Shown here piece after piece: positions 1 to 39,772 of a stretch of DNA of 39,772 nucleotides. The stretch comes from Butyrivibrio sp. (GTDB lineage Bacteria > Bacillota > Clostridia > Lachnospirales > Lachnospiraceae), in assembly GCF_017635265.1 (NCBI RefSeq), contig NZ_JAGBLU010000049.1, forward strand, positions 1-39,772, in the 5' to 3' direction. Below the pieces are notes generated by a model. It did no database searches, was not told where the DNA came from, and saw only the letters and a list, made by a program, of their open reading frames with translations. The position numbers were made by a program, and so were the translations under genes. Each line of letters begins with the position of its first letter. Position 1 is the stretch's first letter.

Positions 1-135
1 ATGCAAAAAGAAATGGCCTGAAAGGCAGCGAAGCAAAATTTGCAGAAGTAGAATTATTTTCGATAAGCCTTTAGGCTTTGCCGGTAAAAGGCCCTTATAG
101 GGCCAGAACAAACCACCGGCTAAGCCGGTGGTTCT
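1..135 (+). mobile_element. probable right end of an IS200/IS605-type (TnpB) element
   Basis: A plus-strand frame open from the window edge ends at a TAG at 72-74 and encodes a charged tail (AKRNGLKGSEAKFAEVELF, then SISL). Three compact hairpins follow at once: 65-70/73-78, 90-95/99-104 and 111-120/124-133, the last with a 10-bp perfect stem. A short coding tail followed by closely packed hairpins is the usual layout of the right end of IS200/IS605 elements, where the tnpB 3' end and downstream hairpins form the omega RNA. DNA from about 136 on reads as hflX. The element boundary near 134 and the TnpB identity are inferences; only the hairpins, the stop and the break in hflX homology are seen directly. 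Confidence 0.45.
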
Positions 136-1404
136 GATTCCCTCTTCGAGATACTCTGTGTCTTTTACGACTCCTTTTCCTGTAAGAATGCTGAGAATAC
201 CTCCTTCAGAATAGGGAAGAAGCAGCTTGCATTCATTTTCAGTTTCGCTTAATTTCTTTTCTATCAGCTCTATAAGTGTATTCAGGCTGTCATTTTCTTT
301 GGCTGATATGTAAATCCTGTCATCCATGGCTTTTGGTACAGGCATTACCAGCATACTGTTTGACTCCTGCTGCTGTTGAACCACATCAGATTTATTAAAA
401 ACGTAGATTACAGGAATATCTCCTGCTCCTATTTCTGCCAGAGTTTCTTTGGTTACATCCATATGGTAGCGGTATTCAGGGTCAGAAAAATCTATTACCT
501 GAAGCAGAAGGTCTGCGTACCTTGCTTCTTCGAGGGTTGATCTGAAGGCTTTTACCAGAGCGTGTGGAAGCTCGCTGATAAAGCCTACTGTGTCAGAGAG
601 AAGAAATGGCCTGTGCCCCGGAGCAGATATTTTTCTTACTGATGTATCAAGGGTTGCAAAGAGCATATCCTTTTCCAAAACCTGTTTCTCGTCAAAGCTG
701 TCTCCACCATACATCCTGAGCAGATTGTTCATTATGGTGGATTTGCCTGCATTTGTATAGCCTACCAGAGATATTCTGGGCATCCCTGACTTAAGGCGCC
801 TTCCCCTTTGTGTATCACGTTCCTTTTCAATAGCACTTAAATCTCTCCTGAGCTCGGCCATTCTGTGTTCAATGCGCCTTCTGTCAAGCTCAAGCTGTTT
901 TTCACCTGAGCCCTTGTTGGAAAGACGGCCGCTTCCGCCACCCTGCCTTGAAAGAGAAGTTCTCATATGGGCAAGCCTTGGCAGCATGTACTGCAGCTGA
1001 GCATATTCTACCTGCTGTCTTGCCTCTTTTGTCCTGGCTCTTTTTGCAAAAATCTGAAGAATAAGTCCGGTCCTGTCTATAACCTCCGTATCCAGCGCTT
1101 TTTCAAGGTTTCTTATCTGCATGGGTGAGAGAGTATCGTTAAAAATGATGATATCTGCATCAAATACGTCTAAAGAATTTTTTATTTCCTCAACTTTTCC
1201 GCTGCCAATATAGGTACTCCTGTCAGGACATGGAAGGGACTGGGTTACAGTACATGCAACCTCAATGTCCAGCGCCTTTGTAAGTTCTTTTAGCTCATCC
1301 ATTGATCTTTCAAAATCAGAATCGCTCTCATCCATGTGAAGTCCCACCAAAATAGCGCGAACCTTCTTTTCTTCCTTTATGTTTTCGTATACTGTCTGTT
1401 TCAT
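1..1404 (-). CDS. hflX: GTPase HflX, 3' end disrupted and open at the window edge
   Basis: HflX is a ribosome-associated GTPase that splits stalled or stress-inactivated 70S ribosomes. Read from the ATG at 1404, the protein starts MKQTVYENIKEEKKVRAILV. It has the N-terminal HflX domain, the glycine-rich linker (SRQGGGSGRLSNKGSGEKQ), a Walker A GYTNAGKST near residue 211, the G3 motif DTVGF near 269 and an NKSD G4 motif. HflX-like sequence runs to about position 136 (EYLEEGI, near residue 422). After that the frame passes antisense through the hairpins of the putative mobile element and stays open to the edge without a stop. HflX proteins normally end within roughly 10-20 residues of this point, so only the extreme C-terminus should be replaced and function may survive. 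The gene is divergent from asnA. Confidence 0.9.
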   Translation of the reverse strand, partial: MKQTVYENIKEEKKVRAILVGLHMDESDSDFERSMDELKELTKALDIEVACTVTQSLPCPDRSTYIGSGKVEEIKNSLDVFDADIIIFNDTLSPMQIRNLEKALDTEVIDRTGLILQIFAKRARTKEARQQVEYAQLQYMLPRLAHMRTSLSRQGGGSGRLSNKGSGEKQLELDRRRIEHRMAELRRDLSAIEKERDTQRGRRLKSGMPRISLVGYTNAGKSTIMNNLLRMYGGDSFDEKQVLEKDMLFATLDTSVRKISAPGHRPFLLSDTVGFISELPHALVKAFRSTLEEARYADLLLQVIDFSDPEYRYHMDVTKETLAEIGAGDIPVIYVFNKSDVVQQQQESNSMLVMPVPKAMDDRIYISAKENDSLNTLIELIEKKLSETENECKLLLPYSEGGILSILTGKGVVKDTEYLEEGIRTTGLAGGLFWPYKGLLPAKPKGLSKIILLLQILLRCLSGHFFLH

Positions 1405-1517
1405 TGTTATTCCCTTATTACGTTTCTGCTTTAATGTAATGAATTTTTTTCTTGCATAAACCAAAAAAAAGTAATTTAATTTATTTATATATGCTACCAC
1501 AAATCAGGAGGAGAATT
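1405..1517 (+). promoter_or_regulatory. hflX-asnA divergent intergenic region with probable asnA promoter
   Basis: A candidate promoter on the plus strand has TTGCAT at 1452-1457, a 17-base spacer and TTTAAT at 1475-1480, the latter matching five of six -10 positions. A strong AGGAGGAG ribosome site (1506-1513) lies just before the asnA ATG at 1518. No T-box specifier or antiterminator sequence was seen. The -35 match is weak, so the call rests mainly on the -10 and on position. Confidence 0.35.
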
Positions 1518-2528
1518 ATGGAAAATTTAAAGATTCCGAGTGGCTACGTATCTGCACTTGATCTGCATGATACACAGGTTGCCATCAAGACAGTCAAAGA
1601 TTTCTTTCAGGGGATGCTTTCGACAAGGCTTAATTTGCAGAGAGTGACAGCCCCTTTATTTGTAACACCCGAGTCAGGTCTTAATGACAATCTTAATGGT
1701 GTAGAGAGACCGGTTTCTTTTGACATCCTTAATCAGAACGGGCGAAATGCAGAAATTGTGCATTCTCTTGCAAAGTGGAAAAGATATGCTCTTAAAAAGT
1801 ACGGATTTAATGTGGGCGAAGGCTTATATACAGATATGAATGCTGTTCGCCGTGATGAGGTTCCTGATAATATCCATTCTATTTTTGTTGATCAGTGGGA
1901 TTGGGAAAAAGTAATAAGAAAAGAAGACAGAAACATTGATTTTCTTATGGATACAGTAAGGAATGTGTATAAAGTTCTCAGAAAAACAGAGAAATTCATG
2001 TCCATTCAGTATGACTATATAGAAGAAATCCTTCCTGAAGAGATTTTCTTTATTACAACACAGGAACTTGAGGATATGTTCCCCGAGTATTCTCCCAAGG
2101 AACGTGAATACTACATTGCAAAGGCAAAAGGCGCTGTATGTATCATGAAGATCGGCGATCTTTTAGCTTCGGGGGACAGGCATGATGGAAGAGCTCCGGA
2201 CTATGATGACTGGGAGCTTAACGCAGATATCATTGTTTACTATCCTGTTCTTGACATTGCACTTGAACTTTCAAGTATGGGAATCCGCGTAGATGAGAAT
2301 TCTTTAAAAGAACAGCTTGAAAAAGCAGGTTGCGAGGAAAGAGCTGATCTTCCGTTCCAGAAGGCAATCCTGAATAAAGAGCTTCCGTATACAATCGGAG
2401 GCGGCATCGGACAGTCCAGAATATGTATGTTCTTTTTGAGAAAAGCACATATCGGAGAAGTTCAGTGCTCAATTTGGCCTGAAGATATGGTAAAAGAAGC
2501 AGTTAATAACGGAATTCAGATACTTTAA
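1518..2528 (+). CDS. asnA: aspartate--ammonia ligase
   Basis: Ammonia-dependent asparagine synthetase, converting aspartate, ammonia and ATP to asparagine, AMP and pyrophosphate in the cytoplasm. The 336-residue product matches the usual AsnA length of about 330. It carries family stretches such as LNLQRVTAPLFVTPESGLND and NGVERPVSFDI near the N-terminus, the central FVDQWDWEKV, and the C-terminal GGGIGQSRICMFFLRK typical of its class II aminoacyl-tRNA synthetase-like fold. An upstream in-frame start at 1452 exists, but the ATG at 1518 has a near-perfect AGGAGG site at the right distance and matches the family N-terminus. Transcribed alone, divergent from hflX. Confidence 0.96.
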   Translation: MENLKIPSGYVSALDLHDTQVAIKTVKDFFQGMLSTRLNLQRVTAPLFVTPESGLNDNLNGVERPVSFDILNQNGRNAEIVHSLAKWKRYALKKYGFNVGEGLYTDMNAVRRDEVPDNIHSIFVDQWDWEKVIRKEDRNIDFLMDTVRNVYKVLRKTEKFMSIQYDYIEEILPEEIFFITTQELEDMFPEYSPKEREYYIAKAKGAVCIMKIGDLLASGDRHDGRAPDYDDWELNADIIVYYPVLDIALELSSMGIRVDENSLKEQLEKAGCEERADLPFQKAILNKELPYTIGGGIGQSRICMFFLRKAHIGEVQCSIWPEDMVKEAVNNGIQIL

Positions 2529-2615
2529 ACGGATTTTTCGCAAATTCTTCACAGAATAGTCACACTTAAACGCTATAGTTTTGTAAGTCGCAAAAATAGA
2601 AAGGGGTGACTATTT

Positions 2616-2855
2616 ATGTTAAGAGAGATGATAAAGAAGAACATCAGCTTAAAGCCTTCACAGGTTAGAGATTTCGTGGAAACAGCTTCTAAGTGTGACT
2701 TCGACGTAGATATATATTACAACAGATATGTTGTTGACGCTAAATCTATCCTGGGTGTGTTTGGCCTTGATTTTAATCAGCCGCTTACAGTTCAGTTTGG
2801 TAAGCACAACAAAGAGTTTGAGCAGTACCTTGACACACTTGCAGTTGCAGGCTGA
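2616..2855 (+). CDS. HPr-like protein without the active-site histidine (Crh-like)
   Basis: A 79-residue protein related to HPr, the phosphocarrier of the sugar phosphotransferase system. Aligning the shared TASK and KSI-G segments with Bacillus HPr puts Lys13 where the PEP-dependent phosphorylation site His15 should be, and the GIHARPA motif is gone. The regulatory serine equivalent to Ser46 is kept (Ser44 in DAKSILGVF). This combination recalls B. subtilis Crh, which has Gln15 and acts only as a CcpA corepressor. A regulatory rather than phosphotransfer role is therefore inferred. The start has a clear AAGGGGTGA ribosome site, and a terminator-like hairpin follows at 2887-2915. Confidence 0.8.
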   Translation: MLREMIKKNISLKPSQVRDFVETASKCDFDVDIYYNRYVVDAKSILGVFGLDFNQPLTVQFGKHNKEFEQYLDTLAVAG

Positions 2856-2886
2856 TAAACACAGATTGTTCATTGTAGATTAAAAA

Positions 2887-2915
2887 AGTTCCATGGTATA
2901 CAATATCATGGAGCT
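2887..2915 (+). terminator. terminator after the HPr-like gene
   Basis: Stem 2887-2895 pairs with 2907-2915 (AGTTCCATG/CATGGAGCT, one G-U pair), followed by TTTTATTTT and preceded by a run of A, so it could work on both strands. Confidence 0.7.
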
Positions 2916-2964
2916 TTTATTTTGCGCTCATTAAAAAAATTATGACTTCTTGAACTAAATTTCA

Positions 2965-2989
2965 GAAATCCGCATATACTGCGGATTTC
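2965..2989. repeat. perfect 10-bp hairpin
   Basis: GAAATCCGCA at 2965-2974 and its exact complement TGCGGATTTC at 2980-2989 flank a 5-base loop. A T-run is missing on either strand, so termination would be weak. The AAATCCGCA stem also occurs in the stronger terminator at 17996-18022. Confidence 0.5.
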
Positions 2990-3010
2990 GTGAGAATATG
3001 AGTGAAGAGT

Positions 3011-3087
3011 CAACCAAGCCTCATCGACGAAGTCGATTTAAATTGGCTTGGTTGATGCATTCTTGAATTGATGATTCAAGAATGCAT
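3011..3087. repeat. two adjacent perfect hairpins ahead of the helicase gene
   Basis: Hairpin one pairs CAACCAAGCC (3011-3020) with GGCTTGGTTG (3045-3054) and encloses a second small stem, ATCGAC/GTCGAT (3023-3028/3032-3037). Hairpin two begins at the next base, with a 14-bp perfect stem 3055-3068/3074-3087 and a 5-base loop. It ends 7 bases before the ribosome site of the helicase. The pair could act as a terminator, an RNA leader structure or a protein site; the sequence does not decide. Confidence 0.6.
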
Positions 3088-3103
3088 GGCTTTCGGAGAT
3101 TGT

Positions 3104-5566
3104 ATGAGGATTGAAATATCTGTGCGCGGACTTGTGGAGTTCATACTTCGAAGCGGCGACATCGACAACAGAATACATCAGGCTCCTGCAGATGCCATGC
3201 AGGAAGGTGGGAGAATCCACAGAATGATACAAAAGAGCATGGGACCTGATTATCATGCTGAAGTTCCGTTGGAGTACATTTACGAGGCAGACGGCTATGA
3301 GCTGGTAATATCAGGAAGAGCTGATGGTATTTTGGATAAATATTTCGGAAAGCCCGGAGCGTACGATGCCCAGGAGTCTTTTATCGAAAAAAATGCTGCA
3401 ATGCCTCTTATTGATGAGATTAAAGGCACATACAGAGATCTTAATAAGTTAAAAGAGCCCGTTTTAGTGCATCTGTCACAGGCTAAATGTTATGCTGCCA
3501 TATATTCACGTCAGATAAAATGTCCTGAAATAAAAGTCCGAATGAGTTATTGCAATATAGACTCGGAGGAGATGAAGTATTTTGACAGCAAGTTTACTTA
3601 CAAAGAGATAACCGCATGGTTTGACGGGATTATTCAGGCTTATTTAAAATGGTCTGATTTTGAATACAATTGGAGCATAGAGAGAACAGCATCACTTAAA
3701 AAAGTGGCTTTCCCTTTTCCCTACAGAGATGGGCAAAAGGATCTGGCAGCAGGCGTTTACAGAACTATAATACATGGTAAAAAGCTGTTTTTGGAAGCTC
3801 CCACCGGGACGGGAAAAACTATAACCACTGTGTTTCCTGCTGTTAAGGCAATGGGTGAGGGGAAAACAAGCAAGATCTTTTATCTTACAGCCAAGACCAT
3901 AACAAGGACAGCACCGGAAGAAGCCTTTAATACCCTTAGACGAACTCAGAATATGCGGCTTAAAACCGTGACCATAACGGCAAGGGATAAAATATGCTTT
4001 CTGGAGGATGCTGAAAGAAACTGTAATCCTGTGATATGCCCCTATGCAAAAGGACATTACGACAGGATAAATGATGCAATCTATGATTGTTTGACTCACG
4101 AGGATTCTTTTAACAGGGAAGTAATCATTAAGTATGCAAAAAAGCATGAAGTCTGTCCCTTTGAGATGTCTCTTGATATGAGTCTGTGGGCAGATGCGGT
4201 AATATGCGACTACAATTATGTTTTTGATCCCTTTGTATATCTGCGCAGATTTTTTGCAGACGGCGTGAAAGGAGATTACATTTTCCTTGTGGATGAAACC
4301 CATAACCTTCTTGACAGAGGACGGGAAATGTACAGCGCGGTTTTGCGCAAGGAAAGCTTTTTGGAACTGAAAAACACCATAAAAGAATATCACCCGGGTA
4401 TAGCAGGACATTTGGATAAGTGTAACCGTGTAATGCTTGATATGAAAAGAGAGTGTGATGGTCTTAGTAAGCTTTCATCTATAGAAAAACTCATTAATCC
4501 ATTAAATCGTCTGGCCGGAATCATTTCAGAATATCTTGAAAACCATTCAGAAGGTCCCTGCAGGGATGAAATATTGGAGTTTTATTTTGATATTTCGAGG
4601 TTTTTAACCATATATGACAGAGTTGACGATCATTATGTTATGTACAGTGAGTTTTCAGAAGACGGAAGCTTTTTGGTGAGGCTTTACTGCGCTGATCCGT
4701 CGAGAAATCTTGCTGAATGTATGGAGAGAGGAAGATCATCGATTCTTTTTTCGGCAACTCTTTTACCGATTCAGTATTATAAAAAGCTTCTTGGTGGATG
4801 TGACAGCGATTATGAAATGTATGCAAAATCGGTATTTGATCCCGACAGACTTGGGCTTTTTATCGGCAGTGACGTAACAAGCAGATATTCACAAAGAAGC
4901 GATGAGCAGTATTTGAGAATTGCAGGTTATATAAACAGTATAGTCAGTGCAAGAAGTGGAAATTATCTCATATTTTTCCCATCTCATCGTTTTTTGGAAG
5001 AAGTTCTGGACGTATATGAGAAAAATTATCTTGATGGCGAGTCAACTGAAATACTTGTGCAGAAAAGCTTTATGAGTGAAGATGCCAGGGAAATGTTTCT
5101 GGAAAGGTTTTCCACAGGAAATGATATAGACCTGTCAAAAGTTATCCACATGGATATAGATATAGTTGAGGATAAAAACGTCTTAGGCTTTTGCGTAATG
5201 GGTGGAATATTCAGTGAAGGTATAGATCTTAAATATGACAGCCTTATAGGGGTTATCGTGGTAGGAACAGGCATACCCCTTGTTTGTAACGAAAGAGAGG
5301 TACTTCGTGGATATTTCGATGAAAAAGGTCAGGATGGATTTGACTATGCTTACAGATTCCCGGGGATGAACAAGGTTTTGCAGGCAGCAGGACGTGTTAT
5401 CCGAACGGAGGATGATTACGGCGTTGCGGCGCTTTTGGATGACAGATTTATGCAGGGAAGTTATAGGGCACTTTTCCCCAGAGAATGGAAAGGAATCAAG
5501 ACCGTTTCGACCTATCTGGTCAAAAACGCTGTAAGCCTCTTCTGGACAGGAATTGAGGATAATTAA
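3104..5566 (+). CDS. Rad3/DinG-type ATP-dependent DNA helicase with N-terminal PD-(D/E)XK nuclease-like domain
   Basis: A superfamily 2 DNA helicase of 820 residues, probably in DNA repair. The N-terminal 180 residues resemble a RecB-type PD-(D/E)XK fold: an early His, GRADGILD, DEIKG (near residue 103) and QAKCYA. The helicase core follows, with Walker A EAPTGTGKT near 232 and a DETH Walker B near 395. Between them are cysteines (KICF, RNCNPVICPY, later CPF) spaced as in the Fe-S cluster of XPD/DinG. The C-terminal half has SATLLP, GGIFSEGIDL and QAAGRVIRTEDD (motif VI). In-frame starts exist upstream at 3068 (TTG), 3071 and 3086, but the ATG at 3104 has a GGAG site five bases ahead and gives the usual family N-terminus, ISVRGLVEFILRSGDIDNR. 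Whether the nuclease domain is active is not known. Confidence 0.88.
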   Translation: MRIEISVRGLVEFILRSGDIDNRIHQAPADAMQEGGRIHRMIQKSMGPDYHAEVPLEYIYEADGYELVISGRADGILDKYFGKPGAYDAQESFIEKNAAMPLIDEIKGTYRDLNKLKEPVLVHLSQAKCYAAIYSRQIKCPEIKVRMSYCNIDSEEMKYFDSKFTYKEITAWFDGIIQAYLKWSDFEYNWSIERTASLKKVAFPFPYRDGQKDLAAGVYRTIIHGKKLFLEAPTGTGKTITTVFPAVKAMGEGKTSKIFYLTAKTITRTAPEEAFNTLRRTQNMRLKTVTITARDKICFLEDAERNCNPVICPYAKGHYDRINDAIYDCLTHEDSFNREVIIKYAKKHEVCPFEMSLDMSLWADAVICDYNYVFDPFVYLRRFFADGVKGDYIFLVDETHNLLDRGREMYSAVLRKESFLELKNTIKEYHPGIAGHLDKCNRVMLDMKRECDGLSKLSSIEKLINPLNRLAGIISEYLENHSEGPCRDEILEFYFDISRFLTIYDRVDDHYVMYSEFSEDGSFLVRLYCADPSRNLAECMERGRSSILFSATLLPIQYYKKLLGGCDSDYEMYAKSVFDPDRLGLFIGSDVTSRYSQRSDEQYLRIAGYINSIVSARSGNYLIFFPSHRFLEEVLDVYEKNYLDGESTEILVQKSFMSEDAREMFLERFSTGNDIDLSKVIHMDIDIVEDKNVLGFCVMGGIFSEGIDLKYDSLIGVIVVGTGIPLVCNEREVLRGYFDEKGQDGFDYAYRFPGMNKVLQAAGRVIRTEDDYGVAALLDDRFMQGSYRALFPREWKGIKTVSTYLVKNAVSLFWTGIEDN

Positions 5567-5926
5567 TCCACAAAAACTTCATGAAAAATATAAAAGATAT
5601 ACATATTGGTTTACATAAAATGTGGATTTATAAATTTATGTAATCTGAACAAGCGTTTAAATTGTATCAATTGAGTGTTCAATTTAACGTTTTTGCAGAA
5701 AAATGATGCGAAAGATAGCGATAACTGACTTGTGTGTCATGTGGATAACTCTGTGGAAACTGGGGATTAATCAAAAAACAGTATCAAAGATGTCGCTAAA
5801 ATAGGCACTTTAAATAGATTGTCAAATGATAACATTTAACTGTGCAAAAATAATCTTGTGACCGATAAGGTCAATGGGTATATGTAAACCAATGTCTATA
5901 TTGACACACCTGTCACAATAAAAGAA

Positions 5927-5960
5927 AGGTATTTTCGAACTTAGAATTGTGGTATACTGA
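5927..5960 (+). promoter_or_regulatory. promoter repeat, copy 1
   Basis: A 34-base sequence repeated exactly at 6016-6049. It ends in an extended -10 element, TGGTATACT (5950-5958). The region 17 bases upstream is a poor -35 (TATTTT), as tolerated by extended -10 promoters. The gene served would be the TPR-GGDEF gene at 6139. Confidence 0.55.
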
Positions 5961-6015
5961 TTCGCTTAGAGAGGTATTATCGAGCTTAGCGATAAGAATA
6001 CCAAAATTCTTAGAG

Positions 6016-6049
6016 AGGTATTTTCGAACTTAGAATTGTGGTATACTGA
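6016..6049 (+). promoter_or_regulatory. promoter repeat, copy 2
   Basis: Exact copy of 5927-5960, 89 bases downstream, with the extended -10 TGGTATACT ending at 6047. It would give a 5' leader of about 85 bases before the ATG at 6139. Confidence 0.55.
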
Positions 6050-6138
6050 CTCTAGTTTTTTTAGCAGGAAACGCCTATTTATAAAAGTCCACACTTGAAA
6101 GCAGCATTTTTGGGTTATATGCTTACCCGGGGTACACC

Positions 6139-7767
6139 ATGAACATTAGGAATTTTGATACAGAAATACAGGCATTATACGAAGAAGTACTGACTACAAG
6201 GTCCAGTATGTCGAACAGTTACATAAGTGCCTGTAACAGATTTATAAAGAGAGCCAGGCAGGCTGATGATGTTAGTCTTTTGGGGTGTGCATATTATTTT
6301 CTGGCGGATGCTTATTATCTTTTAAGTACTGATTATAGGAAGTTTAACTCCAATCTTCTAAAGGCCATTGAGACATTGCAGGCCAGTGGGGAGCAGGAGT
6401 ATCTGGCGAGGTGCTATAATCTTCTTGGAATAGATGCTCTTAATCATGGCAATCCGGAACTTGCGCTTGATTTCTTTTTATCCGGTAAAAGAAGCTGTGA
6501 GGGGATAGATTCAGAAGTTCCGGGATTTATAGATTTTAATATTGGACAGATTTACTTCGAAGCAGGTGATCCAAAGCTTGCTTTGAGCTTCATTCGTTCA
6601 GCCTATAAACTTATAAGTAAGAATAAAAAAGACAGTTTGTACTATAGAAATATAATGTTCTGCTACTGTTTTGAGGCAGACTGCTATATGGAAATGGACA
6701 AGCCTGACTCGGTAAAAAAATGTCTTCTTGCGATTAATAAGCTTGAGGAAAGTCATAAATCAAGCAGAGATTTTATAAATGGAATTACTGCTACAGATAT
6801 ACGAACAAGGGCATACCATTATCTTGGGGACATGGTGAGTTTTCAGCGGTATGCTTCAAGGCTTCTGACTCTTATCCAAAACGATAAGCATCCTCTTGAT
6901 AATATGGAAGACATATTGATTATGTGTCGTTTCTTTATACGGATAGGCTGGATTGACGAAGCTGTCCGTATAGTTGAAAATACTGAAAGATCCCTTGTGG
7001 ATTTTAATATCGCTCATCTTAAAAAGAACTATGCCAAGCTTAAATGCGAGCTTTACGAATGCCTTGGCAATCAAAAGAAAAAGAATCTGGCTTTAAATGA
7101 ATTTTTTAAAGCTTCCAACGAAGAAGAAAAAGAGAGGCTCGCAAACTATAAGTTTTTTACTGATATCAGAAATAAGCTTTATGATATAGAAAAAGAAAAT
7201 GTTATTTTGCAAAAGCAGGCATCAACAGATTCTTTGACAGGTCTGGGGAACAGATATGGCTTAAATAAGTTTGCGGATGCTGCATTTGAGAAAGCTTTTG
7301 CTCTGAAAAGATCCCTTGCCGTTGAGATTCTTGACATAGATAATTTCAAGCAGTATAACGATACCTATGGTCATCAGGCGGGAGATGAATGTCTGACAAA
7401 AATTGCATCAATCATAAACGACATGCTTAGGGAAAACGAGCTTATTCACGCCTTCAGATATGGCGGTGATGAATTTGTTATTATATATGAAAGCATGACT
7501 GACAGGGAGGTTATGGAATGTGCTACGATGCTCAGACAATCGGTCATAGACCTGAAGCTTTTAAGTAAGCACTCTGAAAAGGGAATCGTGACGATTTCTC
7601 AGGGAATCAGAAATTCAATTCCCGCGGAAACAACCAAACTGTGGGATTACATGTATGCTGCAGACAATGCTCTCTATCAGGTAAAAGAGCATACAAAGGG
7701 TGAGATAATAATGCTTCATAAAGCGGTTATTTCACAAAAGTCACTTGACGACGCAACACATCTTTGA
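6139..7767 (+). CDS. TPR-domain diguanylate cyclase (GGDEF)
   Basis: Predicted cytoplasmic diguanylate cyclase making cyclic di-GMP from two GTP. Residues 1 to about 350 are helical TPR-like repeats (YYFLADAYYLL, ARCYNLLGIDALNHGNPELA), a likely protein-interaction or sensing module. A short coiled-coil linker leads into a GGDEF domain with DSLTGLGNRYGL, DIDNFKQYNDTYGHQAGDE and an intact GGDEF signature at residues 442-446. The inhibitory RxxD site that normally precedes the signature is not conserved (RENE, wrong spacing), so product inhibition is probably absent. No membrane segment or signal peptide. The ribosome site is weak (GGGGT, nine bases up). Two tandem promoters precede it, and valS starts 31 bases after its stop. 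Confidence 0.9.
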   Translation: MNIRNFDTEIQALYEEVLTTRSSMSNSYISACNRFIKRARQADDVSLLGCAYYFLADAYYLLSTDYRKFNSNLLKAIETLQASGEQEYLARCYNLLGIDALNHGNPELALDFFLSGKRSCEGIDSEVPGFIDFNIGQIYFEAGDPKLALSFIRSAYKLISKNKKDSLYYRNIMFCYCFEADCYMEMDKPDSVKKCLLAINKLEESHKSSRDFINGITATDIRTRAYHYLGDMVSFQRYASRLLTLIQNDKHPLDNMEDILIMCRFFIRIGWIDEAVRIVENTERSLVDFNIAHLKKNYAKLKCELYECLGNQKKKNLALNEFFKASNEEEKERLANYKFFTDIRNKLYDIEKENVILQKQASTDSLTGLGNRYGLNKFADAAFEKAFALKRSLAVEILDIDNFKQYNDTYGHQAGDECLTKIASIINDMLRENELIHAFRYGGDEFVIIYESMTDREVMECATMLRQSVIDLKLLSKHSEKGIVTISQGIRNSIPAETTKLWDYMYAADNALYQVKEHTKGEIIMLHKAVISQKSLDDATHL

Positions 7768-7798
7768 GTTAATAAGAGCACTGTATAAGGAGATAATT

Positions 7799-10471
7799 AT
7801 GAAAAAAGAACTTGCTAAGACCTACGATCCTAAGGGTATAGAAGGCCGTCTTTATTCAAAGTGGGAAGAAAAAAAATATTTCCACGCAGAAGTAGATGAG
7901 ACCAAAAAACCTTTTACTATTGTTATTCCGCCGCCAAATATCACCGGTAAGCTCCACATGGGACATGCCCTTGATAACACAATGCAGGATATTCTTATCA
8001 GATATAAGAGAATGCAGGGATATAATGCACTTTGGCAGCCCGGAACCGATCATGCTTCAATTGCAACAGAGGTTAAGATTATTGATGCTCTCAAAAAAGA
8101 GGGTATAGATAAGAGAGACCTTGGAAGAGAAAAGTTCCTTGAAAGAGCATGGGAGTGGAAAAAGGAATACGGCGGAACTATCATTTCCCAGCTTAAAAAG
8201 CTCGGATCTTCCTGTGACTGGGACAGAGAGCGTTTTACAATGGATGAAGGCTGTAATGAAGCTGTTACAGAGGTCTTTTGCAAGATGCATGAAAAAGGCT
8301 ATATCTACAAGGGCAGCCGAATCGTAAACTGGTGTCCTGTATGCAAGACTTCTATTTCTGATGCAGAAGTTGAGTATGAGGAGCAGGCTGGTCATTTATG
8401 GCATATTAAATATCCGGTTATTGATGAAAACGGCAAGGTTTCTGACACGGAATTTATCGAGTTTGCCACAACACGTCCCGAAACAATGCTCGGAGATACA
8501 GCAGTTGCTGTAAACCCTGATGATGAGAGATACAAGAGCTTTAAGGGCAAGAAAGTTCTTTTACCTATAGTAAACAGAGAACTTCCGATTGTAGAAGACT
8601 CTTATGTTGATATGGAATTTGGTACCGGTGTTGTTAAAATCACTCCCGGACATGACCCTAACGACTTTGAGGTTGGAAAACGCCATGGTCTTGAGGAAAT
8701 CAATATCTTAAATGATGATGCCACAATCAATTCAAATGGTGGAAAGTTTGAGGGAATGGACAGATATGCTGCAAGAGATGCCATTGTAAAAGAGCTTGAT
8801 GAGATGGGACTTCTTGTTGAGATTGAGGACTATTCCCATAATGTTGGAACACATGACCGCTGCCATACTACAGTTGAGCCTATGATCAAGGCACAGTGGT
8901 TTGTAAAAATGGATGAGCTTATCAAGCCTGCTGTCAAGGCTGTAAAGGATGGAGATATCAAGCTTATTCCATCAAGAATGGACAAGACATATTTTAACTG
9001 GACTGATAATATCCGTGACTGGTGTATTTCAAGACAGCTTTGGTGGGGACACAGAAGTCCGGCTTATTACGGTGATGAGTGCGGAGCAGTAGTTGTGGCT
9101 AAAACTGCACCGACTGTATGTCCTAAGTGTGGAAAAACTCACTTCACACAGGATCCTGATACGCTTGATACATGGTTTTCATCAGCACTTTGGCCATTTG
9201 AAACTCTTGGATGGCCTCATGATACCAAGGAGCTTAAGTATTTCTTCCCGACAGATGTACTTGTTACCGGTTATGACATCATATTCTTCTGGGTAATCAG
9301 AATGATCTTCTCAAGCTATGAGCAGATGGGAACATATCCTTTTAAGACAGTTCTTTTCCACGGACTTGTAAGGGATTCTCAGGGAAGAAAGATGAGTAAA
9401 TCACTTGGAAACGGTATTGATCCTCTTGATATTATCGACAAGTACGGTGCTGATGCTTTAAGACTTACGCTTATAACAGGTAATGCACCCGGAAACGATA
9501 TGCGTTTCTACAATGAAAGAGTAGAAAACAGCCGTAACTTCGCAAACAAGGTTTGGAATGCTTCAAGATTTATCATGATGAACATGGATGAGGATGCAAA
9601 GAGCGCTATCCATCAGGATGCTCCTGCAGGACTTGAGCCGGTTGATCACTGGATCTTATCCAAGTTCAACAGAACTGTAAAAGAAGTTACAGATAACATG
9701 GATCATTTTGAACTTGGAATTGCGGTTCAGAAGGTTTATGACTTTATCTGGGATGAGTTCTGTGACTGGTATATTGAGATGGTTAAGCCGCGTCTCTACA
9801 ACTCAGACGATAAGAGTTCACATGATGCAGCTCTTTGGACTCTTCAGACAGTACTTATTGGAGCCCTTAAGCTTCTTCATCCGTATATGCCGTTTATCAC
9901 AGAAGAAATATTCTGCACATTGCAGGATGAAGAGGAATCTATCATGATTTCTGACTGGCCTGTATACAAGGATGAGTGGAATTTTGCTGATGATGAGAAT
10001 GCTATTGAGACCATTAAGGAGGCTGTTCGCGGAATCCGTAATGTAAGGACTCAGATGAATGTAGCTCCATCCCGCAAGGCAAAAGTATTCGTTGTAAGTG
10101 ATAAGCCGGAGGTTCTTGATATATTTGCGACAGGTAAGCTTTTCTTTGAATCACTTGCATATGCTTCAGAGTCGGTTTGCCAGTCCGATAAAACAGGAAT
10201 CGCGGATGATGCAGTGTCAGTAGTACTTGCAGATGCTACCGTATATATTCCGTTCTCTGATCTTATTGATATTTCAGCTGAGATTGAGAGACTTAAAAAA
10301 GAGCAGAAAAAGCTTGAAGGCGAGCTTTTAAGATCAAAGAACATGCTCAGTAATGAGAAGTTCCTTTCAAAGGCTCCTGCAGAGAAGATTGAGGAAGAAA
10401 AAGCAAAACAGCAAAAGTACCAGCAGACTTACGATCAGGTAACAGAGCGTCTTAAACAGCTTGGAAACTGA
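7799..10471 (+). CDS. valS: valyl-tRNA synthetase
   Basis: Class Ia synthetase that charges tRNA-Val, 890 residues, normal for ValRS. Seen: PPPNITGKLHMGHALDN with the HMGH version of the HIGH motif near residue 55, the editing-domain stretch TTRPETMLGDTAVAVNP, the WFSSALWPF segment, KMSKS at residues 531-535, and a C-terminal coiled coil rich in Lys and Glu (EIERLKKEQKKLEGELLR) that contacts tRNA. The frame is open from 7745, but the ATG at 7799 has an AAGGAG site at the proper distance and the usual MKKELAKTYDP start. No T-box leader lies upstream; it seems to be read with the GGDEF gene or from a promoter inside it. Confidence 0.98.
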   Translation: MKKELAKTYDPKGIEGRLYSKWEEKKYFHAEVDETKKPFTIVIPPPNITGKLHMGHALDNTMQDILIRYKRMQGYNALWQPGTDHASIATEVKIIDALKKEGIDKRDLGREKFLERAWEWKKEYGGTIISQLKKLGSSCDWDRERFTMDEGCNEAVTEVFCKMHEKGYIYKGSRIVNWCPVCKTSISDAEVEYEEQAGHLWHIKYPVIDENGKVSDTEFIEFATTRPETMLGDTAVAVNPDDERYKSFKGKKVLLPIVNRELPIVEDSYVDMEFGTGVVKITPGHDPNDFEVGKRHGLEEINILNDDATINSNGGKFEGMDRYAARDAIVKELDEMGLLVEIEDYSHNVGTHDRCHTTVEPMIKAQWFVKMDELIKPAVKAVKDGDIKLIPSRMDKTYFNWTDNIRDWCISRQLWWGHRSPAYYGDECGAVVVAKTAPTVCPKCGKTHFTQDPDTLDTWFSSALWPFETLGWPHDTKELKYFFPTDVLVTGYDIIFFWVIRMIFSSYEQMGTYPFKTVLFHGLVRDSQGRKMSKSLGNGIDPLDIIDKYGADALRLTLITGNAPGNDMRFYNERVENSRNFANKVWNASRFIMMNMDEDAKSAIHQDAPAGLEPVDHWILSKFNRTVKEVTDNMDHFELGIAVQKVYDFIWDEFCDWYIEMVKPRLYNSDDKSSHDAALWTLQTVLIGALKLLHPYMPFITEEIFCTLQDEEESIMISDWPVYKDEWNFADDENAIETIKEAVRGIRNVRTQMNVAPSRKAKVFVVSDKPEVLDIFATGKLFFESLAYASESVCQSDKTGIADDAVSVVLADATVYIPFSDLIDISAEIERLKKEQKKLEGELLRSKNMLSNEKFLSKAPAEKIEEEKAKQQKYQQTYDQVTERLKQLGN

Positions 10472-10502
10472 AGCAAAATAACCGGACAACTTTGGATATT
10501 TT

Positions 10503-11882
10503 ATGACAAACGAAATAGTTGAGAGCATAAACAGAATAATTGATTCCTCAGAAAATGGAAAAGGTTTATCAGTAGCTGAATGTGAGGCATTTTTGAATGC
10601 AGTACCCGGTTTTACTGATAAACATACCATAGAGGATACCAGAAAATTTCTGGACTATTTGGGTAATCCTGACGAGAACATGAAGATTATTCATGTGGCA
10701 GGAACAAATGGTAAAGGATCAGTGTGTAGTTATCTGACATCTATTTTGATGAAAGCGGGATACAAGGTAGGAACCTTTGTATCCCCGCATCTTGTAAAGA
10801 TAAATGAGAGGTTTCTTGTTGACGGCAAAATGATTTCTGATTCTTTATTTGTGGAAATCTTTGTCGAATTGCTTCAAAGGATCAGGGAATATAGTAACGA
10901 CGGCTATTTTCCGACATACTTTGAATTTTTGTTTTTTATGGCAATGATACTTTATGATGTTTATCCTGTGGATTATCTGATTCTGGAAACCGGTCTTGGT
11001 GGAAGACTTGATGCCACCAACGCTATCGGTAAACCGGAGATAAATATCATTACTGAAATCGGTTTTGATCATATGCAGTATCTTGGGAATACTATCGAAG
11101 ATATTGCAGCTGAAAAGGCCGGTATTATAAGAGAGAACGTTCCGACAGTATTTTTTGACAAGCAAAAAGAAAGTACGGATGTAATCAAAAAGAAGGCTCT
11201 TGAACTGGATTCAAGAGTTGTTACAGTTAAAAAGAATGACATATCGGATGTAAGGGAAGAGTGTGATGAAACCGGAAACAAATTCATTGCTTTTTCGTAT
11301 AATTCCCTTTATGATAAATATGCCGGCCTAAAGCTGTCTACCAGAGCGAGGTATCAGACTGAAAATGCGGCTATAGCGGTTGCAAGCGCAGAAATACTGC
11401 GAAATAGCGGCGCTGTGATTTCAGGTGAAGATATTGAGCTTGGTCTTGTAAGTGCCAAATGGGAAGGCAGGATGGAAGAAATCCGTCCCGGCATATATGT
11501 GGATGGCGCTCACAATATTGACGGAATTGAAGCTTTTTTGGATTCTGTTGCGCATGTAAGTGCAGAGGGGCGCAAATTACTTTTGTTTGGCATAGTTGCT
11601 GACAAACAGTATGAGGACATAATAGAAAAAATACTCCTTAGTGAGCAATTTGATTCTGTTTTTGTGGCTACACTTAAAACTACAAGATCGGTATCTGTAT
11701 CAGATTTAAAGAGCACATTTGAAAAGTGTAAAGAGAACAATGGGATTTTTGGGGTACCAATCAAGTATTATACTAATGTGAGAGATGCAGTTACAGATGT
11801 TATAACTGTCAGAAAATCCGGCGATATAGTTTTTTCAGTCGGTTCACTTTACCTGACAGGTGAGATAAAAGCTATGATGTAA
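10503..11882 (+). CDS. folC: bifunctional folylpolyglutamate synthase/dihydrofolate synthase
   Basis: Adds glutamate to dihydropteroate and to folates, using ATP. The 459-residue product has the ATP-binding P-loop VAGTNGKGSVCSYL near residue 64, SPHLVKINER, ETGLGGRLDATN, the ITEIGFDHMQYLGNT stretch that provides ligands near the Mg site, and the C-terminal YVDGAHNIDG. The ribosome site before the ATG at 10503 is poor, and the protein has about 30 more N-terminal residues than many FolC proteins, but no better start is visible. It follows valS by 31 bases, a pairing common in Firmicutes. Confidence 0.96.
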   Translation: MTNEIVESINRIIDSSENGKGLSVAECEAFLNAVPGFTDKHTIEDTRKFLDYLGNPDENMKIIHVAGTNGKGSVCSYLTSILMKAGYKVGTFVSPHLVKINERFLVDGKMISDSLFVEIFVELLQRIREYSNDGYFPTYFEFLFFMAMILYDVYPVDYLILETGLGGRLDATNAIGKPEINIITEIGFDHMQYLGNTIEDIAAEKAGIIRENVPTVFFDKQKESTDVIKKKALELDSRVVTVKKNDISDVREECDETGNKFIAFSYNSLYDKYAGLKLSTRARYQTENAAIAVASAEILRNSGAVISGEDIELGLVSAKWEGRMEEIRPGIYVDGAHNIDGIEAFLDSVAHVSAEGRKLLLFGIVADKQYEDIIEKILLSEQFDSVFVATLKTTRSVSVSDLKSTFEKCKENNGIFGVPIKYYTNVRDAVTDVITVRKSGDIVFSVGSLYLTGEIKAMM

Positions 11883-11917
11883 GTCATAAGTGATTTGTTT
11901 TGACAGAGGGGAATGAT

Positions 11918-12082
11918 ATGTTGAATTTTGAAGAAGAGCTTAAGAAATTTAAGCCAAGTCTTGAAATAGAAGACACTGAAGACATTATCTACAATAAGGA
12001 TTTAGATGATATGTCAGATGTGCTTGTTAAGCTTCTTAAAGAAGCTAAAAGCGAAACCGATAATCAGAGAAGGGCAAGATAA
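11918..12082 (+). CDS. small acidic protein of unknown function
   Basis: A 54-residue, strongly acidic protein (MLNFEEELKKFKPSLEIED at the N-terminus), predicted helical, with no cysteine, signal peptide or membrane segment. A TTG at 11900 is also in frame, but the ATG at 11918 has the better GAGGGGA site. The gene fills the gap between folC and the zinc-ribbon/TPR gene, with only three bases to the latter, so co-translation and a linked role are likely. Family not recognised. Confidence 0.7.
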   Translation: MLNFEEELKKFKPSLEIEDTEDIIYNKDLDDMSDVLVKLLKEAKSETDNQRRAR

Positions 12083-12085
12083 CAG

Positions 12086-13501
12086 ATGAGGTGCGCAAGT
12101 TGCAACACTGAATTGAATGGTACTGATATCTGCCCGGGATGCGGCAGAGATGTCAGAATGTATAAAAAAATGGTCAGTCTTTCAAACAGGTTCTATAATG
12201 AAGGACTTGAAAAGGCCGGTGTCAGAGATTTATCCGGGGCAGTCAGCTGCCTGCGACAGAGTTTGAAGCTTGACAAGAATAATATTGATGCCAGAAACCT
12301 TCTTGGACTTATTTATTATGAGACCGGGGAGGTTGTTGTTGCACTTTCAGAGTGGGTTATCAGTAAAAATCTCGAAACAGGCGAAAATATTGCGGATTAT
12401 TTCATGGATACAGTAAGAAACAGTCCTGCTAAACTTGATGAGATAAATCAGACCATCAAAAAATTTAACATAGCGCTTAATTATTGCAGGCAGGATAGCC
12501 TTGATCTTGCAATTATTCAGCTGAAAAAGGTGCTTTCACTAAACGGTAATTTCGTAAAAGCACATCTTTTGTTGTGCCTTTTATATTTGAAAGGCGGAAA
12601 CTGGGACAGAGCCAAGTCGGAAGCCGGCAAGGCACTTAAGCTTGATACCGGAAATGTAATGGCCAAGAGATATCTCAAGGAAGCTGATGATATGCTTCTT
12701 CCTGGGGAAAGCGGCAAACTTGTATCGGATATAACAACCGATTCTGATGATGTTATAAGATATAACAGCGGCAATGAAATGATCATTCAGCCTGTTAAAA
12801 AGTCTGCAATTACCAGAAGCGGTTCAATTTGGGGAATAGTACTTGGGATAATCCTCGGAATTGCTGCTTCATGTTTCCTTATCCTTCCACAGAGGATAGC
12901 AGGTATTAATTCCAATAATCAGGAAAAAATAACACAGATCAGTGAGGAATCTGATGCAAAATCAGCTCAGATAAATGACTATGAGCAGCAAATTGCTACT
13001 CTTCAGAGTCAGATTGAGGAACTCCAGAGTCAGGTTTCAGGTTATGAGGGTGCAACTTCCACTTCAGCAGCAATGAACAGCCTTATGAAAGCGGCATCCA
13101 TATATTTAAATGATTCAAGCGATGTGGATGGAATTGGTTCTGCACTTGCAGAAGTTGATTTAAGCGTTATCGGAGAGGATGTTTCTCCGGAGTTTACATC
13201 GCTTTACGATAATCTTATGGTGCTTGTTGGGGCGCAGCTTTCTACATCTTATTACAACACCGGCTATGAAGCATATAAAAATAGCGATTATGAAACGGCA
13301 ATCAGTAACCTTTCAAAGGCATATCAGTACGATAGTACCAATGTGAATACTCTTTATTATCTTGGAAATTCCTATTACAATAGTGGTGATATAGCCAAGG
13401 CCAAAGAGGCATATGATGAGGTTATAACTAAGTTTCCTGAGACAAAGAGTGCGCAGGAAGCTCAGACCAAGCTTGCAGAGATCAATAATTCTGATGGCTG
13501 A
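12086..13501 (+). CDS. zinc-ribbon, TPR and coiled-coil membrane protein
   Basis: A 471-residue protein with a four-cysteine zinc ribbon at the N-terminus (C3, C6, C16, C19), TPR repeats at about residues 30-205, one transmembrane helix at about 248-268 (GIVLGIILGIAASCFLIL), a coiled coil at about 275-320 and further TPR repeats to the C-terminus (YYLGNSYYNSGDIAKAKEAYDEV). The ribbon and first TPR set should be cytoplasmic and the second set outside the membrane, giving a two-sided scaffold. The function is unknown. It starts three bases after the small acidic gene and ends at a terminator hairpin at 13514-13535. Confidence 0.82.
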   Translation: MRCASCNTELNGTDICPGCGRDVRMYKKMVSLSNRFYNEGLEKAGVRDLSGAVSCLRQSLKLDKNNIDARNLLGLIYYETGEVVVALSEWVISKNLETGENIADYFMDTVRNSPAKLDEINQTIKKFNIALNYCRQDSLDLAIIQLKKVLSLNGNFVKAHLLLCLLYLKGGNWDRAKSEAGKALKLDTGNVMAKRYLKEADDMLLPGESGKLVSDITTDSDDVIRYNSGNEMIIQPVKKSAITRSGSIWGIVLGIILGIAASCFLILPQRIAGINSNNQEKITQISEESDAKSAQINDYEQQIATLQSQIEELQSQVSGYEGATSTSAAMNSLMKAASIYLNDSSDVDGIGSALAEVDLSVIGEDVSPEFTSLYDNLMVLVGAQLSTSYYNTGYEAYKNSDYETAISNLSKAYQYDSTNVNTLYYLGNSYYNSGDIAKAKEAYDEVITKFPETKSAQEAQTKLAEINNSDG

Positions 13502-13513
13502 TAAAGGAAACTA

Positions 13514-13535
13514 AAGGCGATAGAAATATCGCCTT
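13514..13535 (+). terminator. intrinsic terminator
   Basis: AAGGCGATA pairs with TATCGCCTT across a GAAA loop and is followed by ATTTTT. It separates the folC-TPR genes from the O-acyltransferase pair. Confidence 0.75.
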
Positions 13536-13560
13536 ATTTTTGAAGGAATATAGTGGGGAA

Positions 13561-14913
13561 ATGATAAATTTTTCGGATTTAGGTTTTATTTTCAGGTTTT
13601 TACCTGTTTTTCTAATAGCATTTTATCTGACTCCGGCTACATATAGAAGTGTTACCCTACTGATCGGTAGTTTAGCATTTTATGCAGTGGGAGACCTGAA
13701 AGGCTTTGCTGTTCTTGGCACGGCCATTGTTGTAAACTACTTATTTGGAAAAGCTATTGGCAGTGAGAAGAGAAAGTATCTTCTTGCTTTTATCGTATGC
13801 ATTGATGCATTGATGCTGGTAGAGTTTAAGCTTTTATCACAATTTGTGTATAATTCTTTCATGCCGATCGGTATCAGTTTCTTTACGTTCAAGATGATAT
13901 CCTATCAGGCAGATCTTTATATGGGAAAAATAGATGAGGAACCCGGCTTTATAGAGACAGCAGCATATTTTTGTATGTTTCCTCAGGTGGTTTCAGGACC
14001 TATCATGCGTTTTTCCGATTATCAGAAAAAAACATATTTTCAGACTAAAGAGGCAATCTTCTCAGCAATAGAAGATGGGCTTAGATTTTTTACTTTGGGA
14101 CTTGGAATGAAGGTTCTTTTAGCCGATCATTTAGCTATGTTGTGGAATGATATAGGAACCATAGGTTATGAGAGCATATCTACTCCGCTTGCCTGGATTG
14201 GTGCAGCTTGTTATTCTTTGGAGCTTTATTTTGATTTTTGGGGTTATTCACTTATGGCTGCCGGAATCGGTGTCATGCTTGGTTTTCCGTTTGTTGTTAA
14301 CTTTGATCAGCCCTACAGTGCCAAAAATGTATCTGAATTTTACAGAAGATGGCATGCGTCTTTGGGCTCATGGTTTAGAGACTATATCTATATTCCGCTT
14401 GGAGGCAGCAGAGTTTCTGAAGGCAGGATATTTCTTAATCTTTTGGTTGTATGGCTTATTACCGGATTCTGGCATGGAGTAACCCTGAATTTTATTCTGT
14501 GGGGACTTATTATATTTGTTATTATTGCATTTGAAAGGTTTGTTATTCCGGGGAAGATTCCTGTGGCTTTGGGAAAAATAATCGGAAGAGTTAATGTTCT
14601 TATATTGATACCGTTGACCTGGGTGATTTTTGCTATTTCTGATTTTAGAGGATTACTTGACTACTTTAAAAGACTTTTTCCTTTTTTTGGAAAAGGAATA
14701 GCGGTAAACAGTAGTGATTACATTAAGAACCTTGGTATTTATGGGGGCTTTTTGGCAGTAGCGCTGATTCTTTTACTTCCGGGACTTTACAGATTCTTTG
14801 AGAGAAACAGGAAGCATCCGGTATTTACCGTATTGTTGTTCATACTATTCTGGATATGCGTCTACAGCTTATCCAATGCTGCCGGCAACCCTTTCATGTA
14901 TTTTAGATTTTAA
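13561..14913 (+). CDS. MBOAT-family membrane O-acyltransferase (AlgI/DltB-like)
   Basis: Multi-pass membrane protein of 450 residues that most likely moves acetyl groups across the membrane onto an extracellular polysaccharide. It has about ten hydrophobic segments and the family stretches FPQVVSGPIMRFSDYQ, YSLELYFDFWGYS, FYRRWHASLGSWFRDYIYIP and LITGFWHGVTLNFILWG, with the invariant His at residue 305. A TTG at 13540 is in frame, but the ATG at 13561 gives the usual family N-terminus (FIFRFLPVFLIAFYLTP). The ribosome site is oddly placed: GGGGA two bases up and AAGGA thirteen bases up. Nine bases later comes a secreted SGNH hydrolase, the normal partner. Confidence 0.92.
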   Translation: MINFSDLGFIFRFLPVFLIAFYLTPATYRSVTLLIGSLAFYAVGDLKGFAVLGTAIVVNYLFGKAIGSEKRKYLLAFIVCIDALMLVEFKLLSQFVYNSFMPIGISFFTFKMISYQADLYMGKIDEEPGFIETAAYFCMFPQVVSGPIMRFSDYQKKTYFQTKEAIFSAIEDGLRFFTLGLGMKVLLADHLAMLWNDIGTIGYESISTPLAWIGAACYSLELYFDFWGYSLMAAGIGVMLGFPFVVNFDQPYSAKNVSEFYRRWHASLGSWFRDYIYIPLGGSRVSEGRIFLNLLVVWLITGFWHGVTLNFILWGLIIFVIIAFERFVIPGKIPVALGKIIGRVNVLILIPLTWVIFAISDFRGLLDYFKRLFPFFGKGIAVNSSDYIKNLGIYGGFLAVALILLLPGLYRFFERNRKHPVFTVLLFILFWICVYSLSNAAGNPFMYFRF

Positions 14914-14922
14914 GGACGAGAA

Positions 14923-15906
14923 ATGAAACTAATTAAGACTTGCCCCCTGTTATTTGGGGTTATAATAACAGCAATCTTAATATCGGTGATATCTTTTGCT
15001 TTGAAGGGCACTGTTTATAAAGACTATGCCGCTTCCGGGAATATCGATACTCCAATACTTGCAACCTTTTTTAAGGCGGCTTCGGATGGTGTGTATCCAT
15101 GGACAAAGGCCGGCAAGGCAGATACTGAACAGGTAGAAGGAATATCGGAAAGTATCATAGAAACAGACCGGGGAGATGGTGAGATTGATACTTTGACTTT
15201 GGAAGCTATTGATGAGATAGAGTCCGGTACGGGCGTTGATGAGTCCATTATATCTGCAAATGATATTTCAGGTGATGATATTTCCGGTAATTCTGAAGAA
15301 GTCTATGAATTTACTGAAGTGGATGATGATTATTTCACAGATGCTCTTTTCATTGGTGACTCCAGAACTGTTGGGCTTTCTGAATATTGTGAGGAATTGG
15401 ATTCAAGGGCTACCTTCTATTCCAAAATATCATTGACTATTTATGATGCCATGAATACGGAGTTTATTAAGACAGATAATGGCAAAATCACAGTTGAGCA
15501 GGCTCTGTCTGAAAATCAGTTTTCCAAGATTTACATTATGCTGGGATTAAATGAGATTGGAACAGGAACGCCTGAGACTTTTTGTAAGGCCTATAAAACT
15601 GTAATTGACAGGATAAGGGAGCTTCAGCCTGATGCTATTATTTATATTCAGAGCATCATGCATGTTACAGAGAAAAAGAGCAGTTCTGATGAATATTTTA
15701 ACAATGAAAACATTAACATCAGAAATAATGCGTTGTCAGAGCTTGCTGATAATAAGACTGTTTTTTACCTTGATATGAATGAGGCGGTGGATGATGAAAA
15801 TGGTAATCTTCTTGCAGAGTTATCATTTGATGATGTACACCTTAAAGCTTCTTCATATGAGAGATGGCATCAGTATTTGCTTGCAAATGCTATTGTTAAG
15901 GAATGA
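14923..15906 (+). CDS. membrane-anchored SGNH/GDSL hydrolase, partner of the O-acyltransferase
   Basis: A 327-residue protein with one N-terminal hydrophobic helix (about residues 8-28), then an acidic low-complexity linker to about 135 and an SGNH hydrolase domain. The catalytic serine lies in GDSRTVG (Ser147), block III is LGLNEIG with Asn in place, and the Asp-His pair is DDVH at 303-306. Proteins of this kind (AlgX, PatB, DltD style) take acyl groups exported by an MBOAT and place them on a glycan outside the cell. That role here is inferred from the gene pair. The glycan cannot be named. Confidence 0.87.
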   Translation: MKLIKTCPLLFGVIITAILISVISFALKGTVYKDYAASGNIDTPILATFFKAASDGVYPWTKAGKADTEQVEGISESIIETDRGDGEIDTLTLEAIDEIESGTGVDESIISANDISGDDISGNSEEVYEFTEVDDDYFTDALFIGDSRTVGLSEYCEELDSRATFYSKISLTIYDAMNTEFIKTDNGKITVEQALSENQFSKIYIMLGLNEIGTGTPETFCKAYKTVIDRIRELQPDAIIYIQSIMHVTEKKSSSDEYFNNENINIRNNALSELADNKTVFYLDMNEAVDDENGNLLAELSFDDVHLKASSYERWHQYLLANAIVKE

Positions 15907-15920
15907 GGGTAGGTGTTAAA

Positions 15921-16148
15921 ATGGCTAGAGAAATGACTTTCAAAATGGAAAGACCTGGGCTGTTAAAAGAGGGCGATCATGTGACGGTTACTGAAGGTGT
16001 TCTTCCAAGTAACTACTATTATACGATTGATCCCTCACTTGCTATGTCGGGTAATTTTCCTTTCAGAGAGAGAATGCTTGAAAGGGAAGGCATAGTTACT
16101 AAGGTTGAAGAGAATGATAGGGGATTTTATGTAACCGCCAGGTTTTGA
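15921..16148 (+). CDS. small conserved-looking protein, function unknown
   Basis: A 75-residue soluble protein (MAREMTFKMERPGLLKEGDH at the start) with alternating hydrophobic residues suggesting a small beta barrel. A start at 15903 overlapping the SGNH stop is possible; the ATG at 15921 is preferred because AGGTG lies six bases before it. No motif was recognised. It may be co-transcribed with the O-acyltransferase pair. Confidence 0.65.
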   Translation: MAREMTFKMERPGLLKEGDHVTVTEGVLPSNYYYTIDPSLAMSGNFPFRERMLEREGIVTKVEENDRGFYVTARF

Positions 16149-16164
16149 GCAGAATTTCTTTAAG

Positions 16165-16194
16165 TTAATCTTATATAAAATTATAATTCCAGGT
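16165..16194 (+). promoter_or_regulatory. probable ridA promoter
   Basis: A perfect TATAAT lies at 16182-16187 with a poor -35 (TTTAAG at 16159-16164, 17-base spacer). It is well placed for a very short leader before the ribosome site at 16195-16202. Confidence 0.4.
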
Positions 16195-16208
16195 AAGGAG
16201 GAGTAAAA

Positions 16209-16586
16209 ATGGAATACATCAGTACAGATAAGGCGCCGGCAGCTATCGGACCATATTCACAGGCTATCAAGGCAGGGGATTTTCTTTATGCTTCAGGACA
16301 GATTCCTATTAATCCTGAGGATGGTGAGATTGATACTACTACAATCGCTGATCAGGCAGAGAGAGTATGCCAAAATATCGGAGAGATTTTAAAGGAAGCA
16401 GGAACAGACTACGAACATGTAGTAAAGACAACATGTTTCCTTGCTGAAATGAGTGATTTTGCTGCATTTAATGCTGTTTATGAAAAATACTTTACAGGAA
16501 AGCCGGCAAGAAGCTGCGTAGCAGTAAAGCAGCTGCCCAGAAACGTTCTTTGCGAAGTTGAGGTAATTGCTTATCTTGGGGAGTAA
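16209..16586 (+). CDS. ridA: RidA family enamine/imine deaminase
   Basis: A 125-residue YjgF/YER057c/UK114 protein. It hydrolyses reactive 2-aminoacrylate and related enamines released by PLP enzymes to 2-keto acids and ammonia. Seen: the N-terminal DKAPAAIGPYSQAIKAGDFL, YASGQIPINPEDGEI, and the C-terminal ARSCVAVKQLPRNVLCEVEV, which carries the Arg and Glu that hold the substrate carboxylate. Strong AAGGAGGAG ribosome site. Cytoplasmic trimer in known members. Confidence 0.96.
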   Translation: MEYISTDKAPAAIGPYSQAIKAGDFLYASGQIPINPEDGEIDTTTIADQAERVCQNIGEILKEAGTDYEHVVKTTCFLAEMSDFAAFNAVYEKYFTGKPARSCVAVKQLPRNVLCEVEVIAYLGE

Positions 16587-16595
16587 TCAGAGCTT

Positions 16596-17645
16596 ATGAG
16601 GAGTAAGACTATTTTAGTAGTTTTAACCCTTTCCGTTTTTCTTTCAGGTTGTGGGAGTCTGGCCGGAAGACACGGGATTGATTCCGGCTTTGCATATATT
16701 GAGAGTCATGAGTATACCAGTGCTCTTGAGAGTTTTGATGAAGCTTTGGAGCGCGGCGAGGATGCTTGCCTTGTCCATAGAGGGAAGGGAATAGCATATT
16801 TTTATAGCGGGGAATATGAACAGGCAGTAGAGGAACTGCTTTCTTCGCTTGCAGCTGATGAGGGAATAGTTGATGATATGGATTTTGACACCAATTATTA
16901 TCTTGCGGAAAGCTACATGAAAATCGGCGAATATAATAAGGCCAAAGAAGTATATGACGCTATTATCGGGTTAAAGAGCGGAGATATAAATGCTTATTAT
17001 CTGAGAGGAACCTGCGAACTTGCTGCAGGCAACCATGATGCGGGATATGCAGATTTTACCAAGGCTATATCGCTTAATCCCAAGGACTATTCCATGATGA
17101 TCATGATATATAAAGCTCTTGCTGAAAATGGTTATGAGGAGGAAGGAACTTCCATAATTACCAGAGCCCTTGAGAATGGCAGTGATTACATGACTAACTA
17201 TGAGAAGGGTCAGATATCTTTTTACCTTGGTAATAATGCTGATGCCCAAAGCTATCTGGAAGCAGCCAGAAGTGAGAGAGATCAGGAAAAAGAGCCTGTG
17301 GTTCTTTTGCTGGGACAGACAGGAGAAGTTCAGGGTGACTATAACTATGCAATCAGTGTGTATAAAACTTATCTGTCCGAGAACCCAAGCAGCGCAAAGG
17401 TGTATAATCAGCTTGGAATGTGCCAGATAAAGCAGGGCGACTATGAAGGTGCAGTTTCTTCATTTCAGTCAGGTATAGAGATTAATGACAAATCTCTTAA
17501 TCAGGCTCTTATGCTCAATGAGATTACAGCGTATGAATATATGGGTGAGTTTGGGCTTGCATCATCTCTTATGACAACTTATCTTCAGAGTTATCCACAG
17601 GATGAGGTGGCGCTTAGAGAGAATGTCTTCCTGTCAACAAGGTGA
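16596..17645 (+). CDS. TPR-repeat lipoprotein
   Basis: A 349-residue exported lipoprotein. The signal peptide MRSKTILVVLTLSVFLSGCG ends in a lipobox with Cys19 as the lipidated residue. The rest is about eight TPR units (YYLRGTCELAAGNHDAGYAD, VYNQLGMCQIKQGDYEGAVS), a scaffold fold for protein contacts at the outer face of the membrane. No enzymatic motif. It starts nine bases after ridA and is likely co-transcribed. Its partner is unknown; the second zinc-ribbon/TPR protein upstream has similar extracytoplasmic repeats. Confidence 0.85.
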   Translation: MRSKTILVVLTLSVFLSGCGSLAGRHGIDSGFAYIESHEYTSALESFDEALERGEDACLVHRGKGIAYFYSGEYEQAVEELLSSLAADEGIVDDMDFDTNYYLAESYMKIGEYNKAKEVYDAIIGLKSGDINAYYLRGTCELAAGNHDAGYADFTKAISLNPKDYSMMIMIYKALAENGYEEEGTSIITRALENGSDYMTNYEKGQISFYLGNNADAQSYLEAARSERDQEKEPVVLLLGQTGEVQGDYNYAISVYKTYLSENPSSAKVYNQLGMCQIKQGDYEGAVSSFQSGIEINDKSLNQALMLNEITAYEYMGEFGLASSLMTTYLQSYPQDEVALRENVFLSTR

Positions 17646-17669
17646 TATGACATTGCAGCCATTTTGTTT

Positions 17670-17835
17670 CTAGTGTAGCTGTTTTATATTAACTCGACTA
17701 TATGCTTGCTATAATTTGAATCTACTGCGTTGTCATCAGTCGTCGATGGACGCCCATCGACTCCATCTTCCGCCTTGTAGATTGTAAATTATATCTAAGC
17801 AATATAGTCGAGAAATATAAAAACAGCCACACTAG
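17670..17835. repeat. palindromic intergenic element, copy 1 (166 bases)
   Basis: Starts CTAGTGT and ends ACACTAG. The 55-base left arm pairs with the 53-base right arm almost throughout. A 58-base core runs from CTGCGT (17725-17730) to CTTGTAGAT (17774-17782) and has an 8-bp apical stem GTCGATGG/CCATCGAC with an ACGC loop. The same architecture recurs at 21081-21244. It could be a MITE-like element (TGT...ACA ends within CTAG) or a structured RNA. No ORF. Confidence 0.75.
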
Positions 17836-17881
17836 ATATTAATATGACCGTTAAATGTCACTATATATTTAAATAGTAACT

Positions 17882-17990
17882 GCGATATTTAAAGACCGTG
17901 TATATTCAAATAATGTTTGCGATATTTAATGATCGTGTATATTCAGATAATGTTTGTGATATTTATTGACCGGAGTAATAATATATGTTT
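17882..17990 (+). repeat. three tandem 37-base repeats
   Basis: Units at 17882-17918, 17919-17955 and 17956-17990 (the last two bases shorter) share GYGATATTTA near the start, and the first two agree at about 34 of 37 positions. They lie upstream of the polysaccharide genes and could be operator repeats. TTGACC in the third unit (17966-17971) might be a -35 element. Confidence 0.7.
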
Positions 17991-17995
17991 AGATT

Positions 17996-18024
17996 AAAAA
18001 TCCGCAATTGCTGCGGATTTTTTG
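17996..18024 (+). terminator. intrinsic terminator
   Basis: Perfect 11-bp stem AAAAATCCGCA (17996-18006) with TGCGGATTTTT (18012-18022), 5-base loop and further T. Its A- and T-rich flanks would let it stop transcripts from both sides. Confidence 0.75.
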
Positions 18025-18072
18025 ACTGTTTTTTGGAGTATAGTAAAAATAAATGCTTTTGGAGGAGTATGT

Positions 18073-18867
18073 ATGAAGATAACTGTATTTAATGAGTGGG
18101 ACCATGTGCCTAAGGCAGAGTATGAAGGTGAGAAAAATGTGGTACTTGCCTGGGATGGAGAGTACAGAAAGGGCGATGTTATAGAATTTACCGGCCTTGT
18201 TCCCGGAAAGTTTTATGTTGTAAAAGTTGACGCAGCGGTGGATTCGGCTTTGGTTTTGGTTGATCAGGAAACTGTAGATTTTACTGTTCCGTTTTATGAG
18301 AAAAAAACAAGTTACAATCCGCTTGCTTTCTTTGGCAACAGACATGTGGTTACTATTAGAGAAGCAGAGGATTATGAAGTTACAGCTTATAGGAATATTG
18401 CTCTTAATCCTTTTGATCAGCATGAAGTGTCAGGTGTTTATCCACATGCAAGTGCCAACGTTGAGACAAGAGGTGAAGCCGTTTTTGCTGCAAGAAATGC
18501 AATCGACGGTTGCATAGCAACTCTCTCACACGGCGAATGGCCATATGAGTCCTGGGGAATAAACAGGCAGGATGATGCAGAGTTTACTTTGGATTTCGGA
18601 AGAGAAGTAGATTTTGACAGGATAGTTCTTTATACAAGAGCTGATTTTCCGCATGATAACTGGTGGGTAGAGGCTACTTTTACTTTTTCGGATGGCAGCA
18701 GCGAAGTTGTCACGATGGACAAAAAGGTTGCAGAGCCGCATGTTTTCAACATTGAAAAGAAGAATATAAGATGGATCAAGCTGGGAAAACTTATTAAAGC
18801 AGATGATCCAAGTCCATTCCCTGCACTGACACAGATTGAAGTGTACGGAACTGAGGCTTCGAAGTGA
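18073..18867 (+). CDS. discoidin (F5/8 type C)-like carbohydrate-binding protein
   Basis: A 264-residue soluble protein without signal peptide. The C-terminal half has the pattern of an F5/8 type C or CBM32 jelly-roll: ARNAIDGCIATLSHGEWPYE, WGINRQDDAEFTLDFGREVD, DRIVLYTRADFPHDNWW and a closing TQIEVYG. The N-terminal 110 residues are also beta-rich and unidentified. Upstream in-frame codons to 18022 are open, but the ATG at 18073 has GGAGGAG five bases ahead. It lies 100 bases before a heparinase-like lyase, so binding of the same glycan is likely. No catalytic residues were recognised. Confidence 0.75.
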   Translation: MKITVFNEWDHVPKAEYEGEKNVVLAWDGEYRKGDVIEFTGLVPGKFYVVKVDAAVDSALVLVDQETVDFTVPFYEKKTSYNPLAFFGNRHVVTIREAEDYEVTAYRNIALNPFDQHEVSGVYPHASANVETRGEAVFAARNAIDGCIATLSHGEWPYESWGINRQDDAEFTLDFGREVDFDRIVLYTRADFPHDNWWVEATFTFSDGSSEVVTMDKKVAEPHVFNIEKKNIRWIKLGKLIKADDPSPFPALTQIEVYGTEASK

Positions 18868-18967
18868 TGAACATGATATTGCACAGGTGCTAAAAGCGTC
18901 TGTGCAATATTCTATATGCTTATGGTAGCGTAATATATTCACATTAAGTTATGAGGAATGATTATTT

Positions 18968-20995
18968 ATGAATAGGACAATAGTACAGCATTATGTGGAT
19001 GTAACAAGTGGTTGTGGAATTTATTCAGAGTATCCGGATATTTCTGATAGAGATAAATGGGAGAGATTGTCAGATAAACTTAAAAACAAATTGATAAAGG
19101 CCGGTGAAGAGGCTTTGAATGAGCCATGGACGCAGCTTCTTATTTCAGATTTCATGGAATTTAAGAAATCAGGAAACAGAGTAAGGTTTGAGGATAAGTT
19201 TTTTCCGAGAAGAAGAAAACTAAATAGCCTCGTTATGGCCGAGTGTGTTGAGAATAAGGGAAGATTTTTAGGGGATATTCTGGATGGTCTTTATCTTATT
19301 TTAGAGGAAACCACCTGGTGTCTTCCGCCCCATACAAGCTATGTTCGTGACGGAGTGCAGGAGGTAGTTCCTGATGTGACAAGGCCTATCATAGATCTTT
19401 TTGATGCTGAGTCGGGAGCGGAGGTTGCTTTTGCTGAGTATGTATTGAGACCTGTTTTGAAGGACATAAGTCCGTTTATCAGTACTTATGTCAATGAAAG
19501 ACTTAAAGAGAGAATATTTACACCATATCTGGAACAGCATTTCTGGTGGATGGGAAATGGCAAGGAACCAATGTGTAACTGGACTGTATGGTGTACACAG
19601 AATGTCCTTATCAGCGTACTTACAAGACCTGAAGATTTCTTTTCCGAAAAAGAAAGGAGAGTCTTTATTGAGAAAGCTGCTAAGTCCTGCGACTACTTTC
19701 TTGATGAGTACGGCGAAGATGGAGGCTGTGATGAGGGAGCCCAGTATTATTCCCATGCAGCTCTTTGCCTTTTCGGATGTCTGGAACTGATGAGAGGAGC
19801 TCTTAAAAACAGTAAGACAGGTACCGATGATAGAAACAGGTCTTGTGAAGATGGAATGGAAAGTGGCATAGAATCCGGGGCTGAGGATTATTCTTTTAAC
19901 GGGATATTCTCAGATAAACTGATCAGAAATGTAGCCAACTACATCGTCAAGATGTATGTGGGGAACGGCTATTATGTGAACTTTGCGGATTGCAGCGCTA
20001 TGGCAGGCGGAAGGACAGCAAGGGAGTATCTGTTCGGAAAGGCTACAAAAGATAAGGTTTTGTCTACATTTGCTGCGCTTGATTTCCAGAAACAATCAGA
20101 AGACGGTCAGCTTGTCAGTGAAGAAATAAATCTCTTTTACCATTTCATTCAGGCTTTTGCCTATGATGAGATGATGAATGTCTCCGGGGAGGCCGGAATT
20201 CCTGAGGATGCTTTTTTTGAAAGCGTTGGTCTTATGGTTGCCAGAGACGGTGTATATACACTTGCAGCCAAAGCGGGAGATAATGCAGACAGTCACAATC
20301 ACAATGATGTTGGCTCTTTTACCATATATAAAGACGGTAAGCCGTTGGTAATTGACCTTGGAGTTGGGACCTATACTCAAAAGACTTTTTCTGACAGGAG
20401 ATATGAAATATGGACAATGCAGTCACAGTTTCATAATCTTCCGACTTTTATTGACGAAATGGGAAACATTGATGAACTGGGGAATGATGCGGCAAAAGAT
20501 GTCTATAACAAGGCTTACGTCATGGAGCATGACGGTGAAAAATACAGTGCAGGTTATGTAAACTGTATACTGTGCAGCAATTTGGACTATAATTCCGATA
20601 AGTGTGTATCCTCACTTTCAATGGATATTGCCGACGCTTATGGAGATGAACGTATAAGAAGCTACAAGCGTACAGTCAGCCTCATTAAAGGGCAAGGCGT
20701 TTGTGTTGAGGATAGTTATGACGGTGATCTTAAGGCTGTAGTAAGTTTAATGACTTATGATAAGCCGGAGATTGAGGTGATTTCGACATCTGAAAGTTGT
20801 GAGAAATCCGGTGAAGGTAAAATTCTGGTGCGAATAGGAAATTTGGGATTTGCAGAGATAACCGGTGCAGAATCAGCTACTGTAAAAGCATATCCTGTTA
20901 CGGATGAGCGACTTTCTATTGCCTGGAAGCACGAAGTATACAGAGTGCTTTTTGAACTTGGACATTGCAATAAGCTTGAGATGAAGTTTAGATGA
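18968..20995 (+). CDS. heparinase II/III-like polysaccharide lyase
   Basis: A 675-residue protein with an N-terminal helical toroid (to about residue 400) and a C-terminal heparinase II/III beta domain. The C-terminal domain opens with NADSHNHNDVGSFTIYKDGK, where His443 and neighbours are family active-site or metal residues, then VIDLGVGTYT and a YEIWTMQSQFHNLPT stretch. Family members cleave uronic-acid polysaccharides by beta-elimination, leaving a 4,5-unsaturated uronate, which fits the GH88 gene that follows. No signal peptide is seen, so it probably acts in the cytoplasm on imported oligosaccharides. A short acidic, Asp/Gly/Ser-rich insert lies near residues 283-305. The substrate (heparan, alginate, other) cannot be decided. 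Confidence 0.87.
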   Translation: MNRTIVQHYVDVTSGCGIYSEYPDISDRDKWERLSDKLKNKLIKAGEEALNEPWTQLLISDFMEFKKSGNRVRFEDKFFPRRRKLNSLVMAECVENKGRFLGDILDGLYLILEETTWCLPPHTSYVRDGVQEVVPDVTRPIIDLFDAESGAEVAFAEYVLRPVLKDISPFISTYVNERLKERIFTPYLEQHFWWMGNGKEPMCNWTVWCTQNVLISVLTRPEDFFSEKERRVFIEKAAKSCDYFLDEYGEDGGCDEGAQYYSHAALCLFGCLELMRGALKNSKTGTDDRNRSCEDGMESGIESGAEDYSFNGIFSDKLIRNVANYIVKMYVGNGYYVNFADCSAMAGGRTAREYLFGKATKDKVLSTFAALDFQKQSEDGQLVSEEINLFYHFIQAFAYDEMMNVSGEAGIPEDAFFESVGLMVARDGVYTLAAKAGDNADSHNHNDVGSFTIYKDGKPLVIDLGVGTYTQKTFSDRRYEIWTMQSQFHNLPTFIDEMGNIDELGNDAAKDVYNKAYVMEHDGEKYSAGYVNCILCSNLDYNSDKCVSSLSMDIADAYGDERIRSYKRTVSLIKGQGVCVEDSYDGDLKAVVSLMTYDKPEIEVISTSESCEKSGEGKILVRIGNLGFAEITGAESATVKAYPVTDERLSIAWKHEVYRVLFELGHCNKLEMKFR

Positions 20996-21080
20996 AGTTT
21001 ATGAAGTTCAGGTAAAGCTCAGATAATAAGTTTGTGGCGATTACTAACAGTGATTTTACTTTTTAAACGCAAATAATTAC

Positions 21081-21244
21081 CTAGTGTACTGGCTCATTCA
21101 TAATTAACCAAATTGTTTGTCTATGAATTCATCAGCTGCGTCAAAAATTCTCGACAATGCCCGCATTGTCATCGAATTTATTTCCTTGCAGATAAATCCA
21201 TATACTTCACAATTTGATTAAAGATGAACGAGTCAGCACACTAG
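21081..21244. repeat. palindromic intergenic element, copy 2 (164 bases)
   Basis: Same plan as 17670-17835: CTAGTGT start, 55-base left arm, 58-base core from CTGCGT (21136-21141) to CTTGCAGAT (21185-21193), 51-base right arm and ACACTAG end. The apical stem is GACAATG/CATTGTC with a CCCG loop. The arms pair with each other but show near-chance identity to the arms of copy 1 past the first eight bases. Confidence 0.75.
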
Positions 21245-21281
21245 GCTGAGAAATTGTAAATGATAGCATAGTTATATTAGT

Positions 21282-21315
21282 GGGTGCAGTTGCAGGTTTT
21301 AAAGCAACTGCACCC
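21282..21315 (+). terminator. strong hairpin, probable terminator
   Basis: GGGTGCAGTTGC (21282-21293) and GCAACTGCACCC (21304-21315) form a perfect 12-bp stem. The trailing T-run is short (TATCTTTAT), so termination efficiency is uncertain. Confidence 0.55.
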
Positions 21316-21542
21316 TATCTTTATAATTGAGATTTCCTAAGAATGGAATTTTCGGACAAGTACACCCCCAGGTTTTGATTAAATTATCTGCTCTAAGATT
21401 CATTTTGCTAAAAATAAGCAATAATTAATATAAAATATACATTATTTTTTACTTCAAAAGACTGTACTATATTATCTGGTGGATAGATTTAAGCATCGTT
21501 CCACCGTTTACAGTAAAGTAATTATGCTTTGGGAGGAAAATT

Positions 21543-22700
21543 ATGGGATTAATCAGTGGCGAAGACTTACAGTGGGTCAATGATACATTAAAAAAAATAG
21601 AAGATAAGATGGTTCCTGTAACTGAAAGAAACAGGGATAAGATTCCATATACCACAGATGAAAATGGAAGATTTGATGACAGATCTGATGAAAAAGAAAT
21701 CTGCTGGTGGACAAATGGTTTTTGGGGCGGCGAGATGTGGCAGCTCTTTAAACTTACAGGAAATGAGATGTTTAAGGAAGAAGCTCTGCAAGTTGAAAAA
21801 AAGCTTGATAAAGCATTTCTTAATTACAACGGAATGGATCATGATGCCGGATTCAGGTGGCTCCCCACATCTGTAATTAATTACAAACTTTATAAAAGTG
21901 ATGATTCAAAAAACAGAGGCCTTTTGGCAGCTAACAGTCTTGCCGGGCGTTTTAACATGAACGGCAATTTCATAAGAGCGTGGAATGACTGGGGAGATGG
22001 GAGAGATACAACAGGATGGGCAATCATTGACTGCATGATGAATCTTCCTCTGCTGTACTGGGCATCAGATGTTTTAGGTGATCCAAGATTTAAGAAAATT
22101 GCTATGGCTCATGCAGATACTGCAATGAAGAATTTTATCAGAGAGGATGGATCTGTAAGGCACATTGTTGGATTTGATCCATTTACCGGGGAGTTTGCAA
22201 GAGAATATGGCGGACAGGGATATGGTGAAGGATCAAGCTGGACAAGAGGACAAAGCTGGGCAGTATATGGATTTGCTTTAAGCTATATTCATACTGGTGA
22301 AAAGAAATACCTTGAAACTGCTATGAAAGTGGCTGATTATGTACTTTCTGAAATTCCGGATACTTTCCTTGTTCCGATAGACTACAGGCAACCCAAAACT
22401 GATGATCTTGAGGACTCAACTGCTGCGGCTATTACAGCAGGTGGTCTTATTGAGATTGCCAGGAGTCTTATGGGAGAAGGTAAAGAAGACCGTGCAAAAG
22501 AGTACCTTACAGCTGCTATTAAGCTGTTAAAAGCACTTGACAGTCACAGCTGTGATTACACCCTTGATAAAGACAACCTTCTGACCAGAGGTTCTGTTGA
22601 CTATCATGGAAACGGACATCACATGGCAATAATTTATGGTGATTATTATTACATTGAAGCGCTTATGAAATTAAACGGAAGCGCACTTGAAGTTTTCTAA
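21543..22700 (+). CDS. GH88 unsaturated glucuronyl hydrolase
   Basis: Removes the 4,5-unsaturated uronic acid from the non-reducing end of oligosaccharides made by polysaccharide lyases, by hydrating the double bond. The 385-residue product is full length for GH88 and predicted as an alpha/alpha six-barrel. ICWWTNGFWGGEMWQLF, MDHDAGFRW (Asp101) and TTGWAIIDCMMNLPLLYWAS (Asp163) supply the two catalytic aspartates, at the spacing of Asp88 and Asp149 of the Bacillus enzyme. EGSSWTRGQSWAVYGFAL forms the subsite stretch. No signal peptide, so cytoplasmic. It follows the heparinase-like gene and precedes DUF2264. Confidence 0.95.
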   Translation: MGLISGEDLQWVNDTLKKIEDKMVPVTERNRDKIPYTTDENGRFDDRSDEKEICWWTNGFWGGEMWQLFKLTGNEMFKEEALQVEKKLDKAFLNYNGMDHDAGFRWLPTSVINYKLYKSDDSKNRGLLAANSLAGRFNMNGNFIRAWNDWGDGRDTTGWAIIDCMMNLPLLYWASDVLGDPRFKKIAMAHADTAMKNFIREDGSVRHIVGFDPFTGEFAREYGGQGYGEGSSWTRGQSWAVYGFALSYIHTGEKKYLETAMKVADYVLSEIPDTFLVPIDYRQPKTDDLEDSTAAAITAGGLIEIARSLMGEGKEDRAKEYLTAAIKLLKALDSHSCDYTLDKDNLLTRGSVDYHGNGHHMAIIYGDYYYIEALMKLNGSALEVF

Positions 22701-22747
22701 AAGCAATCAGTAAAGACATGATAAACGTGATTTAAAGGAGCAGCACC

Positions 22748-24796
22748 ATGAAGTTTACACCAACAAAGACTGATTTTGATTTAAGTCCATATACCGGACT
22801 TACCAGAGACAGCTGGATTGAAGCGGCAAAGTACCTTCTGTCCGGAATCTTCGGCAATATAAAAAATATTGAAGAACCTGTAGTGATGCCAAGATATGAA
22901 ACCGAGGTAACATATCCTTCCAAGGATGCACCTATGTGGCGTTATAAAGCTGAAATATTCGAGGGACTTTGCAGATCTTTTTTTATTTCTGCGCCGCTTA
23001 TTCACATTGATCCTGAGCTTGTATTAAACAATATAAATATCAGGGAATATTACAAAAAGCAGGTTCTCTACGCTGTTACAAAGGGTGAAAAGAACTATGT
23101 GCTTAATTATTCCGATATGAAAGAGCTGGACGAAAGTGGAAATCCCTTTGCATGTTTTCAGCAGACAGTTGAAACCGCAGCCCTTGTAATATGTCTGTGG
23201 CTCTCCAAGGAAGAGATCTGGGATACCTATTCCAAGGAGGAAAAAGACAGAATTGCTGCCTTTTTAAGTGATTTTGCCCATTCCAATACAGTTCCCCAGA
23301 ACTGGCGACTGTTCAACATGCTTGATCTGGCATTTCTATACATGAACGGGTATGAAATTGATGAAGATATAATGAGAGATCATGCTCAGAACATCTTAAA
23401 CTATTATGTCGGCGATGGCTGGTACAGAGACGGACAGTCTTTTGACTACTATTCATGCTGGGCATTTAATATGTATACAGCGATTTGGAATCAGTGGTAC
23501 GGATATGAAAAAGAGCCGTATATTGCCCGCAGATTTGAAGAAAACTCCAATGAGCTGATGAAGACATATCCGCTCTTTTTTGACAGAGACGGATTTACAA
23601 ATATGTGGGGAAGAAGCGGAATCTACAGAAATGCCGCTACAAGCTCCTTTGACGGTAATCTTCTTATGAAGAATTCAAGTATAAATCCGGGGCTTGCAAG
23701 AAGAATCTGCTCAGGGTCTCTTTTGCAATTCCTTACAAGAGATGATTTTCTTTGGGAAGGAGTTCCGACCCTTGGATTTTACGGACCGTTTATTCCGCTT
23801 GTGCAGTCGTACTCCTGCGCTGAATCTCCTATGTGGCTTGCAAAAGCTCTTTTGTGTCTGCATCTGCCGGCAGATCATCCCTTCTGGACCAGCAAGGAAG
23901 AACTGGGACCATGGGATGAACTTAAGAAAAATGAGACATTGGTTACAACCCTGGACGGACCGGGACTTTGCATGGCTAATCATGAGGCCAACGGCATAAC
24001 AGAGCTTAGAACCGGCAAGATGGTAAAAGACAAAACTGACCTTCACGGAATCTGGAACTATGGGAAGCTTGTTTATAATACAAAGTTCCCATGGGACAGC
24101 TTCTATGAAAACGGAGCTGCTTCTGAGCAGTACGTGGTTACATATCTGGAGGAAAAAACGCCTGTAGTAATAACACCCAATGCTTGTTTCTGGCATGGAG
24201 AAAAAGACGGAGTGCTGTATAGAAGGCATTTCTTTGAATATGAGACTCAGACCGAAACACATTGGAGAACTGCCATAAATTTGGCTGACTTTGCAGTTCC
24301 CTACGGAATAATGAGAGCTGACAAGATCAGGCTGTTTAGAAGACCTGTCAGAATTACACTGGGTGCTTTCGGATTCCCTGATAATGGAACAGAAGTTATC
24401 TGCAAAGAAAAAGACGGATACAAGGCTGTTATTTTAAAAGGACATGATCATACAGGAAAAGAAAAGCAGTTAGCCTTTACGATTATGGATGGCTGGGATA
24501 ATATAGAGATTATGCACAGCAAGGATACAAACCCTGACAGCGAGAAGTCCATTATTCTTTGTGCGGATACAAAAAGGGAAAAACAGTACGGCTATGAGCC
24601 ATATTTCCTGATCTCGCAGGTTATCACCAAAGAGAGCCTTGAAGATTTTGATGAGGATGACATTTTCCCTGTAAAGGACATAGAGTATACCGATCCACAG
24701 AAATGCGGCGGATATGGACCTGTAAGAATCAATCTGAAGTCAGGAGATACAAAGGTAATTGACTTTGAAGGAATAGAGGGTAATCTTCAGCTGTGA
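22748..24796 (+). CDS. DUF2264 family protein
   Basis: A 682-residue soluble protein with family marks of DUF2264: SWIEAAKYLLSGIF near the start, PRYETEVTYPSKDAPMWRYK, AEIFEGLCRSFF, NWRLFNMLDLAFLYMNGYEI, DGWYRDGQSFDYYSCWAFNM and a C-terminal beta-rich part. The N-terminal half should be an alpha/alpha toroid like many uronic-acid lyases and hydrolases. No experimental function is claimed here. Its place directly after GH88 (47 bases) and the absence of a signal peptide point to intracellular processing of the same oligosaccharides. Strong AAGGAG ribosome site before the ATG at 22748. Confidence 0.88.
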   Translation: MKFTPTKTDFDLSPYTGLTRDSWIEAAKYLLSGIFGNIKNIEEPVVMPRYETEVTYPSKDAPMWRYKAEIFEGLCRSFFISAPLIHIDPELVLNNINIREYYKKQVLYAVTKGEKNYVLNYSDMKELDESGNPFACFQQTVETAALVICLWLSKEEIWDTYSKEEKDRIAAFLSDFAHSNTVPQNWRLFNMLDLAFLYMNGYEIDEDIMRDHAQNILNYYVGDGWYRDGQSFDYYSCWAFNMYTAIWNQWYGYEKEPYIARRFEENSNELMKTYPLFFDRDGFTNMWGRSGIYRNAATSSFDGNLLMKNSSINPGLARRICSGSLLQFLTRDDFLWEGVPTLGFYGPFIPLVQSYSCAESPMWLAKALLCLHLPADHPFWTSKEELGPWDELKKNETLVTTLDGPGLCMANHEANGITELRTGKMVKDKTDLHGIWNYGKLVYNTKFPWDSFYENGAASEQYVVTYLEEKTPVVITPNACFWHGEKDGVLYRRHFFEYETQTETHWRTAINLADFAVPYGIMRADKIRLFRRPVRITLGAFGFPDNGTEVICKEKDGYKAVILKGHDHTGKEKQLAFTIMDGWDNIEIMHSKDTNPDSEKSIILCADTKREKQYGYEPYFLISQVITKESLEDFDEDDIFPVKDIEYTDPQKCGGYGPVRINLKSGDTKVIDFEGIEGNLQL

Positions 24797-24855
24797 TGCA
24801 GACTTTGCCAATAGTAGAAAATAATCCAAGGCAAAGTGATTACATGGAGGCTTAC

Positions 24856-25506
24856 ATGGATAGTACAGGCAAATATAATATAAGACTTGCAACTGTAGAA
24901 GATGCACCCAAACTACTTGATATTTACAGTTATTACGTAAAAAATACTGCAATTACCTTCGAATATGACGTGCCGGATGAAGAGGAATTTCGTGGACGCA
25001 TTGAAACGGTTCTTCGTGATTTTCCGTATCTTGTCGTAGAAGAGGTTATTTCTGATTCTCAAAAAAGCCATGAAACCAGCGAAAAATGTAAGCCGGATAA
25101 GAGTGACGATTTAACAAAATCGAAGCCATCCAGAATTCTGGGCTATGCTTATGCAAGTAAGTTCCATCCAAGGGCTGCCTATCAGTGGTGCGTTGAAATG
25201 AGCATTTACCTTGATAAGGACTGTAAGAGAGCTGGGCTTGGCAGAGCTCTTTATGAAGAGCTGGAAAAGCGCCTTAAGGATATGGGAATCCTCAATCTGT
25301 ACGCATGTATTGGCTATCCTGAAAAAGAGGATGAGTACCTTACCTTTGACAGCGTCCGTTTCCACGAAAAAATGGGTTATAAATTAAATGGAGAGTTCCA
25401 TAAATGTGGATATAAGTTCGGACGATGGTACAACATGGTCTGGATGGAGAAAATGATTGGAGAACATGGGGATAATCCATGCATCAAAAGCTATCAACAT
25501 ACCTAA
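24856..25506 (+). CDS. GNAT N-acetyltransferase, phosphinothricin acetyltransferase-like
   Basis: A 216-residue acetyl-CoA-dependent N-acetyltransferase. It resembles the Pat/Bar/YncA branch: RLATVEDAPKLLDIYSYYVKNTAITFEY at the N-terminus, FHPRAAYQWCVEMSIYLDKD, the acetyl-CoA loop RAGLGRALYEELEKRL, and FHEKMGYKLNGEFHKCGYK with the terminal WYNMVWMEK. A hydrophilic Lys/Ser/Asp-rich insert of about 28 residues (near 73-100) interrupts the usual domain. In-frame starts at 24796 and 24844 exist; 24856 is chosen for its GGAGG site. The natural substrate is unknown; many such proteins act on amino-acid analogues or the N-terminus of small amines. Confidence 0.87.
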   Translation: MDSTGKYNIRLATVEDAPKLLDIYSYYVKNTAITFEYDVPDEEEFRGRIETVLRDFPYLVVEEVISDSQKSHETSEKCKPDKSDDLTKSKPSRILGYAYASKFHPRAAYQWCVEMSIYLDKDCKRAGLGRALYEELEKRLKDMGILNLYACIGYPEKEDEYLTFDSVRFHEKMGYKLNGEFHKCGYKFGRWYNMVWMEKMIGEHGDNPCIKSYQHT

Positions 25507-26411
25507 AAAGTACATATGGTGAAAAGATATATCGACTTTCTTTAACTTCAGGGTGCTCCTGTCCTAACAGGGATGGCTCCATCATAATGCCAGGCGGCGA
25601 AAAATCCTTTGGCGGTTGTACTTTCTGTTCTGAAGGCGGATCGGGAGACTTTGCTGTTCCCGTAAGGAGCGTAAATATAAGTGATATGAATGATGAGCTT
25701 TTAAAAGCCAGGGAAAAGATAAAGGCAAAAACAAATGCCACAAGGTTCATTGCTTACTTTCAGTCTTTTACCAACACTTATGGTGATGTTAACAGGTTAA
25801 AAGAGCTCTACAGCGCGGTAATTCAAAGAGACGATATAGTGATACTATCCCTTGGAACCCGCCCTGACTGCATTGGAAGTGACGTTCTTGCTATGTTAAA
25901 AGAGCTTAATAAAATTAAGCCTGTCTGGGTGGAATTGGGACTTCAGACAATTCATGAAAAAAGCGCAATAGCATTTAACAGAGGATACGACCTTGCGGTA
26001 TTTGAGGATGCCTATAAAAGGTTAAAAGAAGCAGGAATAACCACTATTGTTCACGTTATTCTCGGGCTTTTTGGCGAAACAAAAGAAGATATGCTGGAAA
26101 CAATCAGATATCTTGCGCATTTATCTCCGGTGCTTGACGGAATAAAGCTTCAGAATCTCCAGCTATTAAAGGGAACGCAGCTTTACAGACAGTACCTTGA
26201 GATGGAGACAAAAGACAGACCACACTTTATGGATATGGAGGAGTACACAGATCTGGTGGCTCAGTGTATAGCTCTTTTGCCAGAGAAAACTGTAATACAC
26301 CGCATGACAGGAGATGGTCCCAGAAAGCTTTTGGTAGAGCCATTGTGGAGCCTTGATAAAAAAAGAGTCCTTAATATGCTGACCAAAAAATGTGCAGGCA
26401 TATTGGAATAG
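25479..26411 (+). CDS. TIGR01212 family radical SAM protein (YtqA/YhcC-like)
   Basis: A 310-residue radical SAM protein. Its cluster cysteines are widely spaced: Cys28 in CPNRDG, then Cys47 and Cys50 in GGCTFC, followed by SEGGSGDFA. This wide spacing is a mark of the TIGR01212 family and differs from the classical CxxxCxxC. Later stretches include FQSFTNTYGD, LGTRPDCI, VELGLQTIHE and HVILGLFGET. The product is assumed to be cytoplasmic and its substrate is not firmly known. The start overlaps the GNAT gene by 28 bases, indicating one transcript. Confidence 0.93.
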   Translation: MHQKLSTYLKSTYGEKIYRLSLTSGCSCPNRDGSIIMPGGEKSFGGCTFCSEGGSGDFAVPVRSVNISDMNDELLKAREKIKAKTNATRFIAYFQSFTNTYGDVNRLKELYSAVIQRDDIVILSLGTRPDCIGSDVLAMLKELNKIKPVWVELGLQTIHEKSAIAFNRGYDLAVFEDAYKRLKEAGITTIVHVILGLFGETKEDMLETIRYLAHLSPVLDGIKLQNLQLLKGTQLYRQYLEMETKDRPHFMDMEEYTDLVAQCIALLPEKTVIHRMTGDGPRKLLVEPLWSLDKKRVLNMLTKKCAGILE

Positions 26412-26438
26412 GCACCGAACCATTTTCAAATAGGCACC
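26407..26438. repeat. two AATAGGCACC repeats 22 bases apart
   Basis: The 10-mer AATAGGCACC occurs at 26407-26416, across the stop of the radical SAM gene, and again at 26429-26438. Regular short repeats of this spacing occur at ends of some transposons of the IS21 type, but no transposase or inverted partner is seen here. The 64 bases between the convergent genes show no clear terminator. Confidence 0.35.
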
Positions 26439-26475
26439 AATATAAAACGGATATGCTGCGGACCTTTCTTTTATC

Positions 26476-27330
26476 TTAGGCCGGTTTTACAAATATAAAT
26501 AAATATTTGAAATAAGTATGTTCTTTTTCCTGATCGTACAGGTTGATCAGACTTATTATATAAAGATCAGAGCAGGCTTTTAGCCTGTTCTTTTTTATGT
26601 AATTAACCATTTTTTGATAAGTTTTTTCAATGTCTTTTGTCATATTGTCCTGATGACAGCAAAGAGCAAGATTTCCTTCGGAAGGGAAGGTATTTATATT
26701 GTCTGATGGAAGAAAAGACAGACTTATTATGTTGTTGTATACGTAGTGTTTTTTTATAAGGTCATCATAGGATATGCTTACGCCGGTGGGAAAAATAGAT
26801 AATGAGTCATTATCAGTAGCCTTGTTTAAGTGAACCGATATATCATTGGCGATGTCTGCGGCGTGGTGTGCATAATCCTTGTTTCTGACAGGGGTTCTGC
26901 TAATACTAAGCTCCGGTATTGACTGTAAAAACAATGAACCTTTCTTGTGTCTTCCAAATTCTCCCAAAATCCACATGCCAAGGTGCAAAGCGCTTATTTT
27001 CTTATTGATTCTGTAAAGTTCCCTTTGCATCTCCAGAATTTTTGAATTTGTGAGTTTTTCGATGGCTTCTCTTGAAGAGTTGTGGATAATGTCCCGTATC
27101 TCTTTGATACTGCAGCCTGCCTGACGCATGGTGCTTATAAAAAAGAATGAGCTTATCTGAGAAGCTGAATAATAGTGATATCCGTTGTCTTCATCTACTC
27201 TGGGCATAAGTATGTCCTGCTCGTAGTAGTGTCTTAGAGTATCTCTTGTGGTCCCACATAGTTTTGCAAACTGGCTCACGGTGAGTGAGTATTCCTGCTC
27301 GTTGTTTTTGTAATCGTGATAAGTTGACAT
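26476..27330 (-). CDS. MerR-family regulator with C-terminal effector domain
   Basis: A 284-residue transcription factor. Residues 15-85 form a MerR winged helix (LTVSQFAKLCGTTRDTLRHY, YEQDILMPRVDEDNGYHYYS), then the dimer helix (about 85-125) and a C-terminal part of BmrR/GyrI-like length that probably binds a small molecule. It has no cysteine cluster of the metal-sensing MerR type, so an organic ligand is more likely. It is divergent from the fatty-acid operon, and the shared region holds a MerR-style operator-promoter (27363-27393). Control of fatty-acid synthesis is inferred from this arrangement. Ribosome site GAGGG six bases before the ATG. Confidence 0.85.
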   Translation of the reverse strand: MSTYHDYKNNEQEYSLTVSQFAKLCGTTRDTLRHYYEQDILMPRVDEDNGYHYYSASQISSFFFISTMRQAGCSIKEIRDIIHNSSREAIEKLTNSKILEMQRELYRINKKISALHLGMWILGEFGRHKKGSLFLQSIPELSISRTPVRNKDYAHHAADIANDISVHLNKATDNDSLSIFPTGVSISYDDLIKKHYVYNNIISLSFLPSDNINTFPSEGNLALCCHQDNMTKDIEKTYQKMVNYIKKNRLKACSDLYIISLINLYDQEKEHTYFKYLFIFVKPA

Positions 27331-27362
27331 TAAAAACCCTCTAAAAAAGTGAAATTTAGCTC

Positions 27363-27393
27363 TTGACTTGGGGGTAACCCCAAAGATTATTGT
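27363..27393 (+). promoter_or_regulatory. MerR-type promoter/operator of the fatty-acid operon
   Basis: TTGACT (-35, 27363-27368) and TATTGT (-10, 27388-27393) are separated by 19 bases instead of 17. The spacer holds the dyad TTGGGGGT/AACCCCAA (27368-27383, seven of eight pairs). A long spacer containing the operator is the hallmark of promoters activated by MerR proteins through DNA twisting. The acpP ATG follows 52 bases after the -10. Confidence 0.72.
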
Positions 27394-27444
27394 AACAAAG
27401 AATTGATAAATAATAAACTTTAAATATCAAAAGGAGACTTAAAA

Positions 27445-27666
27445 ATGAAAGACGTAAAGGGAACAATTATTCGTATAATCGCAGAGTATCTTGATAAGAA
27501 CGAGGAAGAGATTTCATCTTCTATGACATTTACAGAGATAGGACTTGATTCTCTGGACATCATGGAGCTTGTTATGCAGATGCAGGAAGAACTTGACTGC
27601 AAAATTGAGCTTTCTCAGGAAATCACAACAATTGACAAGCTTGTAGAACATATTGAAAAGCAGTGA
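27445..27666 (+). CDS. acpP: acyl carrier protein
   Basis: A 73-residue acidic carrier that holds growing acyl chains on a phosphopantetheine arm. The attachment serine is Ser36 in GLDSLDIMEL. Four-helix ACP pattern and normal length. First gene of the fatty-acid operon, with a GGAG ribosome site. Confidence 0.97.
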   Translation: MKDVKGTIIRIIAEYLDKNEEEISSSMTFTEIGLDSLDIMELVMQMQEELDCKIELSQEITTIDKLVEHIEKQ

Positions 27667-27685
27667 CACTTCGAGAGGAACAGCA

Positions 27686-28642
27686 ATGAATAGTAATCCT
27701 ATTTGTGAAATGCTAGGAATAGAGTACCCGATAATTCAGGGAGGAATGGCATGGATTGCAGATGCAGATCTTGCGGCTGCAGTTTCTAATGCAGGCGGAC
27801 TTGGACTTATTGCAGCCATGAATTCCAACGGGGAGCAGCTTCGTGCTCAGATCATCAGGGCAAAAGAGCTTACGGACAAGCCCTTTGGTGTAAACCTTAT
27901 GCTCATGAGTCCTTACATAGATGAAGCAGTTGAAGTGGTATGTGAGGAAAAAATAAAAGTTGTTACCACAGGCGCCGGTAATCCTGCAAAGTACATGGAA
28001 AAATTAAGAGGCGCAGGCGTTAAGGTTATTTGCGTTGTAGCAAGTGTAGCTCTTGCTGTAATGGTGGAGAGAATGGGAGCAAGCGCTGTTGTGGCAGAAG
28101 GGTGCGAATCAGGCGGACATGTCGGAGATACCACAACTATGGCGCTGGTGCCACAGGTTGTTGATGCAGTTAACATTCCTGTTATTGCAGCGGGAGGAAT
28201 AGCTGACGGAAGAGGAATGGCAGCAGCTTTTATGCTGGGAGCAAAGGCTGTACAGATGGGGACAAGGTTTCTTACGGCCAGGGAATGTAACGTCCACGAC
28301 AATTACAAGGAAAAGGTTTTAAAGGCAAAGGACAGAGACACAATTGTCACAGGTAAAACCTTGGGACATCCTGTACGGGCGCTTAAAAATCGCATGACCA
28401 GAAATTTCCAGGCAAAAGAGCTTGATCCAAATGTTACACCTGATGAACTTGAAAAAATGGGAGCAGGAGCACTTCGCCTTGCTGCAATAGACGGAGATGT
28501 AAAGATGGGGTCTTGCATGTGCGGACAGATAGCGGGACTTGTTAATTCGGAAGGAACATGTGAGGAAATCGTAACAGGAATTTACAGGGATGCACTTGCC
28601 CTTCTTTCAAAAAGTGCAGAGGAAGTGGTATGGGAAAAATAG
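27686..28642 (+). CDS. fabK: enoyl-[acyl-carrier-protein] reductase II, FMN-dependent
   Basis: Reduces trans-2-enoyl-ACP in the last step of each elongation cycle, using NAD(P)H and FMN. The 318-residue product is full length. It shows the nitronate-monooxygenase-like TIM-barrel marks: PIIQGGMAWIADADLAAAVS, GGLGLIAAM, KPFGVNLML, VVAEGCESGGHVG (phosphate and substrate loop) and VIAAGGIADGRGMAAA, MGTRFL. The open frame reaches back to 27653, but the ATG at 27686 has a GAGAGGA site and gives the usual N-terminus. Presence of FabK means triclosan-insensitive reduction in place of FabI. Overlaps fabD by 13 bases. Confidence 0.96.
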   Translation: MNSNPICEMLGIEYPIIQGGMAWIADADLAAAVSNAGGLGLIAAMNSNGEQLRAQIIRAKELTDKPFGVNLMLMSPYIDEAVEVVCEEKIKVVTTGAGNPAKYMEKLRGAGVKVICVVASVALAVMVERMGASAVVAEGCESGGHVGDTTTMALVPQVVDAVNIPVIAAGGIADGRGMAAAFMLGAKAVQMGTRFLTARECNVHDNYKEKVLKAKDRDTIVTGKTLGHPVRALKNRMTRNFQAKELDPNVTPDELEKMGAGALRLAAIDGDVKMGSCMCGQIAGLVNSEGTCEEIVTGIYRDALALLSKSAEEVVWEK

Positions 28643-29565
28643 CTTTTTTATTTGCCGGTCAGGGCAGCCAATATCCGGGGATGGCAAAGGATCTTTTTGA
28701 GAATATTTCTGCAGTACACGATTTTTACGGAGTTGCAGAGGCGATTCGTCCAGGGACTCTTTTACAGATGTTTTCCGGGACAGAAGAAGAACTGAAAAAG
28801 ACAGAAAACACACAGCCTTGTCTGTTTTTGGCAGATTTGGCAGGTGCGATAGGACTTATGGAAAACGGTATACAGCCGGATGTGGTAGCAGGCTTTTCAC
28901 TTGGTGAGATCGTGGGACTTACGGTTTCAGGAATTCTTGAAAGGCAACAGGCTTTTAAGCTCGTATGTCAGAGGGGAAGGTATATGCAAAAGCTCTCCGA
29001 AGACGTTGACGGAAGCATGATAGCGGTCCTTAGAATGGATAAGGATAAGTTACAAAAGCTCTGCAAGGAGCTTGAAGTTTATCCCGTAAACTACAACTGC
29101 CCAGGCCAGATTGTGGTATCCGGTGAAAGCAGGAAAATAGAAAGCTTAAAGGAAAAGCTGACTGAGCAAAAAGTCAGATTTGTGGATATTCCTGTGGGAG
29201 GACCGTTCCATACACCTTTCATGGAAAAGGCAGCGGAGAGCATAAGGAAAGACTTTAAGGAAGGAAAGTCCTACAATCTTAAAAAATCTTCTATACCTCT
29301 TTATGCCAATAAAACTGCAAAGCCTTACTCTAATGATGAAGAAGAGATGATAAACACAATCTCCGATCAGGTATGTAACAGCGTAAGGTGGGAGGAGACG
29401 CTTCTTAACATGGCAAAAGACGGAGTAGATACTTTCATTGAGTGCGGTCCCGGCAAGACACTTTCCGGATTTGTAAAAAGAACTGTTGAAGGTGCCAAAA
29501 TCTACTCCATAAACGATATGGACTCATTACAGAATGTTATCAGGGAGCTTAAAAAGGATGCTTAG
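28630..29565 (+). CDS. fabD: malonyl-CoA:ACP transacylase
   Basis: Moves malonyl from CoA to ACP. 311 residues with FLFAGQGSQYPGMAKDL at the start, nucleophile Ser90 in GFSLGE and His194 in GGPFHTPFM; the oxyanion Gln lies in the GQGSQ loop. The C-terminal ECGPGKTLSGFVKR is also typical. Translation is coupled to fabK (13-base overlap) and to fabG (8-base overlap). Confidence 0.97.
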   Translation: MGKIAFLFAGQGSQYPGMAKDLFENISAVHDFYGVAEAIRPGTLLQMFSGTEEELKKTENTQPCLFLADLAGAIGLMENGIQPDVVAGFSLGEIVGLTVSGILERQQAFKLVCQRGRYMQKLSEDVDGSMIAVLRMDKDKLQKLCKELEVYPVNYNCPGQIVVSGESRKIESLKEKLTEQKVRFVDIPVGGPFHTPFMEKAAESIRKDFKEGKSYNLKKSSIPLYANKTAKPYSNDEEEMINTISDQVCNSVRWEETLLNMAKDGVDTFIECGPGKTLSGFVKRTVEGAKIYSINDMDSLQNVIRELKKDA

Positions 29566-30298
29566 TGGAAAAAAGGCGGTTATTACAGGGGCGAGCAGAG
29601 GAATTGGAAAGGCCATTGCTTTAAAATATGCTGAAAATGGCGCAGATATTGCAGTTATAGCAACGAAAGAAAGCAGTGAAGCACTAGCTACTATTAAAGA
29701 GCTTACAAGTCTTAATGTTACGGCAAGGCTCTATGTATGCGATGTAAAAGATGCGGACCAGGTAGAAAGTGTGGCACAGGAGATAATTGCAGATTTTGGC
29801 GGCGTAGATATTTTAGTTAACAATGCCGGAATAACAAGAGATAATCTTTTGCCGAATCTTGGTGTAAATGATATTGACAGCGTAATTGACGTGAATCTTA
29901 AAGGCACTATTTTTGTCACAAGATCTTTTATCAGAAATTTTGTAAGAAAGCGAAACGGAAGCATCATAAATATAAGCTCGGTTGTGGGACTTATGGGGAA
30001 TAAAGGACAGACCAATTATGCTGCTTCAAAGGCGGGGATTGTAGGATTTACAAAATCAGTTGCAAGAGAGTACGGGAAAAAGAACATAAGATGTAATGCC
30101 ATCGCACCCGGCTTTATTACTACTGAGATGACTGCGGCTTTGGGGGAGAGTCAGGTAGAGGAAATGAAAAAAATGATACCGCTTGGAAAGCTTGGAAGGG
30201 CGGAGGATGTTGCAAAGCTGGCTCTGTTTCTGGGGAGCGAAGAGTCTTCGTACATCACCGGAGAAGTTATCAAAGTGGATGGAGGAATGTATGTATAA
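29558..30298 (+). CDS. fabG: 3-oxoacyl-[acyl-carrier-protein] reductase
   Basis: NADPH-dependent short-chain dehydrogenase that reduces beta-ketoacyl-ACP. The 246-residue product has the cofactor loop TGASRGIG, NNAGITRDN, the catalytic Ser140/Ser141 region, Tyr154 and Lys158 (NYAASKAG) and the C-terminal ITGEVIKVDGGMYV. The frame is open from 29534, but the ATG at 29558 gives the standard start (MLSGKKAVITG). Overlaps fabD and fabF by 8 bases each. Confidence 0.97.
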   Translation: MLSGKKAVITGASRGIGKAIALKYAENGADIAVIATKESSEALATIKELTSLNVTARLYVCDVKDADQVESVAQEIIADFGGVDILVNNAGITRDNLLPNLGVNDIDSVIDVNLKGTIFVTRSFIRNFVRKRNGSIINISSVVGLMGNKGQTNYAASKAGIVGFTKSVAREYGKKNIRCNAIAPGFITTEMTAALGESQVEEMKKMIPLGKLGRAEDVAKLALFLGSEESSYITGEVIKVDGGMYV

Positions 30299-31529
30299 AG
30301 TAGTTGTAACCGGAATGGGGGTTATTTCACCTGTCGGAAATGATCTGGATACTTTTTGGAACAGTTTAAAGAATGGAGTTTGCGGAGTAGACACCATAAA
30401 AAGGTTTGACGCTTCAGGTCTTAAAGTCAGTCTCGATGCAGAGGTAAAGGATTTTAACCCAAAGGATTATTATGACAGCATGCAGGAAATCAGAAAATCC
30501 GATCTTTTCATGCAGTATGCCATGGCAGCAGCAAAGCAGGCGGTGGAGCAGAGCGGTATCCTTGATTCGGACATAGATAAGGAGCGACTGGGGGTTTATA
30601 TAGGTTCAGGAATCGGCGGAATTAATTCAACCATCCGGGAACAGGATAAACTCAGAGAAAAAGGACCGGATATGGTGTCGCCGTTTTTTGTTCCGATGAT
30701 GATAAGCAATATGGCAGCAGGAGCAATATCTATTAAGTTTGGAGCAAAGGGACCGACTCTTCCTGTAGTAACAGCCTGTGCTACTTCAACCAATACTTTG
30801 GGCGAAGCCTACAGAGCCATCAAGCACGGATATGCAGATGCCATAATTGCAGGAGGGAGCGAAGCTTCCATAAATGAACTTGCAATGGCGGGGTTCATAA
30901 ATTGTCAGGCACTTAATCTTTCCGAAAATCCCGATGAAGGCAGCCTTCCCTTTGACAAAAGGCGAGCAGGCTTCGTAATGGGCGAGGGTGCAGGAATCCT
31001 CATCCTTGAGGAGTACGAGCATGCCAAAAAACGCGGAGCAAATATTCTTGCTGAAGTTGTAGGATATGGCAATACTGCTGACGCTTATCACATTACAGCT
31101 CCGGATCCCGAAGGGGAAGGAGCAGTCAGGGCGATTAAAAGCGTAGTAGCAGAAGGCGGTATCAGTGATGACAGTGAAATATACATAAATGCTCACGGCA
31201 CAGGAACACACTTAAATGATGCCATGGAAACCAAGGCTATAAAGGCGGTATTTGGTAAAAAAGCCTATGACATCCACATAAGCTCAACTAAGTCCATGAC
31301 AGGTCATATGATGGGCGCAACCGGAGCAGTTGAAGCTATCGCTTCAGTTCTGGCTCTTAGAGATGGCATTATACCTCCTACTATCAACTACAAGGAAAAG
31401 GACGAGGAATGCGATCTTGATTACACAGTAAATAAGGCAGTTCATGCAGATATAGAATATGCCATCAGCACTTCTCTTGGTTTTGGCGGGCATAATGCAT
31501 GTATCGCATTTAAACGCTATGAGGCATAA
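30291..31529 (+). CDS. fabF: beta-ketoacyl-ACP synthase II
   Basis: Condenses malonyl-ACP with acyl-ACP in elongation. 412 residues with the Cys-His-His triad at Cys163 (TACATSTN), His302 (NAHGTGTHLND) and His339 (SMTGHMMGATGA). The gate stretch GFGGHNACIAF is at the C-terminus. A GGAGG site inside the fabG end drives the ATG at 30291; the longer open frame from 30183 is only the fabG overlap. No fabH initiator synthase is present in this operon. Confidence 0.97.
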   Translation: MYKVVVTGMGVISPVGNDLDTFWNSLKNGVCGVDTIKRFDASGLKVSLDAEVKDFNPKDYYDSMQEIRKSDLFMQYAMAAAKQAVEQSGILDSDIDKERLGVYIGSGIGGINSTIREQDKLREKGPDMVSPFFVPMMISNMAAGAISIKFGAKGPTLPVVTACATSTNTLGEAYRAIKHGYADAIIAGGSEASINELAMAGFINCQALNLSENPDEGSLPFDKRRAGFVMGEGAGILILEEYEHAKKRGANILAEVVGYGNTADAYHITAPDPEGEGAVRAIKSVVAEGGISDDSEIYINAHGTGTHLNDAMETKAIKAVFGKKAYDIHISSTKSMTGHMMGATGAVEAIASVLALRDGIIPPTINYKEKDEECDLDYTVNKAVHADIEYAISTSLGFGGHNACIAFKRYEA

Positions 31530-31532
31530 GCT

Positions 31533-31952
31533 ATGAATAATTCTTTGAAAGATTATGAAGAGATGTTTGAAAGGCTGGGGTTATCGGAAATGGAAGTTTC
31601 CGAAGGTGGCTTCAGTCTTAAGCTGAAAAAAAATTCTGATTTTATGTCAAAGGGACAGCAGGAAGTTAAAGAAACTATTGAAAAGCCTGAGCAGGACCAA
31701 AAGAAAACAGGCAAAGATATAGAGGGCACAGAAGTAAAAGCGCCGCTTCTTGGAGTTTTTTACGGAAGTGTAAATGGTAAAAGTGCCATAGATAAGGGTG
31801 ATGCCGTAAAAAAAGGTGATGTTCTTTGTACCCTCGAAGCCATGAAGATGATGAATGAGGTTAAATCACCTGTTGATGGCACAGTAACAGAAGTTTGCGC
31901 CCATGAAGGTGATTTGGTGGAATTTGATCAGGTTCTTTTTGTCATATCATAG
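31533..31952 (+). CDS. accB: biotin carboxyl carrier protein of acetyl-CoA carboxylase
   Basis: Carries biotin between AccC and AccAD. 139 residues: N-terminal helix, flexible Lys/Glu-rich linker (about 45-65), and the biotinyl domain with EAMKMMNEV, biotinyl lysine Lys105. Starts three bases after fabF. Confidence 0.96.
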   Translation: MNNSLKDYEEMFERLGLSEMEVSEGGFSLKLKKNSDFMSKGQQEVKETIEKPEQDQKKTGKDIEGTEVKAPLLGVFYGSVNGKSAIDKGDAVKKGDVLCTLEAMKMMNEVKSPVDGTVTEVCAHEGDLVEFDQVLFVIS

Positions 31953-32000
31953 AAAGAGCTTTTTTATGACAGCGACTCTTTATTGTAAGGTGAGGTTAGT

Positions 32001-32435
32001 ATGAACAGAGATGAGATAAAAGAAATTCTTCCCCATAGAGAACCTATGCTGCTGATAGATGAGGCTTTCCTTAATGAAGATGGATCAGCTACAGCTTTTT
32101 ATAAGGTAAGGGGAGATGAATTCTTTTTACAGGGGCATTTTCCCGGAAATCCGATCGTTCCGGGAGTTATTCAGTGTGAAATGATGGCTCAGTCTGCGTG
32201 CATAATGTTTGAGGAGCAGATGAGAGGAAAGAGCGCAACTCCGGTGTATACAGGTCTTGACAAGGTGCGATTCAGGGGAATGATAAAGCCCGGAGATACT
32301 ATACGGATTGATACAAAGCTTTTAAAATCAAGTCACCCTATGTACTTGCTTCATGGGGAACTTACTGTAGATGGCAAAAAGTGCATGAGCGGCGATTTTT
32401 CTTTTGCCATTTTGGAGAATGAAGGAGGAAACTGA
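32001..32435 (+). CDS. fabZ: 3-hydroxyacyl-[acyl-carrier-protein] dehydratase
   Basis: Dehydrates 3-hydroxyacyl-ACP to trans-2-enoyl-ACP. 144-residue hot-dog protein with LPHREPMLLIDE, and the catalytic His46 (GHFPGNPIVPG) and Glu60 (CEMMAQSA). The ribosome site is AAGGTGAGG. Only one dehydratase is visible and no FabM isomerase, so how unsaturated chains arise is not shown in this window. Confidence 0.96.
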   Translation: MNRDEIKEILPHREPMLLIDEAFLNEDGSATAFYKVRGDEFFLQGHFPGNPIVPGVIQCEMMAQSACIMFEEQMRGKSATPVYTGLDKVRFRGMIKPGDTIRIDTKLLKSSHPMYLLHGELTVDGKKCMSGDFSFAILENEGGN

Positions 32436-32436
32436 C

Positions 32437-33765
32437 ATGTTTTCTAAAATTCTTATTGCAAACAGAGGAGAGGTGGCGGTTAGAGTCATCAGAGCCTGTA
32501 AAGAGATGGGAATACAGACAGTTGCCGTTTATTCCAAAGCCGACAAAAATGCTCTTCATGTGGAAATGGCAGATGAGAGCTATTGTATTGGAGGCCCGCT
32601 GGTAAAAGACAGCTACCTGAACATGGATGTAATTCTGACTGTAGCCAAAAAAACAAATGCCGAAGCAATTCATCCCGGATATGGGATGTTATCGGAAAAT
32701 CCTGAATTTGCCGGGAAAAGTAAGGAAAACGGAATTGTGCTTATAAGTCCCGGTGAGGATGTAATGCGCAAGATGGGGCAAAAGGAAATTGCCAGAAAAA
32801 TTGCGGTAAGCGCAGGTGTTCCTGTTACTCCGGGAAGTGAGATTTTAACAGGAAGTGACGATGCAAAAAAGCAGGCAGAAAGAATTGGCTATCCTGTTAT
32901 CTTAAAAGCCAGAGCTGGGGGAGGCGGCAAGGGAATCAGAGTAGTCAGGAAGGAAATAGATCTTGTTTCAGCCTTTGAGCAGGTAAAAAAGGAAGCCGCC
33001 AGCTCTTTTGGTGATGATGCCGTGTTTATGGAAAAGTATCTGGAAAACGTAAAGCATGTGGAGGTTCAGATAATTGCGGATAAAAAAGGAAAAGTCCTGA
33101 TACTTGGGGATAGGGACTGTTCTGTTCAGAGAAAGAATCAAAAGCTTATTGAGGAGTGTCCGGCACCGGCGCTGTCCGATGAACTACGGCAAAAGATGTA
33201 TGAGGCAGCAAAAAATCTTGCTGTCAAAGTAGGGTACGTGACCGTCGGGACTGTGGAATTTCTTGTAAAGCAGGATCAGTTCTTTTTCATGGAGATGAAT
33301 ACGAGGCTTCAGGTTGAGCATTCAGTTACGGAGATGGTGTGCGGTATTGACATTGTAGAGTGGCAGATAAGAACAGCTGCAGGTGTGGAACTTCCATTTG
33401 AGCAAAAAGATATTATCAGTAAAAAGCATGCTATAGAGTGCAGGATATGTGCTGAAAATGCCAAAGACTTTAAGCCGGCAACGGGTAAGGTTGAACTTTT
33501 GCATGTTCCGGGAGGAGTCGATGTAAGGTTTGATTCAGCTCTTTATCAAAGCTTTGTAATAACACCTTTTTATGATTCTATGCTTGGAAAACTCATTGTC
33601 TGCTCAGATACCAGAGACGGAGCAATCAGAAAGATGAAAAGCGCCCTTTCGGAGTTTGTGCTTTTGGGGGTGGACAATAACAGAGACATGCATATGAAAT
33701 TTATGGAAAACGGCAGATTTGTCATAGGTAATTATGATACGGGAATCTGTCAGAAAGTGTTGTAG
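32437..33765 (+). CDS. accC: biotin carboxylase subunit of acetyl-CoA carboxylase
   Basis: ATP-dependent carboxylation of the biotin on AccB. 442 residues with ILIANRGEVAVRVIRACKE, HPGYGMLSENPEFA, the glycine-rich ATP lid ARAGGGGKGIRVV, FMEKYLENVKHVEVQI, EMNTRLQVEHSVTE (metal ligands and catalytic Arg) and the C-terminal domain. The ATG at 32437 has GAAGGAGGA upstream and follows the fabZ stop by one base. Confidence 0.97.
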   Translation: MFSKILIANRGEVAVRVIRACKEMGIQTVAVYSKADKNALHVEMADESYCIGGPLVKDSYLNMDVILTVAKKTNAEAIHPGYGMLSENPEFAGKSKENGIVLISPGEDVMRKMGQKEIARKIAVSAGVPVTPGSEILTGSDDAKKQAERIGYPVILKARAGGGGKGIRVVRKEIDLVSAFEQVKKEAASSFGDDAVFMEKYLENVKHVEVQIIADKKGKVLILGDRDCSVQRKNQKLIEECPAPALSDELRQKMYEAAKNLAVKVGYVTVGTVEFLVKQDQFFFMEMNTRLQVEHSVTEMVCGIDIVEWQIRTAAGVELPFEQKDIISKKHAIECRICAENAKDFKPATGKVELLHVPGGVDVRFDSALYQSFVITPFYDSMLGKLIVCSDTRDGAIRKMKSALSEFVLLGVDNNRDMHMKFMENGRFVIGNYDTGICQKVL

Positions 33766-33768
33766 GAT

Positions 33769-34602
33769 ATGGAACTTAAGAGCTTATTTTTGAAAGTGAA
33801 CAATGAGCTTGAAAATACCGAAAACAGACGGGTGAGCCGAAAGATAACCTGCAAAAAATGCGGAAAACAGGTATCTGTTTCTAAAATCAGAAAAAATTTT
33901 TTTATCTGCCCTGAGTGCGGACATTATTTTCCTGTAAGGGCTCGCAGGCGCATACTTATGCTTACGGATAAAAGAAGCTTTGTAGAAATGGACAGAGACC
34001 TTGAGTCAAAAAATATCTTAAGCTTTCCGGAGTATGAAGAAAAAATTCTGGCGGCTAAAGAAAAGAGCCGCGAAAATGAAGGCGTTATTTGCGGAACTGC
34101 TACTATCGGAGGATCTAAGGTCTGTATTTTTGCCATGGACGGAAACTTTATGATGGGCTCTATGGGAGCGGTTGTAGGTGAAAAGATAACACGGCTTTTT
34201 GAATATGCTACAAAAGAAAGTCTTCCTGTTATCGGAGTTACGGTTTCAGGCGGTGCCAGAATGCAGGAGGGTATGGTATCTCTGATGCAGATGTCTAAGG
34301 TTTCCGCAGCAGTAAAAAGGCATGACAGTAAAGGAAATCTTTACATAGTTCTTTTGACTAATCCAACGACGGGAGGAGTAGATGCTTCTTTTGCGATGCT
34401 GGGAGATATTACCCTGGCAGAACCGGGAGCAAGAGTCGGATTTGCAGGACCAAGGGTAATTGAAAAGACTCTTAATCAAAAGCTTCCTGAAGGCTTTCAG
34501 AAAGCAGAGAGGGTTCTTGAATGCGGGTTTATAGATGAAATAGTAAAAAGACCTGAACAAAAGGACTACATTGACAGGTTGTTAAAGCTGCATGGAATGT
34601 AG
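33769..34602 (+). CDS. accD: acetyl-CoA carboxylase carboxyltransferase subunit beta
   Basis: Carboxyl transfer from biotin to acetyl-CoA, together with AccA. 277 residues with the N-terminal zinc ribbon (Cys28, Cys31, Cys47, Cys50) and a crotonase-fold domain: MGSMGAVVGEKITRLFEYA, VSGGARMQEGMVSLMQM and GFAGPRVIEKT. Starts three bases after accC. Confidence 0.97.
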   Translation: MELKSLFLKVNNELENTENRRVSRKITCKKCGKQVSVSKIRKNFFICPECGHYFPVRARRRILMLTDKRSFVEMDRDLESKNILSFPEYEEKILAAKEKSRENEGVICGTATIGGSKVCIFAMDGNFMMGSMGAVVGEKITRLFEYATKESLPVIGVTVSGGARMQEGMVSLMQMSKVSAAVKRHDSKGNLYIVLLTNPTTGGVDASFAMLGDITLAEPGARVGFAGPRVIEKTLNQKLPEGFQKAERVLECGFIDEIVKRPEQKDYIDRLLKLHGM

Positions 34603-34614
34603 GGAAATGGTGAA

Positions 34615-35367
34615 ATGAACGATTACGAGATTGTAAAAAATGCCAGGTCAGAGAAAAGGCTGACTTCTGTGGATTACATAAAGCTTTTGGTAAAGGACTT
34701 TGCTGAGTTTCACGGAGACAGACTTTTTGGTGATGACAGGGCGATAGTAGCAGGAATAGGTAAAATAGGCGATATTCCTGTTACGGTCATCGGTATTGAA
34801 AAAGGAAAAGATACAAATGACCGTATTTTACATAATTTTGGAAGTGCAATGCCCGAAGGGTACAGAAAGGCGCTTCGGCTTATGAAACAGGCGGAGAAGT
34901 TTGACAGACCTGTTGTATGTTTTGTGGATACGGCAGGAGCATATCCCGGAATAGATGCAGAGGAAAGAGGTCAGGGGAGAGCAATCGCAGATTGTCTTTT
35001 TGAAATGTCAAATCTGAAAACCCCGGTTCTATCATTGGTCATAGGAGAAGGGGGAAGCGGAGGAGCCCTTGCCCTATGCCATGGGGACGAAATATGGATG
35101 GAGGAGGATGCTTATTTTAGCGTTGTTTCTCCGGAGAGCTGTGCAAATATTCTCTGGAAAAATGTAGAGAAGGCTGACGTGGCTGCAAAAGCTCTTTGCC
35201 TGACTGCCCCAAAGCTATATGAACTTGGTCTTATTGACAGGATATTTAGTGCAGATAAGAAAAAACTTAAAAACGAAATTGTAAACTGTCTGCAAAATCT
35301 TATGGAGCTTTCAAAAGAAGAGCTGGTTGACAGACGATATGAAAAGTTTAGAAAAGTTGGTTATTAA
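34615..35367 (+). CDS. accA: acetyl-CoA carboxylase carboxyltransferase subunit alpha
   Basis: Partner of AccD. 250 residues, the shorter form usual in Gram-positive operons as against about 319 in E. coli. Seen: FHGDRLFGDDRAIVAGIG, NFGSAMPEGYRKALRLMKQA, VDTAGAYPGIDAEERGQG, VIGEGGSGGALAL and VVSPESCANILWKN. Starts 12 bases after accD. Confidence 0.97.
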   Translation: MNDYEIVKNARSEKRLTSVDYIKLLVKDFAEFHGDRLFGDDRAIVAGIGKIGDIPVTVIGIEKGKDTNDRILHNFGSAMPEGYRKALRLMKQAEKFDRPVVCFVDTAGAYPGIDAEERGQGRAIADCLFEMSNLKTPVLSLVIGEGGSGGALALCHGDEIWMEEDAYFSVVSPESCANILWKNVEKADVAAKALCLTAPKLYELGLIDRIFSADKKKLKNEIVNCLQNLMELSKEELVDRRYEKFRKVGY

Positions 35368-35377
35368 GGAAAATGTT

Positions 35378-37024
35378 ATGATCTATGAAGATTATTATAA
35401 AGAAATAAAGGATAGCACAGGGAATATCACAGATATAGAGTTTACCTACGGTGATGATTTTAACTTTGCCTATGATGTTATTGACTCTTTTGCAGATGTT
35501 TCCCCTGATAAGCTGGCTCTTTTACATAAGACTGCAGATGGGAAAACTACAAGGTTTACCTTCAAGGATATGTCTGTTTTGTCCAATAAGGCTGCAAATG
35601 CGCTAAAGAGCCTGGGAGTAGGCAGAGGCGACAGCGTTATGCTTCTTTTAAAAAGACGTTTTGAGTTCTGGGTCAGCATTCTTGCCATTCATAAGCTGGG
35701 GGCAATCGCCATTCCAACATCCCACATGGTTTCAGCAGAAGATATTAAAGAGAGAGTAAAGCTTGCAGATACAAAGGCGGTAATATGCGTTAATTCCGGG
35801 GATATCTGTCATAAGGTGAAAGAAGCTCTTGCAGGAAGTGACGTTTGCCTGATTGTTGTGGGTGACAGATATGGGAAAGAAATCAGTTTTGAGGATATTG
35901 TGGAAAAATCCGATGAATCTTTGGAAAGGGTGGATACGAAAGTAAGTGACCCGATGCTTTATTATTTTACATCAGGAACCAACGGGGCGCCCAAGGCGGT
36001 AATTCATGACTTTTCATATCCACTGGCACATATTTTTACTGCAAAAAACTGGCATGGAATAAAGCAGGACGGGCTGCATCTGACGGTTGCGGATTCCGGA
36101 TGGGCCAAAACAGCATGGGGAAAACTCTACGGGCAGTGGTTTTTGGGAGCGGCTATTTTGGTCTATGATTATGAGCAGTTCTATGCCGGTGATATGTTAA
36201 AGCTTTTGGAAGAGGAAAAGGTCAATACTTTCTGCGCTCCGCCTACAATATATAAATATCTGGTGCTTGAAGACCTGGAGAAATATAATCTGGAGAACCT
36301 GCACTTTGTAACAACTGCAGGAGAGGCAATGCCAAAAGAGGTTTCCAAAAAGTTTAAGGATAAGACAGGACTCCCTGTTCGTGAGGGCTTTGGACAGACG
36401 GAGACAGCACTTCAGCTTTGTACTGTAATCGGTAAAGAGCAAATTCCGGGAAGCATAGGCAAAGCATCACCACTGTACAAAATAGGACTTGTGGATGAAG
36501 AAAACGTCCATGTGCCTGATGGCGCGGAGGGGGAGATTGTTATTATTCCCAAAAACGGTAAGCGCCCCATAGGAGTGTTTACGGGCTATCTTGGGGATGA
36601 GAGAATGTATGAGGAAGCTTTTGAGGGCGGAGTATATCATACCAAAGACATGGCAGTAAGGGATAAAGACGGAAATTACTTCTTTGTCGGAAGAAATGAT
36701 GATGTCATTAAGTCAAGTGGTTACAGGATAGGACCTTCTGAAGTAGAGGATGTTTTGATGCGACATCCTGCAGTATTTGAATGTGCGGTGACTGGCTTTC
36801 CTTCCAAAAACAGAGGAGCGCTGGTCAAGGCCAGCATAGTGCTTAATGAAGGCTTTGAACCGGATAATAAGCTTGCTGTGGAGTTACAGGATTTTGTAAA
36901 GGAGCGCACAGCTATTTACAAGTATCCGAGACTGATCAGTTTTGTAAAAGCCCTCCCCCACAATGCCAATGGAAAGATATTAAGGTCAGCCATAAGAAAA
37001 GCGGATTATGAAAGTATTAAATAG
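35378..37024 (+). CDS. acyl-CoA synthetase (AMP-forming), ACSM/Acs-like
   Basis: Adenylate-forming ligase of 548 residues that activates a carboxylic acid to its CoA thioester. Motifs: P-loop YYFTSGTNGAPKAVIHD, REGFGQTET, the hinge YRIGPSEVED after DDVIKSSG, and the catalytic lysine in NANGKILRSAIRK. The layout is of the acetyl/medium-chain acyl-CoA synthetase group rather than long-chain FadD. The ATG at 35378 with AAGGA seven bases up is preferred over the longer frame from 35327 that overlaps accA. Its place at the end of the fatty-acid operon suggests use of exogenous or branched acids, possibly to supply primers; the substrate is not shown. Confidence 0.88.
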   Translation: MIYEDYYKEIKDSTGNITDIEFTYGDDFNFAYDVIDSFADVSPDKLALLHKTADGKTTRFTFKDMSVLSNKAANALKSLGVGRGDSVMLLLKRRFEFWVSILAIHKLGAIAIPTSHMVSAEDIKERVKLADTKAVICVNSGDICHKVKEALAGSDVCLIVVGDRYGKEISFEDIVEKSDESLERVDTKVSDPMLYYFTSGTNGAPKAVIHDFSYPLAHIFTAKNWHGIKQDGLHLTVADSGWAKTAWGKLYGQWFLGAAILVYDYEQFYAGDMLKLLEEEKVNTFCAPPTIYKYLVLEDLEKYNLENLHFVTTAGEAMPKEVSKKFKDKTGLPVREGFGQTETALQLCTVIGKEQIPGSIGKASPLYKIGLVDEENVHVPDGAEGEIVIIPKNGKRPIGVFTGYLGDERMYEEAFEGGVYHTKDMAVRDKDGNYFFVGRNDDVIKSSGYRIGPSEVEDVLMRHPAVFECAVTGFPSKNRGALVKASIVLNEGFEPDNKLAVELQDFVKERTAIYKYPRLISFVKALPHNANGKILRSAIRKADYESIK

Positions 37025-37038
37025 TCATCAGGCAATTA

Positions 37039-37065
37039 TTAGCACTCATTTTAAGTGAGTGCTAA
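37039..37065. promoter_or_regulatory. CIRCE operator (HrcA site)
   Basis: Exact match to the consensus TTAGCACTC-N9-GAGTGCTAA. HrcA represses chaperone genes through this site. It lies directly before the -35 of the htpG promoter. Followed by TTTTTTATT, the same hairpin could also terminate the fatty-acid operon. Confidence 0.95.
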
Positions 37066-37072
37066 TTTTTTA

Positions 37073-37101
37073 TTGACTTTTGTCTGATAGGGTTTTAAAC
37101 T
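37073..37101 (+). promoter_or_regulatory. htpG promoter
   Basis: TTGACT (37073-37078), 17-base spacer and TAAACT (37096-37101), starting eight bases after the CIRCE site. The leader then forms a hairpin (AGGAACT/AGTTCCT, about 37123-37147) before the AAAGGAG ribosome site. Confidence 0.65.
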
Positions 37102-37178
37102 AGTCTTTGGTTAGTAAGATGCTAAGGAACTAATTTCAATGCAGTTCCTGACTAAAACATAAAAAAGGAGTGAGAATT

Positions 37179-39353
37179 ATGGCTTCAAAAAAAGGTAATC
37201 TTTCAATTAACAGCGAAAACATGTTTCCGATAATCAAAAAATGGCTTTATTCGGATCATGATATTTTTTACAGAGAAGTAATTTCAAATGCATGCGATGC
37301 CATTACCAAGATCCGCAAAATGGATATGATGGGAGAATATACTCTTCCTGATGGATTTAAGCCTCGCGTAGATGTAGTCCTTAATGATAAAGAAAAGACA
37401 ATCAAGATCACTGATAACGGTATCGGTATGACAGCAGAAGAGGTTGAGGAATACATCAACCAGGTAGCTTTTTCAGGTGCTACTGATTTCCTTAACAAGT
37501 ACAAAGACAAGGCCAATGCAGATCAGATTATCGGTCATTTCGGACTTGGATTTTACTCAACATTCATGGTATCTGATTCAGTAGATATCGACACATTATC
37601 ATATAAGTCAGATGCTGCATCTGTTCACTGGACATGCGATGGCGGTTCAGACTTCGAGATGTCAGACGGAGACAAAAAGGAAGTTGGAACTACAATAACT
37701 CTTCATCTTTCAGAGGATTGTCTTGAGTTTTGTAACGAATACAAGGCAAGAGAAGTTATTGAGAAGTACTGCTCATTCATGCCATATGAAATCTATCTTT
37801 CCAAGGAAAATGAGGAAGGAACAGAGACAATCAAAGAATCAGAAAAACTTGATTCTGATGTGGTTATAGAAGTCGTTGAGCCTGAAAAGAAAGATGAGAC
37901 CAAGGCAGATGGCGAAAATAAGGATGAGAAAAAGGAAGAGGAGAAGAAGCTTAAGATAAAGAGAAGACCTCAGCTTCTTAATGATACACATCCTCTTTGG
38001 GCTAAAACTCCTAAGGACTGTACAGATGAGGAGTACAAGGAATTCTATAGAAAAGTTTTCCGCGACTATAAGGAGCCCCTTTTCTGGATTCACCTCAACA
38101 TGGATTATCCTTTCAACTTAAAGGGTATTCTTTACTTCCCTAAGATCAACATGGAGTTTGAGTCAATAGAGGGAACAATCAAACTTTACAACAATCAGGT
38201 ATTTATTGCAGATAACATCAAGGAAGTTATTCCTGAGTATTTGATGCTGCTTAAGGGTGTTATTGATTGTCCTGATCTTCCGCTTAACGTTTCAAGAAGT
38301 GCTCTTCAGAATGATGGATTTGTCAAGAAGATTTCTGAGTACATTTCAAAGAAAGTTGCAGAGAAGCTTGCAGGTCTTTGTAAGACTGATAAAGAAAACT
38401 ACGACAAGTACTGGGATGATATCAGCCCATTCATTAAATATGGTTGCCTCAGAGACGACAAGTTCTGCGAGAAGATGACAGACTACATCCTCTTTAAGAA
38501 CCTTGATGGCAAGTATCTTACAACTCCTGAAGCACTTCAGATCAACAAGGAAGCTGAAGAGGCAGCAGCCAAGGAAGAGGCTGTAGATGAAAACGGCAAT
38601 AAGGTCGAGGCAGAAGTGGTTGGAGCGACACCAAACGAGAAAGAGCAAGTTTCCGGTGGAGTCAATGATTCCGAAGAGTCAAGCAAAAATGGCGCAGACG
38701 ATTCGAAGAATCAGACGGCTGATGATAACAAAGAAAAAGAACCTCGTACAATCTACTATGTAACTGATGAACAGCAGCAGAGTCAGTACATCAAGATGTT
38801 TAAGGCTCAGAAGATGGAAGCGTTCATCATGAATCACAACATTGATGTTCCTTTCATGCAGCAGCTTGAAGCCAAGAACGAAGGCATAAAATTTGCCAGA
38901 ATCGATGCTGATCTTACAGATACATTCAAGTCCAAGACTTCCAAGAAGGCAGCAGCTGAGCTTGAAGAGAAGGAAAAAGAGCTTTCAGAGAAGATCAAAA
39001 AGGCTCTTAAGAATGATAAGCTTACTATCAAGCTTGAGAAGCTCAAAGATAAGAAGATGTCTTCTATGCTTACAGTATCAGAAGAGTCAAGACGTATGGC
39101 TGAGATGATGAAGATGTATGCAATGAACGGAATGAGCATGGGCGACTTTGGTAACGAAGGCCAGACACTTATTCTAAATGCCAACCATCCACTTGTTCAG
39201 TATGTAATGGAGCATGAAGATGGTGACAATACCAAGATGATCTGCGAACAGCTCTATGATCTTGCACGCATCCAGAACGCTCCGCTTGAAGGCGAGGCAA
39301 TGACTAGGTTCATTGCTCGCAGCAACGACATTATGATGGTTCTTGCAAAATAA
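37179..39353 (+). CDS. htpG: chaperone HtpG (Hsp90) with two acidic insertions
   Basis: ATP-driven Hsp90 chaperone. 724 residues, about 100 more than E. coli HtpG. The GHKL ATPase domain shows REVISNACDAITKIRKM, ITDNGIGM and IGHFGLGFYSTFMV. The middle domain has WIHLNMDYPFNLKGILYFPK, LPLNVSRSALQND and the dimer domain follows. A Lys/Glu-rich stretch at about residues 223-260 sits where eukaryotic Hsp90 has its charged linker. A second acidic, Ala/Glu/Asn-rich insert at about 455-525 lies before YYVTDEQQQSQYIKMF. The ATG at 37179 has an AAAGGAG site; the GTG at 37170 is unlikely. Heat control by HrcA is inferred from the CIRCE site. Confidence 0.96.
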   Translation: MASKKGNLSINSENMFPIIKKWLYSDHDIFYREVISNACDAITKIRKMDMMGEYTLPDGFKPRVDVVLNDKEKTIKITDNGIGMTAEEVEEYINQVAFSGATDFLNKYKDKANADQIIGHFGLGFYSTFMVSDSVDIDTLSYKSDAASVHWTCDGGSDFEMSDGDKKEVGTTITLHLSEDCLEFCNEYKAREVIEKYCSFMPYEIYLSKENEEGTETIKESEKLDSDVVIEVVEPEKKDETKADGENKDEKKEEEKKLKIKRRPQLLNDTHPLWAKTPKDCTDEEYKEFYRKVFRDYKEPLFWIHLNMDYPFNLKGILYFPKINMEFESIEGTIKLYNNQVFIADNIKEVIPEYLMLLKGVIDCPDLPLNVSRSALQNDGFVKKISEYISKKVAEKLAGLCKTDKENYDKYWDDISPFIKYGCLRDDKFCEKMTDYILFKNLDGKYLTTPEALQINKEAEEAAAKEEAVDENGNKVEAEVVGATPNEKEQVSGGVNDSEESSKNGADDSKNQTADDNKEKEPRTIYYVTDEQQQSQYIKMFKAQKMEAFIMNHNIDVPFMQQLEAKNEGIKFARIDADLTDTFKSKTSKKAAAELEEKEKELSEKIKKALKNDKLTIKLEKLKDKKMSSMLTVSEESRRMAEMMKMYAMNGMSMGDFGNEGQTLILNANHPLVQYVMEHEDGDNTKMICEQLYDLARIQNAPLEGEAMTRFIARSNDIMMVLAK

Positions 39354-39533
39354 TATATTCAATTTATGGCGTAGATTGAAATTACTCTGGAGATTTGGAA
39401 GAGTATTTACGAAAATGTATGTGCTATATTCTACGTTGTAGATTAGGAATAATGTCAGAGAAAAAATATGTATGTGGCTTATCTTATGTTGTAGATTAGC
39501 AACAGGAAATAAAATAGAATTGATTATGGTTAC

Positions 39534-39562
39534 GAATGCTTACGCGGATAGCGTAAGCATTC
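39534..39562. terminator. hairpin, probable terminator
   Basis: GAATGCTTACGC (39534-39545) pairs perfectly with GCGTAAGCATTC (39551-39562) around GGATA. T-rich DNA follows on the plus strand, although no long T-run. It lies 180 bases past htpG and may instead end a minus-strand transcript from the right. Confidence 0.5.
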
Positions 39563-39645
39563 TTGCATTTACAATTTTATATGATCATCCATTTTTATGA
39601 TATAGCCATAGGACCTGGCAACGTCCGCCACCCTGATGACTGAAC

Positions 39646-39743
39646 CTGATGGAAACGCAGTAGCCATCTTGCCGACGGTGAGGATGATGGGAACAGTAAT
39701 CTTTCACTCACCGTCGGTTCCTGCATTGTAGCGTTTCCATCAG
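39646..39743. repeat. GC-rich nested palindrome at the right edge
   Basis: Outer stem CTGATGGAAACGC (39646-39658) with GCGTTTCCATCAG (39731-39743), inner stem CCGACGGTGAG (39672-39682) with CTCACCGTCGG (39707-39717), both perfect. The final 12 bases CACCTAGCGGTG form another small hairpin. The base composition differs from the rest of the window, suggesting a mobile element end or structured RNA cut by the edge. Confidence 0.6.
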
Positions 39744-39772
39744 AACCAGTAAAGGGCCAGCACCTAGCGGTG

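Follow-up and report, generated by a model that had tools for sequence, protein, structure and literature searches.

The cut-and-paste steps by which members of the IS630 family move are known from elements studied by others, and the IS630 of Shigella sonnei was reportedly found by Tenzen and Ohtsubo in 1991 to prefer, as its target, the TA that is located within CTAG. The REP/REPIN sequences that occur with RAYT are dispersed inverted pairs that form hairpins. Among small elements, RUP of Streptococcus pneumoniae has a length of 107 bp and ends that match IS630-Spn1, which has been proposed as its mover; the excerpt of the same source that is used here states that, for such small elements other than RUP, IS matches were not sought or not found (PMC2229807).

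The stretch of DNA that we have analysed, referred to as the window, is one contig of 39,772 nucleotides from a 4.15 Mb draft genome of Butyrivibrio sp. that is 88% complete. It contains, on the forward strand, two long imperfect palindromes, identified by their ends, fold and flanks: element A (17673-17832, GTGT...ACAC, 160 bp; 17670-17835 with its CTAG flanks) and element B (21084-21241, 158 bp; 21081-21244 with its CTAG flanks). The flanking TA dinucleotides are located at 17671-17672 and 17833-17834 for A, and at 21082-21083 and 21242-21243 for B. Re-measurement has confirmed the fixed plan described in the initial annotation, i.e. these coordinates, the ends CTAGTGT and ACACTAG, left arms of 55 bases (17670-17724 and 21081-21135) and cores of 58 bases (17725-17782 and 21136-21193). 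The arms had also been described as pairing without matching, and this description holds: the predicted folds of A (-68.8 kcal/mol, z -10.6) and B (-52.6 kcal/mol, z -8.2) were equalled by none of 200 dinucleotide shuffles each, and beyond the eighth base the arms of the two elements agree approximately at the level of chance, at 18 of 47 positions on the left (12% of shuffles as high) and at 15 of 43 on the right (39% of shuffles as high). In the cores, 30 of 58 positions are identical, a value that none of 5000 shuffles reached. No open reading frame of at least 100 aa overlaps A or B; the two copies are located between genes (16596-22700) for a TPR protein, a DUF7402 (F5/8-type-C-like) protein, a heparinase II/III-like protein and a GH88-like hydrolase.

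The comparison of the ends of A and B with those of IS630 elements from related genomes has revealed two types of IS630, both of which score as IS630 transposase (NF033545) and also as DDE_3. Type 1 is a split-ORF IS630 of about 1.28 kb that is bracketed by CTA and TAG and has ends like GTGTACTGACATNTTGATATTTA, found in genomes G183, G225 and G099 and, among Butyrivibrio, with both ends in G066 (two copies) and G015 (one copy) and as pieces in others; these three full-length Butyrivibrio copies contain stop codons by a program count, and the first half of the type 1 product (172 aa), taken alone, scores under the cut-off. Type 2 (401 aa in G026, present also in G010) has the ends GTATAACCGTTATTAATTAACTCGACTGT, likewise in CTA/TAG, and its transposase is 34% identical to that of type 1 over about 200 residues. 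A match to either type occurs in nine of 79 genomes of the genus, and DDE_3 has been found in five of 18 genomes. The ends of A agree with type 2 at 26 of 36 positions at best (ISs in L322 and L323; none of 2000 shuffles as high) and with type 1 at 13-16 of 36; the ends of B agree with type 1 at 23-27 of 36, the best being 27 of 36 (IS in L317; none of 2000 shuffles as high), and with type 2 at 16 of 36. The converse pairings, A with type 1 and B with type 2, are no better than shuffles. The terminal repeats, whose lengths are approximate, are accordingly placed in A at 17673-17700 (left, plus strand, containing ATTAACTCGACT, by end match to type 2) and 17805-17832 (right, minus strand, by fold and end match), and in B at 21084-21114 (left, plus strand, by end match to type 1) and 21211-21241 (right, minus strand, by fold and end match).

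We consider it very probable that A and B are non-autonomous MITEs of the IS630/Tc1-mariner family, whose arms differ as the ends of two IS630 lineages and in which a shared core has been combined with different ends. The initial annotation had pointed to transposases with matching ends as partners of such elements, and IS630 transposases are indeed bordered by similar ends within CTA/TAG. In this model, the terminal repeats of approximately 30 bases would be bound by an IS630 transposase that is provided in trans, the element would be cut out as GTGT...ACAC, and the excised element would be pasted into the TA of a CTAG, with duplication of the TA; A and B would answer to two IS630 lineages with differing terminal repeats, while their common centre would be a structured module, not seen in the type 1 and type 2 ISs, that has been joined to different ends. 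The copies, the empty sites, the TA flanks, the end matches and the common core have been observed directly. Mobilisation is suggested by the matches of ends and target at the level of sequence; we infer the movement by type 1 and type 2 transposases, the cut-and-paste steps, the swapping of ends and whatever role the core may have.

The flanks of the copies bear on the second of these steps. TA is present on both flanks of 52 of the 57 full copies that we have tabulated, distributed as 43 C-TA...TA-G, seven T...G, one A...G and one C...A; the table omits copies truncated at contig ends, repeat entries for a single copy, double-hairpin copies, L153, L159 (right flank TT, not TA), L216, L219, L222 and L223 (left AA, right TAA), L230, L238 and L239, and counts both L064 and L139, which are one insertion in two genomes. 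In all eight copies with TTA or ATA on the left, the right side reads C-TAG and never TTAG or ATAG, so the duplication is more likely one of TA than of CTAG. Compared with the earlier assignment of the ends as TGT...ACA within a duplicated CTAG, GTGT...ACAC between duplicated TA is the better fit to the flanks of the 57 copies, as well as to those of the double-hairpin copies, where TA occurs on both sides in seven of nine without the CTAG rule. The variation is lopsided, the left base being other than C in eight of 52 copies and the right base other than G in one of 52, and this is not predicted by simple TA duplication; at L052, where the copy has TTAG on its left, CTAG is present in the relatives without the element, and the left base of this copy may therefore have changed later. 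Such a later mutation is also conceivable for the other copies with TTAG or ATAG on the left if it is CTAG that is duplicated.

Empty sites with a single CTAG, which had been expected of a mobile element, were sought with the joined flanks of 15 element loci against 79 genomes, and are present, among the 30 matching loci and six further stretches examined, at no fewer than three of the 15 loci (L052, L062 and L064), each in two or more relatives, with some relatives reading CCAG, CAAG or CTGG at the empty site. Among the matches listed, the junction was aligned at nine of the 15 loci, six of them without CTAG (C64, L053, L054, L058, L059 and L063); for the other six loci, both window copies included, no junction-spanning relative was found among the matches listed. 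At one CTAG site (L037/L038 compared with L052, pieced together from two contig ends), A copies lie in opposite orientation in two species, namely in the genome of the window and in G008, as either independent insertion or inversion in place would produce. Adjoining elements with one CTAG in common, as though the insertion of one had taken place at the end of its neighbour, occur at L039, L204/L270, L146, L152 and L238. At L273, a copy from G225 is located at a CTAG inside an open reading frame, which it ends after 80 residues of the stretch examined; insertion is thus not confined to intergenic DNA.

Further copies, which the initial annotation had predicted, are present both in the genome of the window and in related genomes. 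Element A has ten matches in its own genome (139-166 bases, 99-100% identity, of which nine, at 99%, are additional to A itself), three interior and seven at contig ends, which corresponds to at least seven real copies, and A-like copies occur also in G008, G019, G044, G065 and G003. Element B has partial relatives in the same genome, one of which adjoins an A copy with a single CTAG common to both. Several of the IS200-like Y1 transposases of this genome (L099-L103) are likewise cut at contig ends. At the contig end of the window itself (39621-39772), there is a second structured repeat of about 150 bases that is unrelated to A and B, with two copies at 87-91% in L033, one of them beside the A copy of L033, and copies at 78-81% in relatives (L136, L137/L158 and L323).

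A pattern scan of species genomes has returned 30 stretches: ten from Butyrivibrio, 15 that belong elsewhere by title (eight Lachnospiraceae, three Bacterium 1XD21-70, two uncultured bacterium, one Eubacterium and one Clostridiaceae), one from a Veillonellaceae MAG, where the layout of the element differs, and four that were left out as chance (L141, L142, L162 and L165). A covariance model of the core matched in 30 of 200 sampled genomes of the family, the genome of the window included, its copy counts per genome being lower bounds because no more than 19 candidates were scored in each, and G225 (99% complete) contains 17 copies at 156-160 of 160 identical positions. The arms of these relatives pair as had been anticipated: 17 of the 18 aligned sequences form the fold when folded singly, the exception being L152, which adopts another fold. 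Plasmids gave no match to A or to an L169 element, phages no match to the L169 element, and viral contigs no match to three patterns. Relatives with a double hairpin (L231-L237, L218 and L275) have a length of 271-273 bases and contain two cores in inverted orientation, with outer stems that are long, while apparent remnants of about 36-45 bases, with both ends kept and the hairpin core lost, are seen in L241 (about 1472-1514), L264 (about 1501-1537) and L045 (near 1480-1525).

The structured core region, delimited approximately from the alignment, the consensus structure and covariation, is located at 17705-17802 in A and at 21116-21210 in B, both on the plus strand, and it can be compared with the ends in a matrix of 16 elements, in which ends regarded as unrelated score about 34-50%. 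The elements of G163 and G171 are 93% identical in the core and 50% in the ends, those of G163 and G183 92% and 47%, and those of G163 and G099 90% and 44%; conversely, G163 and G225 are 63% identical in the core and 84% in the ends. Cores that are 90-93% alike next to ends that are 44-50% alike make core and ends look exchangeable, and the simplest reading of these sequence identities would be that a single core lineage has acquired different ends by exchange. It is possible, though doubtful, that core and ends were never exchanged and that elements and IS lineages diverged together; the cores of A and B are just 55% identical, as old common descent would allow, but the opposite disagreements of the G163-G171 and G163-G225 pairs, read as pairwise identities and not from a tree, argue against such joint divergence.

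Within the core, CTGCGT (from 17725 in A and from 21136 in B) and CCTTG, the latter found in CCTTGTAGAT (17773-17782) and CCTTGCAGAT (21184-21193), do not vary in any of the 18 rows of alignment A2, from which L153, L158, L159 and L164, among others, are omitted (alignment A3 omits also L152 and L140). In the consensus structure the two motifs are opposed at an internal loop, with TGC on one side and CTT on the other; an outer CTTG that faces CTGCG is kept in most relatives, and not fully in A and B. The structure from 16 sequences has 30 pairs, 21 of which show changes on both sides, and 92.9% of its cells pair, compared with 76.7% in shuffles and 23-45% when the alignment is slid, where the shuffles take no account of relatedness and the structure comes from the same alignment. 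This covariation and this invariance, together with the location of both window copies just after genes, are what a structured RNA or regulatory hairpin under selection, with incidental mobility, would show; nevertheless, near-identical copies occur at unrelated sites, and the search of Rfam 15 gave no match to the window at the gathering score and a single match, at the level of chance, near one relative, so that we regard this account of the elements as unlikely, even if an RNA or regulatory role is compatible with the MITE reading as far as the core is concerned. Tentatively, and with less conviction than for the MITE identity, we suggest that the core, a folded centre with an invariant internal loop that sometimes occurs twice per element, may be a selected structured module that spreads by the exchange of IS630 ends, i.e. 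that it parasitises several transposon lineages and that its folded centre would be recognised, as folded DNA or RNA, by a factor of the host or the transposase.

The arms of A and B, under the MITE reading, disagree because they carry the end repeats of different IS630 lineages: the outer 30 bases or so are the repeats of two lineages, and a given transposase has to fit the two ends of its element alike, so that neither selection on structure nor palindrome repair is needed as the main cause. The initial annotation, which had seen a mobile palindromic family shaped by selection on structure or by palindrome repair, was thus right about the family. Selection on structure would still be a sound account of the inner core, with its covarying stems and invariant internal loop. 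Plain palindrome repair would be expected to have erased this loop, which survives. It is accordingly very improbable that the arms were symmetrised within each copy by palindrome repair or gene conversion, a process that would explain pairing within copies and divergence between subfamilies, but not the retention of the same left/right differences by the A copies nor the way in which arm sequences follow the IS630 end types.

The search for the transposases themselves has given negative results in several carriers. No IS630 transposase was matched in the genome of the window, though its A copies look recent, and none was found in the A carriers G044 (88% complete) and G008 (99% complete); ten end matches in the genome of the window to the longer ends of the A type contained no autonomous IS. 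The presence of a matching transposase in the same genome is, however, not a strict requirement for a MITE. Two IS630s were found in G225, both with type 1 ends, and no type 2 IS630; the ends of the G225 element agree at 14 of 36 positions with type 1 and at 21 of 36 with type 2. Neither of the two IS630s matches these ends, so the transposase partner of the G225 copies is missing or unrecognised. The ends of the G225 type have 50 matches in G225 and five in G163, and no transposase was found at five loci with unpaired ends (L241, L250, L257, L260 and L264). In the gene neighbourhoods of 73 loci there is no recurrent transposase, the largest cluster, which we take to be an ABC-type ATPase, holding five loci. 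It is most improbable that the elements are REP/REPIN-like hairpins moved on single strands by a Y1 (IS200/RAYT) transposase, since the long hairpin, the lopsided flanks, the lack of a recurrent neighbouring transposase and the Y1 genes of the own genome and of 15 of 20 further genomes are outweighed by TA on both sides, by ends that match IS630 and by five of the 20 genomes, all of them element carriers and including the copy-rich G225 and G265, in which Y1_Tnp was not detected.

With A and B read as IS630 MITEs, the striking pattern of arms that pair without matching is explained by ordinary transposon biology, and a repeat that is apparently unannotated in Butyrivibrio and its relatives is assigned to the IS630 family; what is isolated as a puzzle is the same folded core in MITEs with ends of IS630 lineages that are 34% alike, which makes end-swapping in MITEs directly testable. 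Among the known systems, the IS630 of Shigella sonnei shares the preference for TA in CTAG, but it is an autonomous IS, whereas A and B have no gene. REP/REPIN sequences resemble A and B in their hairpins and differ from this family, which is flanked by TA and has five carriers without a detected Y1 gene. MITEPsy1 of Pseudomonas syringae is also a MITE, of 100 nt, inserted at CTAG (or YTAA); according to the excerpted text, it differs in its 4-nt duplication and in its ends, which are like those of ISPsy2, tentatively of IS5 (PMC3189936). ERIC and Correia/NEMIS are likewise small, with TA at their ends and long stem-loops, and occur in other hosts, while RUP is, like A and B, a small intergenic element with a TA target and ends that match an IS of the IS630 family; in the excerpt of its source, no core common to two IS630 end types is described (PMC2229807). 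IS630 MITEs such as RUP are already known, and what is unusual here is a structured core that is common to different end types.
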